A DNA stretch of 45,741 nucleotides, taken from positions 1 to 45,741 of the forward strand of contig CAMBQV010000004.1 in the NCBI GenBank assembly GCA_945870145.1, read 5' to 3'. The first letter of the stretch is position 1; each line of letters begins with the position of its first letter. The stretch is from Akkermansia muciniphila. GTDB taxonomy: Bacteria > Verrucomicrobiota > Kiritimatiellia > RFP12 > UBA1067. Positions 1 through 45,741 of this stretch are shown here, in pieces. The notes beneath the pieces were generated by a model that was given only the letters and a program-made list of their open reading frames with translations, ran no database searches and was not told where the DNA came from. The translations under genes were made by a program, and so were the position numbers.

Positions 1-176
1 GTTATGTGAAAGCCCTCTCGCTCGCTGCGGCTGCGAGTGGTGCGAATGGGATTATCGTTGAGGTTCACAATGATCCAGCCCACGCACTCTGCGATGGCGC
101 TCAGTCGTTGACCCCGGCGCAATTTGATGATCTAGCGTCGCATGTGCGACGGATCGTGGAGGTTTGTCATTCATGA
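1..176 (+). CDS. aroF: 3-deoxy-7-phosphoheptulonate (DAHP) synthase, C-terminal fragment
   Basis: Only the last 57 codons are in the window; the reading frame begins at base 3. The translated tail contains ASGANGIIVEVHNDP followed by ALCDGAQSLTPAQF. This is the hallmark C-terminal end of type I-beta DAHP synthases, the IEVHxxP...SDGxQSLTP segment of the last strand and helix of the TIM barrel. The enzyme condenses phosphoenolpyruvate and erythrose 4-phosphate at the entry to aromatic biosynthesis. Its TGA (174-176) overlaps the ATG of tyrA in an ATGA arrangement, so translational coupling is likely. The N-terminus and any regulatory domain lie outside the window. Confidence 0.85.
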   Translation, partial: YVKALSLAAAASGANGIIVEVHNDPAHALCDGAQSLTPAQFDDLASHVRRIVEVCHS

Positions 177-1012
177 AAATCGGGGTCATCGGACTAGGCT
201 TAATTGGGGGTTCACTCGCAAAAGCCCTTCGGGCACGGACCCAGCATGAGGTTTTGGGATTTGACCGTTGCGAGGCAACCCTCCTAGCGGCGTGTGCCTC
301 TGAGTCACTGCAGGGCGTGTTAAGTTTTTCAGACCTCTCCTCTTGCCAGGTGATTATTATTGCCCTGCCTCCTGTGGCTTGCCTTGCCTTCTTGAGGGAG
401 CAGTCGGCGAAGATCGCTCCGAAAACGCTGGTGATAGACTGTTGTGGCGTGAAACGGTCGATCTGCAAGGTAGGCTTTGAAGAGGCCGCAAAGCGAGGGT
501 TCCATTTTGTAGGGGGCCATCCCATGGCCGGACGAGAGTTCTCAGGGTTCCAGGCAGCTCAGGCGACACTCTTTAATCGTGCGACTATGTTGTTGGTCCC
601 AAAAGCGAATGAGGATCAAACGGTCATCGCACAAGCAGAGGCACTCTTTCTGGAGATAGGCTTTGTGCGCGTGATGCGGACGAGTGCGGAGAAGCACGAT
701 GAGATGATCGCGATCACCTCCCAGCTCGCCCACTTGGTTTCAAACGCCTACGTGAAGAGTCCGCGAGCGGGAGAACATCGTGGTTTTTCAGCTGGCAGTT
801 TTGCTGATCTGACCCGCGTGGCCAGGCTGAACGAGACGTTATGGACCGAGCTTTTCCTCGAGAACGGCGATTTCTTGATCCGGGAGATCGATGAGTTGAC
901 CGCATCTCTGAACGAGTACCGCCAGGCGATCCAAGACCAGGATGCCACAAGACTGTGCGACCTGTTAAAAGCAGGACGTGAATGTAAGGAGCAGCAAGAT
1001 GAACATAGATAA
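173..1012 (+). CDS. tyrA: prephenate dehydrogenase
   Basis: Oxidises prephenate to 4-hydroxyphenylpyruvate with NAD+ for tyrosine synthesis in the cytoplasm. The 279-residue protein opens with a Rossmann motif, GLGLIGGS at residues 7-14, and has the family signature GGHPMAGREFSGF around residues 114-126, containing the conserved active-site His116. The C-terminal half is the all-helical dimerisation domain; no ACT domain follows. The ATG at 173 is chosen over an upstream TTG at 164 because a GGAGG at 158-162 sits 10 nt before it and because the start overlaps the stop of the DAHP synthase gene. The end overlaps pheA by 14 nt, so aroF, tyrA and pheA form one tightly packed operon. Confidence 0.93.
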   Translation: MKIGVIGLGLIGGSLAKALRARTQHEVLGFDRCEATLLAACASESLQGVLSFSDLSSCQVIIIALPPVACLAFLREQSAKIAPKTLVIDCCGVKRSICKVGFEEAAKRGFHFVGGHPMAGREFSGFQAAQATLFNRATMLLVPKANEDQTVIAQAEALFLEIGFVRVMRTSAEKHDEMIAITSQLAHLVSNAYVKSPRAGEHRGFSAGSFADLTRVARLNETLWTELFLENGDFLIREIDELTASLNEYRQAIQDQDATRLCDLLKAGRECKEQQDEHR

Positions 1013-2141
1013 TCTGAGAGGCCAGATAGATGTTATTGATCAGAAACTGATCGATCTTTTTAAAGACAGGATGCAGATTACACTGGAGATCGCAAAGTAC
1101 AAGAAGGCCAGCGGGATGCCCGTCTTTGATGTCGCGCGCGAGCGGAGCCTGTTGCATAAAGTTTCCGAACGCGCAGGAAGCGAATTCGAGATTTATATGC
1201 GCGTCTTCTTCTCGATGTTGATGGATGTCAGTCGCTCGTATCAGCATAAATTTTTAGCAGAGGCTTCCAAATTAAGCGCGACCATCCAGCAGGCTGTGGA
1301 GCAGACCCCTCAGCTCTTTCCTGAAAAAGCGATCGTCGCCTGTCAAGGGATGGAAGGGGCGTACTCCCAGTTTGCCTGTGAGAAGCTGTTTACGCTCCCA
1401 GACATCATGTACTTCAGTTCTTTTGAAGGCGTGCTTCAGTCCGTGCGCAATGGACTCTGCCGCTATGGTGTGTTGCCGATTGAAAATAGTACCGCGGGAT
1501 CAGTCAATCAGATCTACGACCTGTTGCAGCATCACGATGTCAAAATTGTGCGAACCGCGCGTATTCAGGTGGCACATACGCTGCTGGTCAACAAAGGGGT
1601 GAAGCTTGAAGATGTGAAGGAGATCATCTCGCATGAGCAGGCGTTCGCACAATGTTCGATCTTTTTGGCGGGCTTAAAGAATGTGAAGATCACGGTGTGC
1701 GAAAACACAGCTGCTGCGGCACAAAAAGTGGCAGAAAGCAAGCGGAAGGATTTTGCTGCGATCTCCTCGAAGGCCTGCTCAGAGATTTATGGGCTTTCGG
1801 TGATCGGAGACGGCGTGCAAAATAATGACGGCAACTATACGCGCTTTATCTGCATCTCAAATGAGCTGGAGATTTATCCAGGCGCCAACCGTACCAGTTT
1901 TATGATGGTCATCCCCCATAAACCGGGTGCACTCTATCGCGTTTTGGTACGGTTCTATGCGCTGGGGATGAATCTCGTCAAGCTGGAGAGTCGTCCGATT
2001 CCGGGCCGTACCTTCGAGTTCATGTTCTACTTTGATGTCGAGAGCCCAGTCTATTCGCCTGCACTCATACAACTCATTGGCGAGCTGGAGAGCTCGATCG
2101 AAGATTTCCGTTATTTAGGAAGTTACTCAGAGATGGTGTGA
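999..2141 (+). CDS. pheA: bifunctional chorismate mutase / prephenate dehydratase (P-protein)
   Basis: Converts chorismate to prephenate and prephenate to phenylpyruvate. The 380-residue protein has three parts: an AroQ-type chorismate mutase helix bundle at about residues 1-85 (begins MNIDNLRGQIDVIDQKLIDL), a prephenate dehydratase domain at about 111-290 (VACQGMEGAYSQFA, GVLPIENSTAGSV, NYTRF with the catalytic Thr), and a C-terminal ACT domain with GALY and ESRP motifs that bind phenylalanine for feedback inhibition. The start at 999 has AAGGAG at 986-991, 7 nt upstream; an in-frame GTG at 978 lacks such a site. The gene overlaps tyrA by 14 nt and ends the operon. Confidence 0.95.
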   Translation: MNIDNLRGQIDVIDQKLIDLFKDRMQITLEIAKYKKASGMPVFDVARERSLLHKVSERAGSEFEIYMRVFFSMLMDVSRSYQHKFLAEASKLSATIQQAVEQTPQLFPEKAIVACQGMEGAYSQFACEKLFTLPDIMYFSSFEGVLQSVRNGLCRYGVLPIENSTAGSVNQIYDLLQHHDVKIVRTARIQVAHTLLVNKGVKLEDVKEIISHEQAFAQCSIFLAGLKNVKITVCENTAAAAQKVAESKRKDFAAISSKACSEIYGLSVIGDGVQNNDGNYTRFICISNELEIYPGANRTSFMMVIPHKPGALYRVLVRFYALGMNLVKLESRPIPGRTFEFMFYFDVESPVYSPALIQLIGELESSIEDFRYLGSYSEMV

Positions 2142-2146
2142 GGGTT

Positions 2147-2253
2147 CGGAGAACGGAGATCAGAGGACAGAGGTCGGAGGGCAGAAAAAAGTCAGAGACC
2201 AGAGGGAGACTATCCCTTCTGATCTCTGACTTCTGATTTCTGACTTCTGTCTT
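2147..2253. repeat. inverted arrays of 7-nt degenerate repeats
   Basis: From 2147 the plus strand reads as heptamers CGGAGAA, CGGAGAT, CAGAGGA, CAGAGGT, CGGAGGG. After a central hairpin it continues from 2219 as CTGATCT, CTGACTT, CTGATTT, CTGACTT, CTGTCTT. The second array is roughly the reverse complement of the first, so the region folds into a long imperfect hairpin whose arms are repeats. It fills the convergent gap between pheA and the EF-hand gene. Confidence 0.85.
2185..2232 (-). terminator. intrinsic terminator of the EF-hand gene, made from the heptamer repeat
   Basis: On the minus strand AAGTCAGAGATCAGAAGGGA (2232-2213) pairs with TCCCTCTGGTCTCTGACTT (2207-2189), leaving a 5-nt loop, one wobble and one bulge. 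The right arm runs into six U residues (A2185-A2190 on the plus strand). The plus strand has no U-tract after the hairpin, so it should act mainly on the minus strand. Confidence 0.75.
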
Positions 2254-2266
2254 CTAGACAGGCGAC

Positions 2267-2896
2267 TTACTTGTCTTTCTTCTCTTCGCCTTTCTTCTCG
2301 CCTCTGCCCTTGCCGCCTTCGTGTGCCTTTTTGAAGGCTTCCTTTGCGGCTTCCTTCTCTTCATCGCTGAGCTTACCATCGCCGTCCTTGTCGAACTTCT
2401 TGGTCATCTCACTCTTGCGCGCTTCGTGAGCGGCCTTCATCTCTTCCGGACTGAGTTTGCCATCGCCGTCCTTGTCGAACTTCTTGAGCATCTCAGCCTG
2501 ACGTCCAGCATCTTCTTTCTTGAACGCGTCAGCAGCCTTCTGTTCTTCTTCGTTGAGCTTGCCGTCGCCATCCTTGTCAAACCGCTTCAGGCGCATCTCT
2601 TCATGTGCAACCTTCATCTCTTCCGGACCGAGTTTGCCATCGCCGTCCTTGTCATACTTCTTGAGCATCTCGGCCTGGCGCGCTTCGCGGGCAACCTTCA
2701 TCTCCTCTGGGCTGAGCTTACCATCGCCATCCTTGTCATACTTGGCCGTCAGCTCCTTCATCATTTCCGGAGGTGGCATTCCACGACCTCCATGACCGCC
2801 TGGACCTCCTGGAGGACCCTTTTTACCAACTGCTGGCTCTTCGGCCTGACATACTGCAGCAACTAACAATGTTGCAACTGCGAGAAACTTTTTCAT
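2267..2896 (-). CDS. secreted EF-hand calcium-binding protein with five EF loops
   Basis: The 209-residue protein has a signal peptide (MKKFLAVATLLVAAVCQA, likely cleaved after A18) and a Gly/Pro-rich linker at about residues 25-45. Five near-identical EF-hand loops of the form DKDGDGKLxxEE start at residues 54, 82, 107, 141 and 169. A Lys/Glu/Gly-rich tail follows. Each loop has Asp/Gly at the canonical calcium positions and Glu at position 12. It should be exported and bind Ca2+; no enzymatic domain is visible. The start has AAAGGAG about 9 nt upstream. It is probably monocistronic: a repeat-built terminator follows, and the HU terminator lies upstream. Repeat spacings of 28, 25, 34 and 28 residues point to internal duplication. 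Confidence 0.85.
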   Translation of the reverse strand: MKKFLAVATLLVAAVCQAEEPAVGKKGPPGGPGGHGGRGMPPPEMMKELTAKYDKDGDGKLSPEEMKVAREARQAEMLKKYDKDGDGKLGPEEMKVAHEEMRLKRFDKDGDGKLNEEEQKAADAFKKEDAGRQAEMLKKFDKDGDGKLSPEEMKAAHEARKSEMTKKFDKDGDGKLSDEEKEAAKEAFKKAHEGGKGRGEKKGEEKKDK

Positions 2897-2991
2897 CTGT
2901 TGAATCTCCTTTGTGTAGTTATTTATAAGACGTCTGATGCGTCCTATAGGTTAATAAACGGATCAATCTATTTTTTATTGTCTGATAAAAT

Positions 2992-3027
2992 AAAAAGAGC
3001 GGAAACGTCAAGACGTTCCGCTCTTTA
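2992..3027 (-). terminator. intrinsic terminator of the HU gene
   Basis: On the minus strand AAAGAGCGGA pairs with TCCGCTCTTT, with an inner ACGTC/GACGT stem. The hairpin continues into a T-rich run (CTCTTTTTATTTTA). It lies 20 nt after the HU stop and isolates HU from the EF-hand gene. Confidence 0.8.
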
Positions 3028-3046
3028 AAGAAACGCAGCTCAAGAA

Positions 3047-3340
3047 CTAGCTGAGGACTGCATCTTTAGCGGCCTTGGCCAGACGGAACTTGACAACTGT
3101 CTTTGCAGCGATCTTGATCGTCGCGCCAGTTGCAGGGTTACGGCCCATGCGAGCAGCACGCTTCACCTTGATCAGCTTTCCAAGACCAGGAAGCATAAAG
3201 CCCTTCTTGTCCTTGGCGCCAACGTAGGCGATCGCGAGCAACTTTTCATAAACGGTCGTTGCTTGCTTCTTGCTGATTTCTGCGCTCTCGGCGAGAGCTG
3301 CCAAGATTTCGCTCTTGGTTGTCGGATTCTTCTTTGCCAT
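3047..3340 (-). CDS. HU-family DNA-binding protein
   Basis: A 97-residue histone-like protein of the HU/IHF family, which bends and compacts DNA as a dimer. The N-terminal helical region contains TKSEILAALAESAEISKKQA. The beta-arm carries the family signature GRNPATG preceded by KVKRAARM, and the C-terminus matches the usual KFRxAKAAKDAV. Lys/Ala-rich composition fits HU rather than sequence-specific IHF. The start is supported by AAGGAG 7 nt upstream. It is transcribed alone, with its own terminator. HU versus a lineage-specific paralogue cannot be separated from sequence alone. Confidence 0.93.
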   Translation of the reverse strand: MAKKNPTTKSEILAALAESAEISKKQATTVYEKLLAIAYVGAKDKKGFMLPGLGKLIKVKRAARMGRNPATGATIKIAAKTVVKFRLAKAAKDAVLS

Positions 3341-3475
3341 ACAGTAACTCCTTAATATTTAACATGAATACAATCTCATGTCATGTTTTAAAAATAAATC
3401 GAATTTACCAAAGAATCAAGGGGAAAATGCAATTTTGCACTAAATATTTTTTTTGGGCAAAGCCTCGCTCTTCCA

Positions 3476-3505
3476 TTGACATGCCCCTGCTATCCGTGTT
3501 TTAAT
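3476..3505 (+). promoter_or_regulatory. sigma70-type promoter for the Tat sugar-oxidoreductase cluster
   Basis: TTGACA (3476-3481) and TTTAAT (3500-3505) are separated by 18 nt, giving a start near 3512 and a leader of about 70 nt. The surrounding 3341-3581 spacer is AT-rich and must also hold the HU promoter on the other strand, which I could not place. Confidence 0.55.
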
Positions 3506-3581
3506 ACCAAACAATGATGAGTAAAGGATGATTTAACTTTCCGTTTTCTTTGTTCAAGTGACTAAAATAAGATAAGGGGAG

Positions 3582-4529
3582 ATGATGAAACGACGTGACT
3601 TTTTGACAGCCTCTGCCAGCGTTGGCATTGCCACAGTGGCCCTTCCGAAGCGTGCACAGGCAGAATCTGTTGTGCAGGGGATGCCGAAGCTGATGCCGCC
3701 CGAGAAACCTGCTGAGCTGAACTTGTGTCTGCAGTGGCGAACCATTCCAGGGGAAGAGATCAAGGCGAAGCTAGACTGGCTTGAGTCCAATGGTTTTCAA
3801 GCTGTCGAGATCCCTTCTGGTGACTGGCCCATTACGAATGGCGAGGCGTTGAAGAGCGCGATGGTGGGGCGTAAGCTCTTTATTGCAACCGCCTGCGGTC
3901 CGAGTGACTTCTCGTATGCCGAACCTGAAAAACGTGAAGCAGAGGTTCAGAAGTTTCTTCCGGTGATCACGGCCTTGGGGGAATTGAAATCAGTGGGACT
4001 CATCCTCTGCCCGGCGCGTGGAAAGGTTCCTATGGGCTTCAAGGAGCTCCGTGAAGACTTTGTCACGAATACCGGCAAACGCCTTGCCGAGCATGCGGCA
4101 AAGCATGGCACGAACATTGTCTTGGAGCCTCTTCGTCGCAATGAGACACCCTTCTTGCGTCAGGTGGCGGATGGTGCACGCATGGCGGCGGATATCGGTC
4201 CAGGCGCAACCGTCATGGGTGATTTTTGGCACATGCAACTCGAAGAGACAAGCTTTATGGGGGCCTTTATCACTGCGGGTAAGCTCCTGTCGCACGTCCA
4301 TATTGCCGGGTTGAAGGCGCGTATTATTCCAGGCGTCAATCCAGAGGCGGATAATTATGTGGATGGCTTTAAGGGTTTGAAGTTTATCGGATATCGCGGA
4401 GCGGTCAGCTTCGAAGGGGGCTGGCCTAAAAATCCTGCTGAGCCGAAAAAAGAGATTCCGCAGGAACAAAAGGTGTCGCTTATCTTGAATATGTGCAAGA
4501 TGCTTCGCGAACAGTGGGAAATGGCTTAG
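3582..4529 (+). CDS. Tat-exported sugar phosphate isomerase/epimerase-like TIM-barrel protein
   Basis: A 315-residue protein with a twin-arginine signal (KRRDFLTASASVGIATVALP, cleavage near AQA at residue 27) followed by a xylose isomerase-like (AP endonuclease 2 fold) TIM barrel. Metal-ligand-like residues are in the usual places: E182 in VLEPL, D214 and H217 in GDFWHM, H238/H240 in HVHIAG, and E278 in SFEGGW. Such proteins isomerise, epimerise or dehydrate sugars; the substrate here is unknown. Tandem ATG codons at 3582 and 3585 follow AAGGGGAG; the second gives better spacing. It is the first gene of a run with two Tat oxidoreductases, suggesting periplasmic sugar processing. Confidence 0.8.
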   Translation: MMKRRDFLTASASVGIATVALPKRAQAESVVQGMPKLMPPEKPAELNLCLQWRTIPGEEIKAKLDWLESNGFQAVEIPSGDWPITNGEALKSAMVGRKLFIATACGPSDFSYAEPEKREAEVQKFLPVITALGELKSVGLILCPARGKVPMGFKELREDFVTNTGKRLAEHAAKHGTNIVLEPLRRNETPFLRQVADGARMAADIGPGATVMGDFWHMQLEETSFMGAFITAGKLLSHVHIAGLKARIIPGVNPEADNYVDGFKGLKFIGYRGAVSFEGGWPKNPAEPKKEIPQEQKVSLILNMCKMLREQWEMA

Positions 4530-4534
4530 GGGAA

Positions 4535-4554
4535 GGGTGACCCGTGGGTCGCCC
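4535..4554 (+). other. intercistronic hairpin without U-tract
   Basis: GGGTGAC (4535-4541) can pair with GTCGCCC (4548-4554) through one G-U pair around a 6-nt loop. It lies between the stop of the TIM-barrel gene and the next ORF. Without a U-run it is more likely an mRNA-stabilising or processing hairpin than a terminator. Confidence 0.4.
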
Positions 4555-4607
4555 GTACGTAGAGTCAGGCCTTCGGGTCTGCAAGTAATAAATAAGGGAG
4601 ATCAGAG

Positions 4608-5888
4608 ATGCAAAATCGTAGAGAGTTCATTAAGGGATCAGCAGTATTTGCCACAATGATGGCGGCTGCTCCGACAATTCTGAAGGCGCAAGGTGCGCCA
4701 CGTGTTTTCAAAGTCGCAGTCGTGGGATGCGGCGGCCGTGGTACAGGAGCTTTGAAGAACAGCATTGAAGCTGCAAAGCAGCTCGGACAACAGGTTAAGC
4801 TTGTTGCAACAGCAGATTATTTCGTCGCGAGCGCCAAGGCTTTGGCCGCTAGCCATGGTTTGGATGAAAAGTTCTGTTTCGGCGGAGCGAACGGCTACAA
4901 GAAAATCATGGAAATGCCGGAAGTGGACATCGTCATCCTGACTACTCCACTCAATTTCCGACCACGCCATCTTGAAGCTGCCGTGAAGGCAGGAAAACAT
5001 GTCTTCGCTGAGAAGGGTGTCGCAGTCGATGCACCGGGCGTCCGCCAGTTCATCGCAGCATCCAAGCTCGCAACGGAGAAGAAGCTCACCATTGTCGCTG
5101 GTACGCAACGCCGCCATCATCCTGGCTACCTGCTTCAAGCGAAGGCGTTGAAAGAGGGTACATTGGGTCCGATCATCGGGGGCAATGTGTATTGGAACGG
5201 CAATGTGCCGTGGATCAAGCGTCGTACCGAGGGGATGAGCAACAAGGATTACCTGTGTAAGAACTGGCTCAACTTCACCGAGCTTTCAGGTGACCATATC
5301 GTTGAGCAGCATGTGCATAACATCGACATCGCGAACTGGTTTATTGGGCGTTATCCCAAGAGCGCCGTTGGCATGGGTGGTCGTGCGCGCCGCGTGACAG
5401 GGAACCAGTTCGACTTTTTCAGTGTTGATTTTGACTATGGCGAGGGTGTCCACATTCACAGCATGTGCCGCCAGCTCAACAAGTGCCACAGCAATGTCAG
5501 CGAAAGCTTGCGTACAGCTGATGCCATCATCTCGGGGGGTGGTCGCGTGATGCGTCCCAATGGAGACAAAGTTGAGCTCAATGGCGATTTCGGCTCGGGG
5601 AACCCTTACGATATGGAACATGTCGACCTGCTGAAGAGTATCATGGGCACAGGACCTTACATGAATGAGGGCGAAACCGTTGCGATGTCCACTGCTTGCG
5701 GTATCATGGGCCGTATCTCGGCTTATACAGGCCAGATCGTCGGAATGGCTGACCTTCTGACCAAGGAGTCCTCGCCTTACTACAAGGGTTGTGCCCTTAC
5801 GGCGGAAGCCTTTGAGGCGGATGGCGATGTTGAGCTTCCAGCAGAGGTTGCTCCAATTCCTGGCGAATTTGATGCTCGGTTTAAATAA
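4608..5888 (+). CDS. Tat-exported Gfo/Idh/MocA family oxidoreductase (1)
   Basis: A 426-residue protein with a Tat signal (NRREFIKGSAVFATMMAAAP) and an NAD(P)-binding Rossmann domain (VAVVGCGGRGTGA, residues 36-48). The C-terminal substrate domain has GTQRRHHPGYLLQAK and LSGDHIVEQHVHNIDIANW, close to the secreted sugar dehydrogenase group common in Planctomycetes and Verrucomicrobia. It probably oxidises or epimerises a sugar with a bound nicotinamide cofactor. Position 137 is odd: the usual EKP motif reads E-K-G (AEKGVAVDAPGVR). The start is preceded by AAGGGAG. It lies 79 nt after the TIM-barrel gene and 33 nt before a second family member, so co-transcription is likely. Confidence 0.88.
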   Translation: MQNRREFIKGSAVFATMMAAAPTILKAQGAPRVFKVAVVGCGGRGTGALKNSIEAAKQLGQQVKLVATADYFVASAKALAASHGLDEKFCFGGANGYKKIMEMPEVDIVILTTPLNFRPRHLEAAVKAGKHVFAEKGVAVDAPGVRQFIAASKLATEKKLTIVAGTQRRHHPGYLLQAKALKEGTLGPIIGGNVYWNGNVPWIKRRTEGMSNKDYLCKNWLNFTELSGDHIVEQHVHNIDIANWFIGRYPKSAVGMGGRARRVTGNQFDFFSVDFDYGEGVHIHSMCRQLNKCHSNVSESLRTADAIISGGGRVMRPNGDKVELNGDFGSGNPYDMEHVDLLKSIMGTGPYMNEGETVAMSTACGIMGRISAYTGQIVGMADLLTKESSPYYKGCALTAEAFEADGDVELPAEVAPIPGEFDARFK

Positions 5889-5920
5889 TAGTTGTTATAA
5901 GTGATAAAAGGAGTATTACT

Positions 5921-7363
5921 ATGAGTCAATCGTTTAATCGTCGTGAATTTATGGCAGGAGCCACCTTTGCCACAGCCTCGCTTGCCCTCAGCGGCTGTCT
6001 GAAGACAACAGCGGCAGTGAGTTCTGGGCTTTCGGCCACGGGCTTCCCCAGTTTTAACCCTGTGAAGGCGCGCTTCCGCAAGCCTGGCGAGGCGTTGAAT
6101 ATCGGCGTCATCGGCGTCGGCGGCAAGGGCTGGTCCGACTGGACACCCATGTTTGAAAATGGCGAAAATATTGTGGCCCTCTGTGATGTGGATCGCAATA
6201 CCGTTGATCGCGCGTTGGCTGCGATCGCCAAGAAGGGCAAGGATCCTTCACAGGTCAAGTGTTATAGTGATTACCGCAAGATGCTCGATGAGTGCAAAAA
6301 CTTGGATGCCGTGACGGTCTCCACGCCTGATCACACCCATGCGCCAGCTGCTATCCGTGCCATGAAGCAGGGGTGCCACGCGTATGTTCAGAAGCCACTG
6401 GTTCGTACCATCTGGGAAGCGCACTATTTTGAGCAAGTCGCCAAGGCTTGCGGAGTCGTCACGCAGATGGGCAATCAGGGAAGTTCCGCAGATGGCTTCC
6501 GTCGTAATGTCGAAATTCTCCAATCCGGTATTTTGGGCAAGGTGACCGAAGTGCACGTCTGGACTAATCGTCCTGTATGGCCTCAGGGCATTGCGCGTCC
6601 CGAGGGTTCGGATCCTGTTCCTGCAAACCTAGACTGGGACAGCTGGCTCGGTACGGCTCCAGAGCGGCCCTACAAGACCAAGGCATATCACACCTTCAAC
6701 TGGCGTGGGTTCTTTGATTTTGGTACAGGCGCCTTTGGTGACATGGCGTGCCATACGATGAACTTGCCCTTCCGTGGACTCAAGCTCGGCGAAGTAATCT
6801 CGGCCGAGTGCACCCAGGTCGAAGGTAAGAACAAGGACACCTATCCCTCCAAGAGCATGGTGAAGATGACCTACGCTGCACGTCAAGGGATGCCGGAAGT
6901 CACGCTCTTTTGGTATGATGGCAAACTCAAGCCCTCGCCGGAGATCATGCCGCAGGTAATTGCCTCCTTGGGCGAAGTTCCGAATACAGGCTGCCTGATC
7001 CTTGGTGACAAGGGCATGATGGTTAGCACGAATGACTATGGACAGGAAGCGTATGTGGCCATGAAGGGCGAAAAGAAGATGAAGGCTGCCTCCAAGCACG
7101 AGGCGTTGCTGGCTATTCCGCAGGCGCTTCCTCGTTGTTGCAAGGGCGGACAGTATCTTGAGTTCGTCAATGCCTGTAAGGGTGAAGGAAAGTGCTTCTC
7201 GGATGTGGATCACTCGGTTCCGATACTCGAGGGTATGCTCGTGGGCTGTATCGCACAGCAGGTTCCTGGAAAACTGATGTGGAATAGTTCCAAGCAGACC
7301 TTCGGTAATCCTGCAGCTGATGCGATGCTCAGGCCTTACATCCGTCGGGGCTGGGAGTTCTAA
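5921..7363 (+). CDS. Tat-lipoprotein Gfo/Idh/MocA family oxidoreductase (2)
   Basis: A 480-residue protein. The Tat motif NRREFM at residues 6-11 is followed by a lipobox LSGC with C26, so it is predicted to be a Tat-exported lipoprotein anchored in a membrane. The Rossmann motif is IGVIGVGGKG, and the catalytic-site motif YVQKPLVRTIWEA keeps the usual K-P. GNQGSSADGFRRN and WTNRPVWPQG match the large secreted Gfo/Idh/MocA subgroup. Substrate unknown. It ends the transcription unit, being followed by a strong terminator at 7386. Two non-identical oxidoreductases after one isomerase suggest sequential steps on the same sugar. Confidence 0.88.
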   Translation: MSQSFNRREFMAGATFATASLALSGCLKTTAAVSSGLSATGFPSFNPVKARFRKPGEALNIGVIGVGGKGWSDWTPMFENGENIVALCDVDRNTVDRALAAIAKKGKDPSQVKCYSDYRKMLDECKNLDAVTVSTPDHTHAPAAIRAMKQGCHAYVQKPLVRTIWEAHYFEQVAKACGVVTQMGNQGSSADGFRRNVEILQSGILGKVTEVHVWTNRPVWPQGIARPEGSDPVPANLDWDSWLGTAPERPYKTKAYHTFNWRGFFDFGTGAFGDMACHTMNLPFRGLKLGEVISAECTQVEGKNKDTYPSKSMVKMTYAARQGMPEVTLFWYDGKLKPSPEIMPQVIASLGEVPNTGCLILGDKGMMVSTNDYGQEAYVAMKGEKKMKAASKHEALLAIPQALPRCCKGGQYLEFVNACKGEGKCFSDVDHSVPILEGMLVGCIAQQVPGKLMWNSSKQTFGNPAADAMLRPYIRRGWEF

Positions 7364-7385
7364 GTTAGTCTTTAACCCTAACAAT

Positions 7386-7424
7386 AACGGGCACAGGGTC
7401 ATTCCTGCGCCCGTTGTGTTTTTG
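7386..7424 (+). terminator. intrinsic terminator after the oxidoreductase cluster
   Basis: AACGGGC (7386-7392) pairs with GCCCGTT (7409-7415), with inner ACAGG/CCTG pairing, followed by GTGTTTTTG. This ends the 3582-7363 unit before the GH43-like gene. Confidence 0.8.
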
Positions 7425-7459
7425 TACGCGAGAAATTGGCTTGGTTCTACAGGAGTTTT

Positions 7460-8500
7460 ATGAAAATTGCACACATTGTTTTGAGCATCTTCGCACTCTC
7501 AGTTTCTAATGGTCTTTGTGAAACGCGCTCCGCATTCGAGCCTGGTAAGATATGGCTTGATAATAACGGCGTGCACATCAATGCACACAGTGCCGGACTC
7601 CTCTTTCATGAAGGCACCTATTATTGGTTTGGTGAACACAAGATCGAAGGGGATGCTGGAAACGTCGCACATGTCGGCGTCCATGTGTATGCCTCCAAGG
7701 ATCTTTATAACTGGAGCGACGAAGGCATTGCGCTAAAGGTTTCGGATGCTCCGAATAGCGACATTGTCAAGGGATGCATCATTGAGCGTCCCAAGGTGAT
7801 CTACAATGCAAAAACCAAGAAGTTTGTCATGTGGTTCCATCTGGAGCTGAAGGGCAAAAGATATGCGGCGGCACGGAGCGGAGTCGCTGTCGCTGACAAG
7901 GTCACAGGGCCCTACACGTTTACGAATAGTTTTAGGCCGGACAATACGATGGCACGTGATCAAACCCTGTTTGTAGATGATGATAACAAGGCCTATCACC
8001 TCTATGCGTCAGAGGATAACAAGACGTTGCATATCAGCCTTCTTTCGGATGATTATCTTCAACCCAGTGGCAAAAATGTCAGGGTTTTTGAAAATCGCAT
8101 GATGGAAGCGCCTTCGATCTGTAAACGAAAGGGAAAATACTATTTCATTGGCTCGGGATGCACAGGCTGGGCTCCGAATGCAGCACGTTCAGCAGTCGCA
8201 GATAACATGTTTGGCCCCTGGGTGGAAACTGGGAATCCTTGCGTTGGTATTAACCCTGAGAATAAGATGGGACCTGAAAAAACCTTTGGCGGCCAGAGCA
8301 CCTACATCCTGCCTGTGCAGGGAAAGCCAGATGCCTTCATTGCGCTGTTTGATTTGTGGAGACCCAAGAATGCGATTGACGGACGCTATATCTGGCTTCC
8401 CCTTCAATTCACGGAGACGGGTTTAAAAGTCGAGTGGATGGACAAATGGGACCTCTCGTTCTTCGACTGCCCCACTCAAAACGTATCCAAGGTCCGCTGA
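7460..8500 (+). CDS. secreted GH43-like beta-propeller glycoside hydrolase
   Basis: A 346-residue protein with an N-terminal signal peptide (MKIAHIVLSIFALSVSNGLC). A five-bladed propeller pattern follows. IWLDNNGVHINAHSAGLL then GTYYWFGEHK strongly resembles the start of GH43 galactan 1,3-beta-galactosidase-type enzymes, and ENRMMEAPSICKRKGKYYF carries the typical acid Glu before Ala-Pro. It probably cleaves galactan or arabinogalactan-type side chains outside the cytoplasm. The ATG at 7460 has AGGAG at 7451-7455; an in-frame TTG at 7436 is less likely. The 3' end overlaps the convergent sulfatase gene by 25 nt. Confidence 0.78.
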   Translation: MKIAHIVLSIFALSVSNGLCETRSAFEPGKIWLDNNGVHINAHSAGLLFHEGTYYWFGEHKIEGDAGNVAHVGVHVYASKDLYNWSDEGIALKVSDAPNSDIVKGCIIERPKVIYNAKTKKFVMWFHLELKGKRYAAARSGVAVADKVTGPYTFTNSFRPDNTMARDQTLFVDDDNKAYHLYASEDNKTLHISLLSDDYLQPSGKNVRVFENRMMEAPSICKRKGKYYFIGSGCTGWAPNAARSAVADNMFGPWVETGNPCVGINPENKMGPEKTFGGQSTYILPVQGKPDAFIALFDLWRPKNAIDGRYIWLPLQFTETGLKVEWMDKWDLSFFDCPTQNVSKVR

Positions 8501-9867
8501 GTGAGAAATTTCTGGTGGAGCGCCTTTACGACGTCGGCGTTCTTTTGGGAGACATCGACCTTCTCCCTTTCATCCGTGGTCAAGTTATAGAGCGACCAGG
8601 TTGAAAGCTCAGGGGTTTTCCCGCAATAGACTAGCTTCCAGTCTCCATCACGCAGCGCCCACTTGACACCGCCCCAGACCCAATATAAATCGCGAGAGGG
8701 GATGGTGCCTGTTGACAAGAGCAGGGGAGAGATATCGGTCCCATCACCACGCGGACATTTTTCTTTCGAGAGGCCCGCCAGCGTGGCGGCGGTTGGCAGC
8801 CAGTCAACAATGTGCAGAGGCGTTGAGATCGTCTGTGGCTTGATTGTCCCGGGCCAATTGGCGAAACCCGGTACGCGGATACCGCCCTCGTAGGCATCGC
8901 ACTTGCTGCCTCTGAATGGGATCGGCTGATTGAAGTCCGTCAATTTGAGGTCGCTCGGGTAAGCATTGCCGGGCCAATTCACTTGGGGACCATTATCAGA
9001 TGAAAAGAGGATCAAGGTCTTTTCACGCTGGCCACTCTCCTCCAGTGACTTGACGACTTGGCCTACTGCATCATCCAGATGGTGGACAACAGCCAGGAAG
9101 AGCCGCTTCTCCGGATCCTTCTCTTTTTGTATTTTTCCCTCAGGATCATTGAACCATTTGATCTTATCCTCGTTCATCCAGCGTTGCGGGTTATTGGGAT
9201 CCAACTTAGTGGGTTGGTCAACAAAGGTTCCTCGCTCATCCAGCGGCGTATGGGGCGCGGTGAAGGCGAGATAGAGGAAGAAGGGGTTCGTCTTCTTTTC
9301 TTGGATGATGCGGATGGCCTCCTCGGCGATCAGATCCGTGACATGGCGTCCATTTTCAGCTCCGGGGATGAAGGTTAGATTGCGGTGCCACGTTTCTTTG
9401 CTGCCGCGGTAGTGATGGTCATACGCGCCGCAGGCGCCTTCAAGCGTGCCGTAACTGAAGTCAAAACCATGATGGTTGGGGCCGTCCGCAGGCGTTGTCC
9501 CCATGTGCCATTTGCCGCATTGATAGGTTGCATAACCCGCGGATTTCAAAACAGACGCCACGTTTTCCGTGCCGACAGGAAAGACCTTTTTGCTGGTTGC
9601 GGCGAGCCCATTAGGCCCGAAACGCCCTGGATAACGTCCTGTGAAGGCGGCGATACGAGACGGGGTGCATTGCGGCATGACATAGTGCTGCGTAAAGACC
9701 GCGCCCGCCTTTGCAAGCTTGTCCAGGTTTGGCGTATAGACATTGGGATTATTATAGCCGATGTCTCCCCAACCTTGATCATCGGTGATGATAAAAAGAA
9801 TGTTCGGCTTTTCAGCCGCCAAAGCAGTACCCCAAACCAAACAAATCAATAGCGCGATTCTTTTCAT
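8476..9867 (-). CDS. secreted type I sulfatase
   Basis: A 463-residue protein with a signal peptide (MKRIALLICLVWGTALA). It has the metal-binding N-terminus NILFIITDDQGWGD with D29/D30 and the formylglycine signature CTPSR at residues 67-71. GTEN, CGKWHMGTTP and SSDNGPQ are typical of the arylsulfatase/alkaline phosphatase superfamily. The Cys-type signature requires conversion to formylglycine by an activating enzyme not present in the window. It hydrolyses sulfate esters, most likely on an algal or mucin-type polysaccharide, given the neighbouring GH43 and esterase. It converges with GH43 and is separated from the upstream esterase by a repeat-bearing spacer. Confidence 0.93.
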   Translation of the reverse strand: MKRIALLICLVWGTALAAEKPNILFIITDDQGWGDIGYNNPNVYTPNLDKLAKAGAVFTQHYVMPQCTPSRIAAFTGRYPGRFGPNGLAATSKKVFPVGTENVASVLKSAGYATYQCGKWHMGTTPADGPNHHGFDFSYGTLEGACGAYDHHYRGSKETWHRNLTFIPGAENGRHVTDLIAEEAIRIIQEKKTNPFFLYLAFTAPHTPLDERGTFVDQPTKLDPNNPQRWMNEDKIKWFNDPEGKIQKEKDPEKRLFLAVVHHLDDAVGQVVKSLEESGQREKTLILFSSDNGPQVNWPGNAYPSDLKLTDFNQPIPFRGSKCDAYEGGIRVPGFANWPGTIKPQTISTPLHIVDWLPTAATLAGLSKEKCPRGDGTDISPLLLSTGTIPSRDLYWVWGGVKWALRDGDWKLVYCGKTPELSTWSLYNLTTDEREKVDVSQKNADVVKALHQKFLTQRTLDTF

Positions 9868-9897
9868 TTTAAGTCCTTGCGTAAAGCTTCAATTTCT

Positions 9898-9970
9898 TTG
9901 ACAGGATTGACAGAGTTGACATTATTGACAGGATTTTGAGGATTAAAGTCAGAAATCTCAATCCTGTCGA
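9898..9970. repeat. 9-nt tandem repeat TTGACANNN with inverted partner
   Basis: TTGACA occurs at 9898, 9907, 9916 and 9925, a perfect 9-nt period (TTGACAGGA, TTGACAGAG, TTGACATTA, TTGACAGGA), with a fifth degenerate unit TTTTGAGGA at 9934. An inverted partner, AATCCTGTCG, ends at 9969, so the array can fold back. The hexamer equals the sigma70 -35 consensus, on the strand opposite to the flanking genes. Confidence 0.85.
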
Positions 9971-10004
9971 AAAAACCTCTGCCCACTGCCGATTGCTACC
10001 CTGG

Positions 10005-10028
10005 CCGCCGTAGCCGTATCCGCGAAGG
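10005..10028. repeat. dispersed 24-nt repeat, copy 1
   Basis: The reverse complement of this stretch matches 40095-40118 at 22 of 24 positions (core ATACGGCTACGG). It lies downstream of the esterase gene, next to CTGCC-type repeats. Confidence 0.7.
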
Positions 10029-10048
10029 AGGCTGCCAACTGTTACTTC

Positions 10049-10795
10049 CTACTTCTTCAGTGATTTCCAGACATCGAAATAACGTGAGCCGAATGTAATC
10101 AGTGCCTCAGTACCGAAATGAAGATTGTCGCCCTTATCCTTCAAGCCCACAGCCGAAGCCATGCCGCACAAAGGGACTCCCTTAATGGCTTCAGGCAGAT
10201 TCTTATTGAAGTCTGAAAATTTCGGAAGCAACTCTCCGACCACGACGGGAGCCTTTTCAGCTTCCAACTCTTTGCGGAGACTCGCCATAAGCTCCTGCAG
10301 CGCTTTTCCATAGAGGTCAGCGCTTTCCTTGGAGTCGGATTCACCCTGATGCCAGAGAATGCCTTCAATCTTGCCATTCTTCATGGCGATCTTGGCCCGC
10401 TTCACCGCTTGTTTATAGAGGGCACTTTCGGGACCCCACTTGTGAACGGATGTCCCACCCACGGCGCAGGGGATTAATCCGACCTCCTTGCCGGGATACG
10501 CCTTTTCATAACAGCGCGCAAATTCTTCACACAAGCCGACGCCCGCGACACCCTTATCAAAATGGACAGGCGCTTTTGCAATCACCCATTCATTGGACTT
10601 GTTGAGCATCCATACATTTTTCCCGACAGGTTGACCTATTTCTTTGATGGGTCCTCGACCAGCCATATTTGATTGGCCGATCAAGAGGAACAATGCCATC
10701 TCCTTGCCCTGGCCGAGGGTTGTTTGACAAAATACGGAGGAGATGATTCCGGTTGCGACGATTGATGCGAGAAGCTTGCTGTTTTTCATAGTCAT
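10049..10795 (-). CDS. secreted SGNH/CE6-like carbohydrate acetylesterase
   Basis: A protein of 248 residues (246 if the second ATG at 10789 is used) with an N-terminal hydrophobic signal segment. It shows the block-I motif LLIGQSNMAGRG with the nucleophile Ser, a WHQGESD block, and a C-terminal NLHFG with the catalytic His. These are the features of the sialate O-acetylesterase/acetylxylan esterase (CE6) family. It would remove acetyl groups from polysaccharide outside the cytoplasm. The first ATG overlaps the stop of the upstream gene (ATGA); the second has AGGA at a better distance. It is coupled to the unknown gene at 10792-11370. Confidence 0.82.
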   Translation of the reverse strand: MTMKNSKLLASIVATGIISSVFCQTTLGQGKEMALFLLIGQSNMAGRGPIKEIGQPVGKNVWMLNKSNEWVIAKAPVHFDKGVAGVGLCEEFARCYEKAYPGKEVGLIPCAVGGTSVHKWGPESALYKQAVKRAKIAMKNGKIEGILWHQGESDSKESADLYGKALQELMASLRKELEAEKAPVVVGELLPKFSDFNKNLPEAIKGVPLCGMASAVGLKDKGDNLHFGTEALITFGSRYFDVWKSLKK

Positions 10796-11370
10796 CCTAG
10801 TTTACCTATATTGATCAAACTGTTCGAGCGAAAAATCCAGTTTTGACCTTTGAATCCAGTCTGAAGCAGATTGAAGTTTTTCTCAAGGTCAAGAGTCTTG
10901 AAATAGAAGGTGAAGCCACCATACTTGGAACTCGAACGATCAGCTACGGGAACCATACGTTCTTCAAGCGTCTTGTAGTCAGCAGGGAGTGCATACGAAC
11001 CTAAAGGCTTCTCTCCTGTGGGTTCGGAATGAATCCAGATGCGTTCACCCTTGAAGAGCAACGCCTCGCCAGAACCTGAATAAGGCGCTGCCCAATGAGT
11101 TATATAGTGAACCATCTGATCAGAAGTGGATTCATAGAGATCGCCCTTCTTGGGGAAACGTGTGTTCTCAGGAAGGAGGCTGGCCTCATACTCTTTTGCC
11201 CATTCAGATTCCGGCTTGCCGATAGACTTACGTTTCCCCGCCTTCATCTCTGTAAACAGATCGTCGAGCGTGAGATTCCAGCCCTGCGGCATCAGGGGCG
11301 GCGGTGGGGGACACACGACCGGGGCAGGTTGAGCGCTGTGCGTGCTAAATAATTTTCTGATCCAGTTCAT
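10792..11370 (-). CDS. uncharacterised protein coupled to the acetylesterase
   Basis: A 192-residue protein I do not recognise. It has a short positively charged start (MNWIRKLFSTHS), a proline run (VCPPPPPLMPQ, about residues 19-29) and then a compact mixed-charge domain with several aromatic residues. No clear signal peptide or catalytic motif is visible. Its stop overlaps the esterase start by 3 nt, so the two are translated together. The start has GGAG very close (2 nt) and AAGGA 11 nt upstream, so the exact start is uncertain. Confidence 0.6.
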   Translation of the reverse strand: MNWIRKLFSTHSAQPAPVVCPPPPPLMPQGWNLTLDDLFTEMKAGKRKSIGKPESEWAKEYEASLLPENTRFPKKGDLYESTSDQMVHYITHWAAPYSGSGEALLFKGERIWIHSEPTGEKPLGSYALPADYKTLEERMVPVADRSSSKYGGFTFYFKTLDLEKNFNLLQTGFKGQNWIFRSNSLINIGKLG

Positions 11371-11393
11371 GACTCCATTATTCCTTGCCCTCG

Positions 11394-11421
11394 TTGTTCA
11401 ATGTCGTTAATATGCTAACAT
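11394..11421 (+). promoter_or_regulatory. weak candidate promoter for the M28 peptidase gene
   Basis: TTGTTC (11394-11399) and TAACAT (11416-11421) are spaced 16 nt apart; each matches 4 of 6 consensus bases. It sits in the divergent gap with the gene ending at 11370. Support is modest. Confidence 0.3.
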
Positions 11422-11447
11422 AAACAGTTGGAGGGAGTCTATTCTTC

Positions 11448-12410
11448 ATGAAGAGAATCATTCGTCTCATGCTTCGTATGTGTGGGCTTATCGTACTGGG
11501 TGTTGCCTTGCTGGGTGTCGTTATTTCACAGCCCACCTTCCGAACGAATAATCTCTCCGGCGAAAGCGTGTCAGCAGAGAAACTCAAAGAACATGTCGTG
11601 ATGTTGAGTCAGACCTTTCATCCTCGGGATGGGTCGCATCCCGAAAATATGGGGCGTTGCGCTGATTATATTGTTGCGCACTTTGCTCGTGCAGGTGCTG
11701 TCGTTGAATCCCAAGCCATTCATTTTCAGGGCAGGCAGTATCGGAATGTCATTGGCCGCTTCCGCGTGGGGCAGGGGCCACGCGTGATTGTTGGTGCCCA
11801 CTATGACAGTTGCGGGGACACACCCGGGGCGGATGACAATGCGAGCGGTGTTGCCGCGCTGATCGAATTGGCCTATCTGTTACAAAAAACACCCCCCGAG
11901 CAAGAGGTGGAGCTTGTGGCCTATGCCAATGAAGAGCCTCCTTTCTACCAGACTGATCAGATGGGAAGCGCTGTTCATGCCAAGAGCATCAAGGGGCAGA
12001 AGATTAAAGGCGTGATCGTCTTGGAGATGGTCGGCTATTTTCGCGATGAGCGAGGTTCGCAGCAATACCCCTCTGGGGTGTTGAAGGCATGGTACCCGAA
12101 TCACGGAAACTTTATTGGCGTGGTGGGGGCTGCGGATCAAGGCGAGTGGATTAATGCCGTCAAGGTGGGAATGAAGGGGGCGACAGACCTGCCCGTCTAC
12201 TCAATCCGTGCGCCAGCCATGTTGCCTGGCATTGACCTCTCAGACCACGCGAGTTACTGGCCACACAAGATCCCAGCGGTCATGATTACCGATACCGCCT
12301 TTTATCGGAACGAGGCTTACCATGCCCTTGAAGATACCGCTGACCGACTTGACTATTCGCGCATGTCAAAAGTGGTTGTCGCGGTCTCCGCTGCGCTCCG
12401 TACATTGTGA
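11448..12410 (+). CDS. M28-family zinc metallopeptidase, membrane-anchored or secreted
   Basis: A 320-residue protein with an N-terminal hydrophobic segment (about residues 11-27). The peptidase domain has GAHYDS (H118), GADDNASG (D130), ANEEPP (E162/E163), LEMVGY (E193), SDHASYW and a late YHALEDT (H292). These are the two-zinc ligands and the catalytic Glu of the M28 aminopeptidase family. It should release N-terminal residues from peptides outside the cytoplasm. GGAGGG lies about 12 nt upstream of the start. It is divergent from the esterase pair and appears to be a single gene. Carboxypeptidase activity is an alternative, since M28 includes both types. Confidence 0.9.
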   Translation: MKRIIRLMLRMCGLIVLGVALLGVVISQPTFRTNNLSGESVSAEKLKEHVVMLSQTFHPRDGSHPENMGRCADYIVAHFARAGAVVESQAIHFQGRQYRNVIGRFRVGQGPRVIVGAHYDSCGDTPGADDNASGVAALIELAYLLQKTPPEQEVELVAYANEEPPFYQTDQMGSAVHAKSIKGQKIKGVIVLEMVGYFRDERGSQQYPSGVLKAWYPNHGNFIGVVGAADQGEWINAVKVGMKGATDLPVYSIRAPAMLPGIDLSDHASYWPHKIPAVMITDTAFYRNEAYHALEDTADRLDYSRMSKVVVAVSAALRTL

Positions 12411-12454
12411 TTGTGGGGTCGGCATATCTGTCCCTATGCCCTGTTCCGGGTTTT

Positions 12455-12643
12455 TTAACTGATTCGGATACTCTTGATCGCGTCGATGGTGCCAAACGTC
12501 TGTAACAACCAGAGACAGAGTACTGCGACAACGACGACGTTTAGAATCGTCTTCACTGGTCTTGCCATCGGGATGTATCGGTTGATCGCCCACAGGCCGA
12601 CACCGATTGCAACGATGACGAGGATAATGTTAATGAGAGGCAT
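12455..12643 (-). CDS. small two-helix membrane protein (Thivi_2564-like)
   Basis: A 62-residue protein with two transmembrane helices flanking a short polar loop (INRYIPMARPVK). The pattern MPLINIILVIVAIGVGLW resembles the small Thivi_2564-type membrane protein family of unknown function. The ATG at 12643 is chosen because AAGGAA lies just upstream (12650-12655); an in-frame ATG at 12676 has no such site. It is convergent with the M28 gene, whose region ends in a T-run overlapping this stop codon. Confidence 0.65.
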   Translation of the reverse strand: MPLINIILVIVAIGVGLWAINRYIPMARPVKTILNVVVVAVLCLWLLQTFGTIDAIKSIRIS

Positions 12644-12901
12644 ATAGATTCCTTCCTGACTTATTGAGTTATTCATTAAGTTGTGATCATGTTACAGGAC
12701 GGACTCGTTTAAAAAAATAGGGTGTATCCCGACTTGTGTTGTCGGCACTGATAGGGGGACATAAAACCCTTCCACAATCGCAGATGCGCCCAATAGAATT
12801 GCTGGCGAAAGACTTGCTTTGCCTGTTGAACTGTGGCAACATTAAAAAAATTGATTTATCGTCAGATAACAACATGCCGACATATAACTAGGAGCCAGCA
12901 G

Positions 12902-13957
12902 ATGAAAAAGATGATGATGGCGGGAATGATCGTAGGGACAGTGATGGCGCAGGCAGAAGACACCATTGCACTGATGCAGCGCGTGAACAATTACCAGATT
13001 GCCCACCCGAAGATGAAGACGGATGATCGTAACTGGGAACGCGGCACGTGGTATACCGGGGTCATGGCCGCTTACAAGGCGACTGGTGAGCAAGTGTTTC
13101 TGGACCAGTGCCTCAAATGGGGGGAGCAGCATCAGTGGGCTGTCGGAACTGAAAAACAGGGGGCCAACAGACTCTTCTGTGTCGAGACATGGGCCGAGCT
13201 TTCGCTACTTAAAAAAGATCCGGCCATGATCGCTCCCGTCCTCAAGCATCTCAATACACCCTCCTTCAATTCGCCTGTCGGCCCGACCGGCGTCTGGTAC
13301 CTCGAAGGATTGCGCCGTTATGCAGACTCGCTCTATGGGGCCTGTACGCTTGTGATGCTCTCTAATGCGACGGGTGATCAGAAATATACGGGCTATATGC
13401 ATGCCTTCTTCTGGGATGTGCTCAATGAATTGTACGATCGTAACGACCATCTGTTTTACAGGGATAATCGTTTCATTGAGCAGCGGACGAAGAATAACAA
13501 AAAGATCTTCTGGTCGCGTGGCAATGGCTGGGTCATGGGCGGAATTGTGCGTATCCTGGAATATCTGCCGCAAGATGATCCGCAACGCGAACGCTATGTC
13601 GAACTGCTGCGGCAGATGTCTGCGGCCATTGCAAAGCATCAACGCGCAGATGGCTTCTGGAGTCCGAATCTGGGGGACGCCGACGAACCGAATAGTCCGG
13701 AGACCAGTGGAACAGCCTTCTTCTGCTATGCGATGGCGTGGGGGATCAACCATGGCGTGCTGGATCGCAAGACCTATCTTCCCGTTGTTGATAAGGCCTG
13801 GGCTGCGCTCGTGAAGTCTGTCACGCCCGAAGGCCGCATTCTGTGGGGACAACTTGTCGGCGACCGCCCTGTCGCACTAGACAAAGACGATACGCATGAA
13901 TATGTCACCGGCACCTTCTTGCTGGCCGCTTCGGAAATTTACACATTGCGCAAATAA
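12902..13957 (+). CDS. GH105-type unsaturated glucuronyl/rhamnogalacturonyl hydrolase, secreted
   Basis: A 351-residue protein with a signal peptide (MKKMMMAGMIVGTVMAQA) and an (alpha/alpha)6 barrel. Hallmarks are DRNWERGTWYTGVMAAYKAT near the start, FWSRGNGWVMGGIVRILEYLP in the middle, and HEYVTGTFLLAASE at the end, as in YteR/RhiN-type enzymes. Family members hydrolyse the unsaturated uronic acid left on oligosaccharides by polysaccharide lyases. The ATG at 12902 has AGGAG at 12890-12894, 7 nt upstream; the longer frame from 12833 lacks one. It lies 15 nt from the next gene, so the two probably act on the same substrate. Confidence 0.88.
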   Translation: MKKMMMAGMIVGTVMAQAEDTIALMQRVNNYQIAHPKMKTDDRNWERGTWYTGVMAAYKATGEQVFLDQCLKWGEQHQWAVGTEKQGANRLFCVETWAELSLLKKDPAMIAPVLKHLNTPSFNSPVGPTGVWYLEGLRRYADSLYGACTLVMLSNATGDQKYTGYMHAFFWDVLNELYDRNDHLFYRDNRFIEQRTKNNKKIFWSRGNGWVMGGIVRILEYLPQDDPQRERYVELLRQMSAAIAKHQRADGFWSPNLGDADEPNSPETSGTAFFCYAMAWGINHGVLDRKTYLPVVDKAWAALVKSVTPEGRILWGQLVGDRPVALDKDDTHEYVTGTFLLAASEIYTLRK

Positions 13958-13972
13958 CGGAGGACGTATCGT

Positions 13973-15718
13973 ATGCTCAAGAGAAGTATTTTGTGTGGCT
14001 GGCTCGGGTGGTGCGGAGTACTCGCCCATGCGGATGACACGATACTCTCGCAAACAACGCATCCGTTAGATCCGCAGATACAGCGCTTCATGGCGCATCA
14101 GCAGTCAACATCTTCTTTCCAGCCGACGGGACTGACGCGGAGCAATTATCTCGCGATTGTGTATCATCAAGTTCGCGCGCTGCAACAGCATGTGCGGTCC
14201 GACGGGGATTTGATCGACCCTGTCGACAAGAAGAATCAATTCGCGCCCCCGTGTTATGCGCACAGTGTGGCCACGCTTGTGGCCAGCGGATACACGAAAG
14301 ATCTAGGGTTGCTGGAGAGTGGCATGAAGGCGATGGATTTCAGTGTCCAATCCCTCCAGAAGGGATCGAAAGCATTCAAGGATGGCCATCCTGATTTTTA
14401 TATCTATCCCGTGATGTTGGCCTTTGAACAGTTTGAAAAATGCGTACCTTCGGAACGATTGGAACAGTGGCGGATAATGCTGCGAAAGATCGATCCGAAG
14501 ACTACGTATGCCACGTATGGAAAACAGCACAATAACTGGTCGTTTGTCCATACAGCAGGCGAGTATCTGCGTTCGCTGAGGGGATTCACGAATCAGACGT
14601 ATGTCGCGCACTTACTCGCTATTCAGCGTTTCCATATGACTTCCGAAGGCCTGTATCTGGAGCATGGCGCGCCGTTTGCGTATGATGCCTTCAGCCGTTA
14701 TTTTTTGACAGGCATGTTACAACGGGGATATCAGGACGACTTCTATCGGGATGCCTGCTGGAAAGGGGCATGGACCTCCTTGCTGGTACAGTCCCCCTTT
14801 GGCGAGATGCCGACGGGCTATCGGAGTGCTCAGCATGTCTGGAATGAGGCTGAGCTCGCCACGGTCTATGAAATCTATGCTGCGGCGTATGCGAAGGCTG
14901 GAAAGAAAGCCGAGGCAGGAGCCTTCAAACGTGGCGCTCATTTAGCATTGGCGTCAATCAGTCAGTGGATACGTCCGGATGGAAGCGGATACATTGTGAA
15001 GAACCGTTTCCCAGTCGAGGTTCGGCATGGCTATGAAGCCTATTCCGTCCATGCGAACTACAATCTCCTGGCCTGTTCGATGTTGTGTGCCGCGTGGCTT
15101 TACGCGGATGATTCCATTGCTGAGATGCCGGCACCTGCTGATGTCGGGGGGGCTATTCTGAAAATACCCGCGTTCAACATGGTGGTCGCCCATGCAGGTG
15201 GAACCTATCTCCAATATATGACCTGCGGAAATAAGATTTATAATCCGACAGGAATTATACGCGTACACCTGCGGGACGGTCATCCGCAACTGGGTTATTC
15301 GGATGGGCGTTTTAACGATTCATCCCTGTGCACAAACCAGGTCGAGGTATTGCAGGAGACCTTTGAACAGATAGTCTTCAAAGCGGGCGATGAAACGTTG
15401 ACAATCAACCGGGAAGGGGTCACGATTGACTCGCCCTCGACGAATCAGGTAGCCTTCCCGATGTTGGTCTTTAACGGGCGCGAAAAGACGGACGTGCAAA
15501 TCACAAACAACATCGTGAACCTGATGCTGGAAGGCAAAGGGGTTCAAGTTGAAATATTACGTCCGAGCGCGGCATGTTGGAAGCGTTCCGGAGAGACCGT
15601 CAAGCATCACAACGGCGACATCGAACGTGTGACTGCCACGACAGAACAAAAGGGAGTTACGGTTGTCATACGTGCTCTTCGTCCATCCCCTCGGACTTCG
15701 CTTACACCTTGCCCTTGA
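13973..15718 (+). CDS. secreted protein of unknown function, possible lyase/hydrolase toroid
   Basis: A 581-residue protein with a signal peptide ending near LAHA at residue 20. The first two thirds are helix-rich and repeat-like, with KQHNNWSFVHTAGEYLRSL, YLEHGAPFAYDAFSRYF and RHGYEAYSVHANYNLLAC. This is reminiscent of alpha/alpha-toroid polysaccharide lyases and heparinase II/III-like proteins, but I cannot assign a family. The last third looks beta-rich. A GGAGG lies 8-10 nt upstream. Co-transcription with the GH105 gene makes it a candidate lyase supplying the unsaturated oligosaccharide that GH105 cleaves. The 3' end overlaps convergent cydB by 17 nt, and the last dozen residues look like run-off into that overlap. 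Confidence 0.65.
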   Translation: MLKRSILCGWLGWCGVLAHADDTILSQTTHPLDPQIQRFMAHQQSTSSFQPTGLTRSNYLAIVYHQVRALQQHVRSDGDLIDPVDKKNQFAPPCYAHSVATLVASGYTKDLGLLESGMKAMDFSVQSLQKGSKAFKDGHPDFYIYPVMLAFEQFEKCVPSERLEQWRIMLRKIDPKTTYATYGKQHNNWSFVHTAGEYLRSLRGFTNQTYVAHLLAIQRFHMTSEGLYLEHGAPFAYDAFSRYFLTGMLQRGYQDDFYRDACWKGAWTSLLVQSPFGEMPTGYRSAQHVWNEAELATVYEIYAAAYAKAGKKAEAGAFKRGAHLALASISQWIRPDGSGYIVKNRFPVEVRHGYEAYSVHANYNLLACSMLCAAWLYADDSIAEMPAPADVGGAILKIPAFNMVVAHAGGTYLQYMTCGNKIYNPTGIIRVHLRDGHPQLGYSDGRFNDSSLCTNQVEVLQETFEQIVFKAGDETLTINREGVTIDSPSTNQVAFPMLVFNGREKTDVQITNNIVNLMLEGKGVQVEILRPSAACWKRSGETVKHHNGDIERVTATTEQKGVTVVIRALRPSPRTSLTPCP

Positions 15719-16685
15719 AGATGCGGTGGATGAAGATCGTGTAGCCGATCACCACGGGCATGCCAAGGAGTGCGATGACGAGCATTACGCTGAGCGTGCG
15801 GAGGGACGATGAGGAGTTGAAGATCGTGAGCGAGAGTGCTGGGTCGTTGGTCGCGATGACCAGATTGGGAAACAGGACTGCGACCACGGAGAGCATCACC
15901 AGTGCGATGCTCGCGCAGGAGGCCAGAAACGCCTTGAGATCGTCGCCCTTGCTGTTGAAAGCCTTGATCAATCCAAGTGCAACCACGGCCAACGTAGCAA
16001 GCACGAACGGCAACACCACGCCGTTGCGCAGGTAGCAACTGGCGGTCCACCCGGCAGCCACAAAAAAGAGCACAGCATAAACCCGCCAGGCTTGGGCTGC
16101 CCAGCGTCGCGCTTTGTATTGGGTCTCGCCTCCTGTCTTGACGGCCAGATAGAGCGCGCCATGCAGGGCGAACATGGAGAATCCGACTAGCCCGATCACC
16201 AGCGAGTAGGGGTTGAGTAGGGCTAAGAACCCAGCAGTGTAATCGCCCTTTGCATCAAGTTGCAACCCGCGCAGTAGATTGCCTACAGCCACGGCGAAGA
16301 GCAAGGAGGGCAACATGCTGCCGAACGAGAAGGCGATGTCCCAGGCTGCCACCCAGCGGGGATCCTCGACCTTGTTACGGTATTCGATCGATACCGCGCG
16401 GAAGATCAAGCCCAGCAAGATCAGCATCAGCGGTAGATAAAAACCACTGAAGATTGTTGCGTAGACTGCCGGGAACGCGGCGAAGAGGGCGCCACCGCCC
16501 GTAAGCAACCAGACCTCATTACCGTCCCAGAAGGGTTCAATGGAGTGGATGAAGCTGCTCCGCTCCTTGCCCTTTTTCGCGCAGAGGTGCCAGCAGCCGA
16601 CCCCGAGGTCAAACCCGTCGAGGATGGCATAACCGATGATCAGGATTCCGATGAGGAGCAACCAGATGACTTGCAGTGTGATCAT
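15702..16685 (-). CDS. cydB: cytochrome bd ubiquinol oxidase subunit II
   Basis: A 327-residue polytopic membrane protein starting MITLQVIWLLLIGILIIGYAI, followed by LDGFDLG and later EPFWDGNEVWLLTGGGALFAAFP. These are the diagnostic CydB motifs. It partners with CydA in the bd-type terminal quinol oxidase, reducing O2 to water with high affinity. The start overlaps the cydA stop by 4 nt (ATGA). No cydX-like small ORF was identified downstream. Its 3' end overlaps the convergent gene by 17 nt. Confidence 0.95.
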   Translation of the reverse strand: MITLQVIWLLLIGILIIGYAILDGFDLGVGCWHLCAKKGKERSSFIHSIEPFWDGNEVWLLTGGGALFAAFPAVYATIFSGFYLPLMLILLGLIFRAVSIEYRNKVEDPRWVAAWDIAFSFGSMLPSLLFAVAVGNLLRGLQLDAKGDYTAGFLALLNPYSLVIGLVGFSMFALHGALYLAVKTGGETQYKARRWAAQAWRVYAVLFFVAAGWTASCYLRNGVVLPFVLATLAVVALGLIKAFNSKGDDLKAFLASCASIALVMLSVVAVLFPNLVIATNDPALSLTIFNSSSSLRTLSVMLVIALLGMPVVIGYTIFIHRIFKGKV

Positions 16686-18010
16686 GAACGTACCTCCTCT
16701 TCAAGGGGCTGGGGACCTTTGTCGAATTGTCGTCCGAGCAGATAGACCCATACGCCAAAAAGCAGTGTGTAAATCAGGGAGAAGAGAATGATGGATGCTA
16801 GGATCTCCCCGGCGGAAACCGAGGCCGATACCGCGTCCTTCGTGCGCATCAGGTTATAGACGACCCACGGCTGGCGTCCGACCTCAGCCGCGATCCAGCC
16901 GACTTCGTTGGCAATAAACGGCAGAGGAATCGTCAGGGCGGCGCAGCTCAGGAAGAGCCGGTTCTGTGTTACTGTGCCACGCCACCAGAGGAATAAGCCC
17001 ATTGTCGCCAGCAAGGCGAACCAACCGCCGAGATAGACCATGGCATGGAAACTGAAAAAGGTTGTCAGCAATGGGGGGCGATCTTCTTTGGGGAAGTCTT
17101 TCAAGCCCTGAACTTTGGTGTCTTTGGACATGCCGACCATGAGGCTGAGCCCATTCGGAATACTGATCTCCCAATCGGTCTTTTCCGTTTTGGCGTTCGG
17201 GATACCGAAGAGCACCAGGGGTGCGCCGGTCCGGGTCTCCCAGAGTCCTTCGAAGGCAGCCAGTTTGGCAGGTTGCGTTTTAGCCACCTGCACCGCGTGT
17301 CCATGGCCGATGCCCATCACCAGCAGGATGGAGAGAAAGAATGGAATGAGCGCGCTCTTGAGCGAACGTTCGGCAAACGCTACGTGTCGTTTTTTCAACA
17401 GCATGAGCGCGGAGACGCCGATGATGAAGAAGGTGCCGACCACCAACGCCCCGGTGATCACATGCAAATAACGTGGCAGGGTTGACGGGTTGAAGACCGC
17501 CTCCCAAAAACTTGTCAGCTCGGCTCGTCCATTCACGAGATGATACCCGGCGGGTGTCTGCTGCCACGAGTTGGCCACAACGATCCAGAAGGCGGAGAGT
17601 GTCGCACCGACCGCCACCAGCAAGCTTGAAAGCCAATAAACCTTGCGGGAGACGCGCTTCTCGCCATAGATCAGGATGGCGAGGAAACTGGACTCCAGGA
17701 AGAAGGCGAAGACGCCCTCTGCAGCCAGCGGTGCGCCGAAGATGTCGCCCACAAAGCGCGAGTAGGCGGCCCAATTGGTGCCGAACTGGAACTCCATGGT
17801 GATGCCCGTGGCAACGCCCACGGCGAAGGTGATGGCGAACATGCGCATCCAGAAGCGGGAGAGCTGCTGAAAGAGAGGATCGCCGGTTTTCAGGAAGCGC
17901 GTCTGATAGAAGAACAACATCCACGCCAACCCAATCGAGAGTGGCGGAAAAATATAATGAAAGCCCACGGTCAGGGCAAATTGCAACCGGGCCAACCATA
18001 CTGCGTCCAT
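16682..18010 (-). CDS. cydA: cytochrome bd ubiquinol oxidase subunit I
   Basis: A 442-residue membrane protein holding hemes b558, b595 and d. Visible ligands and key residues: H18 (heme b595 region), E98 and E106 (EGVFAFFLES), H183 and M324 (heme b558), and K249/E254 of the quinol-binding Q-loop. It is shorter than the E. coli protein, consistent with a short Q-loop class. The position equivalent to E. coli Arg391 is His322 (SFHAMVYLG), which is unusual to my knowledge. With cydB it forms an operon that would give O2 respiration or detoxification in an otherwise fermentative cell. Confidence 0.95.
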   Translation of the reverse strand: MDAVWLARLQFALTVGFHYIFPPLSIGLAWMLFFYQTRFLKTGDPLFQQLSRFWMRMFAITFAVGVATGITMEFQFGTNWAAYSRFVGDIFGAPLAAEGVFAFFLESSFLAILIYGEKRVSRKVYWLSSLLVAVGATLSAFWIVVANSWQQTPAGYHLVNGRAELTSFWEAVFNPSTLPRYLHVITGALVVGTFFIIGVSALMLLKKRHVAFAERSLKSALIPFFLSILLVMGIGHGHAVQVAKTQPAKLAAFEGLWETRTGAPLVLFGIPNAKTEKTDWEISIPNGLSLMVGMSKDTKVQGLKDFPKEDRPPLLTTFFSFHAMVYLGGWFALLATMGLFLWWRGTVTQNRLFLSCAALTIPLPFIANEVGWIAAEVGRQPWVVYNLMRTKDAVSASVSAGEILASIILFSLIYTLLFGVWVYLLGRQFDKGPQPLEEEVRS

Positions 18011-18045
18011 GTGTAAACCTCCGTCATGCCGATAACTTCAAAAGA

Positions 18046-18081
18046 ATTGCCTTATTGCGTGATTGCCTTATTGCCTTATTG
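18046..18081. repeat. 8-nt tandem repeat ATTGCCTT
   Basis: Units start at 18046 (ATTGCCTT), 18054 (ATTGCGTG), 18062 and 18070 (both ATTGCCTT), with a partial ATTG at 18078. It lies in the cydA-pheS spacer, upstream of cydA. Confidence 0.85.
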
Positions 18082-18088
18082 AAGATTG

Positions 18089-18123
18089 GATGTTCGATGT
18101 TCAATGTTGAGTGTTCGATGTTC
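18089..18123. repeat. 7-nt tandem repeat GATGTTC
   Basis: Five units in perfect register: GATGTTC, GATGTTC, AATGTTG, AGTGTTC, GATGTTC. It starts 7 nt after the octamer array and is unrelated to it in sequence. Confidence 0.85.
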
Positions 18124-18135
18124 CCCGGGAAACAA

Positions 18136-18169
18136 ACTGCCAACTGCACCTGCCGACTGCCGACTGCTT
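18136..18169. repeat. CTGCCGA-type 7-nt repeat
   Basis: ACTGCCA, ACTGCAC, CTGCCG, ACTGCCG and ACTGCTT follow one another and run up to the pheS stop codon. The same motif recurs at 40541-40575 and more weakly around 9984 and 10030. Confidence 0.75.
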
Positions 18170-19185
18170 TACGCGAGCTGACTGAGGAAGCGCATATCGT
18201 TCTCGTAGAGCCAGCGGATATCTGGGATACCATACTTGATCATGGCGATGCGCTCGACACCGAAGCCAAAGGCGTATCCATAGACCTTCTCTGGATCATA
18301 ACCGACAAATTGAAAAACGCGCGGATCAACCATGCCTGCACCTGCGATCTCGATCCATCCGCTCATCTTGCAGACACGGCAACCCTTGCCAGCGCAGACG
18401 TGACAGGAGAAGTCCACCTCCACGCTTGGTTCTGTGAACGGGAAGAAGTGGGGACGGAAACGAACACCTGCCTTGGAACCCATCATCTCGCTGGCATAAT
18501 ACGCGAGCGTCGACTTGAGGTCTGCGAGTGAGACGGGCTGGGTGTCCACATAGAGCCCCTCGATCTGGTGGAAGTTGGCGCTGTGTGTCGCGTCTGTCGT
18601 GTCCCGGCGATAGGTGCGGCCCGGGGTGATGATGCGCATCGGGGGCTGATGTTGGGTCATCATGCGGATCTGGACAGGGGAGGTCTGGGTCCTGAGCAGG
18701 AGGTTATCCGTCAACCAGAAGGTGTCCGAAGGATCCATCGAGGGATGGTGGGCTGGGGTGTTGAGCGCAGTGAAGTTGTTGAAACGGTTTTCGATATCAG
18801 GTCCGTCAGCGACCGTGAAGCCCAGGCGCGCGAAGATGGCGGCCGTCTCCTCGATCACGCGGGAGACAGGGTGTTTCGACCCTGGGGTGAACCAGCGGCC
18901 GGGAAGGGACGGATCAAAAGCGGGACCTTTCGTCTCCTCGGTGGCCACAGCGAGATGCTTCTCGGTTAAGGCAGCTTCAAGTGCAGCACGCCAAGCTTGT
19001 GCACGCTTGCCGAATTCGGGGCGCTCTTCGGCTGGCACCTCCTTCATCTGTTTGATGATGGCGGGCAACAGACCGTTACGTCCGAGATATTTTACGCGAA
19101 GTTGCTCAAGGGCTGTTGGCTCGGTAACGGAGGCAACTTCAGCCAAGGACTGGGAATGGTGGAGATCAAGCTCTGCAAGTGTCAT
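18169..19185 (-). CDS. pheS: phenylalanyl-tRNA synthetase alpha subunit
   Basis: A 338-residue class II synthetase catalytic subunit. The N-terminal coiled coil is followed by the aminoacylation core, with a TPAHHPSMDPSDTFWL segment, LLRTQTSPVQIRMM and the motif-3 end GFGVERIAMIKYGIPDIRWL. A CxxC...CxxC insert (CHVCAGKGCRVC) is present, as in many bacterial PheS. It charges tRNA-Phe as an alpha2-beta2 enzyme; pheT is not adjacent in this window. The ATG at 19185 is preferred over one at 19191 because a GAGAG element is then 9 nt upstream. A good promoter lies at 19220-19248. Confidence 0.95.
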   Translation of the reverse strand: MTLAELDLHHSQSLAEVASVTEPTALEQLRVKYLGRNGLLPAIIKQMKEVPAEERPEFGKRAQAWRAALEAALTEKHLAVATEETKGPAFDPSLPGRWFTPGSKHPVSRVIEETAAIFARLGFTVADGPDIENRFNNFTALNTPAHHPSMDPSDTFWLTDNLLLRTQTSPVQIRMMTQHQPPMRIITPGRTYRRDTTDATHSANFHQIEGLYVDTQPVSLADLKSTLAYYASEMMGSKAGVRFRPHFFPFTEPSVEVDFSCHVCAGKGCRVCKMSGWIEIAGAGMVDPRVFQFVGYDPEKVYGYAFGFGVERIAMIKYGIPDIRWLYENDMRFLSQLA

Positions 19186-19219
19186 ACACATTCACTCTCT
19201 TTCAAAAATTGAAAACGAT

Positions 19220-19248
19220 AATATACCCCAATTACCTCGCGGAATCAA
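19220..19248 (-). promoter_or_regulatory. sigma70-type promoter of pheS
   Basis: On the minus strand TTGATT (19248-19243) and TATATT (19225-19220) are separated by exactly 17 nt. The predicted start is near 19213, leaving a leader of about 28 nt with no room for a peptide attenuator. Confidence 0.65.
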
Positions 19249-19284
19249 TTTTCTTATGGCAAAAATACGTTATTGCTGTTTTGT

Positions 19285-19314
19285 TTGCAATTGGAGGGCC
19301 TCCTGTGCTATCGT
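19285..19314 (+). promoter_or_regulatory. candidate promoter with palindromic spacer for the GH2-like gene
   Basis: TTGCAA (19285-19290) and TATCGT (19309-19314) are spaced 18 nt apart. The spacer holds the 11-nt palindrome GGAGGGCCTCC (19293-19303), which could be an operator. Both hexamers are only 4/6 matches. Confidence 0.3.
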
Positions 19315-19428
19315 ATCAGTCGGTTTTATTTACTTATTTATCGGTGACGCTTGAGAATGGTTCTATTGTGTGTTGCACGTGGCCTTTTGTGTAAGCAGGC
19401 CCGAAAACTCGATTTGGATTTTTGATTC

Positions 19429-21636
19429 ATGAGAAGACTTGATTTGACTGGCGAGTGGACTGTCCGACGGGAGAGTTCCAAGAAAATTTATAAAGCGGTT
19501 GTCCCCGGTTGCCTCCATGCTGATCTATTGGCGGCGCAGGAGATCCCGGATCCTTTCATTGGGCGGAATCTCCAGGACGTGGCCTGGGTGGCAGAGGAAT
19601 CATGGACTTACGAAAACAGCTTCACCTGCGATGATCTCTCGGACTTTTCGCGTGTCCTGCTCTCGCTCGAAGGTGTTGAAGGTGTTGCCGCCGTCTCGCT
19701 GAATGGCCAGAAACTGGGGAAGACAGAAGCTTTGGCGCAACGGGCGGAGTTTGACGTTAAGAAGCACATGAAGGTTGGCAAAAACACCCTGTCGCTCGCC
19801 TTTGAGCCTCCAACCAAGAAGGTTAAGGGAGCGACCTCGTTAAAACCCTCTGCGAACTTGCCGACCTTGGGAATTTCCGGGGACGCCTCCATTTTAGCTT
19901 TCGAGGGTGTCCGTGTCACGGATGTGCTCATTCAGCAGGACTTCTCAACAGCCCCAGCCTTTGTCGGAATCGAGGTGACGGTCTGTACGGAGCGCTTTGA
20001 TCCTGCCCGGCACATGGAAGTGCTCGTCCGTATCTGTTACAAGGGCAATACGCTTCATGAGGCGCGCGATATTTTGAAGAAGGATCGCCAGTCACTCACC
20101 CTCAAATTAAAGAATGCTCAATACTGGTGGCCCGCCGGCATGGGTGAGCAACCGCTGTATGAAGTACTGATTGATATTTATGCTGAGCGGTCGTGCCTTG
20201 AACATCTTTCCAAGCGCATTGGCATCCGCGATATTCATGTTCAGAAGGGGAAGGATGGCCAGGTGAAGCTTGTCGCGAACAAGCAGGCCGTCTTTGTGAA
20301 AGGGACTCGTTGGATCTCGCCGGACCTCTTTCCGTCGCGCCTCTCGCGCATGGAGTATGCGCGTCTGGTCAAGGCGACCGTCGTGGCGAATATGAATCTG
20401 CTTCGGTTGCATGAAATGTCCGAATTCGAATGCAATGCCTTTTATGATCTGTGCGATGAATATGGCGTGCTGATCTGGCACGATGCTTACGATGTTGATC
20501 TGGAGACGAATATTCGAAGGGTGCGTCACCATGCTGCTCTGGCGGTTTGGGGATGCGAGGATGCAGGGTTGATTAAAAGAGTCAAGGCAGAGGATCCGGG
20601 ACGTGCCATTCTGCCTTTAGAGCTCTTCTTGCGTAAGGAGATGCCTTCGGTTGCCTCTTTCCCTGATCTACGGGTGGTCCAGACTTATCTGCCGGAAGCG
20701 GAGCGGAACTTCTCGCATCCCATGTGTGCCTATCATGCAGAAGAAGAGACAACGCTTCCCGTGATGGCCTCCAGTTTTGCGAAGCACTTCCTCTTCCCCA
20801 CGTATTTTGAAAATATGCTCTGGTTGAGTCAGATTCAACAGGGGGTTCTGCTGAAACGCGAATGGGAGTATGTGAGGTGTATGCTGGGGGATAACCATGG
20901 ATTTATCCATGGCCGCCTGAATGATTTCTGGCCTCAATGCAGTAGTTCGACGGTTGATTACGAAGGTCGCTGGAAAGCGGCGCACTATATCTTGCGCAAG
21001 GCGATGATGCCCCTGTGGACAACCGGTCTCTATTCCCCGAAGACAAAGCAGGCGGAACTCTTTGCCTTTAATGATCTGCAGAAGCCGTTTAAAGGTGAGC
21101 TGGTTTGGCGCCTTACTCGTACACAGGGCGAGCTGGTTGCCGAGGGCAAGAAGGTGGTTACGCTTGCGCCTTCTACGCGCGATAGCGTCTGTGATGTCGC
21201 TCTTGCCCAGCCTCTTGACACGTACGGCGCAACAGACCTCTTTCTCTGGTTGGAGTTGAAAGATGAAAAGGGGAATACAGCGTCTTCAAACGTCGTCTAT
21301 TTCTGCGAACCTAAGGAGTGGACCCTTCCTCACCCACGCATGCGTGCGGATATTCGGATCTGGGACGACAACAGCTATGCTGTGACCTTGACCAGCTCCG
21401 TTACCGTTATGTGGGTGTGGCTCTCGCTTGAGGGGCTGGATGCCCGTTATGACGACAACTACTTCTGCCTTGAACCTGGGAAGCCGACACGCATTCGCGT
21501 GACCCCTTCCCGGCGCATCAAACCTGAGCAGTTCAATCAGCTGATTCGTATCGGCTCCCTCCGCGACACCTGGCAGGAGAAGCGCACGCTCATGCAGATG
21601 GTCGTGCCCCAGAAGAAGGCCGGCGAAAAAGCTTAA
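19429..21636 (+). CDS. GH2 beta-mannosidase-like protein with degenerate active site
   Basis: A 735-residue cytoplasmic protein without a signal peptide. The jelly-roll start (MRRLDLTGEWTVRR, PGCLHADLL), QYWWPAGMGEQPLY at 231-244, KGTRWISPD at 291-299, FYDLCDEYGVLIWHD at 338-352 and NDFWP...DYEGRWKAAHY at 498-520 place it in the beta-mannosidase branch of GH2. The acid/base motif WxGNNE is replaced by WGCEDA (374-379), and the nucleophile motif SEFG by SSFA (448-451). The TIM barrel is also shortened. I infer it is not a classical retaining glycosidase; it may be a pseudoenzyme or a binding protein. No clear ribosome-binding site precedes the ATG. It converges with enolase, 7 nt apart. Confidence 0.82.
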   Translation: MRRLDLTGEWTVRRESSKKIYKAVVPGCLHADLLAAQEIPDPFIGRNLQDVAWVAEESWTYENSFTCDDLSDFSRVLLSLEGVEGVAAVSLNGQKLGKTEALAQRAEFDVKKHMKVGKNTLSLAFEPPTKKVKGATSLKPSANLPTLGISGDASILAFEGVRVTDVLIQQDFSTAPAFVGIEVTVCTERFDPARHMEVLVRICYKGNTLHEARDILKKDRQSLTLKLKNAQYWWPAGMGEQPLYEVLIDIYAERSCLEHLSKRIGIRDIHVQKGKDGQVKLVANKQAVFVKGTRWISPDLFPSRLSRMEYARLVKATVVANMNLLRLHEMSEFECNAFYDLCDEYGVLIWHDAYDVDLETNIRRVRHHAALAVWGCEDAGLIKRVKAEDPGRAILPLELFLRKEMPSVASFPDLRVVQTYLPEAERNFSHPMCAYHAEEETTLPVMASSFAKHFLFPTYFENMLWLSQIQQGVLLKREWEYVRCMLGDNHGFIHGRLNDFWPQCSSSTVDYEGRWKAAHYILRKAMMPLWTTGLYSPKTKQAELFAFNDLQKPFKGELVWRLTRTQGELVAEGKKVVTLAPSTRDSVCDVALAQPLDTYGATDLFLWLELKDEKGNTASSNVVYFCEPKEWTLPHPRMRADIRIWDDNSYAVTLTSSVTVMWVWLSLEGLDARYDDNYFCLEPGKPTRIRVTPSRRIKPEQFNQLIRIGSLRDTWQEKRTLMQMVVPQKKAGEKA

Positions 21637-21643
21637 GGCTTGT

Positions 21644-22930
21644 CTACTTTTTGGCTTGAGCGAAGGGATTCGTGAAGCGAGCGTTGGATTGCAACTCGGC
21701 TTCGATCTCCATCAGGCGGTTGTACTTGGCGGTGCGTTCGCTACGGCAGAGGGAGCCGGTCTTGATCTGTCCACACCCCGTGGCCACCGCCAGATCGGCG
21801 ATAAACGTATCCTCGGTCTCGCCTGAACGATGGGAGACGACAGCATTCCAGCCCGCATCCTGGCATAAGCGGATCGCTTCAAGCGTCTCCGTCACGGTGC
21901 CAATCTGGTTAAGCTTGATGAGGACCGCGTTTGCGGACTCTTCACGAATGCCCTTGGCAATGAAGCGTGTGTTGGTCACAAAGAGGTCGTCCCCGACGAT
22001 CTGAACCTTGTCGCCGAGTGTGGCGGTCATAGCCCTAAAACCCTCCCAGTCTTCTTCAGCGAGCCCGTCTTCGATTGAGACGATCGGGAAGCGGGTCGTC
22101 CAGTCCGAATAGAGGTCAATCATCTCCTGCGTGGTCTTTAGTCCCTGGCCAGACTTAGCGAGATCGTAATTCTTGCCCTCTGCAAACGAACTCGCCGCAG
22201 GATCAAGCGCAAGGCTGACATCGTGTCCAGGCTTGTACCCGGCTGCGGTAATTGCGGCGACGATCAGTTCGCACGCCTCCTCGTTTGACTTGAGGTCCGG
22301 AGCAAAGCCTCCTTCATCACCAACACCCGTCGAATAGCCCTGCTTGGAGAGAATTTTCTGAAGGGCATGAAAGACCTCTGCACCACATCTGACAGCCTCG
22401 CAGAGGGTTGGGGCGCCAACCGGCACGACCATGAATTCTTGGAAGTCAACACGCGTCTGCGCATGTTTGCCGCCGTTGAGAATGTTCATCATCGGCATCG
22501 GCAGCAACAGCTCGCTGTCCTTGTTGAGCCACTGATAGAGTGGCTTTTTAGCAAACTGTGACGCGGCACGCGCCACCGCCATGGAGACTCCGAGCATGGC
22601 GTTGGCGCCAAGCTTGGACTTGTTGGGGGTTGCATCGCGCTCAATCATCAGGCGGTCAATCTCCTCCAGACTGGAGGCGTGATACCCCTTCAGCAAAGGT
22701 GCGATGATGGTGTTGACGTTGGCGACCGCCTTCAAAACACCCTTGCCTTGGTAACGCGCGCGATCTCCGTCGCGTAATTCCACAGCCTCATTGACTCCGG
22801 TCGAGGCACCAGAGGGCACTGAAGCAGCGGCACGCGTCCCATCGGACAGCGTGACGCTGACCCGCAGGGTGGGGTTCCCCCGCGAATCAAGGATCTCCAT
22901 GGCTTGGATGGTCTGAAGGGTATCGTTCAT
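21644..22930 (-). CDS. eno: enolase
   Basis: A 428-residue enzyme interconverting 2-phosphoglycerate and phosphoenolpyruvate. Motifs: [65 protein letters not shown] and [14 protein letters not shown]. These carry the Mg2+ ligands and the catalytic Glu and Lys. The length is typical. GAGG lies 8 nt upstream of the start. It is only 14 nt downstream of tpx on the same strand, an unusual operon partner suggesting co-expression of glycolysis and peroxide defence. Confidence 0.97.
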
Positions 22931-22944
22931 AGTTAAACCTCAGT

Positions 22945-23442
22945 TTACACCTTGGCTAGTGCGGCATCATAGTTTGGTTCCTGGGCGATCTCGGGAACCA
23001 GTTCGACATAGGCGACTTTGCCAGTGGGCGCGATCACGATGACGGCGCGAGCCATGAGTCCAGCAAGAGGACCTTCAGCGAGCTGAATGCCATAATCTTT
23101 GCCAAACGTTGGCGAACGGAAGGTGGAGAGCGTGACGATGTTGCGCAGGGCCTTCGACTCGCAAAAACGACCTTGTGCAAAGGGAAGATCAGCAGAGACA
23201 TTGATCATCACAACATTGTCGCGCTTGCTGACAGCCTCGTTGAATTTTTGGGCGGAGATCGCGCAGACCGGGGTATCAAGACTCGGGACGATACTGAGGA
23301 TAATCGTCTTTTCCTTGAAGTCAGCTAGCTGTTTGTCAGAAAGATCGCCAGCCGCCAGCTTGAAATTCGGGGCCTGTTGTCCGACTGAGGGAAGGGTTCC
23401 CGCGAGTTTGAAAGGGGTTCCTTTGAAGGTGACAGTACTCAT
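22945..23442 (-). CDS. tpx: thiol peroxidase (atypical 2-Cys peroxiredoxin)
   Basis: A 165-residue peroxiredoxin of the Tpx group. It has the peroxidatic Cys60 in PSLDTPVC and the resolving Cys94 in GRFCES. The N-terminal VTFKGTPFKLAGTLPSVG is diagnostic. It reduces H2O2 and alkyl hydroperoxides using thioredoxin. An AAAAGGAA sequence lies about 8 nt upstream of the start. It lies between sod and eno on the same strand, forming a small oxidative stress group. Confidence 0.95.
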   Translation of the reverse strand: MSTVTFKGTPFKLAGTLPSVGQQAPNFKLAAGDLSDKQLADFKEKTIILSIVPSLDTPVCAISAQKFNEAVSKRDNVVMINVSADLPFAQGRFCESKALRNIVTLSTFRSPTFGKDYGIQLAEGPLAGLMARAVIVIAPTGKVAYVELVPEIAQEPNYDAALAKV

Positions 23443-23469
23443 GTTCTGATTCCTTTTCTGCTTGGTGTT

Positions 23470-24159
23470 TTATTTTTTACTCTGTTGTGTTTGTTCAAAA
23501 AGGGTCGCGACAGCGGGCCAGTTCACGATATTCCAGAAGGCATCCACAGAACTTGCCCTCAGATTCTGGTGCTTTAAATAATAGGCGTGCTCCCAGACAT
23601 CGATGGTCAGAATAGGAGTGCCGCGTTTTTCAGCGGTATCCATGAGGGGGTTCTCCTGGTTTGGCGTGGAGGAGATGAAGAGCGAGCCATCGGGTGCAAC
23701 GCTGAGCCAAGCCCAGCCACTGCCGAAACGGGTCATGGCTGCCTGCTTAAAGGCCTCCTTGAAGGCATCAAAGGAGCCAAAGGTGCTGTTGATCTTCTCC
23801 AGCAAGGGACCGGTCGGCGTCCCGCCTCCCTTGGGGGACAGGATGTTCCAGTAGAAGGTGTGGTTATAATGGCCGCCAAGATTGTTGCGGATGGCCGCAG
23901 GGCACTTGCTGACTCCCGGCAAAATGGCTTCCATGCTCTTTCCGACGAGGTCTGTTCCTTCGAGTGCCTTCATCAGGTTGGTATAATAGGCCTTATGGTG
24001 GCGCGAGTAGTGTATTTCGACTGTTTTTGCGTCAATATGGGGTTCGAGCGCAGTGTAGGCATACGGCAAAGGCTGGAAGGTGATGGCGGGTACATTCGTC
24101 TGGGCATTGCAACACGCGGTCAACGCAAGCGCAGCAGCCGAGAGTAAGGTTGTTCTCAT
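23470..24159 (-). CDS. exported Fe/Mn superoxide dismutase, predicted lipoprotein
   Basis: A 229-residue protein. Residues 1-18 form a signal ending in a lipobox (ALALTACCN), so it is likely lipid-anchored on the outside of the inner membrane or on the outer membrane. The mature part is an Fe/Mn-SOD: HYSRHHKAYYTNL, GGHYNHTFYW, GSGWAWLSV and DVWEHAYYLKHQN, which include the four metal ligands (3 His, 1 Asp). It dismutates superoxide. GAGGAG is 7 nt before the ATG at 24159; an in-frame TTG at 24174 lies within that ribosome-binding site and is unlikely. Most bacterial Fe/Mn-SODs are cytoplasmic, so the lipoprotein signal is notable. Confidence 0.9.
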   Translation of the reverse strand: MRTTLLSAAALALTACCNAQTNVPAITFQPLPYAYTALEPHIDAKTVEIHYSRHHKAYYTNLMKALEGTDLVGKSMEAILPGVSKCPAAIRNNLGGHYNHTFYWNILSPKGGGTPTGPLLEKINSTFGSFDAFKEAFKQAAMTRFGSGWAWLSVAPDGSLFISSTPNQENPLMDTAEKRGTPILTIDVWEHAYYLKHQNLRASSVDAFWNIVNWPAVATLFEQTQQSKK

Positions 24160-24205
24160 GGTTGTTCTCCTCAATACGGGTGATCTATAACTTAACTATA
24201 TCGTT

Positions 24206-24235
24206 ATAATACACCTCCTTCAGCCTCTGAGGCAA
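24206..24235 (-). promoter_or_regulatory. candidate sigma70 promoter of sod-tpx-eno
   Basis: On the minus strand TTGCCT (24235-24230) and TATTAT (24211-24206) are separated by 18 nt, about 47 nt before the superoxide dismutase ATG. Confidence 0.45.
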
Positions 24236-24264
24236 GGCGATTTTACGACTTAAAAAGCTTCTGC

Positions 24265-24294
24265 TTGCTCAAGGGGTAAGCCATTCGGTATAGT
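24265..24294 (+). promoter_or_regulatory. promoter implying a leaderless carrier-protein mRNA
   Basis: TTGCTC (24265-24270) and TATAGT (24289-24294) are spaced 18 nt apart. The expected start, about 24301, is only about 5 nt before the ATG at 24306, and no Shine-Dalgarno sequence is present. Confidence 0.45.
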
Positions 24295-24305
24295 ATGGGC
24301 CAATT

Positions 24306-24557
24306 ATGGAAACGGAACAGATAGAAATAAAATTAAAGCAGATGATTGTCGAGCGTCTCTTCCTCGATGTTTCCCCGGAAGCGATTGACACCGAGGCCTT
24401 GCTGACGCAGACCTACGGGGTGGACTCGGTCTGTCTCTTGGAACTGGTGGTGGGACTTGAAGAGGCCTTCGGGATCGTCCTTGAGGATGAGGCTTTCGAC
24501 CTTCGTCACTTTTCTTCAGTTGCCGCATTGCGTGACTTTGTAAAGGCTCGACTCTAA
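24306..24557 (+). CDS. acyl carrier protein-like protein
   Basis: An 83-residue helical protein with the phosphopantetheine attachment signature GVDSVCLLELVVGLEEAFGI; Ser41 is the predicted attachment site. The C-terminal segment ends RDFVKARL. It differs from housekeeping AcpP, where DSL is usual, so it is probably a specialised carrier protein. It overlaps the following flavoprotein by one base (TAATG), which implies strict coupling. No ketosynthase, ligase or holo-ACP synthase gene is nearby. It has no ribosome-binding site and may be translated from a leaderless transcript. Confidence 0.83.
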   Translation: METEQIEIKLKQMIVERLFLDVSPEAIDTEALLTQTYGVDSVCLLELVVGLEEAFGIVLEDEAFDLRHFSSVAALRDFVKARL

Positions 24558-26125
24558 TGGCTGAAGAAATATCGTTATCACTCTCCCCTGAAAAGGCTGC
24601 CCAGCAGGACCAGGTTCTTATTGCTGCGGCTCAGCATCTCCAAAAGCCTGTGGAGCAGCTTTTAGATGTGCGCATCCTGAGACGCTCGATTGATGCGCGT
24701 CGCAAGCCCATCGTTGTCAATCTGACGCTGTCAGTGATGACCGACCCTTCGGAGAAGGTGCAACAGACTCCGTTTAACTATCCGGATGTTTCGACAAAGC
24801 CCGTCGTGACTATTGTCGGTGCCGGACCAGCAGGTCTCTTTGCCGCGCTCCGCTTGATCGAACTGGGCTTTCGGCCTGTTGTGTTGGAGCGGGGACAGGA
24901 TGTCTCTACGCGAAAGCGCGACATTGCCCAGCTCCACCTGACCCAAGAGGTGAAGCCAGACTCCAACTACTGTTTTGGCGAAGGCGGCGCTGGGACCTTT
25001 TCGGACGGCAAGCTCTACACGCGCTCCAAGAAACGTGGCGACAACGCACGTGCTTTGGCGCGTCTCCATTTTCATGGTGCTCCAGAGGAGATCACCTACG
25101 AGGCTCATCCGCATATTGGGTCTGACAAGCTTCCTGCCATCATTGCGAATCTCCGTAAGGCGATACAGGCCGCTGGAGGCGAGGTCCGTTTTGGGGTCCG
25201 CGTGGAAGAGCTTATCCTTCGAGACGGAGCGATTGCAGGGCTTAAGTTAGCAGATGGCGCAACGATTGAGACCTCTGAAGTGATCCTGGCTGTCGGCCAC
25301 TCGGCGCACGATCTTTACGTCGCGTTACACCGACAAGGCGTGCGGCTTGAGGCCAAACCCTTTGCGATGGGGGTGCGCGTCGAACATCCACAGACCCTCA
25401 TCAATGCGATTCAGTATCATCGGGAGCCCGCACAGATACCCTTTCTGCCCCCAGCGACCTATTCCCTTGTGCATCAGGCGGACGACCGGGGCGTCTACTC
25501 CTTCTGCATGTGCCCAGGAGGGTTCATTGTGCCGGCGGCCACGACGCCAGAGACTATTGTCGTCAATGGTATGTCGCCAGCCCGTCGCAACACCCCCTTT
25601 GCCAATGCGGGAATCGTGGTTGAACTGCGCCTGGAAGATATGGGTGGTAACGCCCTGCGGGATCCATTGGTCGGTTTACGCTTTCAGCAAAGGTTGGAAC
25701 GTCTTGCCTTTCAGCACGGCGGAGGGGGGCAGGTTGCGCCTGCCCAGCGCTTGGCTGACTTTGTTGCCGGGAGGAGGCCGCAGGATCTGCCGGAGGCCTC
25801 CTACCTGCCAGGGCTGGCTGTCTCGCCGCTCCACGAATGGCTGCCGACGGCTATTCGGGTGCGACTCCAAGAGGGGTTTAGGATTTTTGACAATAAAATG
25901 CGCGGTTTTTTAACCAACGAGGCAATTGTCGTGGGGGTGGAGTCCCGGACCTCCTCGTCCGTGCGTATTCCGAGGGATCGCGAAACCCTCGAACATGTCC
26001 AAATCAAAGGGCTTTATCCCTGTGGCGAGGGTGCTGGGTATGCTGGAGGGATACTCTCCTCCGCCCTAGATGGTGAGAACTGCGCAGAAGCCCTTGTCCA
26101 AAGGCGATTAGGAGGAGCTATTTAA
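24557..26125 (+). CDS. FAD-dependent dehydrogenase, COG2509-like
   Basis: A 522-residue flavoprotein. An N-terminal region (1-75) precedes the dinucleotide-binding motif VTIVGAGPAGLFAALRL with GAGPAG at residues 88-93. CFGEGGAGTFSDGKLYTR and a C-terminal GLYPCGEGAGYAGGI segment match the uncharacterised FAD-dependent dehydrogenases of COG2509, distantly like geranylgeranyl-reductase-type flavoproteins. The reaction is unknown. Its start codon shares a base with the stop of the carrier-protein gene, so an acyl-carrier-bound substrate is a reasonable inference. Confidence 0.82.
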   Translation: MAEEISLSLSPEKAAQQDQVLIAAAQHLQKPVEQLLDVRILRRSIDARRKPIVVNLTLSVMTDPSEKVQQTPFNYPDVSTKPVVTIVGAGPAGLFAALRLIELGFRPVVLERGQDVSTRKRDIAQLHLTQEVKPDSNYCFGEGGAGTFSDGKLYTRSKKRGDNARALARLHFHGAPEEITYEAHPHIGSDKLPAIIANLRKAIQAAGGEVRFGVRVEELILRDGAIAGLKLADGATIETSEVILAVGHSAHDLYVALHRQGVRLEAKPFAMGVRVEHPQTLINAIQYHREPAQIPFLPPATYSLVHQADDRGVYSFCMCPGGFIVPAATTPETIVVNGMSPARRNTPFANAGIVVELRLEDMGGNALRDPLVGLRFQQRLERLAFQHGGGGQVAPAQRLADFVAGRRPQDLPEASYLPGLAVSPLHEWLPTAIRVRLQEGFRIFDNKMRGFLTNEAIVVGVESRTSSSVRIPRDRETLEHVQIKGLYPCGEGAGYAGGILSSALDGENCAEALVQRRLGGAI

Positions 26126-26162
26126 AAAAGAGAAGAAAAGTGATTTTTTTGTCGAAACGCGA

Positions 26163-26191
26163 TTGACATCGGCAATCAATTAAGTTAATAT
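26163..26191 (+). promoter_or_regulatory. sigma70 promoter of rplM-rpsI
   Basis: A perfect TTGACA (26163-26168) and TAATAT (26186-26191) are separated by 17 nt, giving a start near 26198 and a leader of about 33 nt before rplM. Confidence 0.7.
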
Positions 26192-26230
26192 GGCCAACCT
26201 TTTTGTGAAAAGAAGAGACAAGTTAGGAAA

Positions 26231-26662
26231 ATGATGAGAACGTTTATTCCAGAAAATCCAGGTGATGCCCGTGGCTGGCAGCTGGTCGATGCGGCGAATA
26301 AGCCGTTGGGCCGCTTAGCGGTTAACATTGCCAATGTATTGCGCGGTAAAACCAGCGCGAAGTATGATCCCAGTGTGGACACAGGTGATTTTGTGATCGT
26401 AATCAACGCAGACAAACTCTGCCTGACCGGTCGTAAGATGACTCAAAAAGAGTACCAGCGTTATTCGGGCTGGCGGGGTGGTCTTAAGACCTTCTCAGCC
26501 GAGACCATGCTGGAAAAGCATCCTGAGCGCATGATCATGGAAGCTGTTTGGGGCATGTTGCCCAAAAATAACATCAGCCGTTGGATGATGACCCGTATCA
26601 AGGTCTACCGTGGTGCTGAGCATCCGCATATCGCGCAAAAGCCGGTTGCGGCAGCGTTTTGA
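26231..26662 (+). CDS. rplM: 50S ribosomal protein L13
   Basis: A 143-residue large-subunit protein. WQLVDAANKPLGRLAVNIA, LRGKTSAKYDPSVDTGDFVIVINA and VWGMLPKNN are typical of L13. Two ATGs in tandem (26231, 26234) follow AGGAAA; either may be used. The gene is first in the conserved rplM-rpsI pair, 32 nt before rpsI, with a strong promoter upstream. Confidence 0.97.
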   Translation: MMRTFIPENPGDARGWQLVDAANKPLGRLAVNIANVLRGKTSAKYDPSVDTGDFVIVINADKLCLTGRKMTQKEYQRYSGWRGGLKTFSAETMLEKHPERMIMEAVWGMLPKNNISRWMMTRIKVYRGAEHPHIAQKPVAAAF

Positions 26663-26694
26663 TGACATTGCTTCACTAAGGAAGAGGTTAAAAG

Positions 26695-27087
26695 ATGGCG
26701 AAAGAAATTTCAGCAGGAACAGGACGTCGTAAAACAGCGGTTGCTCGCGTTCGCTTGGTTCCTGGTAAAGGTAAGTGGATGGTCAATGACGTGGCTCTGG
26801 ACGAATACATTCATAGCGAAGCGCTTCGTGTGTATCTGGCCCAGCCTTTGGCATTGACAGGTATGGACGGCAAGTACGATGTGCTCGTTTCCGCAAAGGG
26901 TGGCGGCATCAGCGGCCAGTCCGGCGCGATCCGTCATGGTTTGTCGCGTGCTTTGATTGCCTCGGACGCAAGTCTGCGTGAGGTCTTGAAAAAGGCTGGT
27001 TGCCTTACACGTGACTCCCGTATGAAGGAACGTAAAAAGCCCGGTCAACCTGGCGCCCGCAAACGCTTCCAGTTCTCGAAGCGTTAG
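26695..27087 (+). CDS. rpsI: 30S ribosomal protein S9
   Basis: A 130-residue protein with [14 protein letters not shown] near the start, [20 protein letters not shown] in the middle, and the basic C-terminal tail ending FSKR that reaches into the ribosomal P site. The length is normal. It is paired with rplM and followed by a strong terminator at 27116. Confidence 0.97.
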
Positions 27088-27115
27088 TCGTATCCTTCTT
27101 CATATCCTGTGGAAT

Positions 27116-27154
27116 ATACGGGCGCCGCGCCTGCGGTTAGCCCGTATTTTTTTT
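27116..27154 (+). terminator. intrinsic terminator after rpsI
   Basis: ATACGGGC (27116-27123) pairs with GCCCGTAT (27140-27147), with a GC-rich loop followed by eight T residues. It lies immediately upstream of the helicase ATG (27169). Confidence 0.88.
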
Positions 27155-27159
27155 ATAAC
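27154..27159 (+). promoter_or_regulatory. possible -10 element for the helicase gene
   Basis: TATAAC starts at the last base of the rpsI terminator T-run; the -35 position is poor. Initiation near 27166 would give an almost leaderless helicase transcript, in line with the absence of a Shine-Dalgarno sequence before 27169. Confidence 0.3.
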
Positions 27160-27168
27160 TGAACTATT

Positions 27169-29286
27169 ATGCCTTTAAATTTTTTAAAAAAGCTCACAGA
27201 CAAGTTACTCGGAAAGAGTCAGTCTGAAAAGAGTACCCCTCGGAAACCCGCCCAAAAGAAAGAAGCTCACGGTCGTCAGGGAGCCTCGCGGGGCACACAT
27301 GAGCGTACCGGTCCTCGACAAGAAGAGGGCAGGGGTAAGAGTGGCTGGACGCCTCGTACATCACAGCGGGGTGAGTCAGAAGTCCGTGGACAAGGGCAAC
27401 CTCGTCGCGGTGGAGAACGTCCTCCTTCAAGACGGGATGGATATGCAGAGCAGAGAGGACCACGTCCGGAACGTTCAGAACGTCCTCCGCGTCCCCCACG
27501 TGCTCCGCGTCCTCCGCAGACTGAGACGCCTGTTATTCAAGACGCATCAGTACCCAGTCGTCAAGACGCACCGCGTCCGGTAGAGCGTCCGATGCCACAC
27601 AGTGCGCGCTCCGTTGCGCGTCCTGGCATGGATTCACGGCGTGGACGCGATGCAGGCCCAGGCGAACGCATGAATACAGCCGCAAACGTGCAGCGTCCGG
27701 GTGGAGCGATCCACGAGAGCGAACTGGAAAAGCGTCGTTCGGATCATAGTACGTGGACTTTAGATCAATTTCAAGTTCCAGAGGTTGAGGGCAAGACGCG
27801 GTTTCATGACTTTGATCTGCCCGCGGAGATCATGCATGCCGTGGCGGATCTCAATTTCCAGTATTGCACGCCGATTCAGGCGATGAGCCTTCAACATGCC
27901 TTGGCGGGCAAGAATGTGGCGGGTAAGGCCCAGACAGGAACAGGAAAGACAGCGGCTTTCCTTGTCGCTATCCTGACGCGTTATTTGCGGACGCCTGAGT
28001 GCCGCGCAGACCAGGGTGGACGTCCACGTGCACTGGTGATCGCGCCGACACGTGAACTGGTCATTCAGATCTGTAAAGATGCCGATTCGCTTGGAAAGTA
28101 TTGCGGCCTGCGGTCGTTGGCAGTCTATGGTGGTATGGACTACGAGCGCCAGAAGCGCGAAGTTCTCGATCAACCCGTGGATCTGTTGGTGGCCACGCCT
28201 GGGCGTCTGTTGGATTTTGTGCGCACGCGCGTGATTGACCTCTCGCTGGCGGATACGCTGGTGATTGACGAGGCCGATCGGATGCTGGACATGGGCTTTA
28301 TCCCAGATGTCCGCACGATCATTCGTCGCCTCCCGCCGAAAGAGAAGCGTTGCACCATGCTGTATAGCGCGACGCTCTCCGATGACGTCATGAATTTGGC
28401 GGCGCAATGGATGGATGCGCCTGTCCGTGTTGAGACAGAAACAGAGGCAGGCGCGACAAAGACGGTTAAGCAGGTCGTCTATGTGGTGACCTCTGATGAG
28501 AAGTTCACGGTTCTTTATAACCATATTCAGCAGTATCCAGACTCGCGTATTCTTGTTTTCTGCAATCGCAAGACGACCACCGAGGACGTGGCTGAGAGCC
28601 TGTCGCGCCGTGGGGTGCAGTGCGAGACGTTGAGTGGTGATGTGAATCAGAACCGCCGCTTGCGTGTGTTGGAAGATTTCCGCGCTGGCAAGATTCGTAT
28701 TGTCGTGGCGACGGATGTCGCGGGGCGCGGCATTCATGTGGATGACATCGGCTTTGTGATCAACTTTGACTTCCCGTATGCGCCTGAGGATTATGTGCAC
28801 CGAATCGGACGAACAGGTCGCGCTGGCCAGAGTGGCGTTGCCATCTCGTTCGCAGATGAGGATGAGTCGTTTACCATCCCAGAGATCGAGAAGTATATTA
28901 ACGAAGAGCTGAAGTGTACCCTGTTGAAGGCGGATGATCCTTTATTGGCTCCGATCCCAAAGGTCGCACGTCGTCAAGGTTATGGCGCACCGATGGAGGA
29001 CAAGAGACCCCAAGAGGTTGTTGAGCAGCAGGACGAGGTCTCTCAAGGAGAAGACCAAGCACCCGCTTACGCCTTTGTTCAGCCACCCCCAGCGCCTCTT
29101 CCAGTACCTGTTGCGCCTGTTCAAACGGTCGCGCCTGTCGTTGTCCCAGAGCCAGCTTCGTCAATCCCAGCACCTGCGTTGCCGCGTCAACCTCCACCTT
29201 CGAGAGTTGAGACGGTTTCTAAGCCTGTGCTATCAGGGCGACCGGGGCGTTTTTCGGATGAATGGGTTCCGGGCGGTGGAAATTAA
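27169..29286 (+). CDS. DEAD-box RNA helicase with long Arg-rich N-terminal tail
   Basis: A 705-residue RhlE/RhlB-like ATP-dependent RNA helicase. A low-complexity Arg/Gly/Pro-rich region (about 20-180) precedes the core. Core motifs: Q-motif CTPIQAMSLQHAL, Walker A AQTGTGKT, PTREL, GG, TPGRLLDF, VIDEADRMLDMGF, SAT, and then the second RecA domain with VFCNRKTT, ATDVAGRGIHV and HRIGRTGRAG. The C-terminal 90 residues are Pro/Val-rich and end in a Gly-rich tip. Both tails are likely disordered RNA-binding segments. It unwinds structured RNA in ribosome assembly or mRNA decay. It sits between ribosomal protein genes and truB, a translation-related neighbourhood. Confidence 0.93.
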   Translation: MPLNFLKKLTDKLLGKSQSEKSTPRKPAQKKEAHGRQGASRGTHERTGPRQEEGRGKSGWTPRTSQRGESEVRGQGQPRRGGERPPSRRDGYAEQRGPRPERSERPPRPPRAPRPPQTETPVIQDASVPSRQDAPRPVERPMPHSARSVARPGMDSRRGRDAGPGERMNTAANVQRPGGAIHESELEKRRSDHSTWTLDQFQVPEVEGKTRFHDFDLPAEIMHAVADLNFQYCTPIQAMSLQHALAGKNVAGKAQTGTGKTAAFLVAILTRYLRTPECRADQGGRPRALVIAPTRELVIQICKDADSLGKYCGLRSLAVYGGMDYERQKREVLDQPVDLLVATPGRLLDFVRTRVIDLSLADTLVIDEADRMLDMGFIPDVRTIIRRLPPKEKRCTMLYSATLSDDVMNLAAQWMDAPVRVETETEAGATKTVKQVVYVVTSDEKFTVLYNHIQQYPDSRILVFCNRKTTTEDVAESLSRRGVQCETLSGDVNQNRRLRVLEDFRAGKIRIVVATDVAGRGIHVDDIGFVINFDFPYAPEDYVHRIGRTGRAGQSGVAISFADEDESFTIPEIEKYINEELKCTLLKADDPLLAPIPKVARRQGYGAPMEDKRPQEVVEQQDEVSQGEDQAPAYAFVQPPPAPLPVPVAPVQTVAPVVVPEPASSIPAPALPRQPPPSRVETVSKPVLSGRPGRFSDEWVPGGGN

Positions 29287-29340
29287 CGGTTGGACGATGA
29301 GGGTGCAGTTGTGCTAGGCTAGAGCAACTGGAGGACAAAA

Positions 29341-30003
29341 ATGAAAAAAATCGTTAGCGTGATATTGTTGGGTTGGGTTGGGTTGGTCGGAACGGTTTCT
29401 GCTGAAGCCTTTGCGATTTATCAGGTAGCAGATATGGCAGGCTCGACGGAATATCAGATCTTAAGCAAGGAAGAGTTTGCCAAGCTCAGCACAGAAATCA
29501 AGGAAGAGCAAAAGGTCCTTGCTGCTGTTGTGACGGTTGCCAAGAAAGAGTGGGAGTCAGATAAAGAGAATAAGACGACGCCCTTCCCTGCCTCTAAGAT
29601 CAAGCCCCGTATGTTTAAAAAATTGAGCCAAGACTTCCCCAAGAAGGAAACAGCTGAGGACCGTTTGTCTCAGATCGAAGAACGTGCAGCAAAGAAGCTT
29701 GAAGAAGATAAGTTGGATAAGAGCAAAAACCGAGGCTCAAAAGGAAAGGTCGATCCGAAAGACGCCTCGAAGGATGCCCTGAAAGAGACGTTGGCTAAAG
29801 GTGTTATTGCGGATGTGAACCGTCGTATGGCAGAAAAATTGGGACGTGAAGTTCCTTCGTATGGTTTCGTTGCGACTGCTGGAAAGAAGGCTGCTCCTGC
29901 AAAGGCCGCGCCTGCAAAAGCGGCTCCTGAAAAGGAAGTCAAGAAGGACGACGCCAAGAAAGACGACGCAAAGAAAGAGCCCGAGAAGAAGCCGGCGCAG
30001 TGA
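29341..30003 (+). CDS. exported Lys-rich protein of unknown function
   Basis: A 220-residue protein with a signal peptide (MKKIVSVILLGWVGLVGTVSA), an alpha-helical middle rich in Lys and Glu, and a low-complexity tail of AAPAK repeats (about 183-196) followed by KKDDAKKDD. No enzymatic motif is visible. GGAGG is well placed upstream. The stop TGA overlaps the GTG of truB. I do not recognise a named family; such Lys-rich secreted proteins are common in Verrucomicrobia-type genomes. Confidence 0.7.
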   Translation: MKKIVSVILLGWVGLVGTVSAEAFAIYQVADMAGSTEYQILSKEEFAKLSTEIKEEQKVLAAVVTVAKKEWESDKENKTTPFPASKIKPRMFKKLSQDFPKKETAEDRLSQIEERAAKKLEEDKLDKSKNRGSKGKVDPKDASKDALKETLAKGVIADVNRRMAEKLGREVPSYGFVATAGKKAAPAKAAPAKAAPEKEVKKDDAKKDDAKKEPEKKPAQ

Positions 30004-30746
30004 GTTCACAGATGATTAAATCGCCCTCCGACTGCTTCAACGGCGTTTTGCTTGTTGATAAACCATCAGGCTGTACATCGCATGATGTGGTCCATAAGAT
30101 ACGCAGAACCTTTAAAATAGAAAAGGTTGGCCATGGTGGCACACTGGATCCCAATGCGACGGGTTTGCTCATTATTCTGCTGGGTAAGGGAACAAAGCTT
30201 TCCGACCAGATTATGGGCGGCGACAAGGTTTACAGCGGTGTGATGCGCTTGGGCCGAGTGACCAGCAGTCAAGACTGCGATGGCGAGATTTTGGAAGAAC
30301 ATCCTTTCGAACAGATCACGCGTGAGCAAGTCGTTGCGGAGATGAAGAAGCTGGAGGGCGATATTCAGCAGATGCCGCCGATGGTCTCCGCGATCAAGCT
30401 CAATGGCGTTCCACTCTATAAACTTGCACGAAAAGGCGAAGAGGTTGAACGGAAGACTCGTCTCGTCCATATTTACCGTTTTCAATTGACGGATTGGACG
30501 CCTCCACTGCTCCCCTTTATCACCGAGACTACAAAAGGGACTTACGTCCGTACCCTTGCGCATGACGTTGGCCAAGCTCTCGGGTGTGGTGCTTCTCTCG
30601 AGGCGTTGCGCCGTCTGAAGTCAAGTGAGTACGACGTCAAGGATGCGCTAACCTTTGACCAGATCTTGGCTTTGACTCCCGAACAGCTCGCGGCCCGTGT
30701 GATCCCTATCGCGCGCCTGCTGGCAAGTGCCCCGCTAAGGGCGTAG
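30000..30746 (+). CDS. truB: tRNA pseudouridine(55) synthase
   Basis: A 248-residue enzyme (if GTG 30000 is used; 244 from ATG 30012) making pseudouridine 55 in the T loop of tRNA. GVLLVDKPSGCTSHDVV and the catalytic GHGGTLDPNATGLL (Asp50 by the GTG numbering) are diagnostic, as is TKGTYVRTLAHDVG. The GTG overlaps the stop of the preceding gene in a GTGA arrangement. The true start is not settled, but translational coupling fits either. It is followed 30 nt later by hydE. Confidence 0.95.
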   Translation: MSSQMIKSPSDCFNGVLLVDKPSGCTSHDVVHKIRRTFKIEKVGHGGTLDPNATGLLIILLGKGTKLSDQIMGGDKVYSGVMRLGRVTSSQDCDGEILEEHPFEQITREQVVAEMKKLEGDIQQMPPMVSAIKLNGVPLYKLARKGEEVERKTRLVHIYRFQLTDWTPPLLPFITETTKGTYVRTLAHDVGQALGCGASLEALRRLKSSEYDVKDALTFDQILALTPEQLAARVIPIARLLASAPLRA

Positions 30747-30776
30747 TGATCAGTTTTAGAATAAGGCAATTCTTTA

Positions 30777-31859
30777 ATGACGGACCTCTTAACACGCGCG
30801 ATGGCTACGCCCTATCAATTGTCCCATGAAGAACGTGTGGGGCTTTTGGGACTGGAAGAGACCTCCGAACTCTTCAATGCCGCGTATCAGGTCAAACTTC
30901 AATATATTGGCAAAAAGGTGAGCCTGCGTGGCTTGATCGAACTGGGCAACACGTGCGCCAAGGATTGCTTTTATTGTGGGATCCGCAAGAGCAATGACGA
31001 GGTGAAACGGTATCGTCTGCTAACCGATGATGTTCTTCGCATGGCGCAATGGTCCTTTGATCATGGCTATGGTTCCATCGTCCTGCAGTCGGGGGAGATC
31101 GAGTCCGAGGAAAACACAACCTTCATCGAGAGCGTACTCCATCAACTTCATGAGCGTTTCGGGGATCGACTCGGAATTACCCTCTGTCTAGGCGAACAGA
31201 CAGAAGCGGTATACCGTCGCTGGCTTGAAGCTGGCGCACATCGTTATTTGCTACGCCTGGAGACCTCATCCCCAGAACTCTATGCGAGAATCCATCCGCG
31301 CGACCACCTCTTTGAACGTCGAAAAGCATGCATCCAGACACTCAGGCGCCTCGGGTATCAGACAGGGAGCGGTGTCATGATCGGGCTTCCGGGGCAGACT
31401 CTCGCGAACCTGTCGCAGGATATCGAATGTTTCCGTGAACTGGATCTGGACATGATCGGAATGGGACCCTACCTGCCCCATCATGGGACTCCGTTGGGGA
31501 AGGGGGTGACCCTCTCTGCTGAGGAGTCTGACAAGCTACTGAAGCTGGGCCTGAAGATGATCGCCGTCACGCGGCTCTATCTGCACGATGTCAATATTGC
31601 CTCGACAACCGCCTTGCAAGCCCTGGCGGACAACGGGCGCGAGCAGGGGCTTCTGGCGGGTGCAAATGTGATCATGCCCAATGTGACCGACACTGAATAT
31701 CGCAAACACTACCAGTTGTACGAGAACAAGCCCTGTATGGACGAGAATTCAATGCAGTGCAGGAGCTGCCTCCATGCGCGTGTCCTCTCCGTCGGTGAAG
31801 ATATCCTCTGGAACGAACGTGGCGACTCCAAACACTTCTTTGCGAAGGATAAAGAGTAG
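30777..31859 (+). CDS. hydE: [FeFe]-hydrogenase H-cluster radical SAM maturase HydE
   Basis: A 360-residue radical SAM enzyme that helps build the H-cluster of [FeFe]-hydrogenase. The 4Fe-4S motif is CAKDCFYC (C60, C64, C67), followed by GIRKSNDEVKRYR and IVLQSGE. RYLLRLETSSPELY, SGVMIGLPGQTLANL, DMIGMGPYLPHHGTPL and ANVIMPNVTD closely follow HydE. Near the end is a Cys cluster (CMDENSMQCRSC), possibly for a second cluster. hydF, hydG and the hydrogenase itself are not here. An AAGG lies about 10 nt before the ATG. It implies H2 metabolism in a fermentative lifestyle. Confidence 0.92.
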   Translation: MTDLLTRAMATPYQLSHEERVGLLGLEETSELFNAAYQVKLQYIGKKVSLRGLIELGNTCAKDCFYCGIRKSNDEVKRYRLLTDDVLRMAQWSFDHGYGSIVLQSGEIESEENTTFIESVLHQLHERFGDRLGITLCLGEQTEAVYRRWLEAGAHRYLLRLETSSPELYARIHPRDHLFERRKACIQTLRRLGYQTGSGVMIGLPGQTLANLSQDIECFRELDLDMIGMGPYLPHHGTPLGKGVTLSAEESDKLLKLGLKMIAVTRLYLHDVNIASTTALQALADNGREQGLLAGANVIMPNVTDTEYRKHYQLYENKPCMDENSMQCRSCLHARVLSVGEDILWNERGDSKHFFAKDKE

Positions 31860-31870
31860 TAAGATTTAAC

Positions 31871-31897
31871 CCCAGAGACCGCAAAGAACTCAAAGAA
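31871..31897. repeat. 9-nt repeat, CNCAAAGAN family
   Basis: CCCAGAGAC, CGCAAAGAA and CTCAAAGAA in register at 31871, 31880 and 31889. This is the same family as the arms of the 40374-40481 hairpin, here as a single arm without an inverted partner. Confidence 0.7.
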
Positions 31898-31929
31898 ATA
31901 TTTAAGGCAAAATTCGCTCATAGTTGCTC

Positions 31930-31958
31930 TTTACAAAAAGCAAAAAATACTATATTAT
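31930..31958 (+). promoter_or_regulatory. promoter of the DUF4143-type ATPase gene
   Basis: TTTACA (31930-31935) and TATTAT (31953-31958) with 17 nt between them; the start is predicted near 31965, consistent with the ATG at 31993. Confidence 0.6.
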
Positions 31959-31992
31959 GCTTTCTGTAATGAGCAGTTATAGGGTAATCGTT

Positions 31993-33192
31993 ATGGAACA
32001 TCTTTTTGCAACAAGTATTCGACGTATACAGTCTATAGACCTTACCTTCACGCGTAGCCTGATGGATGAGATACAGTGGGATGCACGGCTGATTTGTATT
32101 AAAGGCGCCAGGGGTGTCGGGAAGACGACGCTGATGATGCAGTATATTCATCGCCTGTTATCGAGATGCCAGCCGCATGAAGTTGTTTATCTGAGTCTGG
32201 ATAATTTACGCTTTGCTGAATTAGATCTGCTGGAGGTCGTTAGAACCTTTGTCATGCATGGAGGTCGTTACCTGTTTTTGGATGAGGTGCATCGCTATCC
32301 GAAATGGTCGGTGGTGATCAAGAATATCTACGATGATTATCCAGATCTCAAGATTGTCTTCACTGGCTCATCCCTCCTGGAAATTCTGAACGCTAGGGCT
32401 GATTTAAGCCGTCGAGCTGCCGTCTACTCCTTGCAAGGTCTCTCTTTCCGAGAATACCTTAACATGACGCAAGGTACTTCCTTCGCCATTGTGACACTTC
32501 AGGATCTGCTCAAGAACCATATTGCTATCGCAACAGGAATCACGGCTCATGTCAAGCCCCTCCAGTTTTTTAGTTCCTACCTTCAGCATGGTTATTATCC
32601 CTATTTTAGGGAACAGGAAGAACTGTATTTTCAACGGATTAATGAAGTACTCCGTTTGATCCTTGAAATTGAGCTTCCGCAACTCAGGGGCGTTGCACCT
32701 TCAGCAATTCCGAAGTTGAGACGCTTGCTTTTGGCGATCACGGAGTCAGCACCTTTTATTCCCAATATCTCCAAGCTGAGCGAGCGGGCCGGTCTAATGC
32801 GCAATACGCTCGTTGACTACATCCGTTATCTCGATGAGGCGGGTGTGACCCGTTCGCTTCACCGCGATGCGAAAGGGATCACCCGACTCCAGAAGCCGGA
32901 CAAACTCTACCTTGAAAATACTAACCTCATGTTTGCCTTATCTGATACCTTGCCAGATAGTGGGGGTATCCGTGAGACCTTCTTCCTAAATCAAGCCAGT
33001 TACCGCAGGACGGTTGAATATCCAGAAACGACGGATTTTGTGATTGATCGGAAATGGTTCTTTGAAATTGGAGGCAAAGGAAAGAAAGGCAAGCAACTGC
33101 CTGTGTCAGACACAAGTTATATTCTCGCGGATGACCTAGAGATTGGATTTGGGAGAAAAATACCCTTATGGCTCTTTGGTTTTCTGTACTGA
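31993..33192 (+). CDS. AAA-family ATPase with DUF4143 domain
   Basis: A 399-residue protein. The Walker A motif GARGVGKTTLM and Walker B YLFLDEVHRYP lie in the N-terminal AAA domain, with sensor-like VFTGSSLLEI. A C-terminal DUF4143-type domain ends with FEIGGKGKKGKQ and IPLWLFGFLY, the expected family end, so it looks complete. The biological role of this abundant family is not known. The ATG at 31993 is chosen because AGGG lies 9 nt upstream; in-frame upstream ATGs lack a site. It has its own promoter and looks like a single-gene unit, possibly mobile. Confidence 0.85.
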   Translation: MEHLFATSIRRIQSIDLTFTRSLMDEIQWDARLICIKGARGVGKTTLMMQYIHRLLSRCQPHEVVYLSLDNLRFAELDLLEVVRTFVMHGGRYLFLDEVHRYPKWSVVIKNIYDDYPDLKIVFTGSSLLEILNARADLSRRAAVYSLQGLSFREYLNMTQGTSFAIVTLQDLLKNHIAIATGITAHVKPLQFFSSYLQHGYYPYFREQEELYFQRINEVLRLILEIELPQLRGVAPSAIPKLRRLLLAITESAPFIPNISKLSERAGLMRNTLVDYIRYLDEAGVTRSLHRDAKGITRLQKPDKLYLENTNLMFALSDTLPDSGGIRETFFLNQASYRRTVEYPETTDFVIDRKWFFEIGGKGKKGKQLPVSDTSYILADDLEIGFGRKIPLWLFGFLY

Positions 33193-33204
33193 TAAGTGTC
33201 CAAT

Positions 33205-33231
33205 ATGTCTATTGACCAAATAGACATTTTT
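33205..33231 (+). promoter_or_regulatory. inverted repeat: possible operator (and weak terminator) at metY
   Basis: ATGTCTATT (33205-33213) and AATAGACAT (33219-33227) form a perfect 9-bp inverted repeat around GACCA, followed by a short T-run. It overlaps the -35 hexamer of the metY promoter, which suits repressor binding; as a terminator it would be weak because it is AT-rich. Confidence 0.6.
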
Positions 33232-33240
33232 GGATATAGT
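33212..33240 (+). promoter_or_regulatory. sigma70 promoter of metY-rrf2-thiS
   Basis: TTGACC (33212-33217) and TATAGT (33235-33240) with a 17-nt spacer; the start is near 33247 and a good AAAGGAG precedes the metY ATG at 33271. Confidence 0.65.
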
Positions 33241-33270
33241 TAAGAAACTTGATTTTTCTAAAGGAGATTT

Positions 33271-34551
33271 ATGACTGCTGAAACAAGACCACAAGGGCTG
33301 GGTACGATCGCCCTTCATGCGGGACAGGTGCCGGATCCGACAACAGGTTCGCGTACGGTCCCCCTCTACCAGACGGCTTCATATGTTTTTCGGGATGTTG
33401 AGCATGCGGCTAACCTCTTTGCGCTCAAGGAACCCGGCAACATCTATACCCGCCTGATGAATCCGACCACGGATGTCTTCGAGAAGCGTATGGCCGCGAT
33501 CGAAGGGGGCACCATGGCCTTGGCGACCGCCACGGGGCAGGCTGCGATCAGTTTCGCGTTGCTCGCGATTTCACAAGTCGGCGACCATTTTGTGGCCCTC
33601 GACAATCTCTATGGTGGCACGTATCAACTCTTTCATAACACCTTCCCGAAGTTGGCGCGCAAGGTCACCTTTGTGCCCTCAGACGCTTCTGCGGAGGTCA
33701 TCCGGAAAGCAATTCGCCCAGAGACCAAGGGCCTCTATGCGGAGATGATCGGTAATCCAAAATTGAATGTGGCTGACCTTGATATGCTCTCAGGTGTGGC
33801 TCGTGAAGCAGGTATTCCGTTGATTGTGGACAACACGGTCGGCGTCGGACTTGTGAAGCCTTTTGAACATGGGGCGGATATCATCGTCTCATCCGCGACA
33901 AAGTACATTGGTGGCCATGGAACCTCGCTGGGTGGCATTATCATCGAAAGCGGAAAATTCCCTTATAACAATGGGAAGTTCCCTGAGTTCACCACGCCGG
34001 ATCCCGGGTATCACGGACTCGTCTACTGGGACGCGCTGGGCAGTAGTTGCCTCTGCACGAAGATCCGGATCTCGCTGATGCGCGATATGGGCTTTACGCT
34101 GAGTCCGTTCAATGCACGTGAGTTTATCCTCGGCCTTGAAACCCTCCATCTGCGCCAGGCTTGCCACTGCGAGAATGCCCTGGCTGTCGCCCGTTTCCTA
34201 GCGAGCCATCCTCAGGTCGCCTGGGTCAATTACCCGGGACTGGAAACAGCGCCGACACACAGCTTGGCCAAAAAATATCTGAAGAATGGCTTCTGCGGCA
34301 TTGTCGGTTTTGGAATCAAAGGGGGCATGGCAGCGGGTATCAAGTTTGTGAACAGTCTAAAGCTCTTCTCGCACCTCGCCAACATTGGAGATGCCAAGAG
34401 CCTCGTGATCCATCCAGCTTCCACGACTCACCAGCAACTGACCGAAGCTGAACAGAAGGCCACAGGGGTCTCCCCTGACTTTATTCGCCTCTCGATCGGG
34501 CTAGAGGATATTAGTGACATTGTCGGCGATCTTCAGCAGGCACTCGGATAA
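33271..34551 (+). CDS. metY: O-acetylhomoserine sulfhydrylase
   Basis: A 426-residue PLP enzyme of the Cys/Met metabolism family. It makes homocysteine from O-acetylhomoserine and a sulfur donor. Motifs: LHAGQVPDPTTGSRTVPLYQT, YTRLMNPTTDVFEKRMAAIEGG, SSATKYIGGHG with the PLP-binding Lys, and FSHLANIGDAKSLVIHPASTTHQQL. The last segment is typical of MetY rather than MetB/MetC. It lies 21 nt upstream of an Rrf2 regulator and a ThiS-like carrier, making thiocarboxylate-dependent sulfur delivery a plausible alternative to free sulfide. Confidence 0.94.
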   Translation: MTAETRPQGLGTIALHAGQVPDPTTGSRTVPLYQTASYVFRDVEHAANLFALKEPGNIYTRLMNPTTDVFEKRMAAIEGGTMALATATGQAAISFALLAISQVGDHFVALDNLYGGTYQLFHNTFPKLARKVTFVPSDASAEVIRKAIRPETKGLYAEMIGNPKLNVADLDMLSGVAREAGIPLIVDNTVGVGLVKPFEHGADIIVSSATKYIGGHGTSLGGIIIESGKFPYNNGKFPEFTTPDPGYHGLVYWDALGSSCLCTKIRISLMRDMGFTLSPFNAREFILGLETLHLRQACHCENALAVARFLASHPQVAWVNYPGLETAPTHSLAKKYLKNGFCGIVGFGIKGGMAAGIKFVNSLKLFSHLANIGDAKSLVIHPASTTHQQLTEAEQKATGVSPDFIRLSIGLEDISDIVGDLQQALG

Positions 34552-34572
34552 AACGGAAAAGGCGAACTTGAC

Positions 34573-34977
34573 ATGAAACTCTCAACCATGGGCCGATACG
34601 GTCTTCGAACCTTGATGGATATCGCTGAGCATCAGCATGAGGGGTCTGTGACGCTACAATCCATTGCCAAGCGCCAGGAGCTCTCTCAGAAGTATCTGTG
34701 GCACGTGATTACGCCCATGAAGAATGCAGGGCTGATCAAGGTGACACGAGGTGCAGGCGGGGGATATAAACTTGCTCTTGAGCCTGAGCAGATTACGCTT
34801 TTAGATATTCTAAGTGCTGTGGAAGGGAAAATTTGTATTGTCCCCTGCGTCCACTCGGCCTCTAGTTGTAAGCGTTCGCGAACCTGTACCGCCAAGACGG
34901 CCTGGGAAACGGTGAATGATGCGATCTGTAATTCTCTAAAGACATTGACGCTCGGTTCACTCCTAAATCCCTCATAA
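34573..34977 (+). CDS. Rrf2-family transcriptional regulator
   Basis: A 134-residue winged-helix regulator starting MKLSTMGRYGLRTLMDIAEH, the family hallmark. Cysteines 88, 92, 99 and 105 (C-x3-C-x6-C-x5-C) resemble the cluster-binding loop of IscR/NsrR-type members, with one extra Cys, so it may sense Fe-S status, sulfur or redox. CymR-type members control Cys/Met genes without a cluster, which is the main alternative. Encoded within the metY operon, it is a natural candidate to bind the inverted repeat at 33205-33227. Confidence 0.88.
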   Translation: MKLSTMGRYGLRTLMDIAEHQHEGSVTLQSIAKRQELSQKYLWHVITPMKNAGLIKVTRGAGGGYKLALEPEQITLLDILSAVEGKICIVPCVHSASSCKRSRTCTAKTAWETVNDAICNSLKTLTLGSLLNPS

Positions 34978-34987
34978 GGAGTTGCTC

Positions 34988-35191
34988 ATGAATACCGTGA
35001 TCATCAATGGTGTGGCACGTCCGTTGGGAGACGCAAAGACAATCGCTGAACTCTTTGAGGCGCTTCGCGTCTCCGCAGTTAAGAAGGCTGTTGAGAAGAA
35101 TGGCGAGATCATACCTGCAACAGCCTGGGCCACCACTGGACTCAACTCTGGCGATACCCTCGAAATCATCCAGTTCGTGGGCGGAGGGTAA
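34988..35191 (+). CDS. ThiS-like sulfur carrier protein
   Basis: A 67-residue ubiquitin-fold protein ending FVGGG; the C-terminal Gly-Gly can be adenylated and converted to a thiocarboxylate. It is similar in length and fold to ThiS. The ATG at 34988 has AAGGAG (34976-34981) 6 nt upstream, overlapping the Rrf2 stop; an upstream TTG is within that site. Context with metY recalls the HcyS-MetY system of Wolinella succinogenes, in which a ThiS-like protein donates sulfur for homocysteine. No ThiF-like or JAB peptidase gene is adjacent, so thiamine synthesis remains possible. Confidence 0.85.
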   Translation: MNTVIINGVARPLGDAKTIAELFEALRVSAVKKAVEKNGEIIPATAWATTGLNSGDTLEIIQFVGGG

Positions 35192-35215
35192 CTTTTACCC
35201 TTTATTTCAGTGAGC

Positions 35216-35232
35216 GGGGGTGCCCCCCCCCC
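35216..35232. other. G5-TG-C10 homopolymer hairpin
   Basis: GGGGG (35216-35220) is followed by TG and ten C residues (35223-35232). Long poly-C runs are prone to slippage and to sequencing error. It lies between the thiS stop and the terminator. Confidence 0.7.
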
Positions 35233-35235
35233 GTG

Positions 35236-35266
35236 AACGCGTGGCTAGAAGCGGCGCGTTTTTTTT
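35236..35266 (+). terminator. intrinsic terminator of the metY operon
   Basis: AACGCG (35236-35241) pairs with CGCGTT (35255-35260), followed by a run of T residues to 35266. Confidence 0.75.
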
Positions 35267-35299
35267 GTTTTTCTGTTTTCTTTTGGAGGCTGACCACTA

Positions 35300-35305
35300 T
35301 ATAAT
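35300..35305 (+). promoter_or_regulatory. -10 element (TATAAT) upstream of the Na/Pi transporter
   Basis: A perfect TATAAT lies about 100 nt upstream of the transporter ATG, with no good -35 and no clear 11-nt-period Pho box, unlike pstS and pstC. It may need an activator or be an extended-leader promoter. Confidence 0.4.
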
Positions 35306-35408
35306 ACAACCCATAATTATCCTAATAATCACTGGATATGGATTGCCGTTTTGTTGGCGCATAGATAGCATGTGCATGGCTTAGCATTCATACATAAGGA
35401 GAGGCTTT

Positions 35409-37016
35409 ATGACAGGACTCTTGATGATTCTGGGTGGGTTGGCGTTGTTTATGTACGGGATCCGACTGCTCAGCGCCGGGATGGAGAAGCTGGCAGGCGA
35501 AAAGATCCAAAAATGGTTAAACAAGGTCACGGAGAGTCGTTTTAGGAGTGCTGTCTTTGGTACCGTTGGAACCGCGGTTCTGCAGAGTAGCGGCCTGTTG
35601 ATGGTCACGATGATTGGCTTGATCAATGCCAATTTGATGACGGTTCAGCAATCGATTGGCATCATGTTGGGCCAAGAGATCGGAACGACTATTACCGCCC
35701 AGATCGTCGCCTTTGACATTGGGGCCACGCGTCTCTTGTTGGTCATCGTCGGTCTTTTCTTCCTTGAGTTTTTCGCGAATCATGATTGGAAGAAGTATGG
35801 CGAAATTCTGATGGGGCTCGGACTGATTTTTGTTGGCATGAGTTACATGTCTAAGTCGCTGGAATATTTGATACAGATTAAATTTTTTGCGGATGGGCTG
35901 GTGATGATGGGGCAACGTCCTCTTATTGGTATTCTGGCTGGCCTGATTGCCACCTCGATCACGCAGAGCAGTACAGCCGTGACCAGCATGGCGGTTGCGA
36001 TGGGCATGAATCATTCGATCACCCTTGGGGGGGCAGTCGGCATTATTTTGGGGGCTAACATCGGGTCCTGTATCACAGGCTTTATTGCCTCCCTCGGCCA
36101 GGCCTCAGCCGCTCGTCAGGCTTCCATTGCTCAGATCATGATCAATGTGTTTGGAGTGATTGTTTTCATGCCTTTTATTGCGGAGTATACTCGGCTTGTT
36201 GAGATGACCTCGAGCGAACTTCCCCGTCAGATCGCCAATGCACACACCATATTTAACGTGGCAGTCAGTCTCGCCCTTCTGCCCTTTATTAAGCAAATTG
36301 CGCAGCTCTCAGGATTTTTAACCCCCGCTTCTCATGCGCCTGAGAAGGTCAAGGCGACCATCTATATTGACGAGATGCAATATAGCGTTCCTTCTGTGGC
36401 CCTAAGTGAGGCCTCTCGAGAGTTTGTTCGCGTGGCAGAGATCACGGCTCAAATGGTACATGATAGCTATACCGCGTTGATCGACTTGGATTCTAAAAGC
36501 ATTAAGAGTGTTTTAAATCATGAGGAGAAGCTGGTCGACCCCATCTGCAAAGAACTGGGAAAATTTGTCAATATGCTCCTCAATAAAGAGGTTACACTGG
36601 GTCAGCAACAACGGTGTTTCCAGATTAAGAATCTTCTGGTGGATATTGAACGTGTGGGTGACTTGGCAGAGGAAGTGGCTGGGTTTGGGTTGGAACGGAT
36701 CGAAAACAAGGCTGGATTCACGGATGCGGCACTTGAAGACTTGAAGTTGCTGTGGACACATGCTCATCGTACATATACCCTTTCCATTCAGGCCTTCGCT
36801 GAAGGCAATAAGGAACTCGCTAAGCAAGTTTCTGCACTCGAGAACGAGTTTGACAGGTTGTACTGGCGTACTCGCCAGGGGCACATCCATCGTATCGAGC
36901 AGGGTCTTTGCCATCCCACGTCCGATGTGATTTTTACAGAAACGTTGCGTATTCTTGAGCGTATTAGTGACCATGCAGACAATTTAGCCGTCAGCGTGAT
37001 GCGGACGGGTGGCTAA
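35409..37016 (+). CDS. Na+/phosphate cotransporter with C-terminal PhoU-like domain
   Basis: A 535-residue inner-membrane protein of the NptA/YjbB type. The two inverted-repeat QSS motifs are VLQSSG at residues 58-62 and ITQSSTAVTS around 184-193. Eight or so hydrophobic segments cover residues 1-310. The C-terminal 220 residues form a PhoU-like helical domain with DIERVGDLAEEVA and RISDHADNLA. It likely moves inorganic phosphate with Na+, with the PhoU-like domain sensing or regulating. AAGGAG lies upstream of the ATG. It precedes phoB by 12 nt, tying it to the phosphate response. Confidence 0.9.
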   Translation: MTGLLMILGGLALFMYGIRLLSAGMEKLAGEKIQKWLNKVTESRFRSAVFGTVGTAVLQSSGLLMVTMIGLINANLMTVQQSIGIMLGQEIGTTITAQIVAFDIGATRLLLVIVGLFFLEFFANHDWKKYGEILMGLGLIFVGMSYMSKSLEYLIQIKFFADGLVMMGQRPLIGILAGLIATSITQSSTAVTSMAVAMGMNHSITLGGAVGIILGANIGSCITGFIASLGQASAARQASIAQIMINVFGVIVFMPFIAEYTRLVEMTSSELPRQIANAHTIFNVAVSLALLPFIKQIAQLSGFLTPASHAPEKVKATIYIDEMQYSVPSVALSEASREFVRVAEITAQMVHDSYTALIDLDSKSIKSVLNHEEKLVDPICKELGKFVNMLLNKEVTLGQQQRCFQIKNLLVDIERVGDLAEEVAGFGLERIENKAGFTDAALEDLKLLWTHAHRTYTLSIQAFAEGNKELAKQVSALENEFDRLYWRTRQGHIHRIEQGLCHPTSDVIFTETLRILERISDHADNLAVSVMRTGG

Positions 37017-37028
37017 GGCTTTTCTATT

Positions 37029-37718
37029 ATGGCAAATGAAACAATATTGCTGGTTGAAGATGATGCCGATATCCGGGAACTCGTCCGTTACAATATGGAA
37101 CGGGAGGGATATAAGGTTGTTGCGAGTGCGTCAGCGGAGCTTGCCAAAAGTGCCCTCGCAAAAAAAGTACCCAACCTCATTCTATTAGATCTGATGTTGC
37201 CTGGTATGGATGGCTTCTCATTTTGCCGCGAGTTACGCAAGGATGAACGCACGGCAAAGACTCCTGTCATCATGGTAACGGCACGCGTGGAGGATGCGGA
37301 TATCGTCGCTGGCCTAGAGGTGGGCGCAGATGATTATGTGACCAAACCGTTTAGCGCTCGGGTTCTTGTTGCACGGGTCAAGACGGCTTTGCGTCGCAGG
37401 GAGGTTGAGCCTGAGGACTCTTCTGCCACGCTCACTCGAGGTCCCTTTGAGATTGACCGTACACATCATGTGGCGAAGGTCAAGGGCAAGCCTGTTGCTT
37501 TAACGATTGGCGAATTCAAGGTTCTGGAACTCTTTATGCGGCGTCCAGGCGTTGTCTTTTCGCGCTATCAGATTGTGGATGCCATCCATGACGGGGAACA
37601 TGCTTCGACTGACCGTGCGGTGGATGTGCTGATCGTAGGTTTGCGTAAAAAACTTGGCGCCTGCTCTGATTGGATCGAGACGATCCGTGGGGTAGGCTAT
37701 TGCATGAGAATACCATGA
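37029..37718 (+). CDS. phoB: phosphate regulon response regulator PhoB
   Basis: A 229-residue OmpR-family regulator. The receiver domain has acidic residues E10-D12 (VEDDAD), the phospho-acceptor D54 (LLDLMLPGMDG), T in MVTAR and K in VTKPFSARVL. The C-terminal winged helix includes LTIGEFKVLELFMRRPG, RAVDVLIVGLRKKL and TIRGVGYCM. Neighbouring phoR and pst genes identify it as PhoB rather than another OmpR protein. It probably activates pstS and pstC through the 11-nt-period arrays upstream of them. Its stop overlaps the phoR ATG by 4 nt (ATGA). Confidence 0.93.
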   Translation: MANETILLVEDDADIRELVRYNMEREGYKVVASASAELAKSALAKKVPNLILLDLMLPGMDGFSFCRELRKDERTAKTPVIMVTARVEDADIVAGLEVGADDYVTKPFSARVLVARVKTALRRREVEPEDSSATLTRGPFEIDRTHHVAKVKGKPVALTIGEFKVLELFMRRPGVVFSRYQIVDAIHDGEHASTDRAVDVLIVGLRKKLGACSDWIETIRGVGYCMRIP

Positions 37719-39124
37719 AAAACCAGACGCTCTTCTTTCAATTTTTTGGACTGCAGATCCTTGTCTTGCTCGGGGCAATCGGCTTTGTAGCGGGCTACAC
37801 GTGGTTTGTGACCCAAGAGGCCTTCAAGCGTCAGTGGGTCAAGGAGCTGGCGTCGCAGGCTCAGGTCCTGGCTAGCGTGCTTCCGGATAATCAAGGTGAA
37901 GTACAACAGGCAGAGGTCGAGCGTGTTTTTAAACGAGTCGCGGGAACCGGCGGATATCGCTTCACGTGTATACGGGCAGATGGCGTAGTCCTTGCCGATA
38001 CAGAGGTGGATGCGTTAAAGCTCCAAACGCATAAGGATCGTCCGGAGATACGAGAGGCTTTGAAAAACGGTACGGGTTTCCAGACGCGTTATAGTGTAAG
38101 TCTTGGCAAGAATATGCTTTATCTGGCTCAGCGTGTCCCAGCCGAGGGACCGGCAAAGGCGGTTATCCGTCTCGCTGTTCCAGAACGTACGATCCTGCAT
38201 GAGCTAACACTCTCCAAGCAGATGATGGTGCTCCTTGTCGTTTTTGTTTTTCTCGTTGCTCTTTCGGTAAGCTACTGGACCTCTTTACGGATCATCGGGC
38301 CCGTATCTGACATTCAGAAGGGGGTCCAGCAATTGGGAAATGGCGACTTCTCTGTTCGGTTGCAAATTCCTCCCGTACCTCACTTAGCTCATCTGGCCCG
38401 TGCGATCAACCAGATGGCGGAACGGATCGAAAAGTTGTCAACCATCCGCCAGGATTTTGTGGCCAATGTCTCCCATGAACTACGGACACCCGTGACCTCG
38501 ATCAAGGGTTTTGCAGAGACCCTTTTGGATGGCGCCAAAGACTCGCCCAAGGACTGCGAGCGATTTCTCGGTATCATCCTCCGGCAAACGACCCAGCTGG
38601 AGTCTATTATCCATGATCTCCTCGAACTGTCGCGCATGGAACACAATTCGTTTCAGAACCTTGATAAGTTTCCAACAGCTCTTGAAGAGACAATCAGGAA
38701 TGCGGTCGCCCTCTGTCAAAGCCGTGCCGACGAGAAAGGTGTGACTGTGCGAATCTCTAGTGAGCCTGGGTTGATCGCAAACATCCACGCGATCTTTATC
38801 GAGCAGGCATTACTGAACCTGATTGACAATGCGCTCAAATATGGTGTGACACCTGAAGCACCCTTCATTGACATCTCGTCGGCGCGGGAAGGTCAAAGTT
38901 TTGTCATTACCGTTAAGGATTATGGACATGGCATACCTTCTGCTCATCTCGATCGTATTTTTGAGCGCTTCTATCGGGTCGATAAAGGGCGCAGTCGCGA
39001 AATGGGCGGTACGGGATTAGGCCTCTCCATTGTCAAGCACATCGCCTTGATTCACGGCGGCTCCGTCCGTGTGACGAGCGAACTCGGCAAGGGCACCGCC
39101 TTTACGCTGGCCCTGCCTGTTTAA
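37715..39124 (+). CDS. phoR: phosphate regulon sensor histidine kinase PhoR
   Basis: A 469-residue membrane kinase. TM1 is at about 7-31, an extracytoplasmic sensor region at about 32-168, TM2 at about 170-190, and a HAMP-like linker at 190-243. The HisKA phosphorylation motif FVANVSHELRTPVTS has H254, and the HATPase domain has NLIDNALKYG, DYGHGIP and GGTGLGLSIVKHI. The ATG at 37715 overlaps the phoB stop; a longer frame from 37670 would run inside phoB and is rejected. It differs from E. coli PhoR in having a sizeable external domain, as in Gram-positive PhoR. Confidence 0.93.
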   Translation: MKNQTLFFQFFGLQILVLLGAIGFVAGYTWFVTQEAFKRQWVKELASQAQVLASVLPDNQGEVQQAEVERVFKRVAGTGGYRFTCIRADGVVLADTEVDALKLQTHKDRPEIREALKNGTGFQTRYSVSLGKNMLYLAQRVPAEGPAKAVIRLAVPERTILHELTLSKQMMVLLVVFVFLVALSVSYWTSLRIIGPVSDIQKGVQQLGNGDFSVRLQIPPVPHLAHLARAINQMAERIEKLSTIRQDFVANVSHELRTPVTSIKGFAETLLDGAKDSPKDCERFLGIILRQTTQLESIIHDLLELSRMEHNSFQNLDKFPTALEETIRNAVALCQSRADEKGVTVRISSEPGLIANIHAIFIEQALLNLIDNALKYGVTPEAPFIDISSAREGQSFVITVKDYGHGIPSAHLDRIFERFYRVDKGRSREMGGTGLGLSIVKHIALIHGGSVRVTSELGKGTAFTLALPV

Positions 39125-39136
39125 AGCTCACACAAA

Positions 39137-39180
39137 TTTAACAAAACCTTCATCATTTATTAACACAAATCGTGTTTAAT
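39137..39180 (+). promoter_or_regulatory. putative Pho box and promoter of pstS
   Basis: Three 7-mers in an 11-nt period, TTTAACA (39137), CTTCATC (39148) and ATTAACA (39159), are followed after 9 nt by a TTTAAT -10 element (39175-39180). There is no -35 consensus, as expected for PhoB-activated promoters. Confidence 0.65.
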
Positions 39181-39228
39181 TATCCTCATCTGAACATAAT
39201 TAGGTTCAGGAAACGAAAGGATAAATGT

Positions 39229-40065
39229 ATGAAGAATATGATGTTACTTGCAGCAAGCGTGATGACCGGTTGTCTTTGCGTACAGGCGCAGGATAAACTG
39301 ACGCTTGATGGTTCAACCACAGTAGGACCAATTGCAAAGGCCTTTGCAGAGTATCACATGAGGCAGAATCCGGGTACCACGATCACGGTCAGTGAATCGG
39401 GGAGCGGAAATGGCGCCAAGGCACTCTTGAATGGCACGTGTGATATCGCCACCCTTTCTCGCGATCTAAAAGAGACCGAGCGAAAGGCAATGAAGGAGAA
39501 GGGAATCACCCCTGTCCAGCACGTCGTGGCCTTTGATGCTCTGCCCCTCATGGTGCATCCCTCGAACAAAGTCAAGGGCCTGACAGTCGCTCAGGTTAGG
39601 GATATCTTTACAGGCAAGATCAAAAACTGGAAGGATGTCGGCGGTTCGGATTTAGCCATTGTGCTCGTCAGCCGTGACACCAACAGTGGCACGTACGAGT
39701 CCTTTAAAGATCTGGTTCTGGCAAAGGATGATAGGATTTCAGAGGGCGCGGAGTATGTCGGTAGCAACGGAGCGATCCGCCAGCGCGTCCAAGTCACCAA
39801 GGGTGCTATTGGTTATGCTGGGCTCGGGTTTGTCGACCGTTCGGTCAAGGCTCTCGAGATCAATGGCATCGTCCCTTGCGTGGAGACCGTTCGTAGCAAG
39901 ACGTATCCTCTCGCTCGTCCACTTTTCATGTTCACGAATGGTGAACCCAAGGCCGAGTCGCTCAGCGCTCGCTTCCTGGGACTCGCCCTCACGGACAAGG
40001 GACAGGAGATTATTGAGGAGATCGGCTTCATTCCTGTTGAGGTGAAGAAGACCGAGAAGAAGTAA
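39229..40065 (+). CDS. pstS: phosphate ABC transporter substrate-binding protein PstS
   Basis: A 278-residue periplasmic phosphate-binding protein. A signal peptide (MKNMMLLAASVMTGCLCVQA) precedes LTLDGSTTVGPIAKAFAEYH and SESGSGNGAKALLNGTCDIATLSR, whose Ser, Gly and Asp/Arg residues line the phosphate site. SRDTNSGTYESFK and GAIGYAGLGFV are also typical. The ATG at 39229 has AAAGGA 7 nt upstream; a GTG at 39172 overlaps the promoter. A TGC inside the signal could be a lipobox, so anchoring is possible. It is cut off from pstCAB by a terminator and a 615-nt repeat spacer. Confidence 0.93.
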   Translation: MKNMMLLAASVMTGCLCVQAQDKLTLDGSTTVGPIAKAFAEYHMRQNPGTTITVSESGSGNGAKALLNGTCDIATLSRDLKETERKAMKEKGITPVQHVVAFDALPLMVHPSNKVKGLTVAQVRDIFTGKIKNWKDVGGSDLAIVLVSRDTNSGTYESFKDLVLAKDDRISEGAEYVGSNGAIRQRVQVTKGAIGYAGLGFVDRSVKALEINGIVPCVETVRSKTYPLARPLFMFTNGEPKAESLSARFLGLALTDKGQEIIEEIGFIPVEVKKTEKK

Positions 40066-40072
40066 TCAGTGA

Positions 40073-40131
40073 TCCGCCTTCGCCAAGGCTTCCACCTTCG
40101 CGAATACGGCTACGGTGGACAAGACGGCGGA
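40073..40131. repeat. nested hairpin containing dispersed 24-nt repeat, copy 2
   Basis: TCCGCC (40073) pairs with GGCGGA (40126) and TCCACC (40091) with GGTGGA (40114). Bases 40095-40118 are an inverted copy (22/24) of 10005-10028. Confidence 0.7.
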
Positions 40132-40149
40132 CAAGTCAGTAATCAGTTG

Positions 40150-40188
40150 AAAGAGGGGTGGGATTAATTTCCCATCCCTCTTTTTTTT
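40150..40188 (+). terminator. strong intrinsic terminator after pstS
   Basis: AAAGAGGGGTGGGA (40150-40163) pairs with TCCCATCCCTCTTT (40170-40183), with one G-U pair and a 6-nt loop, followed by T to 40188. It explains high pstS versus lower pstCAB expression. Confidence 0.88.
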
Positions 40189-40193
40189 GTTAC

Positions 40194-40336
40194 GGCGGCG
40201 CGCTTGTCTATAACTTGGCCAAAATGTCTCACACAAAGCCACAAAGGGCACAAAGAAATTAAAAGATAAAACATGTTTCTCCTCTTTGTGGACTTAGTGG
40301 CTTCGTGTGAGAAAGTTATTCATTCGTTTATTCCCG
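40194..40336. repeat. intergenic repeat module, copy 1
   Basis: The header GGCGGCG...TATAACTTG (40194-40217) is followed by arms 40227-40255 and 40284-40312, which are inverted repeats at 25 of 29 positions and contain CACAAAG units at 40232, 40240 and 40249. The tail is AAAGTTATTCATTCG... (40312-40336). The whole forms a large stem-loop. Confidence 0.8.
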
Positions 40337-40343
40337 CTCCCCG

Positions 40344-40532
40344 GGCGGCGGGCTTGCCTATAACTTGATTTGATTTAACCGCAAAGAACACAAAGATCTC
40401 AAAGATCAACTTCTAAATTCTTTGTTTCGCAATCAGATGTGCCCCTCTTTTCTCTGTGTTCTCTGCGTTCCTTGCGGTAAAAAATCTTCTCTGCGCCTCT
40501 GGGGGATAAAGTTACTCGTTCGTTTATTTCCG
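40344..40532. repeat. intergenic repeat module, copy 2
   Basis: The header (40344-40367) matches copy 1 at 22/24. The arms are 40374-40404 (9-nt period CGCAAAGAA, CACAAAGAT, CTCAAAGAT) and 40451-40481 (roughly the reverse complement). The tail (40508-40532) matches copy 1 at 22/25. Loop and arm sequences differ from copy 1 while header and tail are kept. Confidence 0.8.
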
Positions 40533-40540
40533 GGGTATTA

Positions 40541-40575
40541 ACTGCCAACTGCTACTGCCGACTGCTACTGCCCCG
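40541..40575. repeat. 13-nt repeat of ACTGCC type
   Basis: ACTGCCAACTGCT (40541), ACTGCCGACTGCT (40554) and ACTGCCC (40567) follow in register, the same motif as at 18136-18169. Confidence 0.75.
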
Positions 40576-40595
40576 CCCCGCTCGGTGGGCTTGCT

Positions 40596-40650
40596 TCTAA
40601 CACAATCCAAACAAAACACTCATACGTGATTAACAGGGAAGAACTATGAT
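40596..40650 (+). promoter_or_regulatory. putative Pho box and promoter of pstCAB
   Basis: Four 7-mers in an 11-nt period, TCTAACA (40596), CCAAACA (40607), ACTCATA (40618) and ATTAACA (40629), are followed after 9 nt by TATGAT (40645-40650). The last box and the 9-nt spacing are identical to those at pstS. Confidence 0.62.
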
Positions 40651-40680
40651 AGCAACCATACAAACCAAGGAAGAGACCTG

Positions 40681-41622
40681 ATGAAACAGACTGAACAGTT
40701 CATTCTGAGTGAGGCGGACGTAAGACGGAGGAAATTTTTCACTGGCTTGGGCCAGACATTTCTCTTCGCAATTACCTCTGTCGCCGCCTTGGCGGTGCTT
40801 GCAATTATCTTCTTTATTGCACGGGATGCTTTGCCCTTCTTCTCAGGGTCGCGAACCTGGGCGTTCTTCACCTCAAAGGAGTGGTATCCGACGTCAGCTA
40901 CTCCTAAATTTGGTGCGGCTGCGATCTTTGCAGGTAGTTTTATTGTCACGCTCACGGCTGTTTTATTTGCAGTTCCTCCTGGCATCCTCGCCGCAGTTTG
41001 TCTGAGCGACCTGCTTCCCTTCAATGTCCGTCAAGTGGTTAAACCTGTGGTCGAGATTCTTGCCGCGATTCCCTCGGTTGTCTATGGATTTTTTGCGCTG
41101 GTCGTGTTAGCTCCCTTTCTGCAGGACACCTTGGGAGCCGCCAGTGGCGTCAATGCGTTGAATGCCTCCATCATTCTGGCGATCATGGCACTCCCGACGA
41201 TTGTGAGTGTCTCGGAGGATGCTCTGCAGGCTGCGGGACGTGAGCTACGTGAAGGCAGTTACGCCCTGGGCGCGACGCGTGCGGAGACCCTCCTGAAGGT
41301 GGTCATCCCCTCAGCCATGAGCGGGATCTTCTCTGCGGTTTTACTCGGCATCATGCGGGCACTGGGGGAGACTATGGTGGTTTGGATGGCCTCTGGTAAC
41401 GCGGCGCAGATCCCTTCGCCATTCTACAATCTGCTTCAGCCCATCCGGACCTTGACCGCGACGATTGCAGGCGATATGGGCGAGGCCGACCAGATGACGG
41501 GTTCAGCCCATTACCATGTTCTTTTTGCCATGGGACTCAGCCTGCTAATTTTTAGTTTTCTCTGCAACCTCGCAGGGGAATGGGTGGTCAATCGTCAACG
41601 CAAAAGGCTGAGGGGAGCATAA
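40681..41622 (+). CDS. pstC: phosphate ABC transporter permease PstC
   Basis: A 313-residue inner-membrane permease with about six transmembrane helices. Typical PstC segments are KPVVEILAAIPSVVYGFFAL, the EAA-like loop REGSYALGATRAETLLKVVIP and GIMRALGETMVVWMASGNA. It forms the channel of the high-affinity phosphate importer with PstA. AAGGAAGAG precedes the ATG. Three nucleotides separate its stop from pstA. Confidence 0.94.
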   Translation: MKQTEQFILSEADVRRRKFFTGLGQTFLFAITSVAALAVLAIIFFIARDALPFFSGSRTWAFFTSKEWYPTSATPKFGAAAIFAGSFIVTLTAVLFAVPPGILAAVCLSDLLPFNVRQVVKPVVEILAAIPSVVYGFFALVVLAPFLQDTLGAASGVNALNASIILAIMALPTIVSVSEDALQAAGRELREGSYALGATRAETLLKVVIPSAMSGIFSAVLLGIMRALGETMVVWMASGNAAQIPSPFYNLLQPIRTLTATIAGDMGEADQMTGSAHYHVLFAMGLSLLIFSFLCNLAGEWVVNRQRKRLRGA

Positions 41623-41625
41623 CGT

Positions 41626-42966
41626 ATGACGATGTGGAAACGTAAACTTCTGGATCGGCTTTTCAGCGGTAGTGCCTACGGGGCAATCGCTGTGATGGCC
41701 TTCTTCCTGGTCATTGTGATTGGCCCGATCTTTCTCAAGGGAATAGGGGCTTATCTCTTTGAGGGAACCATTGATTATCGCCGCATGATGTTGAATCAGT
41801 TTAATCGTGGCGATGAGCAGGCTTTGGATGTCGAATGGGCGGAGGTTAAACAGGAGCGCAAGATCATCTATGATGCGCTCTTCGCATTTGAAAAAGAGTT
41901 GGATAACATGTCTTCCTCTCGCCGTCGCGAATTAAAGCCAGCATTTAAACAGACCAAGGAGGCGGTTGCCATCCTCTTGGGGCCTGAGCCTGGTACGCCC
42001 TTGCCAGCCCTTCCGAGGAGACTCTATGGGCAGACCCGTTGGGAACGCGCCGAGCTCAAAGCCAAGGATGTCCTTTTTGAGGAGAGCTGGGATTACTCAG
42101 GTGCGCAGGGGAAAAAGGTTATGACACCCCGTGCACCCCTCTTTAAGGGTACCGCACTTGAGCCACTCTTCAGTAAGATTGAGAAGGATCTTGAATCATT
42201 GATGCGACCTGAGCGGACCTTCTATCCGCAATTTCTCACAGACAAATCCATAGATGCTCATTTCTTCGGTGGTATTGGTCCAGAGGTCATGGGGACGATC
42301 TATCTGGCGTTGGGGGCTATGCTGATTGCTGTTCCGCTCGGAGTGATTGCAGCGATCTATTTTCAGGAGTATGCCAAGGAGGGGTTCGTCTTCTCGTTGC
42401 TTCGTTCCTGTGTCAACACGCTTGCAGGTGTCCCCAGTGTGGTCTTCGGACTCTTTGGTCTGGCCTTTTTTATCAACACGCTACGCGTTTCTCCTGGTAA
42501 GAGTGTTGTGGCAGGTGCCTTGACCCTGGCCTTACTTGTCCTTCCCACAGTGATTCGGGCGGCAGAAGAGGCGATCGCTTCCGTGCCTCGCACGTATAAG
42601 GAGGCCGCGCTCTCCTTGGGGGCTGGCAAGTGGCGCACCATTCTGACGGTGATCCTGCCAGCAGCGTTACCCGGCATCTTGACGGGCATTGTGATCAGTA
42701 TGGGGCGTGCAGCAGGAGAGACAGCTCCGATCATCTTCACGGCTGCAGTCAGCGTGGGTCCGATGGTTTTGCCCTCAGAGATATTTACCACCTCCACGCC
42801 AGCCTTGTCTTGGAATTTGTATAACATCTGCACCGAACACGAAGCCGTAGATGAGATTCGGCATGTGCAATATGGCATGGCCTTGACGCTCGTCATGATC
42901 GTCCTTGCCTTGAATACACTTGCGATTGTGCTGCGTGCGAAGGTCTCACGAAAGTTGAAGGGATAA
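41626..42966 (+). CDS. pstA: phosphate ABC transporter permease PstA with large extracytoplasmic insertion
   Basis: A 446-residue permease. The C-terminal 240 residues are ordinary PstA ([69 protein letters not shown]). TM1 is at about 16-40. Between them lies an extra segment of about 160 residues (45-205), charged and helical, probably facing the periplasm; typical PstA is near 290 residues. AGGGGAG is 8 nt before the ATG. The function of the insertion is unknown; it could contact PstS or a sensor. Confidence 0.9.
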
Positions 42967-42970
42967 TACT

Positions 42971-43756
42971 ATGAATATAGAAACTCCAAAAGGTAAGCAA
43001 CCAGAGACGCATATTGAAGCCAAGGGTTTCTCCATTTTCTACGGGACTCAAGAGGCGGTCAAGCGGGTCGATATGTCCATTCCAAAAGGAGCCGTGACGG
43101 CGATCATTGGTCCGAGTGGTTGTGGCAAAAGTACCTTTCTCAGAGCGGTCAACCGCATGAATGATCTGATTCCGAACTGTCGGGCAGCAGGCGAACTTTT
43201 GGTGGACGGATTGAATGTCTATGATGCGGGGATTGATGCCTCTGTCCTGCGTCGACGCGTAGGTATGGTCTTTCAAAAGCCCAACCCCTTCCCGAAATCC
43301 ATCTATGACAATGTCGCTTACGGTCCCCGTCTGCACCAATCATACGCCAAGCGCGAATTGGATGCGGTTGTTGAAGAGAGCTTGCGAGGGGCAGCGCTGT
43401 GGGACGAGGTCAAAGACCGTCTCAACAAGAATGCACTGGGACTCTCAGGCGGGCAGGCCCAGCGACTCTGTCTGGCCAGAGCCCTGGCGGTCAATCCCGA
43501 AATTCTGCTTATGGATGAGCCTACCTCCGCGTTGGATCCCAAGTCCACCTCACGTATCGAAGAGCTGATTGTCCAGTTGAAAGGGCGGTATACCATAGCG
43601 ATTGTGACCCACAATATGCAACAGGCCGCACGTATCTCCGACGTTACGGCTTTCTTTTACGAGGGCGTCATGGTCGAGTTTGATGAGACATCGCAACTGT
43701 TTACACGACCCAAGGAGAAACGGACAGAAGATTACATCACCGGACGCTTTGGATGA
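42971..43756 (+). CDS. pstB: phosphate ABC transporter ATP-binding protein PstB
   Basis: A 261-residue ATPase. Walker [20 protein letters not shown], signature [16 protein letters not shown], Walker [14 protein letters not shown] and the switch His in [14 protein letters not shown] are all intact. [20 protein letters not shown] is characteristic of PstB. It powers PstCA and, with PhoU, transmits phosphate status to PhoR. Its start is 5 nt after the pstA stop, with an AAGGGA site overlapping that stop. Confidence 0.96.
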
Positions 43757-43785
43757 TGACTGAAGGAGGAGAATATTTTAGCATC

Positions 43786-43812
43786 CGAATGACACGAACC
43801 ACACGAATTGAA
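43786..43812. repeat. 9-nt repeat CGAANNACA
   Basis: CGAATGACA, CGAACCACA and CGAATTGAA follow at 43786, 43795 and 43804, in the pstB-phoU spacer. Confidence 0.75.
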
Positions 43813-43865
43813 TAAGGAATCTGAGTGATTACAAACCCTTATGTCATGACAGTCTGGAGTGCTGC

Positions 43866-43893
43866 AGGTCCCATGTCGCAGGTCCCAAGTCCT
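43866..43893. repeat. 7-nt repeat NNGTCCC
   Basis: AGGTCCC, ATGTCGC, AGGTCCC and AAGTCCT in register. A second locus of the same family, also ending AAGTCCT, lies at 45665-45692. Confidence 0.8.
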
Positions 43894-43947
43894 CACACGG
43901 GTACTGTTTTTAAACTTGGAGTTAGAGTGTAGGGAGAAAGGAACTTT

Positions 43948-44613
43948 ATGAACTTAGTTTTTGCACGTGAACATGATTATTTGAAAGCTGAAATCCTGCG
44001 TCTCGCCCGAGAGGTGGAGAATCGGCTGGGGGATGTCTTGCGCGCCATCTCGCTTCGTGAGAAAGAGACACTTGAATATCTCATGGAGGCAGACTCGGAA
44101 CTTGACGAACAGGAGGTCAAGATCGAAGAGGAGTGCCTCAAGGTTCTTGCCTTGCACCAGCCGGTTGCGCGTGACCTGCGCTTTGTGGTCGCGATTTTGA
44201 AGATTAACAACGATCTGGAACGCATCGGCGATATCGTCGCGAACATTGCAGACCGAGGTATCCGACTCTCCGTATATGAGACGCCGAAGCTAATGGAAAA
44301 GATACTCGTGATGGGGAAGCGGGCACAAAACATGCTCAAGGAGAGTATCTATGCACTGGTCAGTTTAGATGTGAAGACCGCGCATGAGGTTATCCAAGAG
44401 GATGATGTTGTGGACCGTTTGAATGTCGAGGTCATCAAAGGGGTCATTCAAGAGATCGCCTCAACCAAAACGCCTGAGGCACTCCTGTTGATCCACAGTA
44501 TGGCGCGCGACCTTGAACGCATTGGCGACCACGCCACCAACATTGCCGAGGATGTGGCATATCTCGTGGATGGCACGATCATTCGGCACAAACACGTAGG
44601 CCAAGAGCCTTAG
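43948..44613 (+). CDS. phoU: phosphate transport regulator PhoU
   Basis: A 221-residue, all-helical protein with the two PhoU repeats. LKINNDLERIGDIVANIADRG and HSMARDLERIGDHATNIAEDVAYLV are the paired metal-binding motifs. It links the Pst transporter with PhoR and represses the Pho response under phosphate sufficiency. AAAGGA lies 6 nt before the ATG. It is 191 nt from pstB, with two short-period repeats between, so it may have its own transcript or be differentially stabilised. Confidence 0.95.
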   Translation: MNLVFAREHDYLKAEILRLAREVENRLGDVLRAISLREKETLEYLMEADSELDEQEVKIEEECLKVLALHQPVARDLRFVVAILKINNDLERIGDIVANIADRGIRLSVYETPKLMEKILVMGKRAQNMLKESIYALVSLDVKTAHEVIQEDDVVDRLNVEVIKGVIQEIASTKTPEALLLIHSMARDLERIGDHATNIAEDVAYLVDGTIIRHKHVGQEP

Positions 44614-44633
44614 AGTAGGTAGAGCATTTTTTT

Positions 44634-45641
44634 CTAGAAATGTACCCCTGCGTGCAGGCCGAACCAGAAGTTGTCAACAGTCCCATACGTGTCATTGACA
44701 AAGCGACTATCCCGGATGGCATTGTCCAGAAGCATGGTGAAGGCTGCTGTGCCGCCGACGTACAGGTTTTCTGTGATATCATATTGCAAGATGAGCTGTG
44801 TCGTGGCATCGGTAAAGGTCGCATGGTCGGTGTTAAAGTACGCCCGATTGTAGAGGGGGAGACCATACCCGCAGCAGAGATCAATGTCTGCTGAGAGCCG
44901 TTCCATCAGCTTAAACGTTCTGCAGAGTCCACCCTTGAAGTAGGTGCCATCGGTCTGATTAAAGTCGTAATAGCCCATAAGGTATGGGACGACAATCTTG
45001 TTTTCATAACGAAGGCCCACAAACCCCTCATACAGATCGTCCTTGTGGTCGGGCATGATCGAATAATAGGTGGTGCCGAGTTGGAGATTGATAGGACCAA
45101 ACGATCTGTCCCAAGAGAGGGCAACGTCCATCTCAGAGAGCCCGCCACATTTTGCTAGGCGTGGCGAACCCATGGGGTAGAGAAAGTCGGCGTCCATTGC
45201 GAAGGTGCCAAGAGTCTCCTGATCGTAGGCGATACGCGGAGCGACATGCGCGAACGGATGGTCATAGCCGACCATGCCATTCCAGATGTCCATGGAGTTG
45301 ACTCCCAAAATGACCTCGTAAGAGAGGGGTTCTTCAGAGGGCGGGTGGATGTGCTGATGAGGGGCGTGCTGCTCGACATGACCTTCTTGCGCATGGCAGG
45401 GGTTACCGCAGGCAAGAGAACCGAGGAGGATGGCCAGCGGCAACGTAGGCTTCTTAGATGAGAGCGATCGGTAGGCATAACCCGCGATAAAGCCACCAAG
45501 TGCTCCAGCCAGCAGAAAGACAAAGAGGAGTAGATCGCCTTGATCTGTATTGATTAGCGGTTCACGGCCGCTTCGTCCAGCCGCCTCCGCATATTTTTCA
45601 ATAACCGTCTCATCCACGCCAGCCCATTGGTTTGAATTCAT
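44634..45641 (-). CDS. fusion of small metal-transport-type membrane protein with His-rich outer-membrane barrel-like domain
   Basis: A 335-residue protein in two parts. Residues 1-60 (WAGVDETVIEKYAEAAG, then PLINTDQGDLLLFVFLLAG with one TM helix at about 36-58) resemble, from memory, the short membrane proteins encoded beside cobalt/nickel ECF transporter genes. After SSKKP a second hydrophobic stretch (66-79, then PCHAQ) looks like an internal signal peptide. A His-rich segment follows (GHVEQHAPHQHIHPP, 87-101), then a beta-rich domain rich in Tyr/Phe and ending in F, like an outer-membrane protein. GAGGTGG precedes the ATG. It could be a true fusion or two genes joined by a lost stop. The role is probably metal uptake; this is inference. 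Confidence 0.6.
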   Translation of the reverse strand: MNSNQWAGVDETVIEKYAEAAGRSGREPLINTDQGDLLLFVFLLAGALGGFIAGYAYRSLSSKKPTLPLAILLGSLACGNPCHAQEGHVEQHAPHQHIHPPSEEPLSYEVILGVNSMDIWNGMVGYDHPFAHVAPRIAYDQETLGTFAMDADFLYPMGSPRLAKCGGLSEMDVALSWDRSFGPINLQLGTTYYSIMPDHKDDLYEGFVGLRYENKIVVPYLMGYYDFNQTDGTYFKGGLCRTFKLMERLSADIDLCCGYGLPLYNRAYFNTDHATFTDATTQLILQYDITENLYVGGTAAFTMLLDNAIRDSRFVNDTYGTVDNFWFGLHAGVHF

Positions 45642-45664
45642 TGTGCCACCTCATTACGTACTGC

Positions 45665-45692
45665 AAGTCCCTTGTCCCATGTCCCAAGTCCT
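45665..45692. repeat. 7-nt repeat NNGTCCC, second locus
   Basis: AAGTCCC, TTGTCCC, ATGTCCC and AAGTCCT in register, upstream of the fusion gene. It ends with the same AAGTCCT unit as 43866-43893. Confidence 0.8.
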
Positions 45693-45741
45693 GGCAACTG
45701 AAGTCGTGTTACGAGAAACCGATAGCCGATGGCAGTCAGAA

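Follow-up and report, generated by a model that had tools for sequence, protein, structure and literature searches.

An insert between pstS and pstC suggests a bacterial repeat family that spreads, then swaps its contents

The DNA analysed here, a stretch of 45,741 nucleotides (the window), is C4, one of the 162 contigs in a draft genome from Kiritimatiellae (G000; 2.4 Mb), and in it an insert lies between pstS and pstC. In our preferred reading, to which we give a probability of about 0.62, this insert holds two cassettes in tandem, both belonging to a modular interspersed repeat that is lineage-specific, non-autonomous and of BOX/MITE-like kind, and whose bodies are exchanged. Two observations carry it: modules spread by copying into intergenic gaps, and at some loci the body was replaced in a kept frame. 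They point to a family of bacterial repeats in which spreading is followed by a swap of contents.

Results

The initial annotation had described two copies of a composite module, each with a conserved header, inverted arms around a variable loop and a conserved tail. Its measurements hold. The headers (40194-40217 and 40344-40367) are identical at 22 of 24 nt and the tails starting at 40312 and 40508 at 22 of 25 nt, while the inverted arms span 35 nt with 83% complementarity in the first copy (40222-40256/40283-40317) and 32 nt with 78% in the second (40374-40405/40451-40482). The third partial header, GGTGGGCTTGCTTCTAAC, is also present and starts at 40584. The two-module pattern is not due to chance: the window has two GGGCTTGCCTATAACTT matches with at most three mismatches, the mean in shuffles being 0.05. 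The division into header, body and tail had to be redrawn, as a tail and the header following it form one core (40312-40367), and what had been taken for the two ends of one element are mainly core halves standing between bodies, with one half missing from many copies.

The order of a module is an end A (CTTGYCTATAACTT), a variable hairpin body made of short repeated words, which lies between the TATAACTT end and the next core, and a core leading into the next A (Table 1). The core consists of AAGTTAYTCNTTCGTTTATTCCCG, a GC hairpin or ACTGCC tract, and GGCGGGCTTG; in other genomic copies its halves read AAAGTTAYTCNTTCGTTTATTCCCG and GGGCGGCGGGCTTGCCTATAACTT, separated by a short GC hairpin or, in many of them, by a ACTGCCAACTGCTACTGCC tract (slot 2). 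In 14 of 45 modules the letters directly behind the core agree with CCTATAACTTC at 8 or more of its 11 positions (0-1 modules at slid positions), which indicates that many modules have A at both ends and that tandem modules share it. The frame is incomplete in several modules of full score. The bodies fall into many unrelated families, whose words are CACAAAG, CGCAGAGG/TTCGTG, AATTAAACGAATTAAG, ATTGCCTTATTGCC, GGAATGTTGGAATATTGG, GAATTCAGAATGA, GTTGAACGTTGAG and ACAGGATTTACAGG. A covariance model, as proposed in the initial annotation, was left aside in favour of a tail profile and DNA searches, since bodies of different copies lack homology to one another.

Table 1. Features of the pstS-pstC interval (positions in the window)
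Feature	Position	Strand	Remarks
pstS-like phosphate-binding protein gene, left neighbour	39229..40065	+	PBP_like_2, E 1e-42
Intrinsic terminator-like hairpin and T8, between pstS and insert	40150..40189	+	14-bp stem, z -5.6
Header 1 of the initial annotation: right core half, ending in A1 (CTTGTCTATAACTT, 40203-40216)	40194..40217	+	
Recently copied unit: A1, body 1, core and A2	40203..40366	+	CTTGYCTATAACTT direct repeats bound all three genomic sites
Body 1, CAAAG-word hairpin, type A	40218..40311	+	base closed by TAACTT (A1) / AAGTTA (next core)
Core: left half AAAGTTATTCATTCGTTTATTCCCG (tail 1 of the initial annotation), small GC hairpin, right half GGGCGGCGGGCTTGCCTATAACTT (header 2)	40312..40367	+	
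Body 2, GCAAAG/CTCTGCG-word hairpin, type B, plus CTTCTCTGCGCCTCTGGGGGAT	40368..40507	+	matches elsewhere in own and sister genomes
Second core, left half (tail 2 of the initial annotation)	40508..40533	+	
Slot 2, ACTGCCAACTGCTACTGCCGACTGC tract within second core	40539..40573	+	slot-2 tract in many copies, not all
Second core, decayed right half with degenerate end A3 (third partial header)	40574..40602	+	weak profile match 40583-40601
pstC permease gene, right neighbour	40681..41622	+	BPD_transp_1, E 3e-16

Folded as single-stranded DNA and compared with dinucleotide shuffles, bodies 1 and 2 reach z values of -6.7 and -3.4; over 35 copies the mean for bodies is -3.9, and 24 of the 35 fall below -2. 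We also considered the core as one long palindrome and rejected it, its z value of -0.3 being no better than shuffles; RNAalifold gave a different small stem, so that our claim for the core is limited to a 4-bp inner stem with limited covariation. Among bodies of the TTGGAATATTGG type, those at L117, L201 and L213 (G000 C3, C107 and C17) carry a nested hairpin, GTGTGCAGGCGTCCTCGCCTGCACAAGTACGGGCGAGGACGCCCGTACACC, in their middle, and as whole bodies they reach z values down to -14. A separate GC hairpin repeat (TCCGCCTTCGC...GCGAATACGGCTACGGTGGAC) occupies 40071-40135, directly behind the pstS stop codon, and at many other loci its variants are found inside module bodies and slot 2.

The pst operon around the insert, which spans 40194-40602, also encodes a PhoB/PhoR-like pair and phoU. 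In two related genomes, G004 (L087) and G013 (L089), pstS and pstC are adjacent and no insert separates them, which indicates that the insert at this locus is derived and agrees with the earlier view that it splits the operon. An assembly chimera is unlikely, as relatives have the pstS-pstC adjacency too. The array lies behind the pstS terminator-like hairpin, in the less common of the two orientations.

All genome material consisted of draft metagenome bins, the sequence read covering about 1.9 Mb of the 2.4 Mb of G000 and a minor part of its sister genome G001. As the initial annotation had anticipated, the genome contains further copies: the insert region gave 52 blastn matches in its own genome, and the tail profile gave 46 matches at E<10 in the 1.9 Mb of G000 (1 in reversed sequence). 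These correspond to about 40 tail copies, mostly intergenic, and 33 of the 37 well-scoring copies lie outside open reading frames of at least 100 aa, though such frames make up 89% of the sequence. The expected co-occurrence of header and tail stood in part, the two being halves of one core; many copies are without one half, and across the genome there are more tails than full headers (46 matches to 20 at E<10). Between co-directional genes the modules are biased in orientation by 20 to 2, the two exceptions being the window's own. Many copies in the usual orientation have the core abutting the upstream stop codon, with A beside the Shine-Dalgarno sequence or ATG of the next gene.

Searching 41 genomes, namely G000 itself and others of its genus, family and order, gave matches in 22, the strongest in G001. 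Related cores occur in sister genera, and full cores were seen in G004, G013, G023 and G030. A search for the exact core pattern in 84,980 species returned Kiritimatiellae, contigs like those of G001 and one Limisphaerales match (L107); the latter lies in an apparent coding sequence and was taken as chance, and with it discounted the repeat family looks lineage-restricted. Plasmids and phages contained no similar DNA, and none of the viral contigs had the core. In sister genera, hairpin bodies of CACAAAG type occur in other flanking sequences and outside the module frame (L059 in G016, L061 in G010), so these bodies are more widespread than the frame. Another repeat family, TCCGTGTATTCACGGG, has many copies in G000 and G001, some of them as inverted pairs about 100 bp apart (for example G000 C1:167-182/282-297, and many places in G001).

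Modules spread by copying into intergenic gaps. The 165-nt unit at 40203-40366 recurs with 96-98% identity on C71 and C7 of G000 between differing flanks, and at all three sites the identity ends at CTTGYCTATAACTT on both sides. Presence and absence were also found between congeners: a module on G000 C7 faces a matching site of only 33 bp on G001 C85, and a 195-bp module on G001 C424 has a counterpart of only 32 bp on G000 C105. Target-site duplications, one of the signs that the initial annotation had looked to, were not found at these sites, and the flanks of these two presence/absence sites are too diverged to fix exact ends. In a further comparison, about 4 kb of G000 (C7:17481-21609, modules included) is replaced in G001 C466 (L230) by a short stretch that bears one module with a body type differing from that of G000. 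From this comparison, modules may also serve as recombination points for gene gain and loss.

In the comparison of G000 with its congener G001, the body was replaced at some sites while the frame was kept. At three orthologous intergenic sites the body comes from an unrelated family, and two more sites are partial cases. At L258/L199, slot 2 and the core side can be aligned while the bodies are CGCAGAGG...TTCGTG and GAGTTAAAAGTTTGAACGCTC; at L254/L143 the A end is retained with bodies AATTAAACGAATTAATC and ATTGCCTTATTGCG; and at L269/L178 both genomes have CAACGAAGTTATAGGTGTTTTATG and GCTTTGTTATAGG on either side of AATAAGGCAATAAGGC in one and GGAATGTTGGAATACTGG in the other. At L264/L189 and L256/L137 the body differs and the frame is partly left. 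Other sites keep their body. At L279/L136, L282/L225 and L285/L148, 438 of 452 columns are identical (96.9%; range 96-98%), with about 88% identity in the coding flanks (600 nt) of these sites, and the same body is also retained at L078/L214 and L266/L179. Since same-type paralogous modules within one genome are just 87-92% identical, simple homogenisation does not account for the conservation at orthologous sites; this conservation points to selection at the loci concerned, or to an exchange of recent date. The orthologous sites were located via module matches, and the proportions of exchanged, conserved and absent modules are therefore not unbiased rates.

Discussion

The initial annotation had left two possibilities for the insert, a small non-autonomous mobile element or a structured RNA. 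The first fits the dispersed copies, the presence and absence between congeners and the derived insertion at pst. The second may hold in some form, but its stronger form, a host-owned RNA element, we consider unlikely. In that form the modules would be structured devices of 3' or 5' untranslated regions (terminator, attenuator or processing hairpin) whose copies are immobile and only diverge. The 20:2 orientation bias, the many copies fitted between a stop codon and a Shine-Dalgarno sequence or ATG, the three sites where modules exceed their coding flanks in conservation, and the small core stem with limited covariation all speak for such a device. However, immobile copies do not agree with the presence and absence between congeners, with a near-identical unit at three unrelated loci or with unrelated bodies in one frame; the pst copy has the opposite orientation, and the Rfam scan gave sub-threshold chance matches, none above the gathering score of any family.

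As a non-autonomous repeat, the module would be moved by a protein encoded elsewhere, and here a gene tail deserves attention. Its product ends in ...INELELSSALKAV before the stop codon, and the gene tail itself ends in the module's own end sequence. The gene end (...AEHYERRMREKTLRTVRNLIKVHGINELELSSALKAV, stop) lies at two contig ends of G000, where the stop codon overlaps GAAGTTATAGGCAAG, which is end A of the opposite strand; next to the gene end come the recently copied module on C71 and another gene on C24. This gene may be a multi-copy autonomous partner. A more specific version, in which the modules descend from an autonomous element whose protein ends in ...YERRMREKTLRTVRNLIKVHGINELELSSALKAV and are its classical non-autonomous derivatives with the same terminus, appears to us quite unlikely. 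It is in line with the direct passage of the gene tail into GAAGTTATAGGCAAG in G000, and into related sequence in G004, where a matching tail with 69% DNA identity lies at a contig end, and in G184, where a degraded fragment is followed by GAAGTTATGGACGAG; tails at contig ends, in G000 as in G004, are what a multi-copy gene would give. But no full-length copy was found in 115 genomes of the family, and the searches gave no Pfam match for the G000 peptide and no NCBIfam, plasmid or phage match. In the PDB the gene-tail peptide had chance-level matches only, and its weak family matches at L252 and L253 were judged to be chance.

RAYT proteins were rejected as the mover. The initial annotation had looked to an adjacent REP-type transposase, but the module frame stands at the ends of none of the four Y1_Tnp loci in G000. 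Two regions with RAYT-like genes have features of their own. At L246 (G000 C133) a RAYT-like Y1-transposase gene has as its neighbour a truncated gene that resembles the reverse transcriptase of a group II intron, and between the two lies a duplication of about 60 bp. At L247 (G000 C95) a RAYT-like gene sits amid CCGGGAGCTGGAAGCTCCCGCCAC repeats, which also occur within its own reading frame; this is likely a REPtron that has a REP family to itself and no relation to the module.

Returning to the modular repeat, its body exchange probably proceeds in two steps, an insertion in tandem and then a loss between direct repeats. In this sense, a second module would enter beside a resident one by using A or a match to it, and recombination between the A/core stretches, now present twice, would then remove the resident. 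Two-cassette intermediates would be represented by the pst locus and by a site on C7 (L123:748-1111). The simplest alternative to this route is that independent insertions occur at one preferred site after a first module has been lost, and two such insertions would likewise leave a differing body in a similar place. Tandem units with one common site and direct-repeat ends, together with body exchange at conserved frames, also recall integrons, and the hairpins are closed by ends that contain AAC/GTT. A system of this kind, with A/core as the recombination sites of a dedicated tyrosine recombinase moving non-coding cassettes, is nevertheless very unlikely in our opinion. The integron attC core-site consensus is RYYYAAC...GTTRRRY, whereas the module has CTATAAC and GTTAYTC; moreover, the modules are dispersed singly instead of forming one platform array, and the cassettes contain no gene.

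A transcribed module hairpin that lies in the usual orientation, behind a stop codon and before a Shine-Dalgarno sequence, could have been co-opted to serve as an mRNA element; this would account for the loci with conserved modules. Any effect of modules on expression is proposed from orientation and conservation alone. A bolder version is a non-coding cassette system in which A and core act as exchange sites through which hairpin bodies of many unrelated families enter fixed intergenic addresses and replace one another, altering the mRNA-level control of neighbouring genes between sister species; we regard this as a rather doubtful proposal. Short-word palindromes sit between genes in many of the uncultured bacteria examined here, and the module family gives such palindromes an anatomy, a fixed frame with a variable body. 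The exchange of bodies at orthologous sites, with the frame kept, opens a vaguely defined class of intergenic repeats to testing, both for the enzyme that moves them and for an effect on operon expression.

Comparison with known systems

Extragenic palindromes mobilised by RAYT proteins, the REP/BIME elements of the GTAG superfamily, are known also from the PVC superphylum (PMC3733652). The module resembles them in being an extragenic palindrome in a genome that has Y1 transposase genes. REP/BIME elements have a GTAG tag at the hairpin foot and flank a RAYT gene, and the module does neither: by inspection, no GTAG tag or variant of it was found at the core or body hairpins of aligned copies. 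Resemblance to MITEs goes further. Most modules are below 250 bp and have no open reading frame, and they are short, non-coding, dispersed in many copies and present or absent between congeners, with paired ends at the hairpin base. Yet the TAACTT/AAGTTA pair lies at the base of the body, and the intact copied unit is bounded by direct repeats; the ends look more like direct than like terminal inverted repeats, no target-site duplication was seen at the two presence/absence sites with their diverged flanks, and the parent transposase is only a candidate.

Small dispersed repeats and short tandemly repeated repetitive sequences of cyanobacteria are, like the module, composite insertions made of short repeated words; to our knowledge, the module frame and the exchange of bodies have no counterpart among them. 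The closest system in organisation is the BOX element of Streptococcus, with the order boxA-boxB(n)-boxC; in S. suis, alternative ends frame the same middle modules (PMC3049150). Both are short intergenic composite repeats with fixed ends, a variable middle and strong folding, contain no gene and have proliferated in one lineage, a likeness of organisation. What varies in the middle of BOX is mainly how many related boxB copies it has, whereas that of the module belongs to several unrelated families exchanged at orthologous sites; BOX has also been reported to cause target-site duplications (PMC3049150), of which none was seen for the module. Claiming no descent from BOX or from any MITE family, we file the module under modular interspersed repeats.
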